The notes under the pieces are model-generated. The model saw nothing but the letters and a program-made list of their open reading frames with translations, was not told the origin of the DNA and did no database searches. The position numbers and the translations under genes were made by a program. DNA of 42,312 nt. Source: Bacteroidota bacterium. GTDB taxonomy: Bacteria; Bacteroidota; Bacteroidia; Cytophagales; Cyclobacteriaceae. The stretch lies in NCBI GenBank assembly GCA_022571715.1, contig JACZXH010000026.1, forward strand, positions 1-42,312, read 5' to 3'. Each line of letters begins with the position of its first letter. Positions within the stretch are counted from its first letter, which is position 1. Shown one piece after another: positions 1 to 42,312 of the stretch.

Positions 1-2
1 TA

Positions 3-146
3 TGCAGGTCATCTTATATCCATCCAACAATAATTTCGGATTGGGAAGATGGCAGCTTCAGAAAAAAGTGGAATACATCTGACAGTGGCAATAAGATAAG
101 AGGCTTGTCTAAAGAGGAAACTGCAACACTCCAATACATTACGTAA
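3..146 (+). CDS. Possible 3' end of an unidentified gene (5' end outside window)
   Basis: A reading frame is open from the window edge to a TAA at 144-146 and encodes about 47 residues ending SKEETATLQYIT. The composition (HPTIISDWEDGSFRKKW...) looks coding-like, but I do not recognise a family. It ends just before the first GxxExxY remnant. It may be the tail of a real gene or a chance open frame. Confidence 0.25.
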   Translation, partial: CRSSYIHPTIISDWEDGSFRKKWNTSDSGNKIRGLSKEETATLQYIT

Positions 147-157
147 CAGGTTGGTAG

Positions 158-229
158 TTTAACGTAAATTTGGTTGGTGAAACCAAGTTTATGTTTCACC
201 ACCTTGAAAATAAAAAATTTAAATCTTGA
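158..229 (+). pseudogene. C-terminal remnant of an upstream GxxExxY gene
   Basis: The frame ending in TGA at 227-229 encodes GETKFMFHHLENKKFKS, matching the last residues of the intact neighbour (GETKLKFHRLVNKKFKS). Upstream of about position 158 the frame is closed by TAG at 155-157 and the similarity ends, so only about 23 C-terminal codons survive. It is the first of three tandem copies at the left edge of the window. Confidence 0.6.
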
Positions 230-295
230 ACTATGATTTATGTGATTGATATGAATACATGATAAAACCAGAGTACAAATATTCAGAATTAACCA
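176..295 (+). repeat. Direct repeat copy 1 (GxxExxY tail + spacer + head)
   Basis: This 120-bp unit recurs at 598-717, offset exactly 422 bp. The last 85 bp differ at only about one position. It spans the 3' end of one GxxExxY gene, the spacer and the first 12 codons of the next. An 8-bp inverted repeat, GGTGAAAC / GTTTCACC, sits at 176-200 around a 9-nt loop and is preserved in copy 2 although the loop differs. Confidence 0.85.
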
Positions 296-651
296 GTAAG
301 ATCATTGGGGCTGCTATGGAAGTACATTCCTTCCTTGGCAACGGATTCCAGGAAGTCATTTACCAAAGGGCCTTCTCTTATGAAATGGAATTGCGAAATA
401 TTCTCCATGCCAGGGAAGTTGAAATGAGTGTCATGTATAAAGATATTCAGGTAGGACAACGCAGGGTAGATTTTTTAGTGGATGAAAAAGTAAGTGTAGA
501 GATTAAAGCTTTAATCCAATTGGAGCCCGTTCATCTGGCCCAAGCTATCAATTATCTGGAGGCTTACAATTTGGAAGTTGGCTTATTAATTAATTTTGGT
601 GAAACAAAGCTTAAGTTTCACCGCCTGGTAAATAAAAAATTTAAATCTTGA
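259..651 (+). CDS. GxxExxY family protein
   Basis: This 130-residue protein carries the signature of the GxxExxY family (TIGR04256-like) at about residues 28-36 (GNGFQEVIY). A central stretch, VDFLVDEKVSVEIKAL, looks like the core of a PD-(D/E)xK-type fold with acidic residues followed by E-x-K. The family is common and often multicopy in Bacteroidota, and its function is not established. Length and ends are as expected for an intact member. It lies between a C-terminal remnant of a second copy and a 12-codon N-terminal remnant of a third, all joined by the same 120-bp repeat. The PD-(D/E)xK assignment is inference from the motif only. Confidence 0.85.
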   Translation: MIKPEYKYSELTSKIIGAAMEVHSFLGNGFQEVIYQRAFSYEMELRNILHAREVEMSVMYKDIQVGQRRVDFLVDEKVSVEIKALIQLEPVHLAQAINYLEAYNLEVGLLINFGETKLKFHRLVNKKFKS

Positions 652-717
652 ACTATGATTTATGTGATTGATGTGAATACATGATAAAACCAGAGTACAA
701 ATATTCAGAATTAACCA
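598..717 (+). repeat. Direct repeat copy 2
   Basis: Second copy of the 120-bp unit at 176-295, with about seven mismatches, mostly in the first 40 bp. It contains the C-terminal codons of the intact GxxExxY gene, the spacer and the first 12 codons of a third copy. Similarity stops abruptly after 717. The conserved 8-bp stem is at 598-622, with a different loop centred on AAGCTT. Confidence 0.85.
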
Positions 718-875
718 TTGGTAAAATGCAAAATACGATGACAGGTATTTGCCAATCTTGTCTATCAAAAAAATCATACACATCACAGTTCCAGACAATG
801 ATTGCTGAATTAAACGAAGTCGCAAAGCGTAGCATCACAAAAAATCAATATGTTGTGATTCTAATCGCAAAATAA
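681..875 (+). pseudogene. Truncated third GxxExxY copy, fused to unrelated sequence
   Basis: The first 12 codons (MIKPEYKYSELT) are identical to the start of the intact GxxExxY gene 422 bp upstream. After codon 12 the sequence becomes unrelated and continues open to 875. The 64-residue chimera has no recognisable domain. The simplest reading is a third copy whose body was lost by recombination or deletion, leaving its start on foreign sequence. Translation as a real small protein cannot be excluded. Confidence 0.45.
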
Positions 876-913
876 TCGTTTTTATTGACCTTAGATGATT
901 AGATGTCCAAAAT

Positions 914-1633
914 TCAGAAATGACTCTTCCTGAAACTTGCTTTACTCAACACCAGAAATAGTGCGGAGGAAATTCCTGCCGAGCCAAAAATCATACACAT
1001 GACCATAATCTGATACCGCGCCGCAATAAACGGTGACACCCCGGAGAGGATCTGCCCGGTCATCATGCCCGGCAGCGAAACCAATCCCACAGCAAACAGG
1101 GAGTTGGTGATGGGTATCAATGATGCCTGCAGTGCCACTTTTCTTGCCTGCGCATAGGGCATGTCATGAGTAAGCTCGGCTTCCAGCCTTTCGCCGGCCA
1201 GGCTGACGCTGTTCATCGCACTAGCAAAAATCATTCCTGCCAATGGTATCATATAACTGGGCAGAAACCACGGCTCCAGGTTAAGCACACCCTGGGTTAC
1301 CAGTATAAGTACCAGTCCGCCCCCCATTAAGATCGACCAAAAGGCCTTCATGTACAGCACTTTCCTGTGTGCACTGAGGGTTCTGAGTGCAATCCAGCTT
1401 GAAGAAAAGAGCATCACTGCCAGCACGGCCACCACGATCCAGGCGTTATCAGACTCAAAAATGTAGTTGAGAAAATAACCAATCAGTAGAAGCTGTACCA
1501 GCATGCGGAACACAGCATAAACCGAGGTTTTGTAGTCAAGCTGCCATTTCCAGATGATGAACACCACCACTGCCACCGGAATAAAGGTCAGGGCCAGGTT
1601 AACTAAAGAAATGGTCTGGATAGCGTTGTTCAT
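914..1633 (-). CDS. FetB/YbbM-like ABC exporter permease (UPF0014)
   Basis: A 239-residue integral membrane protein with about seven hydrophobic segments, the usual size for the UPF0014 family. The family signature is visible around residues 131-155: PLAGMIFASAMNSVSLAGER, then LEAEL. E. coli FetB works with the ATPase FetA (YbbL) in iron export and oxidative-stress resistance. No FetA-like ATPase is adjacent here, so its partner must be encoded elsewhere or the role differs. The gene stands alone between the GxxExxY cluster and the isomerase, in its own orientation block. Family identification is firm; iron export is inferred from the family. Confidence 0.85.
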   Translation of the reverse strand: MNNAIQTISLVNLALTFIPVAVVVFIIWKWQLDYKTSVYAVFRMLVQLLLIGYFLNYIFESDNAWIVVAVLAVMLFSSSWIALRTLSAHRKVLYMKAFWSILMGGGLVLILVTQGVLNLEPWFLPSYMIPLAGMIFASAMNSVSLAGERLEAELTHDMPYAQARKVALQASLIPITNSLFAVGLVSLPGMMTGQILSGVSPFIAARYQIMVMCMIFGSAGISSALFLVLSKASFRKSHF

Positions 1634-1773
1634 AATACAGCATTTAGTTGAAGAAAACAGGTGCCTTAGGGTGAATTTCTACCTAAAGATAGCAGTATAA
1701 AAGTAACGTGAGAATATTCGCTGGCAAAGCAAAAGTATTTTGTCAAAAGGTGAATTATTTCGGGATTATCCCA

Positions 1774-2739
1774 TTACAATTCATAATAAAACGCTTCTCG
1801 CAAAACCTCAAGACTTTTAGGAACCGCTGTATCCGGCGATTCATTACCTTCGAATTCGAGGGAAATGTATCCCCGATAGTTATGATCTCGCATCAATTGC
1901 CCAATCCAGGGATAGTCAATATCGAGCGTATACCATTTCCCTCCTCCAAAATACGTTTTTGCCTGCACCAGGCATGTTTGGGGAGCAAGCATTTCCATTT
2001 GATCATGCCTGTTTTCGAGAAAATTACCCGTATCGAGAGTCACCTGCAGCCAGGGGCTGCCAATGGCATCGACAATACGCTTCACTCCTGCCGCAGTACG
2101 GCCAAGTCCCCAATGATTCTCCAGGCCAAGCACGACTCCACACCGCTCGGCTACGTGTAAACACTTTTCAATAGAATCAATTACCCAGCCAAACCCATCT
2201 TCTTCTGAATAGCCTTCAATAGCAGGTTCAATGCCCTTGTTGGCCATCAGGTCATCAAACGATTTGGAGGTACCCCAGCGACCGGTGTTCAACCGCATGG
2301 TCGGTATCCCCAGCATATATGCCAACTCGATCTGGTGTATCGTTTTTTCAATATTTTCGTCACGATAGGCCTTGTCCGGGTTCAGGTATCCCTGGTGCGT
2401 TGAAAACCCCATAAGATCCAGCCCGGCATGGAATGCCCGTTTTTTCAGGTTTTGCAAGTACCCGTTCTCTTCGGATGTCATCTGAACAAGTAACAACTCA
2501 ATGCCATCAAACCCCATGGCAGCCGCCTTGTCAATGCACGTTTCGATAGGCACATCTTCTTTCGGACCATTGAATTGCCAGAAGGAATAGGTAGAAACAC
2601 CAATGGGGTTGTGTTTAATTCTTTCTGAATCCTTGAGAGAGGGGTTCGAAGGAGGATTTTCTACTTTTGGGGTACATCCCAAAACAGCCGTGCCAACAGC
2701 TAGTGTAGCCCCCTGGATAAATTTTCGTCGATCTACCAT
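1774..2739 (-). CDS. Sugar phosphate isomerase/epimerase-like TIM barrel, Tat-exported lipoprotein
   Basis: This 321-residue protein starts with a twin-arginine signal (MVDRRKFIQGATLAVG) followed by a lipobox-like VLGC, so it is probably exported folded and lipid-anchored. The rest is a xylose isomerase-like TIM barrel: it reads FDGIELLLVQ, then LGLENHWGLG, TLDTGNF and SLEFEGNESPDT, the conserved metal/substrate strands of this superfamily. The substrate is unknown; exported members are often linked to carbohydrate breakdown. It is followed on the same strand by a cyclase/TPR pseudogene. No sugar-utilisation partner is adjacent. Confidence 0.85.
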   Translation of the reverse strand: MVDRRKFIQGATLAVGTAVLGCTPKVENPPSNPSLKDSERIKHNPIGVSTYSFWQFNGPKEDVPIETCIDKAAAMGFDGIELLLVQMTSEENGYLQNLKKRAFHAGLDLMGFSTHQGYLNPDKAYRDENIEKTIHQIELAYMLGIPTMRLNTGRWGTSKSFDDLMANKGIEPAIEGYSEEDGFGWVIDSIEKCLHVAERCGVVLGLENHWGLGRTAAGVKRIVDAIGSPWLQVTLDTGNFLENRHDQMEMLAPQTCLVQAKTYFGGGKWYTLDIDYPWIGQLMRDHNYRGYISLEFEGNESPDTAVPKSLEVLREAFYYEL

Positions 2740-2815
2740 GGTATTAGATTATGTGATTGGATGATTTTTCAATATAGTAATTTCCTGCCTGATGAGCACT
2801 ATCGATATGAGTCCC

Positions 2816-3176
2816 TCATCGAGGATTAGGGAAATCCATCTTAGCAAGCAACTCCTGAAAACCCGGGTGGCTTTTTAAATCATCAAAAATTGGGTCGATG
2901 TTGATATAAGGCATATTTGCATCGTGGACATCGTAGGCCATACTAAGGTATCGAACCGCCGCATCATTTTTCCCTGCCCGGGTGTAGAGCGTACCTATCC
3001 TCCAGGGCGTCACGTATTGCAATTCTGAACGTGCTATCAGCAGTTCGGCCAGCCGTGTGAGGGCCAACGGGTAGTTCCCTTCGACATAACCGGCTTTCAG
3101 TGCAAGCACCCATTATCGCGGTATATCCGACAATGTCGGTAAACATAATGGCTGCAAGCTGGCGTTTTGGAGACAT
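2816..3176 (-). pseudogene. Internally deleted adenylate/guanylate cyclase-TPR gene
   Basis: Reading from 3176, the start MSPKRQLAAIMFTDIVGYTA is the classic N-terminus of Bacteroidota class III cyclases that carry a C-terminal TPR region. It runs only about 24 codons before the frame changes. The downstream sequence, read in another frame, is a TPR tail: YPLALTRLAELLIARSELQY, then RIGTLYTRAGKNDAAVRYL, ending at 2816. The catalytic domain and most TPRs, which would need well over 1 kb, are missing. The ends of one gene are therefore joined by a large internal deletion with a frameshift. Confidence 0.65.
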
Positions 3177-3473
3177 CTTACTTCTGTATGCGTATACAAT
3201 ATACAAAAAACAGAAGCAGGGTGAAAGCAATTTCCTTTCTGAAGTAGGTTTAAGGAATTCAGGGCAAATCAATTCATTAACCTATAATTCACAAATGGAT
3301 CTACTCATCAACGTATACCCATCCAGACATATCTCACTCCGAAGTGAGCTTACTCCATAAATTCTACAATTCAGTACACGGATCATTCGCTTTACTTCAC
3401 CTCATTTTATTGTTTCCGATAAAGATCAGAATTTTGGGAAGTGATAGATTGAAAAAATTAAAATGAACTCAAA

Positions 3474-5003
3474 ATGAAAAAAGTAACTCTCATTTTTATT
3501 GTGTTCGCCTTTGTGACATTTGCACACGCCCAGAATACAAGCAAAATTACTATGAAAGGAAGCGGCTCGTATTCACATTCATTCCGGACGACCAACGGGC
3601 AGACAAGTACAAATATTGAATACGACGGAACCATCGTTTTCAATGATACCGATACTGATGTAGAAAGTATCTCAACAGGAGGGTTTATCAAAATCTCTAA
3701 AAAAACATTCGGTACCCGGCGAACTGCCTTGCTGGAGGGAAAATCAGGCGGAAAAATTGAGAGGTTTTTTTACGTAGGTCACAAACTTCAGCCCTGGGAA
3801 CCCGAAGGCGCCGAGTGGCTGTCAGACGTACTACTCGACGTCATACGTTCCACTGGTATCGGCGCGGAAACACGGGTAAAAAGGTTTTACAGGATGGGAG
3901 GTGTAAAAGCCATAATAAACGAAATTGAAGAAATAAGGAGTGATTATGTGAAATCGAAGTATTTCAGGGCAGCAGTGAATGTTGATGGCATCTCTACCAA
4001 TGATATTAATGCACTAATCAAAGAGGCTGCTGATGAAATTGGGTCGGATTATGAAAAAAGTAGGTTTTTTATTTCCAGTAGCGATCTTTTTCTGAATGAT
4101 CCCTCTAACACCAATACAGTCATGCAGGTAACCACTGAAATTTCAAGTGATTTTGAGCAATCAAGGGTGTTTCTTTATTATATCAAAAAACATGATCTAA
4201 CCGATGAACAGAGTTCTTCATTGTTGAGATCATCTACGACTATTTCATCAGATTTTGAACTTTCACGTGTATTGATGGCACTTGTTAGTGAAAATGAATT
4301 ATCTACTGCCCTGATGATAAACCTGATGAAATCAGTACATTACATTTCGTCCGATTTTGAAGCTGCAAGGATGCTGATAACTACGATCGCCAAGCAAGAT
4401 ATGACCAATAAAAACATCAATCTGATCATAGATGCAACTCAGGATATTTCATCTGATTTTGAACAAACGAGAGTTTTGTTAAAATTAACCGGAAAAGAAT
4501 TGAGTTCTGATAATCTTAAACTTATTGCTGATGCAATAGAAAACATATCCTCTGATTTTGAAAAAAGCAGATTATTGAAAGGAATAATTTCAAAATATAA
4601 CTCAAAAGAAGAAGATATCTCTTTTATAATCGAAGCTTCGGAAAATATCTCATCTGATTTCGAACAAGCACGCGTACTTACATTGATTGCCGGAGTTGTT
4701 GACCTGAATGATGAAAGCTATAAGGCCGTAATTGAAGCTACAGACAACATAAGCTCATCTTACGAAAAAAAGCGCGTGTTGAGTATGCTAATCAAAAATA
4801 ATGATTTCAATAAAACGAAGTCGCTCTTTACCATCAGTTCAATAAAAGCAATATCAAGCAACTATGAAAAATCAAATTTACTCATTCTTCTGGGGCCGAA
4901 ATTACCGGATGACACAGAAGTGAAGGATGCATTCAGGTCTGCTGCCAGATCAATCTCCTCCGATCATGAATACGGTAAAGTAATGCGAGCCGTAGATTTT
5001 TAA
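3474..5003 (+). CDS. Secreted protein with eleven 'ISSDFE' repeats
   Basis: A 509-residue protein with a Sec signal peptide (MKKVTLIFIVFAFVTFAHA, cleavage before QN). The N-terminal module (about 25-140) includes TDVESISTGGFIKI and GAEWLSDVLLDVIRSTGIGA. Then come eleven units about 36 residues apart, each centred on I-x-S-D-[YF]-E-x-[SA]-R-[VF]-[LF]. Examples are IRSDYVKSKYF, IGSDYEKSRFF, ISSDFEQSRVF and ISSDFEKSRLL; the last two have drifted to ISSNYEKSNLL and ISSDHEYGKVM. I recall the same module as the C-terminal part of some M56/BlaR1-type membrane peptidases; here it stands alone with no peptidase. The unit probably forms an alpha-solenoid (inference). Three signalling genes follow on the same strand after 138 bp, suggesting a sensor or ligand role. 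Confidence 0.85.
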   Translation: MKKVTLIFIVFAFVTFAHAQNTSKITMKGSGSYSHSFRTTNGQTSTNIEYDGTIVFNDTDTDVESISTGGFIKISKKTFGTRRTALLEGKSGGKIERFFYVGHKLQPWEPEGAEWLSDVLLDVIRSTGIGAETRVKRFYRMGGVKAIINEIEEIRSDYVKSKYFRAAVNVDGISTNDINALIKEAADEIGSDYEKSRFFISSSDLFLNDPSNTNTVMQVTTEISSDFEQSRVFLYYIKKHDLTDEQSSSLLRSSTTISSDFELSRVLMALVSENELSTALMINLMKSVHYISSDFEAARMLITTIAKQDMTNKNINLIIDATQDISSDFEQTRVLLKLTGKELSSDNLKLIADAIENISSDFEKSRLLKGIISKYNSKEEDISFIIEASENISSDFEQARVLTLIAGVVDLNDESYKAVIEATDNISSSYEKKRVLSMLIKNNDFNKTKSLFTISSIKAISSNYEKSNLLILLGPKLPDDTEVKDAFRSAARSISSDHEYGKVMRAVDF

Positions 5004-5141
5004 TATAAGCTTAACAAATCCTGAACGTTACGAATAAATCCACTGGAGTAAGGAATGTTAAAATTATTTGTTAATAACCGATAAGGTGTTCAAATTTATG
5101 ATCCGTATTGAAAGTCCGGAAAACTTATTGTTTTTGAAAAT

Positions 5142-6209
5142 ATGCAATTACCTGGTACAACAGCGATGAAGAATAAACTGGCTTATCTTTTCTCTGCAGC
5201 AGTTACGGGGGTTTCCCTTTATATCTATCTGTACTATAGTCATTTTGAATCACCTCCCGGATTGCCTGCAAATCTTACCGGATTTAGCATTACAGTTCTT
5301 ATATCCATTTTCTCGATTATATCCATGCTTGTATTCAATAGATTTTTAGACCATATTATATCGTGGAAGCAACATTTTGTGATCAGGTTTGGAGTGTCGG
5401 TCCTAACAGGCATGATCATTTGTATGGTTTTCGTACTTCTTGCGGGAGGAGGCTTTTTAACCATTGCAGAAGAAATATCATATGCAGCGCTTTTGGATCT
5501 TTACAGTAATGAGTTTGTAAAACTTCTGATATTACTTTTTTTTGTGATTCTGGTTTTCCAGGTCGCTTATTTCAGTTTTTACTCCTACCATCAATACGCT
5601 GTCGTACAACTTGGTAAAGTCACAGATAGAAGAGTCCAGCTTAAACTTAAGTTTGAAGCCCTGAAAAGTCAACTTAGTCCCCACTTTTTATTTAACAGTT
5701 TAAATACCATATCTTCCTTAATTTACCGTGACCCTGATGCAGCTGAAGAATTTATCAGAAGATTGGCTATCACATATCAATATGTAATTTCAACAAATAA
5801 AGACCAGTTGGTAAAGGTGGAAAACGAGGTGGAATTTATTAAGTCTTATTACCACTTGCTAAAAGTACGGTTTGAAAATGCACTAAATCTTGAAATAAAT
5901 ATCCCTGCCAATGTGATGACATCTTCCATACCGCCTCTCACACTTCAGATTCTTATTGAAAATGCTGTAAAACATAACCAGATAGATAAATCCCATCCAT
6001 TAAATATTTACATCGGAAGCATTGACAATACCTATTTACGTGTTACGAATACAAAAGGAGAAGCGCCTGCCCAGGTTAAATCATTCAATGTAGGTCTTGA
6101 CAATATTAAAAAACAATATGCCTTTTACACCACTGATCTCATAAAAATTGAAGATAATGGGAAGTTTACAGTTCAATTGCCTGTTATCAAAAATTTGAAT
6201 CCTATTTGA
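5142..6209 (+). CDS. LytS/YehU-type sensor histidine kinase (catalytically complete)
   Basis: A 355-residue membrane kinase. Four hydrophobic segments (about 13-31, 45-65, 80-103, 125-147) precede a short coiled linker and a His_kinase (PF06580-type) domain. The phospho-acceptor motif is LKSQLSPHFLFNSLNTI with His181. The N-box is LIENAVKHN (Asn274, His278) and the G-box is NVGLDNI near 316. All residues needed for phosphorylation are present. ATG at 5142 or an internal ATG at 5166 (MKNKLAYLF) could be the start; the second puts the first membrane segment closer to the N-terminus. The next gene starts 1 bp after its stop, so the two are almost certainly co-translated. Confidence 0.9.
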   Translation: MQLPGTTAMKNKLAYLFSAAVTGVSLYIYLYYSHFESPPGLPANLTGFSITVLISIFSIISMLVFNRFLDHIISWKQHFVIRFGVSVLTGMIICMVFVLLAGGGFLTIAEEISYAALLDLYSNEFVKLLILLFFVILVFQVAYFSFYSYHQYAVVQLGKVTDRRVQLKLKFEALKSQLSPHFLFNSLNTISSLIYRDPDAAEEFIRRLAITYQYVISTNKDQLVKVENEVEFIKSYYHLLKVRFENALNLEINIPANVMTSSIPPLTLQILIENAVKHNQIDKSHPLNIYIGSIDNTYLRVTNTKGEAPAQVKSFNVGLDNIKKQYAFYTTDLIKIEDNGKFTVQLPVIKNLNPI

Positions 6210-6210
6210 A

Positions 6211-7260
6211 ATGAATCAGAAAGCTTTTCACAATAACCCGATTTTCAGGATCGTCTGGCCATTGTTTTATGGCGCAGTCATTTATTTGCTTATTCTGCTT
6301 TTAAATAATAATCTATCTCAGCTTAATGAGAGTTTCTTTGGCCAGGAATTATACTTCTGCATAGCCCTGTCATACCTAATATTTGAGAGCAACAGGTTTA
6401 TCTTAAAATTAGATATTAAGCGCAAAACAGATGATCAATCGGCATTCAGAGTAATTTCTGTAATTGCTATTAATTTGTTGCTTACGTCAATTATTGTCTT
6501 TGTGGTTGTTAGAATCTATTTCAATATAATTCTTGGATTCAGCGCCATGAGTACCTTTTCTACTGAACTCAGTATGTTTATTCTGATATATGCAGCTACA
6601 GGATTGATTTATAACAGCCTTGTGATCAGTAACCAGTTTTTATTTAAAGAAAATCAGGATTTGCTGCAGAATGAACGCATACTGGCAGAAAACCTTGAAC
6701 TTGAATTATTGAAATTCAGGAATGAGGTCAATCCGGATTTACTATACGACAGTCTTGAATCCCTGATATCGCTCATTCATAATAATCTAAATGAAGCAGA
6801 AGATTATATTGACCGGCTTGCACTTATATACAGGCATATCCTTAGCAATAGAAATAATGAACTTATTAACATATCTCAGGAAATGGAGGCTGTAAAAAAT
6901 ATTGTTTATTTACTCAATGAAAAATACAATCACAACATTAAAATACATAGTCTGCCAGAGGAGTTTCCGGATTTCCTTGTGATACCAGGGGCTGTAATAA
7001 ATGCCATTGAAGCAATCATCAGGCAAACAATTATTACAACCGCCCAACCGCTGGGAATACATTTTGACTTTCAGGAAGACGATTATCTGGTGATACGGCA
7101 TAAATTAAACAACCGACTCGTCAATAAAAAGCAGGACTATATTTCCGAACTTCAGAATGCCTACTCCATATATACAGAAAAACCCGTAGTCTCTGTAAAA
7201 GCCTATGGCGAAAATTATGTAAAAATACCCATATTGCAGTTGGAAGAAGAACTTACATAA
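6211..7260 (+). CDS. Pseudo-histidine kinase paralogue of the LytS-type kinase
   Basis: A 349-residue protein with the same architecture as its upstream neighbour: four hydrophobic segments, a linker, then a kinase-like domain. The active-site motifs have been replaced. SPHFLFNSL of the partner aligns with NPDLLYDSL, so His becomes Asp176 and Asn becomes Asp180. The N-box ENAVKH aligns with EAIIRQ, so Asn and His are lost. The glycine of the G-box is absent (ISELQNAYSIY). Flanking helices remain similar (for example EDYIDRLALIYRHI against EEFIRRLAITYQYV), and the frame is full length and undamaged. It is thus a maintained pseudokinase, probably a heterodimer partner or allosteric regulator of the active kinase (inference). 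It starts 1 bp after that gene. Confidence 0.85.
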   Translation: MNQKAFHNNPIFRIVWPLFYGAVIYLLILLLNNNLSQLNESFFGQELYFCIALSYLIFESNRFILKLDIKRKTDDQSAFRVISVIAINLLLTSIIVFVVVRIYFNIILGFSAMSTFSTELSMFILIYAATGLIYNSLVISNQFLFKENQDLLQNERILAENLELELLKFRNEVNPDLLYDSLESLISLIHNNLNEAEDYIDRLALIYRHILSNRNNELINISQEMEAVKNIVYLLNEKYNHNIKIHSLPEEFPDFLVIPGAVINAIEAIIRQTIITTAQPLGIHFDFQEDDYLVIRHKLNNRLVNKKQDYISELQNAYSIYTEKPVVSVKAYGENYVKIPILQLEEELT

Positions 7261-7286
7261 TGATAGCGGGCATCCGGAGAAGCTAA

Positions 7287-8072
7287 ATGAAAGCACTAAT
7301 AATCGAAGATGAAACCCCGGCCGCAGAAAAACTTGAGCGGTACCTGAAAAGGTTTGATCCGAACAGTGAGGTTCTGGCTATTTTGAAAAGTGTTGAAAGT
7401 TCGGTTGCATGGCTAACCGCTAATCCATTGCTGGCTGACATTATCTTTATGGACATTCAGTTGCTGGATGGTAAATGTTTTGAAATTTTCGAAAAAACAA
7501 AAGTGGAATCCCCCATCATATTTACTACGGCGTATGATGAATATGCCCTTGAAGCGTTTAAAGTAAACAGTGTTGCATACCTGATTAAGCCCATCACATT
7601 TGACGACATCAGTCAGGCATTGGACAAAGTATCTGCACTCAAAAAGACATTCAATAAGTCTGAAATAGAAGATTCATTTGTCCTTCAAAAGATGCTGGCG
7701 GATATGGGAAAACCGAACAAATCATACAAAAACCGGTTTATGGTTAAAGTTGGGGATCATATCAAATCGATTCCCGCTGACAATATCAAGTTATTCTTTG
7801 CTGACGGAAGGACCGCCTGGCTCGTTACCGACGAGGGACGTAAATACATTATAGATTTCAAGCTGGAACAACTTGAAGATCTGCTTGACCCGGTACATTT
7901 TCAGCGGGTGAACCGGACTTTTATTCTTAACATCAATTGTATAAAGGATGTAATTGTATTCTCAAACAGCAGGTTGAAGGTTATTCCCGATCAGACATTG
8001 GATAAGGAGATCATCATCAGCCGCGAGAAAGTACCTCAATTTAAAGACTGGATTGATGGAAAAGTGGGCTAA
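7287..8072 (+). CDS. LytTR-family response regulator
   Basis: A 261-residue response regulator. The receiver domain (1-115) has the acidic pocket IIEDE (residues 5-9), phospho-acceptor Asp56 in IIFMDIQLLDG, Thr81 in FTTAYDEYALEAF and Lys101 in YLIKPI. A linker of about 35 residues leads to a C-terminal LytTR DNA-binding domain from about 148, with the family pattern FQRVNRTFILNINCIKDV. It sits 26 bp after the pseudokinase, completing an operon with both kinases. LytTR targets are direct repeats upstream of regulated genes; I could not identify one with confidence here. The secreted repeat protein at 3474 is the obvious candidate for a co-regulated gene. Confidence 0.92.
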   Translation: MKALIIEDETPAAEKLERYLKRFDPNSEVLAILKSVESSVAWLTANPLLADIIFMDIQLLDGKCFEIFEKTKVESPIIFTTAYDEYALEAFKVNSVAYLIKPITFDDISQALDKVSALKKTFNKSEIEDSFVLQKMLADMGKPNKSYKNRFMVKVGDHIKSIPADNIKLFFADGRTAWLVTDEGRKYIIDFKLEQLEDLLDPVHFQRVNRTFILNINCIKDVIVFSNSRLKVIPDQTLDKEIIISREKVPQFKDWIDGKVG

Positions 8073-8136
8073 TGCATACACCAGGATAATGTAAAGCCTT
8101 TTTCAAATATAGTTCGCCTGGTTGTGGTTTTCTGCA

Positions 8137-8382
8137 TTACCCGCCCAAATCAATCAATTTCAATCGGTAAATCATCAACTGACTGCCACTTCCAATCGCC
8201 CAACCTACGTCACCATTAGCAAAGTTGATGAAGTCATCACCGCGGTTGAACCGGATATTTGAAAACTGCTGAGGAGCTTCAATGATATTCCCATTAGCAT
8301 CGACGATGGCAAACATGGCTTTGAAGGTACCACCTGAAACCTCTTCCCAGGTCTCTGATCTGATTAGGGTAGGCTGATTCAT
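8137..8382 (-). CDS. Hypothetical small protein overlapping the MFS gene
   Basis: About 81 residues from the ATG at 8382 (MNQPTLIRSETWEEV) to TGA at 8137. This start overlaps the stop of the preceding MFS gene as ATGA (8379-8382), typical of translational coupling; a start at 8418 would lie inside the MFS gene. The sequence (FKAMFAIVDANGNII, then RGDDFINFANGDVGWAIG) has alternating strand/turn character resembling one or two blades of a beta-propeller or the end of a larger secreted protein. There is no signal peptide. I do not recognise a family. It may be a relocated C-terminal fragment. Confidence 0.5.
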   Translation of the reverse strand: MNQPTLIRSETWEEVSGGTFKAMFAIVDANGNIIEAPQQFSNIRFNRGDDFINFANGDVGWAIGSGSQLMIYRLKLIDLGG

Positions 8383-9611
8383 ACAACATTTAATTTTACC
8401 GAAATCGGGTCGCTGCAATTCATTCTAAAGTAAATGATTATAGCGGAGACGAAGGTCAAAAAACCTATGAAGATTATAGAAGTATTTATATTTACCAAAT
8501 CGGCAATAACGCCTGTTAGAATGGCCCCAATGGCATAACCCGAATCTCTCCAAAGCCTAAAAATCCCAATACTTTTTGCGCGGTCTTGTGGATGTGTATA
8601 TTCAGCTATTGTCGCTAAAAAGGTGGGATAAACCATGGCTGTCCCCCATCCTAATATGGAGGACAAAACAACATAATGAAACATGGAGTTTGCCCAAGCC
8701 ATAAAAATAAGTGCAATGGCCTGAAGAAGCATTCCAAGGTAAAGCATATTCCTTTTGCAAAATTTATCTGCCATTTTACCTGTAAATAATTGTCCTATAC
8801 CCCATACCGCAGGATAAACAGCCGTTACTATTCCGATTTGTTCCAGTGTGAAATTTTTTCCTGCTAATAGAATAGGAAATATTCCCCATACCATTCCATC
8901 ATTCAGGTTGTTTATTAATCCGGCTTGCGTTACCGAGCCCAGATTTTTATCTTTCCAGGTTGTGTCCCAAAATATATTTTTAAGTTTGGGAACGGAACTG
9001 GAGCTTGATTCTTTAGCTACATGATGTCTGGTGTCTTTGATAAAAAAGATGCTTCCCACTAAGCCAAAAAATACCAATGCAATTCCTAAATAAAAAGGAT
9101 AAGGCCTGATTCCATATTCACTTGCTATCCATCCTGTAAGGAAGGCAACTATAGCCACGGCAAAATAACCGGCAAATTCATTCAACCCCATTGCAAAACC
9201 TCTTTGTTTGTCGCCAACAAGGTCAATTTTCATCACTACCGTGCTCGACCAGGTCAATCCCTGATTAATGCCTAAAAGTACATTGGCCACAATGATCCAA
9301 TCCCAGTTTGGAGCAAACATTAGGAGAAAAGGAATGGGAATACCAATTACCCAACCCGCTATCAAAAGGTTTTTTCTACCAAATTTATTGGCTAAAACTC
9401 CTGTATAATAGTTGGTAATAGCTTTTACAATACCAAACACTATGATAAATGAAAGAATGGCGGTTTTTGCTACTAAGGCAAACTCCACCTCCGCAATTTG
9501 AGGAAGAATAGAACGCTCCAAACCAACCATGCCACCGACAAATCCATTGATGATCACAAGCAACGTAAACTGTTTCCAGTTTTCTTTTAACCCGAGTTTT
9601 ACGTTTTGCAT
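8379..9611 (-). CDS. MFS transporter in a sulfur-associated operon
   Basis: A 410-residue major facilitator with about twelve membrane segments. The loop 2-3 signature is recognisable as GVLANKFGRKNLL (about residues 70-82). A second half-repeat of that motif reads LFTGKMADKFCKRNMLYLG in the C-terminal half. It lies 8 bp downstream of the rhodanese/persulfide dioxygenase-like gene, with the Crp-like regulator upstream, so the three are probably one transcript. The substrate cannot be read from sequence. The context suggests a sulfur compound or a by-product of persulfide metabolism (inference). Confidence 0.85.
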   Translation of the reverse strand: MQNVKLGLKENWKQFTLLVIINGFVGGMVGLERSILPQIAEVEFALVAKTAILSFIIVFGIVKAITNYYTGVLANKFGRKNLLIAGWVIGIPIPFLLMFAPNWDWIIVANVLLGINQGLTWSSTVVMKIDLVGDKQRGFAMGLNEFAGYFAVAIVAFLTGWIASEYGIRPYPFYLGIALVFFGLVGSIFFIKDTRHHVAKESSSSSVPKLKNIFWDTTWKDKNLGSVTQAGLINNLNDGMVWGIFPILLAGKNFTLEQIGIVTAVYPAVWGIGQLFTGKMADKFCKRNMLYLGMLLQAIALIFMAWANSMFHYVVLSSILGWGTAMVYPTFLATIAEYTHPQDRAKSIGIFRLWRDSGYAIGAILTGVIADLVNINTSIIFIGFLTFVSAIIIYFRMNCSDPISVKLNVV

Positions 9612-9619
9612 GGTTTACG

Positions 9620-10726
9620 TTAATTTATGGCACAGCGATTTGCTCCTGCTTCAAGATCTGCAATGATAAAATCTTTGCTGTTGCCACTTTCATTTATTTC
9701 AGCAATGGTAAGGTAGTTGGGGGGAGATTCAGGAAGTTTCGCTAAAATGGTACTTATAAATTTACTCTTTTCAATAATCAGTGTATTGATTGATTTTTTG
9801 AGCTCCTTTATGGGAGTCGAAATCAAAGCTTGTCCAATTTCAATGGGCTCTGATACATGGGCAGGCATCACCAAATTTGCCTCATTGAGTGACAACAACA
9901 TTCGCAATGAATCATAAAGTGACGCAGCTTTATTTTTAGTTTCTTTCTCATCGGCTTTCAGATCAGGTCTGCCAATACCATCTGTAAACAACGTGTCCCC
10001 GGTGAAAACCACTTTATTTTCAATTAGAAAGCAGGAGCTTTCCCAGGTATGGCCGGGAGTATGTAAAATTTTTAGTTCAACATTTCCAATCCGGATATTT
10101 TCTCCATCTTTTAAAGGGATAAATTGAAATCCGACTGCTGCCGATTCAATCATAACATGTTTTGCCCCGTTAACTTTTGCAAGTTCCCGGGTTCTTGATA
10201 CATAATCAGCATGAATATGAGTATCAGCTGCATAGTCGATGGTCCAGCCTTGTTCTTTTGCCAGCCCAGTATAAACGGAAGGATCAAGGGATGCATCTAT
10301 CACCATGGCCTGATTACCTGATCCGATCAAGTAAGAAAGACAGCCTTTAGCTACCCGTCTCACCTGAATGATTTTTACATCTTCCAAAATCAATTCTGAA
10401 GTGTCCCAGGCGTAGTTCCAGGCTTTCATCCCTCCTTGAAGGGAATAAGCGTTATAGCCTTTTGCCGAAAGGATCTCAGCTGCAATCAAGCTCATTCTTC
10501 CTCCTGCACAAACTGTTACGACAGGTATGTCCTTGTCTATATTCAAAGAATCCAGGGCATGATAATCACCAGACTTTAATTTGTCATAAACATTGAAATG
10601 AATACTTTTCGGGATCAACCATTCATCCCGCTCCTTATTAGGGCGGATATCCAGTACCGTCACATCTTTGTCTTTAGCCATCCAATCTTTTAACGTGGCG
10701 GTGTCAATTGTTTTTGTCGTCACCAT
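9620..10726 (-). CDS. Rhodanese-MBL fold fusion, persulfide dioxygenase-like
   Basis: A 368-residue two-domain protein. Residues 1-110 are a rhodanese domain with active-site Cys73 in TVCAGGRMS. Residues 115-300 are a metallo-beta-lactamase fold with THIHADYVS, HTPGHT, FTGDTLF and MPAHV. The residues equivalent to the mono-iron ligands of ETHE1 (His170, His226, Asp244) are kept, while the His after the Asp is Tyr175. Loss of this second-metal ligand is compatible with a single-iron persulfide dioxygenase. The C-terminal PPNYLTIAEIN motif is typical of this fusion family. The likely role is cytoplasmic detoxification of persulfides, with sulfur transfer between rhodanese and dioxygenase sites. 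It is flanked by a Crp-like regulator and an MFS gene. Confidence 0.85.
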   Translation of the reverse strand: MVTTKTIDTATLKDWMAKDKDVTVLDIRPNKERDEWLIPKSIHFNVYDKLKSGDYHALDSLNIDKDIPVVTVCAGGRMSLIAAEILSAKGYNAYSLQGGMKAWNYAWDTSELILEDVKIIQVRRVAKGCLSYLIGSGNQAMVIDASLDPSVYTGLAKEQGWTIDYAADTHIHADYVSRTRELAKVNGAKHVMIESAAVGFQFIPLKDGENIRIGNVELKILHTPGHTWESSCFLIENKVVFTGDTLFTDGIGRPDLKADEKETKNKAASLYDSLRMLLSLNEANLVMPAHVSEPIEIGQALISTPIKELKKSINTLIIEKSKFISTILAKLPESPPNYLTIAEINESGNSKDFIIADLEAGANRCAIN

Positions 10727-10799
10727 GAGTTCATTTATTTAATTGTTTACGCAAAAATAGTGGTTGGTCAATTAGCATCCTTTTACATTTGTTAAATAA

Positions 10800-11363
10800 T
10801 CACCTCCTGGCCCTAATACGGCTCAGGCTTACCTGAGTAATGCCCAGGTAAGAGGCAATGTGTTTGAGGGGAACCCGTTTCAATACTTCGGGATGGTCTT
10901 TGATCAGTTGATGATAGCGTTGTTCGGCGGTATGAAATTGCAAACTTTCGATGCGATTGACCGTTTTCACGTAAGCGTCTTCAAAGATTTTTCTAAATAA
11001 TCTTTCCAGTTCAGGGCTGGTGTCATAAAGTTCAAAAAGACGATTAGCATTGATAGCTATGAGTTCCGTATCTTCAATACCCTGAATGGCCTTTCGTGAG
11101 GGCCTACCTGAAAAGAGGCTTTCGACTCTTGCAACTATTGAATTTTCAAACTCAAAAATCTCTGTTATATCAATACCAGCTTTGTAGTAATAAATTCTTA
11201 ATCCTCCCTTTACTACAAAATAAATGGTCTTACAAGTATGTCCAATGGGTTGAAGGTCTGTATTTTTCTTTATGGATTCGTGAGAACAAATCTCCTCCAA
11301 TGCTATTTTACTCTCAACAGAAATATCATGAATGGTCGTTATGTAATCAAGTAATTCTTTCAA
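10800..11363 (-). CDS. Crp/Fnr-family transcriptional regulator
   Basis: A 187-residue regulator. The N-terminal cyclic-nucleotide-binding-like barrel (about 20-115) includes IYFVVKGGLRIYYYKAG and SLFSGRPSRKAIQGIEDTEL. The C-terminal end is a short helix-turn-helix, HIASYLGITQVSLSRIRARR, ending immediately at the stop. No Cys cluster for an FeS centre is visible, so it is not a classical FNR. It lies 73 bp upstream of the rhodanese/dioxygenase gene on the same strand. This is the usual arrangement for small Bacteroidota Crp-like regulators that control an adjacent transport or detoxification operon. The ligand is unknown. Confidence 0.88.
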   Translation of the reverse strand: MKELLDYITTIHDISVESKIALEEICSHESIKKNTDLQPIGHTCKTIYFVVKGGLRIYYYKAGIDITEIFEFENSIVARVESLFSGRPSRKAIQGIEDTELIAINANRLFELYDTSPELERLFRKIFEDAYVKTVNRIESLQFHTAEQRYHQLIKDHPEVLKRVPLKHIASYLGITQVSLSRIRARR

Positions 11364-11724
11364 TTCACTTTATTGAGGTCTGAATGCCTGCAAAAGAGTT
11401 ATGATCACTGCCACAGGAGTGTTTTGTGGTTCTAAGGTTAGATGAAAAAATAGAATTTGCAAATTAATTGGTGCAAGTACCGCCAAATCTATAGGAACTT
11501 CAAAACCAGCAATCAAGGCTGTTCCGATTAATATTTACAGACTGCTTTATATAGACCAAAAATAATAAAATCAACTGCTACACCTTGCAATTCTTACTGA
11601 AAACGTAAAACTCAGATGCTTGAGTGATGTGGTAATGGTAATTTATTATCCTTACTATATCTCATAAAGTCGGATGACTTCTTTTTGCGTACATTAATTC
11701 TCACCTGGTATTCCTAAAAAGGAA
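11364..11724. other. Intergenic stretch without a supported gene
   Basis: About 360 bp between the Crp-like gene and the terminator of the AhpD-like gene. I see no open frame with coding character and no clear promoter element or RNA. It must hold the promoter of the minus-strand Crp-like operon. Confidence 0.5.
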
Positions 11725-11752
11725 CAAAAAAAACAGAACCAAAAGGTTCTGT
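11725..11752 (-). terminator. Rho-independent terminator of the AhpD-like gene
   Basis: A perfect 8-bp stem, ACAGAACC / GGTTCTGT (11733-11740 and 11745-11752), encloses an AAAA loop. Read on the minus strand, the stem is followed directly by a run of T residues (11732-11725). It lies 26 bp beyond the stop of the AhpD-like gene. This is the cleanest terminator in the window. Confidence 0.9.
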
Positions 11753-11778
11753 TCTCCTACTCCATCATATCGAAATAC

Positions 11779-12342
11779 TTAAAGCAACTGGGTTTTTAAA
11801 CCAGCAAAAACAGGTTCTAACTCAACCTGTAACACGTCTCCAAATTTGCTTACCATAATATATGTTGTGATGACGTAAACAATTTCAACTGCTTGTTTTT
11901 CAGACCAGTGTTCTCGAACACTCGCCCAGAGTTTGTCACTGACTTTATTTGCATCATCTCTTATCTGAAGCGTCAGATCCAAAATTACCCTTTCAGCTTC
12001 ATTGAAGTGAGGGCTTGTTTTGTATTTATCGCCTTTTAAATCGGCAACTTTTTCGTCAGAAATCCCTAGTCTTTTTGAAACTGCTTCGTGTTGTGTAACA
12101 CAGTATTCACATTCATTTTCCAGCGTAGATTTAAGAATGAGTAATTCCTTTGTTTTCCAATCGATCTCCCCATCCTGCAATATTTGAAGAATGAGTTCAT
12201 TAATTGGAAGGGCAAGGTTTTCAACAACCCCCCAGGCTTTAAAAATGTTAAGTAGCATTTCAAACCTTTCTGAGGTTTCATTGTAGCTTGCTTGAAGTTT
12301 TGGTGAAGCATCTTCGAACTCCATAAATTTAATTCGTGCCAT
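11779..12342 (-). CDS. Carboxymuconolactone decarboxylase/AhpD-like protein
   Basis: A 187-residue all-helical protein of the AhpD-like/CMD superfamily. The redox motif is at residues 78-85 (CEYCVTQH): Cys78-x-x-Cys81 with the following His85, as in AhpD peroxidase partners. The family length and the helix before the motif (KELLILKSTLENE) fit. Members act as alkylhydroperoxidase-type thiol peroxidases or detoxification proteins. It is preceded by a palindrome matching one in front of the upstream tetR-like gene, so it is very likely the main target of that repressor. A strong terminator follows. Confidence 0.87.
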   Translation of the reverse strand: MARIKFMEFEDASPKLQASYNETSERFEMLLNIFKAWGVVENLALPINELILQILQDGEIDWKTKELLILKSTLENECEYCVTQHEAVSKRLGISDEKVADLKGDKYKTSPHFNEAERVILDLTLQIRDDANKVSDKLWASVREHWSEKQAVEIVYVITTYIMVSKFGDVLQVELEPVFAGLKTQLL

Positions 12343-12376
12343 AATTTTTGTTTTTAATGGTTATAATTTTAAATGA

Positions 12377-12404
12377 TAATTACTAAGCAATCGCTTAGTA
12401 ATTA
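12377..12404. promoter_or_regulatory. Predicted TetR operator in front of the AhpD-like gene
   Basis: A 28-bp inverted repeat with perfect 12-bp arms, TAATTACTAAGC and GCTTAGTAATTA, separated by AATC. It lies in the 74-bp space between the tetR-like gene and the AhpD-like gene. Its core CTAAGC-N4-GCTTAG recurs as CTAAGC-N4-GCTTTG directly upstream of the tetR-like gene. Matched sites before regulator and target are the expected pattern for a local TetR circuit. Confidence 0.8.
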
Positions 12405-12416
12405 ATTAAATTTTTT

Positions 12417-12995
12417 TCAACTTATAGTTTTCATTATGGAATCAATAAAATCGTTAATTTCCTCTTCATTCTGAAATTTAGCATAAACCGATAGTCCTTG
12501 TAAACTTCCAAGCAGGAAGTTCGCAGATTTATTAATTTCAAAGTCTTTTGTCAGTTCTCCTTTTAATTTTGTTTTTTCTAATGTATTTACAAAAGTGGAT
12601 TTAATAAAATCAAAATATAGTTTGACCTCATGCATGATCATAACGTCTTTCTCATCAATTTCTGCTCCTGTATTAACCATCAAACAACCACAAGAGTTTT
12701 TACCTGTTCGAATTGAATGACCAAAATCATATAAAAACCTCCTAATATCATCCACACTTCCTTCTGAATTCAATAACTCTTTTAGAAAAGTTGATTTGAC
12801 ATAATTCTTGTATTTCTTTAAAACTTCAATAAATAAATCGTGTTTATTCCCAAAACTCGAGTAGATAGAAAATTGATTAATGCCCATCTCTTTTTCTAAC
12901 ATCCTGACCGATGTACTTTTGTATCCATTATGCCAAAAAGTGAGCATGGCTTTGTCAATTACCGCATCAATTTCATATTGTTTTTTTCTAGGCAT
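12417..12995 (-). CDS. TetR/AcrR-family regulator
   Basis: A 192-residue TetR-type repressor. The N-terminal DNA-binding domain (about 8-55) reads AMLTFWHNGYKSTSVRMLEK, followed by MGINQFSIYSSFGNKHDLF, the conserved helix-turn-helix. The C-terminal ligand domain includes CGCLMVNTGAEI, a pattern common in TetR proteins controlling small redox or stress operons. It is transcribed in the same direction as the AhpD-like gene 74 bp downstream. Palindromic sites before both genes indicate autoregulation plus control of the target. The ligand is unknown. Confidence 0.9.
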   Translation of the reverse strand: MPRKKQYEIDAVIDKAMLTFWHNGYKSTSVRMLEKEMGINQFSIYSSFGNKHDLFIEVLKKYKNYVKSTFLKELLNSEGSVDDIRRFLYDFGHSIRTGKNSCGCLMVNTGAEIDEKDVMIMHEVKLYFDFIKSTFVNTLEKTKLKGELTKDFEINKSANFLLGSLQGLSVYAKFQNEEEINDFIDSIMKTIS

Positions 12996-13011
12996 ATTTT
13001 AAATAATAACA

Positions 13012-13032
13012 CAAAACTAAGCGATCGCTTTG
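13012..13032 (-). promoter_or_regulatory. tetR-like promoter -7 element overlapped by its operator
   Basis: On the minus strand, TAGTTTTG (13019-13012) fits the Bacteroidota -7 consensus TAnnTTTG, 17 bp upstream of the ATG at 12995. The palindrome CTAAGC-GATC-GCTTTG (13017-13032) overlaps it and matches the core of the operator at 12377-12404. Binding would block the promoter, implying autorepression. I did not find a convincing -33 element at normal spacing. Confidence 0.65.
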
Positions 13033-13191
13033 AAATAAACTATACAATTACGGATTTTAGAATAATAAAGGTTGTGATTAGGGATTCTCCAGGGAAAAAA
13101 CGATTTGTAAAGCACAAGCGTAGAGTAAGGAGTTTCGAATTTCTTATTGGCTATGTGGCATACACTTTCACAAGCCCACAGTACATGGCGT

Positions 13192-13865
13192 TTATTGTGT
13201 GTTAGCGGTAGTCAACGGTTGGTTTAATTGTCGTATTCTTTCTAGATTCAACTGAAAACCCTTTATTTGTTGATTCAAAAAAACTTCATAGCCAAAAACA
13301 ATGTTTGCAAATAATGGTTCCTTTATAAAGTTAGAGTTGATAGAACTAAAGTCACTAAAACGTACATTATTAAAGAAAAATGGAGTTACGTATTGGTTTA
13401 CATAATCAGACATTAATCGTTCTAGTTTAGTTGTTGTGTTGTACGTATTGTAGGTGCTGATTATTCTCTTTCTGAGCTCAATATCTTTTATTAATTCAAA
13501 CTCTCCTGATGCTGTAATGTTCTCCATTGTTAAAATTGATGGACTAAAATCTGCCAACCCCATCATACTTGCAGTAAATCCTTTTATTCTTTCATCGGAA
13601 TAACTTTTTGATAAAAGAATTTGTATTAAGTTGTCAATATCATTTTTATTTGAGATTGAAAATTTCAAAGCAGAAGAAAGACTTGGTTCGTTATCTCTGT
13701 TTTCTTCATAGAAGCTTACTAAATAATCTTTTTCTTTGATATCTGATTTTTTGATTCATTCAGGTTATTGAGTTGAAAAGCAATTGTGATACCAATTATC
13801 ACAATAAGAAGATCAATAAATTTAGATCTCCAGTCGATGTTTAACTTCCATTTATTTTGTTTCAT
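13192..13865 (-). pseudogene. DUF6090-like membrane protein, frameshifted
   Basis: The N-terminal part starts at 13865 (MKQNKWKLNIDWRSKF) and has one membrane helix, LLIVIIGITIAFQLNN, typical of DUF6090-like Bacteroidota proteins. The frame stops soon after. The rest (KEKDYLVSFYEENRDNEPSL, then LKFSISNKNDID to the TAA at 13192) is open in another frame. Adding one A to the six-A run (plus strand T-run 13747-13752) restores one frame of about 224 codons (NESKKSDIKEKDYL). It is therefore a single homopolymer slip in an otherwise well-preserved gene: a recent mutation, phase variation or a base error. Function of the family is unknown. Confidence 0.7.
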
Positions 13866-14044
13866 TTGGCAAATATTTTCTTCTTATTTGATCAGTATAA
13901 TTAACGCCAACAGTAAATACAATAATAGTAGTCGACCGCTGAGTAATTCTCGTTCAATATATGATGAAATTGAAGCCCGCCAAAACCCTTGATTCACTAC
14001 TGTCTCTGCTATTATTTTAATAACATTGTTATCTACTGGCTCAT

Positions 14045-14260
14045 TTATTCTAAATCCCAAAATTTGATCCCTCCTTTTAAATCTACGGATACAAGTTGTT
14101 CATTATTAGTTCTGGCCAAATCGCTTTCCATCATTTTTTGTTCACTTCCATTGCTTTCGGGATTATTGTTTTCACAATCCATTCCGTGACGGTACATCAA
14201 AAAATGTTCTATGGTCAATTGTTTTTTCCGTTTGTCTAAATTGTCGAAATCATTGTGACC
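14045..14260 (-). pseudogene. Unrecognised coding-like 3' fragment
   Basis: The minus strand is open from just after TAA at 14263-14261 to TAA at 14047-14045, encoding about 71 residues. The sequence (LDKRKKQLTIEHFLMYRHGM, later EQLVSVDLKGGIKFWDLE) has clear coding character. There is no ATG near its beginning, so it looks like the C-terminus of a lost gene. Its upstream edge overlaps the converging SRPBCC fragment by about 20 bp, suggesting two gene ends brought together by deletion. I do not recognise the family. Confidence 0.35.
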
Positions 14261-14398
14261 TTACGAAACAAAGGAGTTCCTACCGGATTTTCAAAATTAT
14301 TAGCACCATTCATGGCTTTTGCTATGAAGAAAGCAAATAAAAAAGATTTAAAACTCATTAAAGAAATACTGGAAAAAGTAAATTCAGTACCTAACTGA
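14240..14398 (+). pseudogene. C-terminal remnant of an SRPBCC (polyketide cyclase-like) protein
   Basis: A plus-strand frame ends at TGA 14396-14398 and encodes about 52 residues, including [20 protein letters not shown] and [10 protein letters not shown]. This resembles the C-terminal helix of SRPBCC/START-like proteins common in Bacteroidota. A TAA at 14237-14239 closes the frame upstream and no start codon suits. Only the last third of such a protein remains. Confidence 0.45.
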
Positions 14399-14475
14399 TA
14401 TCTAAATGGATACGATAATTCAAAGACGTCCTTTTTGAACATGTTTCTGACAATTTCTGCCATAAAACGTAATTT

Positions 14476-16851
14476 CTACTCTTCCTTTAGTGTTTTTACT
14501 GGATTGGCGGTAGCCGCCTGGAAGGACTTAAAACTTATCGTAAGTACTGCAATCAAGAATGCCGCAATTCCAGAAAACACAAATATGCCTGCATCCAGAT
14601 TGGTCCTGAATTCGAAACGACCCAGCCAGTTACCCATATAGTAATAAGCCAATGGCGCAGATAAGATAAATGCTAACACGATCAGCCTCGTATAATCCCA
14701 GGAAAGCATCAGGACCAATTGCGTTACCCCGGCGCCATGAACTTTACGGATGCCGATTTCATGCGATCGTTGTTCGGCGGAAAAAGAAGATAAACCGAAA
14801 AGCCCAAGACATGAAATTAACAGGGCAATGCCTGCAAAGTAGTTCGTCAGCGTACTCAAAGTAATCTCACTTCGATAGGAAGCTTCATATTCAGCATCCA
14901 GAAATCCATAGTTGAACGGAGACTTTGGATCCATTGTTCTCGTAACTTTCTCAATCGCCAGAAGTGCATCCTGGGTATCCCCCTGAATCTTGATAAATGT
15001 CATAAAATTGCGTTGGGGGGGATCAAACCGGACGATGAGAGGGGCGATAGGTTCATACATGCTATCCATGTGGAAATCTTTGACTACTCCTATTATTTGC
15101 CCGTCTGTCCCCCATACAGACAAGTTCTGCCCGATGGGATTATCAAACCCCATGATCGAAGCTGCTACTTCATTCACCAGAAAATTGGCTGAATCCAACC
15201 CGTATTCTTCAGAAAAACCACGGCCTTGACGCAATTCCATCCCCATGGTTTTAATAAAATCCAGGCTTACATTCATCACATTGATTTCAACCGCATCATC
15301 GGGGTTCTTACCCTCCCATGAGGCTCCGCCCGTTGATCTGCCATAAGAGAGTGGATTACCACTAATGGAGGTCACACTTTTTACCTCTGGAATCCGTAAT
15401 AATTCCGTCTTATAAGATTCGAAATTCCTGGCTACATCGCCTTCCATTTCAATCGTCACCATGTTGTCGCGATCCAAACCCAGGTTTTTATTCAAAATAT
15501 ATTCCATTTGCTTGTAAAACACTAATGTCCCAATGAGTAGCAGTATTGAAATTGCAAATTGAAAGATCACCAGCCCCTTACGGAACAGAATTGAACCACG
15601 AGAATGTTTGATGGTACCCTTGAGTGAACTGATAATATTAAAAGAAGGGAGAAGTAATGCAGGATAACTACCCGATAACAAGCTTGAAATGATCGTGATA
15701 GAACCCAACAGCAATAATAACTGTGGGTCTGAAAAATCAAGTGTCATTGATTTTCCTGTAAGATTATTAAAGTATGGAATGAACAGATAAACGAAAAGGA
15801 CAGCAAGTATTACACTTACCACTGAGATTGCTGTGGATTCGGTTAGAAACTGTAAACCAAGTGATTCCCGGCGGGCACCCATGACCTTTCTCAAGCCTAT
15901 TTCCTTGGCGCGCCGTGTCGATCGTGCGGTAGCCAGGTTCATGAAATTTATACAGGCAATGAACCAGAATGAAAATAGCTACTACGAACAGATACGTACA
16001 TAATCTATACGGCCTCCTGCGGGAACACCATTCTCAATTTTCGAATACAAATAAGTATCTGTAAATTTCTGCAGAAATATTGGTTCATTCGCGTCGTATT
16101 TGGTATGGATATTGATCTCTTGCTCGATCTTGCTTGTGAACTCTTCCACATTTATCCCCTCCTTCAGGCTTACCAAAATCCTGAATCCTCCGTTGTACCA
16201 GCTTTCTACCCACTCATTCCGGTTTATGTATTCCTGTGCAGGAAGTAACCAGTCAAATCGAAGAGAGGAGTTTGATCCGGGATCTTTAAAAATACCTGTT
16301 ACTTTGAAATCTTGACGATTAGCAATACGTAACGTATGGCCCAATGCACCTGATTCTCTCCAATTGGTTCCAAAATACTTTATTGCCAGGTTTTCTGATA
16401 TCGCTATCGAATGTATATCATCCAAAGCAGAGTTAGCATCACCGGCAAGAAACGGGAAGGAAAACATTTGTAAGAATTCCGGAGATGCATATCGGCCCTT
16501 TTCACGAAATATTTTGTCATTATTTTGAACCAGTACTTCCATTTCCCATCCAAGAAGCGTCACCTGATCCACCTCGGAGTATTCATTTTCGAGGACCAAT
16601 TCCAGGGGTTGTGGAATGCCAGATGTCGTATTGATCTGCCCGCTGGCCTGAACCATATTACGCCAGACCATATAAATGCGATCCCCTTTTTCATGAAATT
16701 TATCCATACCTACCTCATCCCTGACCCATAAAAGGATCAGAATGCAACATGCAAGCCCTACTGATAAGCCGGAAATGCTGATAAAAGTATATCCTTTGTT
16801 CCTTCGAAAATTGCGGAAAGCAGTTTTAATGTAGTTTCGTAACATGCCCAA
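14476..16851 (-). pseudogene. FtsX-like (MacB-type) ABC permease, split by tandem amber codons
   Basis: Together the two parts make a full-length permease of about 791 codons. The N-terminal part (16851-15982) has MLRNYIKTAFRNFRRNKGYT, a first membrane helix and the MacB periplasmic core. The C-terminal part (15942-14476) starts MNLATARSTRRAKEIGLRKV and has two FtsX blocks, ending TANPVKTLKEE. At the junction the minus strand reads ...YVRICS-TAG-TAG (stops at 15984-15982 and 15981-15979). In the next frame the same bases read VVAIFIL, exactly what the family has there, and the original frame resumes at ACINFMNLA. Two compensating 1-nt indels about 20 bp apart therefore destroy roughly seven codons. 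The family exports peptides/drugs or adjusts the envelope with a LolD-type ATPase; none is adjacent. Confidence 0.8.
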
Positions 16852-17167
16852 GTTGGTTAGAGAAATGAAGATGTTTTTATAAATGATAACGCTGTTCAGA
16901 TGAAAAAGTTACAAACGGCATAACCATCATTTGCGGCCGATAATAAACAACATTAAGTGTAAAAGTTACCCAGTTGATCATTTTAAAATCCTTGTTTGCA
17001 AAGGATTCTCTACATTTTCTTACTTTTATCGAAGTTAGGTTTCCCGTTTTTAATTCGTTCTCTATCTTTCACCTTTCCTGAGGAATAGTGGTGCTCGTCA
17101 ATTCCAAATTTCATATTATCAATCATTTGGACTATCTTGAGAAATCACATCAATATCCTTTACCAAC
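16852..17167. other. Intergenic region between divergent genes
   Basis: About 316 bp separate the minus-strand permease from the plus-strand Asp-box protein. Both promoters must lie here. I see no convincing -33/-7 pair, repeat, RNA or open frame with coding character. Confidence 0.5.
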
Positions 17168-20100
17168 ATGAAACTTATCTCTATCCTCCTCATATTATTT
17201 TTTCAAACCATAAGCACCTTCGGACAAAGTCTTGATAGTGTTTTTAAATCTGTGAAATACCGAAATATTGGCCCTTTCAGAGGGGGGCGTTCTGTTGCGG
17301 CAAGTGGTGTGATTGATGATCCACTCACCTATTATATGGGCACTACCGGAGGCGGACTCTGGAAAACCACAGATGCTGGTCAACACTGGTCCAATATTTC
17401 AGATGATTACTTTACGACTGGATCAGTCGGCGCAGTGACCGTTTCAGAAAGCGACCCCAATGTGGTCTATTGTGGCATGGGTGAGCACGCACCCAGAGGG
17501 GTAATGACATCGTACGGAGATGGCGTGTTCAAATCTACCGATGCTGGTAAAACCTGGAAGAAAATAGGACTGGAAAAGACTCAGCATATCTCAAGAATAG
17601 TGATTCACCCAAAGAATCCTGATATCGTATTCGTAGCGGCCCAAGGTGCACTCTATGGCCCTAATCAAGATCGGGGCATCTACAAATCAGTGAATGGAGG
17701 CAAATCCTGGACCCGGGTATTGTACGTCAATGACCTCACGGGTTGCTCGGAGCTATCGATGGACATGAATAATCCTTTGGTCATGTATGCAGCAATGTGG
17801 GAGCACCAAAGAAAGCCATGGAAGGTGATCAGTGGTGGGGCAGGAAGTGGCCTCTATAAAACCAGCGACGGCGGAGAAACATGGAAGAAAATTCACAACG
17901 GCCTGCCAAAAGAAATGGGAAAAATGGCGGTTTCTGTTTGCCGTTCTAACCCTGACAAAGTATATGCACTTATCGAAAGTGACTCTGACAAGGAGCAAGG
18001 TGGACTATTTGTTTCGCAAAATGCAGGTGAAAAATGGACTAAAATCAGCAGCGACCATCGACTGGTACAGCGAGCCTGGTACTACATAGAACTGTTTACC
18101 GACCCTCAGGATGAGCATACAATATATGTACTAAGCGCTCCAGCCCTACGCTCTATCGATGGCGGAAAAACCTGGGAAAGACTATCAGGGACACATGGGG
18201 ACTTTCACGACCTATGGATCAATCCCAACAATACGAAAAACATGGTTATCGCCAATGATGGCGGTGCTGCGATCAGCTTCAATCGTGGCAAGACTTGGTC
18301 CACCCAGAACAATATGCCTACTGCACAGTTTTATCGGGTAAACGTGGACAATGCGTTTCCTTACAACATTTATGGTGGCCAGCAGGACAACTCCTCAGTC
18401 AAAATATCCAATCTGGCAGTAGCAGGTCGTGGCATCAACGAACACCATTGGACTTATTCTGCGGGAGGCGAGAGTGCTTTCCTGGCTTTTGATCCCGATA
18501 ATCCAGACCAGGTGTTGGGTGGAAGTTATCTGGGTACGATTGAGGTACTTGATATCAAGGCAGAGGCCGGTACCAAAATCATGGCTGCACCGATTCAGTA
18601 TTTAGGGCGCGACTCCAAAGACATGAAATACAGATTCAACTGGAACGCTCCCATTATATGGTCACAACATGAACCTAATACTTATTATCATGGAGCCCAG
18701 GTTCTATTAAAAACTCAAGACATGGGCATATCATGGAAGGAAGTCTCTCCGGATCTGACTCGCAACGAAATATCCAAACAGGGCAAAGGTGGTGGACCAT
18801 ATACCAACGAGGCTGTGGGCGCAGAGAACTATGGCACGTTGAGCTATGTAACGGAATCGCCTCATGAAAAAGGAGTAATCTGGACGGCAAGCGACGATGG
18901 ACTTGTACAGCTGACGCGTGATGGAGGAGAAAACTGGATCAACGTTACCCCAAAGAACTTAGCAGAGTGCCTTATCAACGCCATCGAAGTATCTCCCCAC
19001 GACCCGGCAACGGCATATATCGCTACCACACGTTATAAATTCAACGATTATACCCCGGGGCTATATAAGACCACAGACTACGGAAAAACCTGGACCAACA
19101 TCAGCGCCGGTATTCCTCAAGGTGCTTTTACCAGGGTGGTTAGAGAAGATGAGAAACAAAAAGATCTACTATATGCCGGGACCGAGACTGGCATGTATAT
19201 ATCATGGAATGGAGGGCAAAAATGGCAGGCTTTCAATCTGAATTTACCTGTGGTCCCAATCACAGACTTAATCGTCAAACATGGAGATCTGATTGTGGCT
19301 ACAGCCGGACGATCATTTTGGGTATTGGACGACCTTGAGTTGATCCGACAATACCATACACAACCCTTTGGCCTCTATACACCCGACGCAGCCGTACTTG
19401 GTAGCTGGAGGAGTCCGCTTAACGAGACCAAAGCGGAGTTCAAAGGCACAGCACCTCTCCATGGAATAAACCCTGCCAACGGTGTGGTGATCTACTATCA
19501 ATTATCAGATACCTCAGAGGTAAAAATGGAAATCAATGATTCCGATGGAAATCTGGTACGTACCTTTAGTTCGAAGAAGGATGAATCCTATCAAAAGTAT
19601 GATGGAGGGCCTTCTCCTGAACCTGTCCTCCCAAATAAAATAGGATTGAATAGATTCGTATGGGATATGCGATATACTAGCCTTCCTGGGGCACCTACCG
19701 CCTACATCGAAGGGAGTTTTCGGGGACACAAAGCTTCGCCAGGAGTCTATTCTATTGTCTTAAAATCAGGAACAAATGAAGCAACGACTAATTGCACAAT
19801 ATTACCTAATCCAAAATATCCGATATCAGCTGAAGGGTACAAGGAGTATCATGATTTTATGCTGTCAATGGAAAACGCATTTACAGAAATGCATCAAAAG
19901 GTCAACACGATTCTTGACATGAGAAGTCAATTAGAAGATGTACTTAAAAACATGGACGAAGACTCAATAGCAGAATTGTGTGAACAGGGCAAAGCGCTGG
20001 TGACTAAAATGAAAGATTGGGACGAACTAATGGTTCAGAGAAAATCAAAGGCTTATGACGATGTGGAGAATTTCCCGAATAAATTTACTGCCGAGTACAT

Positions 20101-20290
20101 CTTCCTGATCAACCAAACAGAAAGCTCGATTCCCCGGGTCAATGACCCATCCAGAGAAAGACTGGCTGAACTGGCAAAACAGTGGGAAGCCCTGGATGCT
20201 ACGGCTAAAGAGATTATGGAGACGGACATACCAGGCTACAATAAACAGCTATGGGATGCTGGAATTGGGGCCGTGAGGATGAAAAATTAG
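17168..20290 (+). CDS. Large secreted Asp-box/VPS10-like beta-propeller protein
   Basis: A 1040-residue exported protein with a Sec signal ([20 protein letters not shown]). The first 700 residues carry about ten Asp-box units (S/T-x-D-x-G-x-x-W): [72 protein letters not shown]. This is the arrangement of sortilin/VPS10-like and WD40/BNR-like proteins. The start of the mature region, [19 protein letters not shown], is highly conserved in Bacteroidota members. A C-terminal immunoglobulin-like part and a helical tail follow. The family is abundant in this phylum; the biochemical role is not settled, though glycan or peptide handling at the cell surface is often assumed. Its end overlaps a tiny minus-strand frame by 4 bp. 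Confidence 0.9.
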
Positions 20291-20388
20291 GCATTCTTCC
20301 CCATTAAAAAGACCATTATTGTTCCTGCCCAAACGAGCACAGGAAGAGTAAGGTCTTTCCCAATAAACCTTTTTTTAAGATTATGCAT
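20287..20388 (-). CDS. Possible 33-residue membrane peptide
   Basis: ATG at 20388 to TAA at 20289-20287 encodes [13 protein letters not shown] followed by a hydrophobic stretch, [17 protein letters not shown], and KNA. A basic N-terminus plus one membrane span is the layout of small membrane peptides. There is no strong ribosome binding site and no homologue I can name. It converges with the Asp-box gene with a 4-bp overlap. It may be a chance frame. Confidence 0.25.
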
Positions 20389-20538
20389 TCTTAAAATTTA
20401 TTTTAAGCAGGTCTACTACGTCCTGATAATAGGAGTATTTGCACCATTCTTAAATATCAAATAAAGTCGAATTTATATTATAAACTCCGAATAAATTTCA
20501 GAATAAGCATACATTTTTACCTATTGATGGTGGTTTGG

Positions 20539-21960
20539 TTATTTCTTATATAAATTCAAACAAGAAGTATCCAAATTTCTATCAGGGTCATCCATAAAGG
20601 CGATCATTACCTTATTTCTACATTCCACATCCCCGCCGCCGTGACCTCCCTCATCAAGAATAAATAATTGACCATTGGTCAGTTATTCCATGAGGATATG
20701 GCCATTTTCCGGTGGAGTTACGGGGTCAAAATGATTGACTGTTATCAAAGTCGGAACGGACGATAGATGAAAAGCTCTTTTATCCTCTGATATACCCGCA
20801 TCATGCCAGTCCTTGAGTGCCAGGTAAACCGGTGAGAAGAATCCTAATTTGACTGGCAAAAGGGGAAGAGATTCATAAATTTCATCAATAACTTCTGATG
20901 TGTTTTCAGGATTATACATTTCGTATCGTTCTACTGCTAACCACATAGAAAAATTATAGGTGGATTTAAATTCATTCTCAATAAGGTCTTTGATAATGGG
21001 CCCGCCTCCATCCTGGTATTCCTTTATTAATGAAGGAATCATCGTTCGGGAATCCGTTCCATACATTTTCCTTCTCAAGAAATACACACCATCCTGGGCA
21101 TTGACAATAAAAGGTTTGCCATCCATATCTATCTCCAGAGGATTTTGTTCCAGGGAGTTTATGACCATCAGATAATCCTCTTTTAATACGGGGTATTTCG
21201 TATGGCAGGTTGTATCTTTTTCACAGTATCTAAAAATTCTCTCCAATGCCAAAGAGTAGCTTTTCAAACGATCAATCAATAAATCACCTTTAATAGGGCT
21301 TGGTGAGTTGAGAATGACGGTGTTAAGGTAATCAGGATACATATCCTGAATCACCCTCCCCAAACGCGTTCCGTATGAAACCCCATATAAATTGTACTTC
21401 TCATAGTCCAGATATTTCATCAGCACACCTACATCTTTTGCACTTTGAAATGTATTGTAATATTGTAACCGGATACTCAGATCCTTACATTTTTGTTTAT
21501 AGCTGGCCATCAGCTCTTTCATCATTAGTTGCTCCTCTGCTTCGTTGGCATCTTTGGCCAGGATATCATACATTTCTCTATACATGTTAGGTAATCCCGA
21601 AGAATAGCCGATGCCTCTTTGATCCAGAAGAATGATATCCCTTTTTTCCCTGATCGGATGTTTTAGCCAGGTGTTAATTCTGCCAGTGGTAAGTGAAGCT
21701 CCACCTGGTCCACCGGAAAGGAAGATCATCGGATATGATTCCGATGTTATGTTTCTGGAAAAAAGAACAATATAAGATATCTCTATTTTTTTACTATTGG
21801 GATCATCATGATCCTCCGGAACTATGATTTTACCGCAATCAAAATCGTTTGTCAATACCAATCCTTCAATAAAATCACAAGGTATGGATGGGTTAGCCTG
21901 ATTTCTTTGACAGTTAATCGTAAAAAATAGCAGGAGTGATAGAAAGAACAATTTTTTCAT
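20539..21960 (-). pseudogene. Alpha/beta hydrolase (tripeptidyl aminopeptidase-like) with a nonsense codon before the catalytic His
   Basis: A putative lipoprotein-type signal (MKKLFFLSLLLFFTINC) leads into a proline-iminopeptidase/TAP-like hydrolase. Motifs include LSGGPGG (oxyanion region, about 82), the nucleophile elbow GVSYG with Ser195, and the acid region HFDPVTPPENG (Asp near 413). Translation stops at TAA 20685-20683 after GHILME. The same frame continues for 47 more codons to TAA at 20541-20539, reading LTNGQLFILDEGGHGG... and containing the expected catalytic His. One base change therefore removes the third member of the triad from a gene otherwise full length (about 473 codons). 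The truncated product should be inactive unless the stop is read through. Confidence 0.8.
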
Positions 21961-22078
21961 ATTTAGACTTAGTTTAAAAAACTTCGAATGACCCCCAACA
22001 TAAATATAATGTACTCACATAAATTATGATTTGTCCATAATCTACCTCCAAACGGTATTAAAAATATTAATTATGCGA

Positions 22079-22840
22079 TTAAATTCCTTTGATCCATCCT
22101 CCGTCGATTGGCAACGAAACTCCGGTTATATAACTGGCTCTCTCACTTGCTAAAAAGGTTACTGCCGCTGCAAACTCTTCTGGTTTCCCGATACGTCCTA
22201 ATGGAATTTCCCCAGTCACTTTCATAAAGTTGGGATTTTCGGCAATCAGATTTTTTAACCTTTCGGTTTGAGTATACCCCGGCATTACATTGTTTACGGT
22301 AATATTATAAGCACCAAGTTCATTCGAAAGCGTTTTTACCAAACCAACCAAAGACATTCGAATCGAATTTGACAATATCAAATCTTCCACAGGTTGTTTA
22401 ACCGCTTGTGATGTGATGGTAATAATCCTCCCCCATTTTTTATCTTTCATAGATGGTAACACCCCTTTGATCATGCCTACAGCACTTTCCAGCAATAACC
22501 GATATGCGTTTTCCCAGTCTGTTTCATCATGGCTTTCAAATTTTCCTAAAGAAGGACCCCCCGAATTGGTAATAAGAATATCTATCGCTTCCATTTTTGA
22601 TTTGACCTCTGATAATATTTTGATACGATCCGAACCCGAGGCAACATCTCCAACGGCATAATGGACCTTACCTTCACTCACCTCGGATATTTCTTCTGCC
22701 GTTTTTAACAGGTCAGCTTCATTTCTGCCATTGATCATTACTTCTACTCCCTCAAGAGCAAGTTCAAAAGCAACGCTTCTGCCCAATCCCTTGCTTGAGG
22801 CCATAACCAATGCCTTTTTACCCGTCAGCCCTAAATCCAT
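22079..22840 (-). CDS. SDR-family oxidoreductase with non-classical active site
   Basis: A 253-residue short-chain dehydrogenase with a Rossmann start (ALVMASSKGLGRSVAFELA), NSGGPS at the NNAG position, and the C-terminal FLASERASYITGVSLPIDGG typical of FabG-like enzymes. The catalytic Ser is in ITSQAV. Thirteen residues later the usual Y-x3-K is replaced by S-N-S-I-R (Tyr to Ser, Lys to Arg). This replacement is, as I recall, shared by a recognised SDR subgroup whose members have NSGGP and VKQP motifs, so it is probably natural. The substrate is unknown. It starts 1 bp after the stop of the cupin gene, so both are one operon. Confidence 0.85.
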   Translation of the reverse strand: MDLGLTGKKALVMASSKGLGRSVAFELALEGVEVMINGRNEADLLKTAEEISEVSEGKVHYAVGDVASGSDRIKILSEVKSKMEAIDILITNSGGPSLGKFESHDETDWENAYRLLLESAVGMIKGVLPSMKDKKWGRIITITSQAVKQPVEDLILSNSIRMSLVGLVKTLSNELGAYNITVNNVMPGYTQTERLKNLIAENPNFMKVTGEIPLGRIGKPEEFAAAVTFLASERASYITGVSLPIDGGWIKGI

Positions 22841-22841
22841 A

Positions 22842-23201
22842 TTATCTTTTTAAATAATCATCTGTTCCATCCAGCCAATCCTGACGTGGTGGTGCCCAGG
22901 TATCTGTTTCTTCCACATCTCCTATCATGAGTGCTTCATGAGGAAGGTTTGAGGGAATAACAACGGATTCACCCGCATGAACATCTAATACTTCTTGCTT
23001 ATCATCTCCAAACCAAAATCGTATGGTGCCAAAAGTCACCTGGGTAATTTGCTCATTTTCATGGCTATGTTTTGGTACTACAAAACCGTCTTTAAATTTC
23101 ATTTTGGCAATCATAATTTTATCGCCGTATACCAGTTTTCTTTTCATAAGTGGATTTACCTGTTCTTCCGGTACGTCCTCCCAGCTAATTTTTTGTATCA
23201 T
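22842..23201 (-). CDS. Small cupin-domain protein
   Basis: A 119-residue single-domain cupin. The first motif is visible as PKHSHENEQITQVTFGTIRF (His-x-His with a following Glu/Gln) and the second as AGESVVIPSNLPHEALM with the final His. The order fits metal-binding cupins acting as isomerases, dioxygenases or binding proteins. It is the first gene of a two-gene operon with the SDR oxidoreductase downstream. The pair likely acts on one small metabolite, perhaps a sugar or keto acid (inference). Confidence 0.85.
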   Translation of the reverse strand: MIQKISWEDVPEEQVNPLMKRKLVYGDKIMIAKMKFKDGFVVPKHSHENEQITQVTFGTIRFWFGDDKQEVLDVHAGESVVIPSNLPHEALMIGDVEETDTWAPPRQDWLDGTDDYLKR

Positions 23202-23312
23202 CGATTATCAGAATATTGTTAAATTATTAGATTTCAAACTTGGCATGCTCATTATTCGCATGCAGCACTAAAATATCCATTAATCATTTAAAACGGAAGA
23301 AAGCACACTAGC

Positions 23313-23564
23313 ATGTCAGGCGGATTACTCTTGCTTGAAAACAGATGTATTTTGGAAAACGATGAGATGTACTTACAGCGAGGTGGTGCTGCAAAACTCA
23401 AACTAGTACTAATTAATGGGGATCTGTATAAGATGACCCATAATGTGCCAATTATGAACGAACTCCCCAACGTCAGATTTGAAAGAGATAAAGAAGATCA
23501 GGTTATCGGGCTTACTTTTATTTATAAAGATGGAAGGGAAGATTTTGTCAAAAAAGATTTATGA
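23313..23564 (+). pseudogene. C-terminal remnant resembling the tail of a serine hydrolase
   Basis: An 83-residue frame. Its second half, LPNVRFERDKEDQVIGLTFI then YKDGRED, has the pattern of the small C-terminal domain found after class C beta-lactamase-like serine hydrolases in Bacteroidota. Compare FEFKKDSNGRIEEFELMAGR at the end of the intact hydrolase at 26614-28293. There is no catalytic domain upstream and no signal peptide. It is most likely the end of a lost gene; the ATG at 23313 may be fortuitous. Confidence 0.4.
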
Positions 23565-24042
23565 CAAAAACAGTATTTAGCATATGACTCTTATTTAATG
23601 TATTAGTGCATTTTGTACAATGTTATCTGCAGTCTTACGCGTTATTTTCTACGAACAATATCATAAGCTATTCTCGATAGATATATTTAGATTGCGGCTT
23701 CTTATTTTCAGCGCTTATGTTTCTTATTTTCGAAGCACTCCAATCTTTTTATTAGTCATGCTTGGTGTGGTATTCTTTCGAAAAGTATCTAACAATTGTA
23801 ACTGTTTATTAAGTATTTCGTAGGTTGGGCAGGACTTGATGAGCATATTAAGAGGAGCTAAGTTGAGTTTCTTAAATAAAGAAAACCAGAAGACCAGCAT
23901 TAGATAAGCAATTTAGCAAGAATTATGGTTAATGAACTTCCTGAACTAAAACCGAAAAGTAAGTGTTTCACAATCCTGAATCAATGAAGAAGCAATAACA
24001 TAAACAAGACTTATAAAAAAATTAATAAAGGAGAAAATTATA
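23565..24042. other. Intergenic region without a supported gene
   Basis: About 478 bp. Short frames occur but none has coding character. At 24027-24042 a strong Shine-Dalgarno sequence, AAAGGAG, lies about 9 bp before the ATG of the FMN reductase gene, unusual in this otherwise SD-poor window. No hairpin terminator, RNA or repeat was recognised. Confidence 0.5.
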
Positions 24043-24603
24043 ATGAAAGTAGTAGCATTTGGCGCTAGTAGTAGTAAACAATCCATAAACCAGCAATTGG
24101 CAATATGGGCAGCAATGCAATCTAATGCTGATGTAGTGGAGATTGACCTGAATGATTTTGAAATGCCCATTTTTAGTATTGATCGTGAGAGGGAAGGAAT
24201 TCCACCAAAAGCAAAAAAATTTAAATCTATTTTGAACGATGCTGATGGAATAATAATCTCATTTGCAGAACATAATGGAAGTTATTCCGCAGCCTTCAAA
24301 AACATTTTTGATTGGATGAGTAGAGTGGAAAAACCTATTTGGTCGAATAAACCAATGTTTTTAATGGCAACTTCGCCAGGAGCACGCGGGGGAATAAATG
24401 TACTGAATAGTGCATCAGCGTCTTTTCCCCATCAGGGAGCCCAGGTTGCCGCAATTTTTTCTTTACCTTCTTTCAGTCAACATTTTAATAAACTATCGGG
24501 TATTACTGATAAAACAATGAACGACAATTTCAACCGTGAGCTTAACAAATTCAATAAATTACTGGTTGAAACGGCAACTAAAAAGACAACATCAAGCGCA
24601 TGA
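24043..24603 (+). CDS. NAD(P)H-dependent FMN reductase-like flavoprotein
   Basis: A 186-residue flavodoxin-like protein of the NADPH-dependent FMN reductase family (ArsH/YieF/Lot6-like). The N-terminal phosphate-binding loop reads FGASSSKQSINQQLA. The flavin contact motif SFAEHNGSYSAAFKNIFDWM corresponds to the family's PEYNGS...LKNAIDW. The ending ATSPGARGGINVL is also typical. It probably reduces quinones, azo or metal compounds using a bound flavin in the cytoplasm. The ATG at 24043 is supported by an AAAGGAG site. It stands alone, downstream of an apparent cupin remnant on the other strand. Confidence 0.88.
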   Translation: MKVVAFGASSSKQSINQQLAIWAAMQSNADVVEIDLNDFEMPIFSIDREREGIPPKAKKFKSILNDADGIIISFAEHNGSYSAAFKNIFDWMSRVEKPIWSNKPMFLMATSPGARGGINVLNSASASFPHQGAQVAAIFSLPSFSQHFNKLSGITDKTMNDNFNRELNKFNKLLVETATKKTTSSA

Positions 24604-24617
24604 CACTTTTCAATACA

Positions 24618-24734
24618 TTATTTCGATGATGTCATAAAAGAATTAAGCCTTTGCACGGTTTTTTCGCCATTGGTTTCATAGGTAGTGTGAACATATGTTA
24701 CTACATCGCCTATAATCGGATTTGTAATTTTTTT
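24618..24734 (-). pseudogene. Remnant of a cupin gene (N-terminal motif)
   Basis: The minus-strand frame ending at TAA 24620-24618 encodes KKITNPIIGDVVTYVHTTYE then TNGEKTVQRLNSF. NPIIGD-x-VTF-x-x-T-x-ET-x-G is the recognisable beginning of a family of small Bacteroidota cupins. The metal-binding part that should follow is missing; the frame ends about 36 codons in. It probably marks a deleted gene between the FMN reductase and SDR genes. Confidence 0.4.
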
Positions 24735-24827
24735 GCTAGTAGATCATTCAATTTATTTGTTCTAAGTGTTTCGCAACGGTTCGAATAAATGTACTTTTTA
24801 TAGTGTTTTTTTGTTGACAACTTTCTT

Positions 24828-25430
24828 TTAATCATAAATCCTTATTATTTCTCCGTTGGATTTACCAAAGACACTTCTCGCGTAAGCATTAATCACTTTT
24901 TTCATAGGAATAGGATTGTGGCCAGGGAAATAATCCTTGTATTTATCATAAGCATCTTCTACAACTCCTAAGGAAACAGCATTTACGCGAATTCCATTTT
25001 CAATTTCTAATGCAACGGCTTGCACAAAACTGTGAATTCCTCCATTTACCATTGCCGCGCTGGTAGTCTTTACAACAGGGTCGTCTGCCAAAATTCCGGT
25101 AGATAATGTTATAGAACCACTTGGATTTAGATAATTTCTTCCAATGCGAACAACATTTACTTGTCCCATTAACTTACTTTTCACTCCAATATAGTAGTCT
25201 TCTTCACTCAATTCATCAAAATCATCCCATTTAGCTTCTCCGGCAATACAAATTATTGCATCCAACCCAACAGTTTTCTCAAACATTGATTTGATTGAAT
25301 GACTATCTGAGATATCAACGATGAGATCCCCACTTGTCCGTCCGGCAATGATTATCTCGTTACTGTCTGAAAAATGTGAAGAAACTTTGTTTCCGATCGT
25401 TCCATTTCCACCAATTATCAATATTTTCAT
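24828..25430 (-). CDS. Short SDR-family dehydrogenase
   Basis: About 200 residues from MKILIIGGNGTIGNKVSSHF at 25430. A start at 25475 would add 15 residues before the Rossmann loop and is less likely. The loop GGNGTIG, the second-strand IIIAGRTSGDLIVDISD and IICIAGEAKWDDF fit the compact short-chain dehydrogenase subgroup of about 200 residues. The active-site lysine region is atypical (TSAAMVNGGIHSFVQAV, lacking Tyr-x3-Lys), as in other members of this subgroup. It is divergent from the damaged AraC-like gene 117 bp away, an arrangement in which the regulator normally controls the dehydrogenase. Confidence 0.85.
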   Translation of the reverse strand: MKILIIGGNGTIGNKVSSHFSDSNEIIIAGRTSGDLIVDISDSHSIKSMFEKTVGLDAIICIAGEAKWDDFDELSEEDYYIGVKSKLMGQVNVVRIGRNYLNPSGSITLSTGILADDPVVKTTSAAMVNGGIHSFVQAVALEIENGIRVNAVSLGVVEDAYDKYKDYFPGHNPIPMKKVINAYARSVFGKSNGEIIRIYD

Positions 25431-25547
25431 ATAGTTTTCGTTTTGTTTGTTGCCAACGAACCAGATATTGCACAAGCCTCTGAAACTTTATAGTACCTTC
25501 TAAAATAGAGGATTTGCAGATCACATTCAAATTACACAAGGAGGTAT

Positions 25548-26412
25548 GTGATATATCACAAATACAATTCTGGGTTTAAAGCAAAGTTTGTAGATAAATT
25601 GAACAATTCCCCCACAGGCATGTGTATGATTTATGCCGGCTGTGCTCAAATTTAAAAACAGGCTTATCCAATTATTTGCCGGAGACATTGTTGTTTTCCC
25701 ATTAGGCACGGAGCATTGGCTAGCAGATATAGAATCGAGTGAAAGAAAATTGGGCCAGGAAGTGATAGAATGTATTTTTAGTGGTGAATCATTATTTGAA
25801 GGTGACAAAATTGCGACTACTCTTATTTGTGGTCATTTTGAGTTCGACAAGAGCATTGATCATCCCTTCATTAAAGAGTTGCCGGAAATTATACATATCA
25901 CTGATTCCGAAAAGAAAGAGTTGTCCTGGATGGAATCTATTATAAATCTTGTTTCTCAAGAAGCTGGAACTGAGAAGGCTGGAAGTAATATCATTGTGAA
26001 TAAACTGGCTGAAGTATTATTTATTTATGTGTTAAGAGCTTATGTTCAAAGAAAAAGTTCTAAAATAGGGTTTTTAGCAGCAATTCAAGACGAGCGAATA
26101 AGCAAAGTTTTAAAAGCCGTTCATACCTCACCCGAAAAAGATTGGCCTCTTTCTTCATTGGCTCAATTAGCAGGTATGTCGAGAACTGGATTTAGCAACA
26201 AAATTAAAACACTGATAGGAGATACACCTTTAAATTATATTACCCAGTGGCGGATACTACAAGCAAAGGAATTACTAAAAGAAAGTAAAAAGCAGGTTGG
26301 AGAAATAGCTGAAATCGTTGGATACAAATCTGAAGCAGCGTTTAACAGAGTTTTTTAAAAACGTGTGGCTCAAACACCTCTTAAGTACAGGCAATCTGCT
26401 CTGGCTTATTGA
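25548..26412 (+). pseudogene. AraC-family regulator with a frameshift and a nonsense codon
   Basis: The region encodes a cupin-type AraC regulator of about 288 codons in pieces. The first segment (from about 25548, GTG after AAGGAGG) reads HKYNSGFKAKFVDKLNNS, then MCMIYAGCAQI. The frame then shifts near 25650 to KNRLIQLFAGDIVVFPLGTE, the typical AraC cupin. The DNA-binding end has LAQLAGMSRTGFSNKIKTLI and VGYKSEAAFNRVF, then TAA at 26356-26358 where the family has Lys. The same frame continues KRVAQTPLKYRQSALAY to TGA at 26412, the normal ending. Two separate lesions make it a likely pseudogene. It is divergent from the SDR at 24828-25430. Confidence 0.7.
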
Positions 26413-26448
26413 TAGATCTCTACCACTAAATTACCGTTCGCCAAATGG

Positions 26449-26476
26449 TCCTCCCCCATTTTTTATCTTTCCATAG
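26449..26476. repeat. 28-bp copy of an internal SDR-gene segment
   Basis: This short stretch matches 22427-22453, inside the SDR gene at 22079-22840, at 27 positions with one inserted C. In that gene it encodes MKDKKWGR. Flanking sequence is unrelated. It lies in the 200-bp gap after the AraC-like pseudogene. It is probably a scrap of an SDR paralogue or of an ectopic copy. Confidence 0.6.
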
Positions 26477-26613
26477 AAACAGGAGATCTCACCATTATCT
26501 CATCGACATATCGATGATTACAACAAATAAAGCAAAAGTTACAATTTATATCGATTCGCTACGATCTTGATAAAGAGCGTTATAATGCTCATTATCTTTG
26601 TTAGATGAAGTAT

Positions 26614-28293
26614 TTACTGTTTAATAAACTTTAGATTTTTAACACGTCCCGCCATTAATTCGAACTCTTCTATTCTACCATTGGAATCTTTTTTAAACTC
26701 AAATACCCCAAAGTCATCATTTGAAAATATGTTGTCCTTAATTGCATGCATGACTGATATTTCTTTCCCTTTTAGATAAAGTATCAAATCGGCATCCTTC
26801 ATCATCAAATCATAAACCACATTAAGTTCATCGCTATTGTAAGATCCAGCAAATTTCTTTAATTCTTTATTGGAGTAAGAAGCGGGCTCGTAAGCTACAG
26901 ATTCAATTGGTTCCCCATCGTCTATTGTGATAATCATTATCTGTTGGTTGTTCTCCCTAATTTCAAATTTCACCTCAATATCTGCATTAACTCCCAACAT
27001 CTTAAATTCATTTTGATTGATGGGTATTAAATTACTTTCACTGTTTTCGGAACGATAGTATATCAGGGTATCATTTTTTAAGTAGATTTTTCTCGAGTAA
27101 CTGTCTTCGATATTCCAATATGAAGCGCAAAACTTTTCAAGTTTTTTAGTTGATAATTTAAAGATCTTTTCGTTTAATTTACTTAATTTCGGTTGGTCCT
27201 TTTCATCTACCTCCAATTTATCTTTAAGGAATATATCTGCTACCTGATAAGCTTTTGATGTAGGATTAGCATCACTTCTGTTGGATAATATAATTACAGA
27301 AAAATTCTGCTCAGGAAATCTCATTAATTGAGCACGATAGCCCGCAAGGGCTCCTCCATGACTTACTGTTTTCAATCCTTTATATGTACCTATATTCAAT
27401 GCAAAAGCATAGCCACTACTTTCACCATTATTTAAAAGGCCTTCTTCGTGCATCTTTTGAACAATTTCCTGCCCACCCTTTCCCAATTTATTGAAATAAA
27501 AGTTCTGGTCCCATAAGAACAGGTCTTCGATGTTAGAATACACACCACCAGACCCCACGAGATCAAATCTCATTATCAGGTTATCGAAACCATCTCCGTT
27601 TTGTTCTTTTTCATAACTAAAAACGCGATTTTTGATGATATCAGTATTATCATCATAGAATATTGTTTGGTGCATCCCCAGGGGTTCAAAAATGTTTTCT
27701 TTAGCAAACTCTTTTAGTGATTGACCTGCAGCTTTTTCAATAATCATTGCCAACATAAAATAACAAGAGTTGCTATAGAGGTATTGTTCTCCGGGAGAGA
27801 AATTCAAAACGTTTTGGTTCTTTATTAATTCATAAACCTCATCATCCTCTATATGATCGAGATAACTTCTTCCCTTGAGATACATCAGTGTTAAATAGTC
27901 TCTTACACCACTGGTATGATGTATAAAATGTCTAATAGTGAGCGGAGTCTCGTACTCCGGAAAATCAGGCAGAAATTTTTGTATTTCATCATCAAGATCT
28001 AATTTCCCTTTTTCTTCAAGTAATAAAATACTAAAAGTCACAAACTGTTTTGATACTGAGCCTATGTAGAAAACGGATGAAGGCGTAATGAATATGTCAT
28101 GTTCCAGATCTCCTATTCCATATCCGTTAGAGTAGATTAACTTTCCATTATTTATAATTCCTAATGCGCAACCTGGAACATCTGGTTTATTCCATTCAGC
28201 AAAGATGCTGTCAACCGAAGCAATTTCTTTAATTTGTCCATGTGAGCAGATGGTGACAAAAGTGAAAATAATTGATACCCATAAATTTTTCAT
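26614..28293 (-). CDS. Secreted class C beta-lactamase-like serine hydrolase
   Basis: A 559-residue exported enzyme with signal MKNLWVSIIFTFVTICSHGQ. The catalytic triad motifs of the beta-lactamase/DD-peptidase superfamily are all present: S79-V-S-K82 (SVSKQF), Y173-S-N175 (YLYSNSCY) and H312-G-G (SHGGALAGYRAQ). After about residue 360 comes a C-terminal extension with two small beta-rich modules (RKIYLKNDTLIYYR..., FAGSYNSDELNVVYDLMM...), common in Bacteroidota periplasmic members. Substrate may be a D-amino-acid peptide or ester; sequence does not tell. It is transcribed alone, 79 bp downstream of the lactate permease stop on the same strand. Confidence 0.88.
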   Translation of the reverse strand: MKNLWVSIIFTFVTICSHGQIKEIASVDSIFAEWNKPDVPGCALGIINNGKLIYSNGYGIGDLEHDIFITPSSVFYIGSVSKQFVTFSILLLEEKGKLDLDDEIQKFLPDFPEYETPLTIRHFIHHTSGVRDYLTLMYLKGRSYLDHIEDDEVYELIKNQNVLNFSPGEQYLYSNSCYFMLAMIIEKAAGQSLKEFAKENIFEPLGMHQTIFYDDNTDIIKNRVFSYEKEQNGDGFDNLIMRFDLVGSGGVYSNIEDLFLWDQNFYFNKLGKGGQEIVQKMHEEGLLNNGESSGYAFALNIGTYKGLKTVSHGGALAGYRAQLMRFPEQNFSVIILSNRSDANPTSKAYQVADIFLKDKLEVDEKDQPKLSKLNEKIFKLSTKKLEKFCASYWNIEDSYSRKIYLKNDTLIYYRSENSESNLIPINQNEFKMLGVNADIEVKFEIRENNQQIMIITIDDGEPIESVAYEPASYSNKELKKFAGSYNSDELNVVYDLMMKDADLILYLKGKEISVMHAIKDNIFSNDDFGVFEFKKDSNGRIEEFELMAGRVKNLKFIKQ

Positions 28294-28372
28294 AGGGTTG
28301 TATTGTGTTTCAATATTTCATCAATTTTATTAGATACGATACATATCCGTATTTATATTAAATGACATATTT

Positions 28373-30103
28373 TTACTTTATTAATTCCTGATGAAGCGGA
28401 TCTGTAATTCCTAATACAAGTATCATAATCAAACCAATAATACCGGTTAATAATACATAATAAAGCGTTGGTAAAATCGTCTTTCTTAAAACACTTCCTT
28501 CTTTACCTAACAGACCTACCGTTGCAGCCGCAGCTACTACATTATGTATCGCTATCATATTACCTGCCGCTGCTCCTACTGCTTGTAACGCAATAAATAT
28601 AGAACCTGGCATCAATAAGTTTCTGGCAGCTGCAAATTGAAACTCACTCAGCATCATATTGCTAACTGTATTGCTTCCTGCTATAAATGCTCCCAAAGCT
28701 CCAATAGTTGGGGCAAATAAAGGATAAATTTCTCCTACTGAATTCGCGGCAAATTCTGCCATAGCTACAGGCATACTTGTTAGCTCTAAATCATTGACTC
28801 CCGAATTAATTAAGACCCTTACCATTGGTACCGTAAATACCAATACAAAACCCGCATCAATTAATGTTTTACCAGATTCTGAAATAGCACTTGTTAATTG
28901 CTTTGCTTTCATATTATGTAAGAAATAAGTAATCAGTACTACAAAAATCATGATCCCTCCGGGTAGATATAACGGTGCGAAATCTGCTTTAATCCCTTCG
29001 CCTAAAATATCAATAAAATGAATTTTCACTTTATTAAGTAGCGTATTAATGCCTAATGAATCTATCCTGGTCAATACTAAAATTATTGCTACGAATAAAT
29101 AAGGTGCCCAGGCTTTTACTAAAGACATCTTTTTAGTTGGCATGGCGGCTGATAATTCCTCAGCCTTTACTTGTAGTTTACCCATCCACTCTGCAGGCCA
29201 TTCTGATGCCGGAGCAAAATCCCAGGCTGTTTTTGGGGTTAAAAAATTATTTTTTGCTGCTAATACAACTATTGGTAATCCTATTAAAGCTCCTATTATC
29301 GAAGGGAATTCTGGTCCTAAGAAAATACCCGTTAGGGCGTAAGGTACTGTAAATGCCAAACCTCCTAAAATAGCAAAAGGAAATATTGAAAATCCTTCTT
29401 TCCATGATCGATTTTTACCAAAATAACGTGTCATTGTTGCACACATAAACAATGGAATTAACGTTCCAACAATCGCATGCGTAACTGCTACTTCAGTAGT
29501 AATTATTGCCAAAAACTGATCCCAGCTACTTCCCAGATCTATTAAATCAGAACTAATTTTTTCATGGTTTAATCCACCCTCTATTCCTATAATAATAGGT
29601 GTTCCTACTGCTCCAAAAGATACGGGTGTACTTTGTATCATCATGCCCATGGTAACGGCTGCCATCGCAGGAAACCCTAATCCTACCAATAATGGCGCAC
29701 AAATGGCCGCTGGTGTACCAAAACCCGCTGCTCCTTCTATAAACGAGCCAAATAACCAGGCAATAATAATTACTTGTACTCGCCTATCGGCACTTATATT
29801 AGTGAATCCGCTTCGTATGGCAACTAATGCGCCTGAATTTTTTAAGGTGTTCAATAATAAAATGGCGCCAAATATGATCCATAATATAGCGGCAGTATAT
29901 ACTAACCCTTGTATTGTAGATGCCATTATTCTATTAAATGACATTTCCCAGGCAAAAAATGCGATCACCGCAGCCAATAAATAAACTATTGGCATCGTTT
30001 TTTTTGCCGACCAGCGTAATCCTATTAATAAGATTCCCGAAACCAATATCGGCATAAATGCCAGTAAGGCTTGTAAGGCTATGTTTTCTTGTATTATTTC
30101 CAA
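28373..30103 (-). CDS. lldP: L-lactate permease family transporter (LctP)
   Basis: A 576-residue transporter with about 13-14 membrane segments and the LctP family hallmarks: [20 protein letters not shown], then [16 protein letters not shown], and [18 protein letters not shown] near the C-terminus. Length equals the family norm. It imports lactate (and glycolate in some species) with protons across the inner membrane. No lactate dehydrogenase is adjacent. It is divergent from the malonate genes matB-madL-madM, with a 316-bp space to the chosen matB start, so this block handles small carboxylates. Substrate could be another short hydroxy or dicarboxylic acid. Confidence 0.9.
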
Positions 30104-30419
30104 TTTATTTTTTATACATTATTCATTTTGATGCTTTTTTGCTTAATTCACTGCAACGATCATAGAACGCACTAAAAGTAGTGAAACTGCATCAACCCTC
30201 AAAAGTTTGCAAGTCGAAATCACATTGGTTTGTAAAATCCGGGAAATCACAATGTAGCAACCAGCCAAAAAGTCTCAATAAGTGAAATGAAGAGGCCAAT
30301 AAGAACTTAAATTTCAATTAGCTAAGTGACATATGCATTCATTGCAACCATTAGCTCTTTCCCGAATTAAACCATCATACTCCGTACCTAATTCAATACT
30401 TTGGTCTATATTAGGATTT

Positions 30420-31904
30420 ATGCTTTATCTAATCAATCAGGCTAAACTATACTCAAATAATATCGCCATAATAGCTGATGATAAGGCATATACCTATCAG
30501 CAATTGCTTATAAGCTCACAAAATTTCGCTTCCCTCTTGCTCAATGGTGCCAAAGACCTGAATCAAAAACGCGTTGCTTTTGTTTTGCCACCTGGCATGG
30601 ATTATGTCATCGTGCAATGGGCCATTTGGCAGGCAGGAGGTATAGCGGTACCACTCAATCCAAAGGCACCTTTAGACTCACACCGCTATGTGCTAGAGGA
30701 TGCAGCAGTTGACATTATAGTTACTTCTCCTATTTACATAGCTGATATTGAAGCGCTAGCATCCGAATTAAAAATCCGCGTGGTCACATCAGGAATGTCC
30801 GCTGAGCTAACTCCCGATCTTCCCGATATAGCAGCAGATCGGGCCGCAATGATCCTCTATACCAGTGGCACAACAGCTGCACCCAAGGGGGTGGTATCAA
30901 CCCATGAAAATATAGAAGCACAGGCAAAAGCTTTAGTGGAAGCATGGGAATGGTCGGCAACTGACCGTATTATCAATGTGCTACCCATGCATCATATTCA
31001 TGGTATCATAAATATTCTAACTTGTGCCCTTATGTCCGGCGCTTCCTGTGAATTCATGGCCAGGTTTGAACCAAAAGTACTCCTGGATAAACTGTGCCAG
31101 CCAGAGGTAACGCTTTTTATGGCGGTACCCACCATTTACTATAAGCTGGTAGCCTATTGGGAATCGTTAGATCAGCCCGAGCAAATAAAAATTTCAGCAG
31201 GTCTTAATACCCTAAGACTCATGGTTTCAGGTTCCGCTGCGCTTCCTGTTTCTACTCTGGAAAAATGGAAAAATATTACTAGTCATACGCTTCTGGAACG
31301 ATATGGCATGACCGAAATTGGCATGGCTATCAGTAATCCTTACATTGGTGAAAGACGTCCTGGTCATATTGGCTTGCCCCTGCCTGGAGTGGAATTAAGA
31401 TTAGTCGATGAAGAAATGCATGATGTACAAATTGGTGAGCAGGGTGAAATACTGGTCAAAGGACCCAATGTGTTTAAAGAATATTGGAATAAACCTGAGA
31501 TTACACATGCCGCATTTACAAGCGACGGCTGGTTTAAAACAGGTGATATAGCCATATTCAAGGAAGGCTATTATAAAATAATAGGGCGAAACTTAGATAT
31601 CATAAAGTCTGGTGGTTACAAGCTGTCGGCATTGGAAATTGAAGAAGTATTACGGAGCTATCCTGGTATTAGCGATTGTGGAGTTGTAGGCATCCCGGAT
31701 GAGGAGTGGGGCGAATTGGTTGCTGCAGCTTTGATAATCGATGGCGATTCCTTTACCGAAAGGGAACTGATTCTTTGGTTGTCGAATAAACTTCCCAGGT
31801 ATAAAATACCAACTGTATTCAAGAAATTGAGGGAGTTGCCACGAAATGCAATGGGCAAAGTAGTTAAAAATGAACTCAAAGAAATCTTTATTCATAGCGT
31901 ATGA
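30420..31904 (+). CDS. matB: MatB-like malonyl-CoA synthetase
   Basis: About 494 residues from MLYLINQAKLYSNNIAIIAD. An upstream ATG at 30333 would add 29 residues without family similarity, so 30420 is preferred. It is an ANL-superfamily adenylating enzyme: the P-loop is ILYTSGTTAAPKGVVSTHEN, then RYGMTEIG, WFKTGDIA and the C-terminal lysine in AMGKVVKNELK. HVLP-like segments match MatB proteins closely (VEAWEWSATDRIINVLPMHH, then GIINILTCAL, LFMAVPTIYYKL). MatB converts malonate, ATP and CoA to malonyl-CoA, AMP and PPi in the cytoplasm. The stop overlaps the madL start as ATGA, and the MadLM malonate transporter supports the substrate call. Confidence 0.85.
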   Translation: MLYLINQAKLYSNNIAIIADDKAYTYQQLLISSQNFASLLLNGAKDLNQKRVAFVLPPGMDYVIVQWAIWQAGGIAVPLNPKAPLDSHRYVLEDAAVDIIVTSPIYIADIEALASELKIRVVTSGMSAELTPDLPDIAADRAAMILYTSGTTAAPKGVVSTHENIEAQAKALVEAWEWSATDRIINVLPMHHIHGIINILTCALMSGASCEFMARFEPKVLLDKLCQPEVTLFMAVPTIYYKLVAYWESLDQPEQIKISAGLNTLRLMVSGSAALPVSTLEKWKNITSHTLLERYGMTEIGMAISNPYIGERRPGHIGLPLPGVELRLVDEEMHDVQIGEQGEILVKGPNVFKEYWNKPEITHAAFTSDGWFKTGDIAIFKEGYYKIIGRNLDIIKSGGYKLSALEIEEVLRSYPGISDCGVVGIPDEEWGELVAAALIIDGDSFTERELILWLSNKLPRYKIPTVFKKLRELPRNAMGKVVKNELKEIFIHSV

Positions 31905-32272
31905 AAATTTATGGCGTGGCATTTCTTGCTGCTTGCTTCTTACTAGGTCAACTGGCTGGCAAATATTTAGGAATAGCACTTGGCGTAGGTGGAAATGTGG
32001 GCGGCGTTGGCCTGGCTATGTTATTGCTGGTGCTTGTAAACGATCGTTTTTATAATAAAACATCCATTCATCCAGAAACAAAAAGCGGTATCATTTTCTG
32101 GAGTACCATGTACATACCGGTGGTAATCGCCATGGCCTCCGTGTTAAATGTTAAGGTCGCGCTTACCGGTGGATGGGTAGCGGTATTTTCTGGCATAATA
32201 GCTACCTCTTGCTGTTACCTGTTGATCCCCATGCTCTCCAGGTTGGCCAAAACCAAAGGTACTGCAGAATGA
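31901..32272 (+). CDS. madL: Malonate transporter subunit MadL
   Basis: A 123-residue protein with four hydrophobic segments. The start, MKIYGVAFLAACFLLGQLAG, and GVGGNVGGVGLAMLLLVLVN are characteristic of MadL. MadL and MadM together form the sodium- or proton-coupled malonate carrier of malonate-degrading bacteria. The ATG overlaps the matB stop (ATGA at 31901-31904) and the stop overlaps the madM start (ATGA at 32269-32272), so the three genes are translationally coupled. Confidence 0.88.
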   Translation: MKIYGVAFLAACFLLGQLAGKYLGIALGVGGNVGGVGLAMLLLVLVNDRFYNKTSIHPETKSGIIFWSTMYIPVVIAMASVLNVKVALTGGWVAVFSGIIATSCCYLLIPMLSRLAKTKGTAE

Positions 32273-33024
32273 GTGGCCTCGAAGTATTAGATAACCTGCT
32301 CATCAAGAATGGCCTTATCATGGCTTTCCTCGTAGTCGGCATCATGATGTGGCTGTCAGATCTTATTTCGAAAAAACTCTTCAGGAAACGAATACCAGGA
32401 GTAGCCATTGCCATTTTAGCAGCACTTGTATTGGCTTATTTTGGCGAGGAAAAGGGCGTAGCCAATTTTCCTGTATTTTCTGGTATGGCCCTTTTAGGAG
32501 GGGCCATGTTACGCGATTTTACCATTGTAGCTACAGCCATGGGGGTAAGTTTGTCTGAACTGAAGAAAACTGGTCTGGCAGGTATCTTATCACTGCTCAT
32601 TGGTGTAATACTAACCTTCTTCGTAGGTGGGCTAATAGGTTATGCCATGGGTTACACTGATGCGGTGAGCTTTACCACAATAGGTGCAGGGGCATGTACT
32701 TATATTGTAGGCCCTATAACGGGAGCGGCCATTGGAGCATCATCTGATATTATTGCCATAAGCGTAGCCACAGGAGTAATAAAGACCATTTTTGTTACTA
32801 TTATTACACCTATTGTAGCAAAAAGAATTGGTTTAGACAATCCAGGTACAGCCATGGTATTTGGTGGCATGATAGGTACCACAAGTGGAGTTGCGGCTGG
32901 CCTGGCAGCAACCGATCCTAAACTTGTGCCTTATGGTGCAATGACGGCAACATTCTATACAGGCATTGGTGTCCTCCTCTGCCCTTCTGTTTTTTATTTA
33001 TTGATGAAATACCTGCTTAGTTAG
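32269..33024 (+). CDS. madM: Malonate transporter subunit MadM
   Basis: About 251 residues from MSGLEVLDNLLIKNGLIMAF; the ATGA overlap with madL fixes this start rather than the in-frame ATG at 32173. Around seven to eight membrane segments. Family landmarks include WLSDLISKKLFRKRIPGVAI, FSGMALLGGAMLRDFTIVAT, the glycine-rich IGAGACTYIVGPITGAAIGA and GTTSGVAAGLAATDP. It is the larger subunit of the MadLM malonate carrier. No malonate decarboxylase (mdc/mad) or malonyl-CoA decarboxylase gene follows in the window. Confidence 0.9.
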   Translation: MSGLEVLDNLLIKNGLIMAFLVVGIMMWLSDLISKKLFRKRIPGVAIAILAALVLAYFGEEKGVANFPVFSGMALLGGAMLRDFTIVATAMGVSLSELKKTGLAGILSLLIGVILTFFVGGLIGYAMGYTDAVSFTTIGAGACTYIVGPITGAAIGASSDIIAISVATGVIKTIFVTIITPIVAKRIGLDNPGTAMVFGGMIGTTSGVAAGLAATDPKLVPYGAMTATFYTGIGVLLCPSVFYLLMKYLLS

Positions 33025-33216
33025 TGTCATATCGATCGTACCGTGTTGGGTAAGTCGCCGAAATTTTCGTACTGGACAATGCAACCATTTGAATGCCCCC
33101 AATATGATGTTTCTTAATAACAGGCAGCTTAATGTTTTCATTTGATATCTTGATAAAGGATTAGGTAAACATTTCTTGATTGTGTAGATTTAGCATATTC
33201 ATGTAGGATACAAATA

Positions 33217-34194
33217 ATGATAATTGATTTTCATAACCATTTTTATCCTCCCGAATATATTAAGGAAATAGAAACTGGTCCCAGTTTTTACAAAATTACT
33301 TATGACGAGGAAGGTAATCCTGTAATACATTCGCCAGGGGATTACAATATAATAGTGCCTGGCCACAGATTAATTGATGTACGAAAGCAGGTTTTGATAG
33401 ATCAGGGAGTCGATAAACAGGTGTTAACATTCACTGCCCCTGGCACCATTGTGGAAACTCCTGAGAGATCAGTGGAATTAGCTAGGAAAGTGAATGATAT
33501 ATTTTCTTCAATAGCCAAAAACCACAAGGACAGTTTCACTGCTCTGGCAACTTTACCATTAAATGATCCAAACGAATCAGTAGCCGAACTGGAACGGATC
33601 ATGGGCCCTCTGGGACTAAAGGGTGTGATGCTTTACAGCAACGCAAATGGTGTGGCGTTGAGTGATGAAATATTCTGGCCGTTGTATGAAAAAGCGAATG
33701 AACTCAAGGCAGTGTTTTACATACATCCCACTTATCCGGTAGGAGTAGAAGCTATGACAGAATTTATGTTAATGCCTTTACTTGGATTTACATTTGATAC
33801 AACTCTTGCAGCCGCAAAGCTAGTATTTACAGGAATCCCTGAAAGATACCCCCATATTAAATGGGTATTAGGACATCTTGGTGGCACGATTCCTTACTTA
33901 GCTGAGAGGTTGGATAGAGGATATGAAGCCTTCAAAGAATGCAGGGTACATATTGACAGACCGCCAAGCTACTATTTAAGACAATTCTATTATGATACTG
34001 TAAACTTTGATATTAATGCCCTGGAATTTGCAGTGGATTTTGCCGGAGCAGATCATGTGATCGCCGGCAGTGATTATCCCCATCAAATAGGAAGTATATC
34101 CAAAATGATTGAAAGCATTTCTAAGATGAATCTAACAGCGAGCGACAAAGCTAAAATTTATTGTGAGAACTCAATGAAGCTGCTGGGTCTTTAG
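33217..34194 (+). CDS. ACMSD-like amidohydrolase/decarboxylase
   Basis: A 325-residue TIM-barrel protein of the amidohydrolase_2 (ACMSD/gamma-resorcylate decarboxylase) family. Metal ligands are visible: His6-x-His8 (IIDFHNHFYPP), His170 (FYIHPTYP), His220 (LGHLGGTIPYLAERLD) and Asp286 (GSDYPHQIG). This set is typical of metal-dependent non-oxidative decarboxylases and related hydrolases. The gene follows madM by 192 bp on the same strand and overlaps the end of the convergent symporter gene by 4 bp. Its position after a malonate activation cluster lacking a decarboxylase is suggestive, but no member known to me acts on malonate or malonyl-CoA. The substrate is therefore open. Confidence 0.85.
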   Translation: MIIDFHNHFYPPEYIKEIETGPSFYKITYDEEGNPVIHSPGDYNIIVPGHRLIDVRKQVLIDQGVDKQVLTFTAPGTIVETPERSVELARKVNDIFSSIAKNHKDSFTALATLPLNDPNESVAELERIMGPLGLKGVMLYSNANGVALSDEIFWPLYEKANELKAVFYIHPTYPVGVEAMTEFMLMPLLGFTFDTTLAAAKLVFTGIPERYPHIKWVLGHLGGTIPYLAERLDRGYEAFKECRVHIDRPPSYYLRQFYYDTVNFDINALEFAVDFAGADHVIAGSDYPHQIGSISKMIESISKMNLTASDKAKIYCENSMKLLGL

Positions 34195-35582
34195 ATAATT
34201 ATTTTCTTTCTTTTTAACAAATAGTGGACCAAAAGATAAGTGCTTGAGCTGCAGACCAATCCAAATAAAAGTGTTGGGAAGCCAGTTTCAGTACCATAGA
34301 AAGTCCATAGAATTGAGGATAAAATACCAACGAGAATCGATGCCATCGCAGCCTGCCATCTCGGGTTTCGAACATAGACTGAGAATACTACCACAGGCAG
34401 GTAAGTGGGAATAAAAATGGCGGTAAGGTAAATGAAGGCATCGGTCAGTGAATCCACATACTGAGAAGCAAAAATGGATATTATTCCAATAATAAGAATT
34501 GAGCGTTTGGAATAATTCAATCTCCTTTTATTGGAAATTGTTTTCCTTATAACCGATAGAATATCAACAGAAAATACGATCGAAGCTCCGTTCAGGATGC
34601 TATCTTGTGTGGACATTATTACACCGATCATTGCAACGGCAAAGATCCCATGAAGAATTCGGTGATAAAGGTTGTTTCCCAGCAACAATAGTATTTCGTC
34701 GCTTTCTTCCAGACCTGGGTACAGGAAATTACCCAAATCTCCTACAATCACCATTATGAACATCCAGGTAAACATAAATATGGAGGTCCAGATCATAGCC
34801 TTTTTAGCTGAAAAGGCACTATTTGAAGCTAGAATCCTATTTACCGTTGTTGGATGCATCATACCTAAAAGCAGCCAAGTGAGTGCATGCTCGAGGTAAT
34901 TTCCCAACTGAAAATCTGAAACTTCAACAGAAAATTTTTCCTTTGTAGATACCAGGTATTCCGAGATGGAAAAATCTTTTGAAAATACCATAATCAGGAT
35001 TAGAAGCGGAATTAGAACCACGAAGTGCGCTAACTGAAAAGCGTCAGTTTGTATGGTAGCTCGAATTCCCCCGAAATAGGAGTAAGCTGTTATTATTAAT
35101 ACAATTACAGTCACAGAAATGCTTTGATCCCAACCAAATATATTGCTTACTAGAATCCCTCCAGCACTGGTAACGAAGATCGAAATAAAAACAAGTTGTG
35201 CGAAGACCAGTATACCGATGGTGACTTTAACCACCTTGCTGTTGTGCGTATTGGAACCAGCGATAAGGTCACCAGCAGATAGTGCATCGGGAAATTTCCG
35301 ATACACCTGTTTGGCAAAAAAGATGGCCATTACTAAATAATTTACTCCTACCCACATTATGGATAAGTAGTAATAGATGCCCGCGCTATATCCTTCCTTG
35401 ACAATTCCCATAGTATAGGCAGGACCAATCATCGTAGCAGCAAGAGTAGCAAAAATGAGGGCGCTTCCCAGGCTTTTGTTCGCGACTGCATATTCAGCGA
35501 AGCTGGTTTTTCTCCTCGAATAGATTATGAATAGAAAGTATAAGCCTGCAAAAAGCAGGACAATTATTTTGTCAGCAGACAT
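34191..35582 (-). CDS. Sodium:solute symporter family transporter
   Basis: A 463-residue SSS-family transporter with about 13 membrane segments. Recognisable parts are the start SADKIIVLLFAGLYFLFIIY, FAEYAVANKSLG, AATMIGPAYTMGIVKEGYSA, YSYFGGIRATIQTDAFQLAH (the conserved GG-x-R-A-x-x-x-TD-x-x-Q motif) and MIGVIMSTQDSILNGASIVF. These proteins take up sugars, amino acids or carboxylates with sodium. It converges on the amidohydrolase gene with a 4-bp overlap. A role in bringing in the amidohydrolase substrate is plausible but only inferred. Confidence 0.9.
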   Translation of the reverse strand: MSADKIIVLLFAGLYFLFIIYSRRKTSFAEYAVANKSLGSALIFATLAATMIGPAYTMGIVKEGYSAGIYYYLSIMWVGVNYLVMAIFFAKQVYRKFPDALSAGDLIAGSNTHNSKVVKVTIGILVFAQLVFISIFVTSAGGILVSNIFGWDQSISVTVIVLIITAYSYFGGIRATIQTDAFQLAHFVVLIPLLILIMVFSKDFSISEYLVSTKEKFSVEVSDFQLGNYLEHALTWLLLGMMHPTTVNRILASNSAFSAKKAMIWTSIFMFTWMFIMVIVGDLGNFLYPGLEESDEILLLLGNNLYHRILHGIFAVAMIGVIMSTQDSILNGASIVFSVDILSVIRKTISNKRRLNYSKRSILIIGIISIFASQYVDSLTDAFIYLTAIFIPTYLPVVVFSVYVRNPRWQAAMASILVGILSSILWTFYGTETGFPTLLFGLVCSSSTYLLVHYLLKRKKIII

Positions 35583-35764
35583 GCTCTTTATAAATTTCCT
35601 CTACGTTAACTTATTTGCAAAATAGCTTCAAATAGCATAGAGAGGCTAATGTTTCGAGAATTTTCTTCATAGTTAAAGGTATGATCATCAACGTTTGGCT
35701 CAAAAGCGTTGCTGTCAAACAAGGCAGTTATGATTTTTTAGTTTTTGTTATGTGGATTTATCTA

Positions 35765-35969
35765 TCAAGTGATTATTGTAACTATGGTCACTGAAATCAT
35801 AACAGCAATCGCTGCCATTATTGAATCACGCACTTCCATAACAGTTTGGTTTATCTTGCGTGTAATTTTAGTGTTTTCAACTATCGTTATTATCTTATAC
35901 TTGATCCTATCTGACTTTTCTTTTGAAATTTCGGATTGCAGATCAGCCCTATGTTTTTTATCTCCTTGT
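35765..35969 (-). pseudogene. Possible C-terminal remnant of a small membrane protein
   Basis: Within the 471-bp gap between the symporter and cyclase genes, the minus strand is open from TAA near 35972 to TGA at 35767-35765. It encodes about 67 residues with a charged part (KKHRADLQSEISKEKSDRIK) followed by a hydrophobic end (MAAIAVMISVTIVTIIT). The only ATGs are late. The composition looks coding, but I cannot assign a family. The opposite strand is also open here, so a chance frame is possible. Confidence 0.3.
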
Positions 35970-36053
35970 TAGGTGCTGTCTCAGAAGATTAGTAGTCTGG
36001 TGAAAACAGATCTAATGTTTGTAATTTTAGAATCAAAATTGATTTCAAACGCC

Positions 36054-37292
36054 ATGTCAAGATTTGTAACATTGCTTAACTCATTCGCTGCCAGACCGAA
36101 CGATTCCAAATCAGATACATTTGACAAATTACTTATACTGACCATTTCTTTATGCTGCGGTTTTTCTGGCTTGATTTGGAGTCTAATGTATTATGTCGTT
36201 TTTGACTTTGGGCTTACAATGCTCTTACCACTTGGTTTTATAGTCATTGTAGGATCGGGGATGCTTGTGTCGCACTTTATGAGAGACCATAGGCCTTTGC
36301 TTTATGCTCAGCTGGCTTGTATTACCTGGATATCAGCATTTATTCAATGGAGTATTGGAAGCATGGAAAATTCCGGCTTGGTAATTTGCTGGAGTTTCCT
36401 TGGTCCACTTGGTGCATTGATTTTTCTATCCCTAAGGCAAGCAATTCTGTGGATGATTATGTTCATATTCATTGTTATTGTATCAGCATGGTACGAACCT
36501 GCCCTATTAGGCACACCATTGGAAGTCAGCGAGCCGGTACGAATCATGTTCTATGTGATGAATATTGGTACCTCCCTTATTATTGTATTTATAGCAACGT
36601 CGTGGTTTGTTCGAAGGATTAAAAATGAAAAGAGGCGTTCAGATAAGTTGGCTGATAGACTTCAGGCATTATTTGGACAACATGTTTCGAAAGAAATTGC
36701 GGAAGAACTAATTACAAAAGATGGGGATGTTGGACCAGGCAAATATTTTGATGTATCAGTCATGTTTGTTGATATTCGAAACTTTACAACTTTTGCAGAA
36801 TCTCGGGCACCCAGAGAAGTGAGTAATTTTCAAAACCTTGTATTTGGAGAATTTATTAATATAGTTCGGGAACACAAGGGAATTGTACTACAAGCATTAG
36901 GTGATGGCATCATGGCAGTATTTGGTGCTCCAGTTGAGAATGAGGAGCATGCACTGGATGCAATTCAAGCTGGATATGCAATACTTAAAAAAGTTCAAGA
37001 ATTGAGTGATAATGGTGAAATTCCAGTAACCACCTTGGGGATAGGTTTACATAGCGGAAAGGTAATTGCAGGCGAAGTCGGAAACGAATTCAGAAAGTTC
37101 TATATCCTCTCAGGCAGTAATGTTATAGTTGCCGCAAGAATTGAACAATTAAATAAAGAATATAGCAGCCAATTCCTGATATCTAAAAGTGTTTATGATC
37201 GCATTAATCAAACTTCTATTGAATACAAATTCAAAGGAGAGCAGTTACTTAAAGGCATATCCAAACCAGTAGGTATTTATCAGTTAGTTTAA
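36054..37292 (+). CDS. Membrane-bound class III adenylate/guanylate cyclase
   Basis: From ATG 36054 (MSRFVTLLNSFAARPNDSKS) the protein has 412 residues; a GTG at 35973 would add 27 residues that do not resemble relatives. About six membrane segments are followed by a short linker (FGQHVSKEIAEELI) and a class III cyclase domain. FVDIRNFTTF and LQALGDGIMAVFGAP give the two metal-binding aspartates (about 240 and 284). TTLGIGLHSGKVIAGEVG and FYILSGSNVIVAARIEQLNK complete the fold. It makes a cyclic nucleotide on the cytoplasmic face. The window also contains a Crp-like regulator, but no direct link is shown. It is monocistronic. Confidence 0.88.
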   Translation: MSRFVTLLNSFAARPNDSKSDTFDKLLILTISLCCGFSGLIWSLMYYVVFDFGLTMLLPLGFIVIVGSGMLVSHFMRDHRPLLYAQLACITWISAFIQWSIGSMENSGLVICWSFLGPLGALIFLSLRQAILWMIMFIFIVIVSAWYEPALLGTPLEVSEPVRIMFYVMNIGTSLIIVFIATSWFVRRIKNEKRRSDKLADRLQALFGQHVSKEIAEELITKDGDVGPGKYFDVSVMFVDIRNFTTFAESRAPREVSNFQNLVFGEFINIVREHKGIVLQALGDGIMAVFGAPVENEEHALDAIQAGYAILKKVQELSDNGEIPVTTLGIGLHSGKVIAGEVGNEFRKFYILSGSNVIVAARIEQLNKEYSSQFLISKSVYDRINQTSIEYKFKGEQLLKGISKPVGIYQLV

Positions 37293-37344
37293 AATTGATA
37301 GAGATATCGCCTAACGTCTTGATAAAGTGAGTTGCTTTAATTTT

Positions 37345-37596
37345 TCAAGATAAATAAAAGTACATATTAAATGTAGCAGGTCCATACACTGAAAACCCAA
37401 AGTCTTTTGTAAGTCCATCAATCTTTTTTCCAAAAGCATCATAAAGATTGGTGATCGTGTTATCCTCAATCACTGATGCATCAAAGGAGGTTCCTTTTTC
37501 TCCGGTAGCTTCATCCTCTTGCGGTACATTGCAGGCGGTAGCTGCAAGTACAACTGTTCACAAAATCAACGCTTTCTTTTTAATCGAATTAATTAT
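37345..37596 (-). pseudogene. N-terminal remnant of an MBL-fold lipoprotein
   Basis: The minus strand reads INSIKKKALIL-TGA-TVVLAATACN, then VPQEDEATGEKGTSFDASVI, NTITNLYDAFGKKIDGLTKD and FGFSVYG before diverging. The first part is a lipoprotein signal with lipobox AATAC interrupted by TGA (37560-37558). DAFGKKIDGLTKDFGFS is the opening of MBL-fold hydrolases of the dihydropterin synthase-like group. The expected ATG position reads ATA (37596-37594), and the catalytic HxHxDH domain is gone; the frame ends at TGA 37347-37345. Start, signal and body are all damaged, so this is a dead gene. Confidence 0.5.
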
Positions 37597-37609
37597 GCCC
37601 AACGATTAT

Positions 37610-37638
37610 TGTAAAATGAATTTTAAATTCATTTTACA
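37610..37638. repeat. 29-bp AT-rich palindrome
   Basis: Arms TGTAAAATGAATTT and AAATTCATTTTACA (14 bp each) flank a single central T. It lies just upstream of the MBL-fold remnant in a region of decayed genes. It has no T-run on either side, so a terminator role is uncertain. A protein-binding site or cruciform-prone relic is equally possible. Confidence 0.7.
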
Positions 37639-37744
37639 TATTCGTTGTGTGTTCGTGCATTTTATTTATTCTTTTTTCTTGCTGTCATTTTGCTTTGAGA
37701 TAAACACAATACATTTTTATCCAAACTCAAGTTCAGAGTCGTTG

Positions 37745-38060
37745 TCATATCGAATTCAGATAAGACCAAAACGACTCGCCTTCTACTTCTCCATAATCGT
37801 CAGCTATTTCAGTGGTTATATCGGACAAATAAAGATCATAAACAATTGCCCTTTCATGCTGAAGTGGGGAGCTGCAAACACATTTCAAACCATTCAACTA
37901 TTCCGGGTTCAATAATCTTTGCCCTCTTCATGGATGAAACTATCTCGTTTCCATCCGGCTTTTGACTGCTAATTGATCCATCGGTTAGCTTTTCAAGAAA
38001 TTCGCTTGCTCTCTCTTTTTTGTATTTGGCTCTGACCTTATAAATTATCGTTATTTGCTT
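37745..38060 (-). pseudogene. Frameshifted conserved Bacteroidota protein of about 105 residues
   Basis: The first part (TIIYKVRAKYKKERASEFLE, then KLTDGSISSQKPDGNEIVSS, MKRAKIIEPGIVEWFEMC) runs without an ATG from about 38060 and hits TGA at 37856-37854. In the next frame it continues LQHERAIVYDLYLSDITTEI, then ADDYGEVEGESFWSYLNSI, to TGA at 37747-37745. Joining them at EMC restores one continuous conserved-looking protein; two T residues appear lost near 37868. The pattern KPDG-x-EIV-x-SM-x-RAKI-x-EPG recalls a widespread uncharacterised family. Loss of the start codon and the frameshift mark it as decayed. Confidence 0.55.
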
Positions 38061-38103
38061 TTAAATTGTTTTTCTTTAATAGATGAATTGTCTTCGATCA
38101 TTA

Positions 38104-39024
38104 TTACTTGATGAAATTATGAATCGCTTCGTCTGCGTTATTTTGAATTGTTTCGTTGCTCAAATCATCAAATATAGTTCCTTGATCAACTAAAGGACCA
38201 GTGAGAACCGGTTTTTTACTCCCGTAAAATATGCCACTCTTAAACGATTTGTCGTGTAAGACATCTACAAATCTCTTGGCTCCCACTTCTAGCTTGTGCA
38301 TTAGTCCAAATAGTGGCATTAATTTAAGACCGATTTGATTATACATAAATTGCATCAAAGGAGGAAGATCATTCATAACATCTGTTCCACTGGTTCCACC
38401 AGGACTAATTGTGACAATCCTAATCCCTGGATGCTTACGAGCTAGTGAAGACATCCACAATGCGGCAATATATTTTACTGGTCCATAGACTACCGTTGGG
38501 TCGGCCTTATCTCCAAAGAACGATCCATCACATATAGATTCGAATTCATTGACCGAAGACGTTTTTAAATTGGGTTGTTTCATGCCCATTTTCCTTACAC
38601 CTCTTGCTGCTTCTGACCCGGCATATATTGCTACATTGGTCAGTTTTTTTGATTTCAAAAGTTCCTCCGCCAAAACCACGTGTCCTAGCACGTTTACAGC
38701 AAAGATTTGAATCACTCCATCCACAGTCTTGTCAAAGAAGTTTTTGCCACCCATTCCACCTGCATTCATAACAAGTGCGTCAATAGGACCACTTAGCCCT
38801 TCAACAGCAGATCTAACAGAGTTTATATCTGAAACATCCATAAGAACGATTTCAAAAATTGATTTGCCCGTAGATTCCTCAAGTGACAATTTGGCGACTT
38901 TCGCTCTTGCTTCATTTCTGCAAGCCAAATATATTTTTTCAGTTTCATCCATTAATGCTAATTGACGAGCGCATTCTTTACCTAATCCTCCATTTGCACC
39001 TGTTATCAAAATACTTTTTATCAT
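38104..39024 (-). CDS. SDR-family oxidoreductase (retinol dehydrogenase/protochlorophyllide reductase-like)
   Basis: A 306-residue short-chain dehydrogenase with a classical active site: ITGANGGLGKE (TGxxxGxG, residues 7-17), MNAGGMGG at the NAG motif, and Tyr-x3-Lys in VVYGPVKYIAAL. Length and the region after the active site (IVTISPGGTSGTDVM) place it near the longer SDR group that includes WW-domain/retinol dehydrogenase-like enzymes. NADP use is suggested by ACRNEARA after strand two. Substrate unknown. It stands alone between decayed genes. Confidence 0.88.
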   Translation of the reverse strand: MIKSILITGANGGLGKECARQLALMDETEKIYLACRNEARAKVAKLSLEESTGKSIFEIVLMDVSDINSVRSAVEGLSGPIDALVMNAGGMGGKNFFDKTVDGVIQIFAVNVLGHVVLAEELLKSKKLTNVAIYAGSEAARGVRKMGMKQPNLKTSSVNEFESICDGSFFGDKADPTVVYGPVKYIAALWMSSLARKHPGIRIVTISPGGTSGTDVMNDLPPLMQFMYNQIGLKLMPLFGLMHKLEVGAKRFVDVLHDKSFKSGIFYGSKKPVLTGPLVDQGTIFDDLSNETIQNNADEAIHNFIK

Positions 39025-39573
39025 ATTCTAAATTATTTTCTATCTAAATTCAAATATAATGAGTCTTGCTCTCTAATATCAAGAAATATATTTCCAGCGA
39101 ATTATGTTATGCTTCACAACGATGTGTTATGAGCATAGCGGATTTCTAAACGCTTACTTTTCGGTTTCCACTAACTTTAATTTATTTTATAGCTTTAAAT
39201 TATGTACCAACTCCGCTTTTGATTATAAACCCTGATATCAGCTGATTGATTATACTTCAGATAAGCCCATTTTATCTTGTTTAAATCTGTTTTGAAGACC
39301 GGGAAACGATTGCAGATAAATTGAATCCTTTAACTATAAGCCATAACCGCTAAAAACGGTTGATTCAAACCCAAAGGGAGAGATATGTTATATAAAGTAT
39401 TAATTTTCTTTATTCATTATTTGCAGATACCGGTATTAGCTAAACAGTTGTGGTGGATTTTACAACTATGCCCATCAGACTCGCTTAAATTAGCTAATAA
39501 CCTTTAATTGTCATGATACCACGAGCCCGCCATGACGATTTCGGTGTTGTTGGCGGCATGTGTTTTTTTCTTT
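39025..39573. other. Non-coding stretch with a nested inverted repeat
   Basis: About 550 bp with no supported open frame on either strand. It holds a nested inverted repeat at 39434-39499 and an attC-like half-site, CGCCA...TTGGCGGCATG, at 39534-39561. No promoter or RNA gene is recognised. The SDR gene promoter must lie near 39025-39100. Confidence 0.45.
39434..39499. repeat. Nested inverted repeat
   Basis: Outer arms TATTAGCTAA (39434-39443) and TTAGCTAATA (39490-39499) are perfect complements; GG before and CC after extend them with one bulged base. Inside, AGTTGT (39446-39451) and ACAACT (39462-39467) form a second stem around a 10-nt loop. It lies in an otherwise empty intergenic stretch. 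It could be a folded single-strand recombination site, an RNA structure or a dimer-binding site. Confidence 0.55.
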
Positions 39574-39838
39574 TCAATAATCAATGTTGTAGGTTATAAT
39601 TTGAAGTTCATTGTCAAAATTCTCATTTTCGGCTAGACTCAATTTGTGTTGTCTCGTTGAAGCTACAAAAGTCAAACACCTTTGCCGAGTATCAATGTAT
39701 TACGTTTTACCTTTAATAAATCAATAATTTCATTACCAATAAGCCACCCGGCAAATTCACCACCACAGGTAAATATCTGTCTTTTTTTTAATTTCTTCTG
39801 TTACTAATTCAACTGCCACTTTCAAAATACTTATGATT
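39574..39838 (-). pseudogene. Unrecognised gene end with two frameshifts
   Basis: Three minus-strand frames join into one coding-like sequence: ISILKVAVELVTEEIKK, then IFTCGGEFAGWLIGNEIIDL and LKVKRNTLILGKGV, then TFVASTRQHKLSLAENENFD and NELQIITYNIDY ending at TGA 39576-39574. The first shift is at an 8-base homopolymer (plus strand T-run 39782-39789), the second near 39672. No start codon is present, so the N-terminus is missing too. I do not recognise the family. An attC-like half-site follows its stop. Confidence 0.4.
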
Positions 39839-39921
39839 TATTAAGTCATTGTTGGCAACCTTTCGAAATTATTTCCCTTGCGTATACCATATTGAAGAAG
39901 TATATGCCCTTTCTTGCAATG

Positions 39922-41469
39922 TCATTGCTGCATTAGTTCAATCATTTTGTCAACCTGTTTATCCTTATCAATCAGCTGCCCATCATGATAGAACATTATC
40001 AATTTAAGTGGAAAATTATTCCATGCTAATTTTGCCACGTTATCTGGACTGATGCTATGTCTACCAAGGGTTTTTTCTGTGGGCCAATCTATTGATGGGA
40101 AAGACACATACGCCAGTTCGGAACAAACTATCTTGTCCGTTGTGTTCAAATCAAAATTGAAATCGTATTTTTTACCTAATTGACGAAAAGCCATAATAAG
40201 CGCCTCTTTGGCCAATGCTTCTTTTGTGTCTTCTTTGAAAATTGGTCGTAGAATAGCAAAATCGTCAATGTTCATAAAATGATCCAAAGTATTCAATTGC
40301 ACACCGGAGCGCAGTGCTTCAATAATCTGATGTTCGTCTTTCGAGTTTGAATTTGCAGGTGAACCTATCTCATCGGCATGTGGTTTTACATGAATATCAT
40401 CCCAAATCCCTATATCTATAAGCTCTGCTTTGGTACCTGTCCAAATAGCTACATGACCAAAATGACCGGGAATCAATTTGTCTGTGAGCCTAAATGGTGT
40501 TTTTTCGAGTAAAATATCAAGCGGCTGAAGTGTGGCCTTGATGTTTTGTAGGGCCTCATCGTCACCGTATAGTTTACCTTTTCTCGATTCGTATAAACCT
40601 ATGGTATTGCCAAACAGCCCACTCAGCATATCGAACCCTTCATTAGTGGTTTCAGCAACCATGTCCGCAGAAATCCTTTCAAAAGCGACAAACTTCTTGG
40701 AAGCAATTTCTTTCACCCTAATTTTTTTAACATAGTTGTAGGATGGACTTGAATCTATCAATAGTTGCAAATAAGCAAAATCAGAATCTTCATGGACAAA
40801 CTCAAGGGATTTTTTTTCTTCTTCGTAAAAGGTAATCACCCTTCTTACCCTATGGCGTGCTTCTATGGAGTTAGCGGCCAGCGTCATTTCCATCAGTTTG
40901 TTGGCCAGTACGCCAAATCCCATATCAGGATCGTTAATAACATTTCTTAGCCTACTGTCTTGTTCAAATAGCACTGTGCCAAGAAAATAATTGTCGTATA
41001 ATGTAAGTGCAGCTCCTAACGAAAGCATTAATCCCTTTAATCGCAGTTGGGGATCTATGTTATATTCAGCCAGGGTAGATTCTTCTACATCAATGCTACA
41101 CTCGTAAGCATTAGCAATGGCATACAAATCCTCACGAATGTCAAGATAATCTTCGGTTCCTGTTTTTAAAATTATCAAATCTCTACTGCTCAAAGGTTCG
41201 ACTTTATTCAGCCTCAGTCTATTCGAAACTTCCAGCATTTGAGATCTGGCAACAAGGCTATACTCAACCAGGAGCAGCAGTTTTTCAAAGTCTTCCTGAA
41301 AAATTAATTCTACAGATGCGCCATCTGCCAATTTGAGTGTTAGCTGCTCAAAACAGGCAACTTCCTTTTCTTTTAGATCTGCGGCTATATCAACATAAGT
41401 ATAGGCAGCGATGGCAATAATGAGAATAAGTAGTCCAAGAGAAATCTTCTTGATTCGGCTCTTTTTCAT
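39922..41469 (-). CDS. YiiX/YaeF-like permuted papain hydrolase with long N-terminal region
   Basis: A 515-residue protein with one N-terminal membrane anchor (ISLGLLILIIAIAAYTYV, about 9-26) preceded by basic residues. Residues 30-330 are largely helical and not recognised. The C-terminal 180 residues are a YiiX/YaeF (C92, NlpC/P60-like permuted papain) domain. The first active-site block is PGHFGHVAIWTG and the nucleophile block is DKIVCSELAYVSF, the reverse order of normal papain folds. The family acts as amidases or thioesterases, possibly on lipids or peptidoglycan. It is anchored facing the periplasm (inferred from the charge pattern). It lies 238 bp downstream of the phospholipase D-like gene on the same strand. 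Confidence 0.8.
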   Translation of the reverse strand: MKKSRIKKISLGLLILIIAIAAYTYVDIAADLKEKEVACFEQLTLKLADGASVELIFQEDFEKLLLLVEYSLVARSQMLEVSNRLRLNKVEPLSSRDLIILKTGTEDYLDIREDLYAIANAYECSIDVEESTLAEYNIDPQLRLKGLMLSLGAALTLYDNYFLGTVLFEQDSRLRNVINDPDMGFGVLANKLMEMTLAANSIEARHRVRRVITFYEEEKKSLEFVHEDSDFAYLQLLIDSSPSYNYVKKIRVKEIASKKFVAFERISADMVAETTNEGFDMLSGLFGNTIGLYESRKGKLYGDDEALQNIKATLQPLDILLEKTPFRLTDKLIPGHFGHVAIWTGTKAELIDIGIWDDIHVKPHADEIGSPANSNSKDEHQIIEALRSGVQLNTLDHFMNIDDFAILRPIFKEDTKEALAKEALIMAFRQLGKKYDFNFDLNTTDKIVCSELAYVSFPSIDWPTEKTLGRHSISPDNVAKLAWNNFPLKLIMFYHDGQLIDKDKQVDKMIELMQQ

Positions 41470-41707
41470 TGTTTAAACTTTGGACGATTGATAAATATAA
41501 GGCTTTTGGTTGGCAATTTCAAGAGCTTTTTTATCCATAGCCGGCAAGCAATGGTATTTGTATTAGTTCATTAGGTGCTTTTTGGGTGGAGGTGGAGAAA
41601 AAAGAGGAGATGTCTGTGGTTTCAGGATGACTTTAAGTTCTAAGAAGTGTCTGGCAGGAATTCAGGAAGACGAATTAAGCTTGACCAAGAGCAGTGCATT
41701 AGTCATG

Positions 41708-42312
41708 CTATAAGACTCCTTTGGGAACAATTTTTCTTGTCCAGGACTTAATTTGTTTTGCTGTGCCCGCTTTTTCATCAGGATTTGATGCCAGGGTAGT
41801 TTCCCATGAGTTCTCAGGTTTGAATTCTTCTTCCATACCTATTAATACGTTCCTTGCAACACTTTTAGAGTGAATTATGGTTAAACATTCGGTGTTTAAA
41901 TTAGCACTTCGAGGATCGAGATTAAATGTCCCGATAACTGTTGTCTGGCCGTCGATAACCATAGACTTAGCATGATGGCCAAAAATTGGAGTATAATCAA
42001 TTTCCATTTGCAAAGCACTAGTCATGATTTTGCGGCGCACGGCAGCATCTGGCCGGAATTCATAAATTCTTACCCCAGTTGCCAATAACGCTTCTCTATC
42101 TCGCTGGTAACCGCTAAATGCTTCTAAATTATCGGTTGAGGCGAGGCTATTGGTAAGTATTCTTATTTCCACACCACGTTGGGTGGCATCCTTAAAAAGA
42201 TTTCGACTTAACGCAGTGGTTATCAAATAAGGTGACTGGATAACAATGGAGTGTTTGGCATTTTTCACCAGCTCAATTAAAGCATCGGTAGTAATACCGC
42301 CACCACCCAGGC
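41708..42312 (-). CDS. Phospholipase D/cardiolipin synthase-like protein, C-terminal half (runs off window)
   Basis: The frame is open from the window edge (codons from about 42310, LGGGGITTDALIELVKNA) to the stop at 41708, about 200 residues. It holds the second HKD motif, HHAKSMVIDGQTTVIGTFNL then DPRS, in which His-x-Lys-x4-Asp is intact, and SPYLITTALSRNLFKDATQR, the strand-helix that precedes it in PLD-superfamily proteins. The first HKD motif must lie outside the window. The family includes cardiolipin synthases and bacterial PLD-like phosphodiesterases. The internal ATG at 42268 is not the true start. Confidence 0.85.
   Translation of the reverse strand, partial: LGGGGITTDALIELVKNAKHSIVIQSPYLITTALSRNLFKDATQRGVEIRILTNSLASTDNLEAFSGYQRDREALLATGVRIYEFRPDAAVRRKIMTSALQMEIDYTPIFGHHAKSMVIDGQTTVIGTFNLDPRSANLNTECLTIIHSKSVARNVLIGMEEEFKPENSWETTLASNPDEKAGTAKQIKSWTRKIVPKGVL

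Follow-up and report, generated by a model that had tools for sequence, protein, structure and literature searches.

A conserved repeat protein, kinase, pseudokinase and LytTR regulator cassette of Bacteroidota is a probable self-inducing envelope sensor

Does the gene for an exported repeat protein that lies ahead of two LytS-type kinase genes and a LytTR regulator gene belong to the same signaling system, and if so, what role could its product have there? The locus that raises this question lies in a 42,312-nucleotide contig of a Cyclobacteriaceae bacterium (JACZXH010000026.1), the whole of which is here called the window. The open reading frame listing confirms the four genes of the preliminary description, all on the + strand between 3474 and 8072 in the order REP (repeat protein), K1 (kinase), K2 (pseudokinase) and RR (response regulator), with the gaps of 1 bp between K1 and K2 and 26 bp between K2 and RR that it had given (Table 1). 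The gap between REP and K1 is 138 bp, or 162 bp if K1 begins at the second ATG, 5166, which may be the actual start because the consensus of its relatives opens with 'MRK' there. A terminator and independent regulation in this gap had been named as evidence against grouping REP with the kinases; a scan of the window sequence found no terminator-like site on the + strand in 5003-5142.

Table 1 Coordinates of the genes, protein regions and predicted regulatory elements of the cassette in the window.
Feature	Position	Strand	Description
LytTR-type operator (predicted)	3345..3399	+	three half-sites, 21-bp period: 3345, 3366, 3387
Probable promoter	3405..3436	+	-33-like TTTT 3405-3408, -7-like GAATTTTG 3429-3436
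REP	3474..5003	+	ORF, 509 aa, exported, 11 repeats
REP signal peptide	3474..3530	+	residues 1-19, ..AHA|QN
REP N-terminal beta domain	3534..3791	+	residues 21-106, AlphaFold2 model, mean pLDDT 92.6
REP alpha-solenoid	3795..4997	+	residues 108-508, two-helix units of ~34 aa, AlphaFold2
K1	5142..6209	+	ORF, 355 aa, LytS-type (PF06580) membrane histidine kinase
K2	6211..7260	+	ORF, 349 aa, pseudokinase paralog of K1
RR	7287..8072	+	ORF, 261 aa, receiver + LytTR DNA-binding domain

The preliminary description linked REP to the kinases by adjacency only, and would have given up the link if REP homologs showed no tendency to adjoin PF06580/LytTR genes. Such a tendency is pronounced. The order REP-K1-K2-RR, on one strand, occurs in 45 of the 48 regions examined in the family (counting as present L062, with a damaged K1, and L076, with a split REP), in 48 of 56 named loci, a set that overlaps with the family regions, and in 6 of the 13 genomes outside the family that match REP; it is preserved in 24 of the 26 genera having REP matches and also in other families. 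Of 196 family genomes, 47 have a REP homolog. Both REP and K2 are present in 45 of the 196, one alone in 3 (2 and 1), and neither in 148 (Fisher p ~1e-40); G133 and G002:C4, which have a K2-like score and a better fit to the K1 profile, were left out of the K2 count, and the table becomes 45/2/2/147 if G133 is included. Two further genomes from the genus to which the contig belongs were examined and yielded no REP, one of these genomes being just 58% complete. Two loci, L070 and L069, carry REP without the kinases, and in G087, K1 and K2 lie at the very start of a contig with no RR directly after them; a K1-K2-RR trio lacking REP was not seen for sure among the loci examined. Judging from these comparisons of gene content and order, many environmental Bacteroidota keep the four genes together as a unit.

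REP contains 11 repeats of the [IVL]x-S-[DSN]-[YFH]-[EV] type, spaced by 33-35 aa, as noted previously, compared to a maximum of 1 in 1000 shuffles of its sequence. The signal peptide is the sole hydrophobic segment of the protein by hydropathy, and the residue that follows it, Q20, is shared by 90% or more of 41 sequences; given that there is no Cys after the cleavage site, the possibility that REP is a lipoprotein was rejected. Type IX secretion is likewise unsupported, the last repeat forming the C-terminus and Pfam showing no sorting domain. No curated family in Pfam or NCBIfam matches REP above the cut-off, the best Pfam score being that of DUF4476 (19 bits vs a cut-off of 22.5). Structure matches in the PDB are limited to generic HEAT/ARM-like solenoids, with no match to the whole fold, and the alignment with VPS35 (VIA-align, Z 14.7, 249 residues, rmsd 3.7) may, for helical repeats, reflect merely a common arrangement. 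As modeled, the solenoid appears suited to the binding of peptides or proteins.

The two kinase-like proteins differ in what they retain. K1 matches PF06580 (Pfam, E 1.9e-23), with H181 and the N box E273-N279 as its key residues, and the examined H-box and N-box residues are intact in 39/39 aligned K1s; the earlier claim that K1 has all kinase motifs holds for these boxes and fails at the G1 box, where, following the general definition of the motif, the expected Asp position is occupied by Asn in all 39. By its PF06580 domain, H box and N box, K1 falls within the LytS/LytTR two-component systems, as does RR by its receiver Asp and LytTR domain. K2 also matches PF06580 (E 7.1e-10), but has lost the N and G boxes, and the phospho-His is missing in 40/40 K2s (D in 23, including that of the window, E in 10 and other residues in 7), which bears out its description as a K1 paralog with replaced motifs. 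In the AlphaFold2 model of K2 (pLDDT 86.4), long N-terminal helices, the membrane helices being joined by short connections, precede a kinase-like C-terminal half, and the matches that Foldseek lists for it, at low TM-scores, belong to histidine kinases and related ATPases; hydropathy likewise indicates no large outside domain in K1. The kinase tree, for which usable ORFs came from 11 of 29 outgroup kinase loci plus L110 and L111, has no outside root, so that 'one group' denotes one side of a branch; in this sense, K2 forms one group with support 100/100 and K1 another with 100/99. The dN/dS of K2 is 0.03-0.11 in 9/9 close pairs, with K1 alike in 8/9 measurable. By tree and substitution pattern, K2 is a single lineage under purifying selection. 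Among 1176 non-independent pairs, the membrane half of K2 is more conserved than that of K1 in 96.9%, and the kinase half of K1 is more conserved than that of K2 in 95.2% of the same 1176 non-independent pairs, a pattern that suggests a division of labor between the two.

RR consists of a receiver and a LytTR domain (PF00072 and PF04397), and the receiver Asp, D56, is present in every aligned row but one (45 of 46), and that row has a gap there; among the 48 named loci with the full gene order, RR is short in two, L147 and L158. The DNA upstream of REP looks like this regulator's own binding site. Of the three half-sites in the window, that in the center, ACAATTCAGTACA, matches best and the two outer ones are poor, so that the site is weaker here than elsewhere; the geometry of the predicted operator is 9 bp, 12 bp, 9 bp and ~10 bp, followed by the -33 box. 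When the entire window was scanned on both strands with a matrix derived from other genomes, the top sites were 3366 (22.0 bits) and 3345 (21.8), and the next scored 9.0. The predicted operator precedes REP in 51/53 named loci and in 50/51 cassettes from outside the named set, compared to 1/15 REP-matching loci without the cassette, that one being a decayed cassette. Of 38 held-out REP upstream regions, 37 scored above the 99th percentile set by 396 upstreams of control genes, and across 1.80 Mb of loci, 102 of the 105 sites with at least 18 bits precede REP. The training set left out L076, L069, L070, L077, the window and eight near-identical regions, and the held-out count left out ten named loci identical to training ones and eight incomplete or different loci. 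The exceptions include L054, an intact cassette with no site of 18 bits, L143, with a maximum of 17.3 bits, and L124, which has no site and only 52 bp of contig upstream of REP. A repeat at spacing 21 is found within single sequences in 36/44 (mean 9.6 and maximum 18 in 100 shuffles), some 7-mer repeat at 21 occurring in 135/415 control upstreams. These tests are inflated by shared ancestry because the promoters compared are orthologous; nearby upstream positions other than the operator have diverged. The letters of the probable promoter are conserved at a fixed distance past the operator in 101 loci, the first letter of the -7-like box departing from TAnnTTTG in the window and in most loci (C in 63, with the exact motif in 3/101). 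Scans of the window alone with the sigma-70 and TAnnTTTG consensus were uninformative.

Among the genes neighboring the cassettes, one family occurs near 10/45 of them (16 genes, of which 6 were checked by Pfam, 6/6 being MacB/FtsX-like), and another near 9/45 (27 genes, two checked, both amidohydrolases); MacB-like permeases also adjoin REP in L166 and L167. Weaker operator-like sites of 14.5 and 15.0 bits (99th control percentile, 9.7) lie upstream of two MacB genes, in L038 and L040, so that a regulon is possible, which we do not claim.

Relatives of REP occur in other settings as well. Among 195 genomes of another Bacteroidota class, the four that match encode them beside BlaI-M56 (4/4); in a Gemmatimonadota metagenome-assembled genome (L165), the relative is fused to M56; REP-like repeats lie in the C-terminal region of M56 proteins in L103, L104, L171 and L172; and two sigma-factor operons include a relative. 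The C-terminal part of an M56 transducer is its sensor position. Two further matches are short proteins with the N-terminal part only (G550/G566), and the match of a TPR protein (G515) is probably due to chance; these were assigned to none of the settings above. We tentatively raise the possibility, on which our confidence stays somewhat short of even, that the beta-domain and SD-solenoid constitute a general periplasmic plug-in sensor module wired to LytS/pseudo-LytS pairs, BlaR1-type M56 proteases and sigma-factor operons in Bacteroidota and Gemmatimonadota; the variant in the window would then be the one built on kinases, in which an obligate kinase-pseudokinase receptor feeds back positively on the periplasmic sensor that serves it.

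For the cassette itself, we favor, with reasonable though far from full confidence, a self-inducing, four-part envelope signaling system in which REP is the periplasmic partner, K2 a receptor-like pseudokinase and K1 the enzyme. The set is probably a self-inducing envelope sensor because the unit is conserved and the switch before REP resembles an RR site; the envelope-sensing role proposed at the outset, with its dedicated repeat protein, thus gains support from the conserved order, the co-occurrence and the LytTR-type operator before REP. Comparative analysis establishes the conserved unit, the degeneration of K2, the operator-like repeats and their place before cassette REPs. From these we infer that K1 and K2 form a heteromer, that RR is what binds the repeats, that its effect is to activate and not to repress, that REP is an input or feedback partner and that the cue is an envelope change. 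Exported to the periplasm, REP would serve the membrane kinases as a partner outside the cytoplasm, and K2, with its unusually conserved membrane half, would receive a cue, either REP itself or something that REP monitors. K2 would form a complex with K1, which would contribute the catalytic ATPase and the phospho-histidine, and K1 would phosphorylate D56 of RR. RR would then bind the tandem 21-bp-period repeats upstream of the REP promoter and activate it, raising REP and, via read-through, K1, K2 and RR.

Because the operator lies directly before REP, the first gene, REP under the control of RR could equally be an output protein: K1, K2 and RR would sense through their membrane helices and induce REP as an envelope-protective effector, without feedback, and in the sigma-factor operons REP could likewise be a downstream target. 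We regard this reading as rather unlikely, given that the L165 fusion and the C-terminal repeats of M56 proteins place the module in a transducer's sensor position, and that REP is co-inherited with K2 more tightly than expected of an ordinary target. An external partner is, moreover, plausible for kinases with hardly any outside domain, considering the short inter-helix connections in the K2 model and the hydropathy of K1. REP might instead be a negative-feedback brake, induced by RR: once damaged envelope material has ceased to titrate it, REP would bind to the kinases on their periplasmic side and silence them, a logic resembling that of CpxP. Export, operator control and a solenoid apparently suited to binding peptides or proteins are all compatible with such a brake. 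The sequence favors neither a positive nor a negative effect, and we consider the brake unlikely. That the four genes are adjacent by chance or shared mobility, with K2 a decaying duplicate, is highly improbable and was rejected: the patchy spread of REP would fit, but the gene order kept across genera and families, the co-occurrence, the single constrained K2 lineage in the tree with its low dN/dS and the conserved operator all argue against it.

How does this favored reading, a self-inducing sensor with a periplasmic REP, compare with known systems? Among the matches listed from the open-access PMC literature, with subscription papers mostly outside the scope, none names this cassette or REP; the initial remark that no described system of this composition was known is qualified by FasBCA as a partial precedent. 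The regulator of FasBCA is of the LytTR type. Passages of a report on this system of group A Streptococcus (PMC12675982) describe heterodimerization of FasB with FasC, the latter a proposed pseudokinase, with the membrane part of FasB and the kinase part of FasC being dispensable and the phospho-His of FasC, H246, retained and required. As in our cassette, two sensor-kinase-like membrane proteins, one of them a pseudokinase, accompany one regulator, and, by description rather than by comparison of K1/K2 with FasB/FasC sequences, the split of roles is the same as that suggested by K1/K2 conservation; in contrast, H246 is kept in FasC and the His is lost in all 40 K2s, the phylum differs, and a periplasmic repeat protein is not among the fas components that those passages mention. 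By this analysis, FasBCA is the nearest precedent, from which the cassette differs as a variant. In the LytTR Regulatory Systems HdrRM/BrsRM, as described in passages of PMC6193735, the operator is a pair of 9-bp direct repeats, in most cases separated by 12 bp and frequently placed 10 bp ahead of the -35 box, and the operon is positively autoregulated; the cassette shares the LytTR regulator, and the geometry of its predicted operator before REP matches that of such autoactivating operons (PMC6193735). Those systems, however, consist of a regulator and a membrane inhibitor, whereas the cassette joins REP to a kinase, a pseudokinase and an RR that carries a receiver, its membrane proteins being the PF06580 kinase and pseudokinase, with no dedicated non-kinase membrane inhibitor. 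BlaR1-BlaI is similar in that REP relatives accompany or fuse to M56 in BlaI-M56 operons, but Pfam detects neither M56 nor Penicillinase_R in the four window proteins. BtsSR and YpdAB of E. coli also pair a LytS-type kinase with a LytTR regulator, but the opening parts of the abstracts on them mention neither a pseudokinase nor any periplasmic repeat protein dedicated to the pair. DivL and ChrS belong to kinase families other than that of K1 and K2. According to passages of PMC9491836, these kinase-like proteins work without kinase activity, and their suggested target is an active kinase; unlike K2, they are not described there as sharing an operon with a repeat protein and a regulator of the LytTR type.

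LytS-type kinases are abundant in Bacteroidota, with 5 to 50 encoded by each of the 8 genomes that were searched, and, to our knowledge, the inputs of most of them are unknown. Because the kinase-pseudokinase pair, the operator and the periplasmic partner form one conserved unit, three questions can be addressed in a single operon, namely, how a pseudo-histidine kinase works without its histidine, how a signal reaches membrane kinases that have almost no outside domain, and what is sensed by the SD-solenoid, a module also found joined to BlaR1-type proteases.

The exported repeat protein (REP), the LytS-type kinase (K1), its paralogue without the kinase motifs (K2) and the LytTR response regulator (RR) form a gene unit, and both the unit and its conservation are firm. 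Homologs of REP were detected in 47 of the 196 genomes of the family, across 26 of 84 genera (the homolog in G009 is a 52-aa fragment), and the order REP, K1, K2, RR on one strand holds in 45 of the 48 regions of the family set (47 regions around REP homologs plus the window), with median gaps of 75, −4 and −4 bp; a damaged K1 (L062) and a split REP (L076) are included among the 45. In the three other regions, L069 carries REP but no K1 in the remaining 1.1 kb of the contig, L070 has REP by itself and L077 only fragments of REP and RR, so the genera of L070 and L077 lack the cassette and 24 of the 26 remain. The L077 region (4979-8520) represents a cassette in decay: an RR remnant, a REP fragment and the operator persist, and K1 and K2 were not found there.

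Among loci from named genomes, ten of which come from the same genomes as the family set, the cassette is present in 48 of 56 (RR is short in two of the 48); three of the other eight reach a contig end (L120, L122, L130), two contain broken genes (L136, L150) and three represent different contexts (L165-L167). The link of REP to PF06580 and LytTR genes, which the preliminary description drew from adjacency in the window, is now based on more than a single genome. Across the family genomes, 45 have both REP and K2, 2 REP only, 1 K2 only (at a contig start) and 148 neither (Fisher p about 1e-40); G133 and G002:C4, with a K2-like score but closer to the K1 profile, were not counted as K2, and with G133 the table becomes 45/2/2/147. 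Two wider searches covered 395 genomes each, one at the level of the phylum and one at that of the class; they scored the first 3-4 candidates of each genome, so the counts are lower bounds. REP matches outside the family occur in at least 13 of these genomes: at least six with the cassette (in one, RR is cut by the contig end), at least two with a sigma-factor operon, at least two with a BlaI-M56 operon, two with only a short N-terminal-like protein, and one with a TPR protein, probably matched by chance.

Cassette genes and upstream elements in the window
Feature	Position	Strand	Basis or remark
Operator half-sites	3345, 3366, 3387	+	PWM; outer two poor
TTTT (−33-like)	3405-3408	+	3' of half-sites
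GAATTTTG (−7-like)	3429-3436	+	3' of TTTT
REP ATG	3474	+	3' of −7-like element
REP ORF	3474-5003	+	ORF call; signal peptide and 11 repeats
K1 ORF	5142-6209	+	PF06580 match, E 1.9e-23
K2 ORF	6211-7260	+	PF06580 match, E 7.1e-10
RR ORF	7287-8072	+	Response_reg and LytTR matches

The genome of the window (3.47 Mb, 136 contigs) encodes five PF06580 matches and one REP. A terminator and independent regulation between REP and K1 had been named as grounds for rejecting the sensing cassette; no terminator-like site was found there on the + strand. Just 5' of the operator, two short overlapping ORFs on the − strand (2816-3272) resemble a class III nucleotide cyclase remnant (..AAIMFTDIVGYTAIMG..) and a TPR-like end, and are apparently a broken gene, as identified by reading only.

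The description of REP as an exported protein of eleven repeats holds: its sole hydrophobic stretch is the signal peptide (residues 1-19), and the 11 repeats, spaced 33-35 aa, compare with at most 1 repeat in any of 1000 shuffles. The repeat number is nearly fixed, at 9-11 in 41 of 47 homologs by motif count. REP matched no family above the cut-off in family searches. Its AlphaFold2 model (51-row alignment; mean pLDDT 92.6, pTM 0.83) predicts a signal helix, a beta domain (21-106) and helix pairs up to the C-terminal end, and fold comparisons (Foldseek, VIA-align) returned generic alpha-solenoids only (VPS35, Z 14.7).

The examined H-box and N-box residues are invariant in 39 K1s, and K2 is indeed a pseudokinase with a replaced motif: none of 40 K2s has His at the His column (D 23, E 10, T 2, G 2, S 1, N 1, F 1). 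In an unrooted maximum-likelihood tree of 73 sequences (30 K1, 30 K2, 13 others), the K1 sequences fall into one group and the K2 sequences into another (support 100/99 and 100/100), and the dN/dS of K2, 0.03-0.11 in nine close pairs, lies within the range of K1. Mean pairwise identity is 0.35 for K1 and 0.46 for K2 in the membrane half, and 0.61 and 0.49 in the kinase half; with an author-set boundary and 1176 non-independent pairs, K2 is the more conserved in the membrane half in 96.9% of pairs and K1 in the kinase half in 95.2%. Because the two halves differ in opposite directions, we infer from these sequences that K2 would be the receptor and K1 the enzyme, and a K1-K2 heteromer is reasonably likely. 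Such a split between two kinase-like proteins exists in FasB/FasC of Streptococcus, where FasC keeps its His, unlike K2 (PMC12675982).

Of 44 cassettes, 36 carry a 7-mer direct repeat with a spacing of 21 ahead of REP, compared with 7-19 for the other spacings between 10 and 35. Shuffled upstreams reach a mean of 9.6 and a maximum of 18 of 44, and 135 of 415 control gene upstreams have such a repeat. A 34-bp PWM (ACAATTCAnTACA, 8 bp, ACAGTTCAnTACA) was built from 35 non-redundant REP upstreams, the window not among them. Its scores exceed the 99th percentile of the 396 control upstreams at 30 of the 35 training loci and at 37 of 38 held-out loci. Over 1.80 Mb of loci, some genomes being included twice, 105 sites reach 18 bits on either strand, 102 of them 5' of REP; mono-shuffled sequence gives 0.67 per pass. 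The operator is found in 50 of 51 cassettes of the family and other-family sets (L054 being the miss), including all six other-family cassettes, none of them used in training, and in 51 of 53 named-genome loci, the misses being L143 (17.3 bits) and L124, whose contig begins 52 bp 5' of REP. Among 15 non-cassette REP-matching loci it occurs once, in the decayed L077 with its RR remnant. The two best sites in all 42 kb of the window are at 3366 and 3345. RR very likely binds this putative operator.

The three remaining sites of the 105 all belong to one genus, and two lie 5' of a divergent outer-membrane barrel gene (PF14905) that has its own strong operator copy (L051:5480-7924, L052:4978-8067). 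In that genus, the barrel gene may be a second target of the regulator.

At fixed distances 3' of the operator, two T's (95% and 86% of 101 loci) are followed by a −7-like element with the frequencies A 0.88, T 0.95, T 0.90, G 0.84. This element resembles the flavobacterial TAnnTTTG box (PMC9723704), but it starts with C in 63 and with T in 11 of the 101 loci, and exact TAnnTTTG occupies its place in 3. The last 9-mer lies about 10 bp from the −33 box, which is the geometry of autoactivating LytTR operons (PMC6193735).

Outside the cassette, REP relatives accompany regulators of other types. A Gemmatimonadota MAG (L165:4190-7248) encodes a BlaI-type repressor and, after it, an 889-aa protein in which an M56 peptidase is joined to a near-complete REP module. 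This protein is a BlaR1-like receptor whose C-terminal part is the solenoid; by topology, REP is at what we take to be the position of the outside sensor domain of BlaR1. REP relatives also accompany BlaI and an M56 protein, itself with REP-like repeats at its C-terminus, in L103, L104, L171 and L172, all four matching genomes among 195 of their Bacteroidota class. The M56 fusion favors REP as the input of the system; REP may instead be a brake or the output.

In L101 (6810-9400) and L102 (6509-9162), a sigma-70 r2/r4 gene, probably of the ECF type given its r2 and r4 regions, is followed in an operon-like row by small genes (one in L101 weakly DUF6249-like, below cut-off) and a REP relative. 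MacB-like permeases adjoin REP in L166 and L167. One gene family of 16 genes lies within five genes of 10 of the 45 cassettes (L032, L038, L040, L041, L048, L049, L071, L072, L074, L076); the six put to Pfam are MacB/FtsX-like, a possible functional partner.

The separate parts are of known kinds, their combination is not named among the open-access papers listed in the searches, and membership in the FasBCA type or the LytTR Regulatory Systems fails in each case on a tested feature. Among the described systems found, these two are its nearest relatives in working principle. In the most likely mechanism, periplasmic REP would be coupled across the membrane to K2-K1, K1 would phosphorylate RR, and RR would bind the tandem repeats and drive REP, probably with the whole operon; positive autoregulation is likely.
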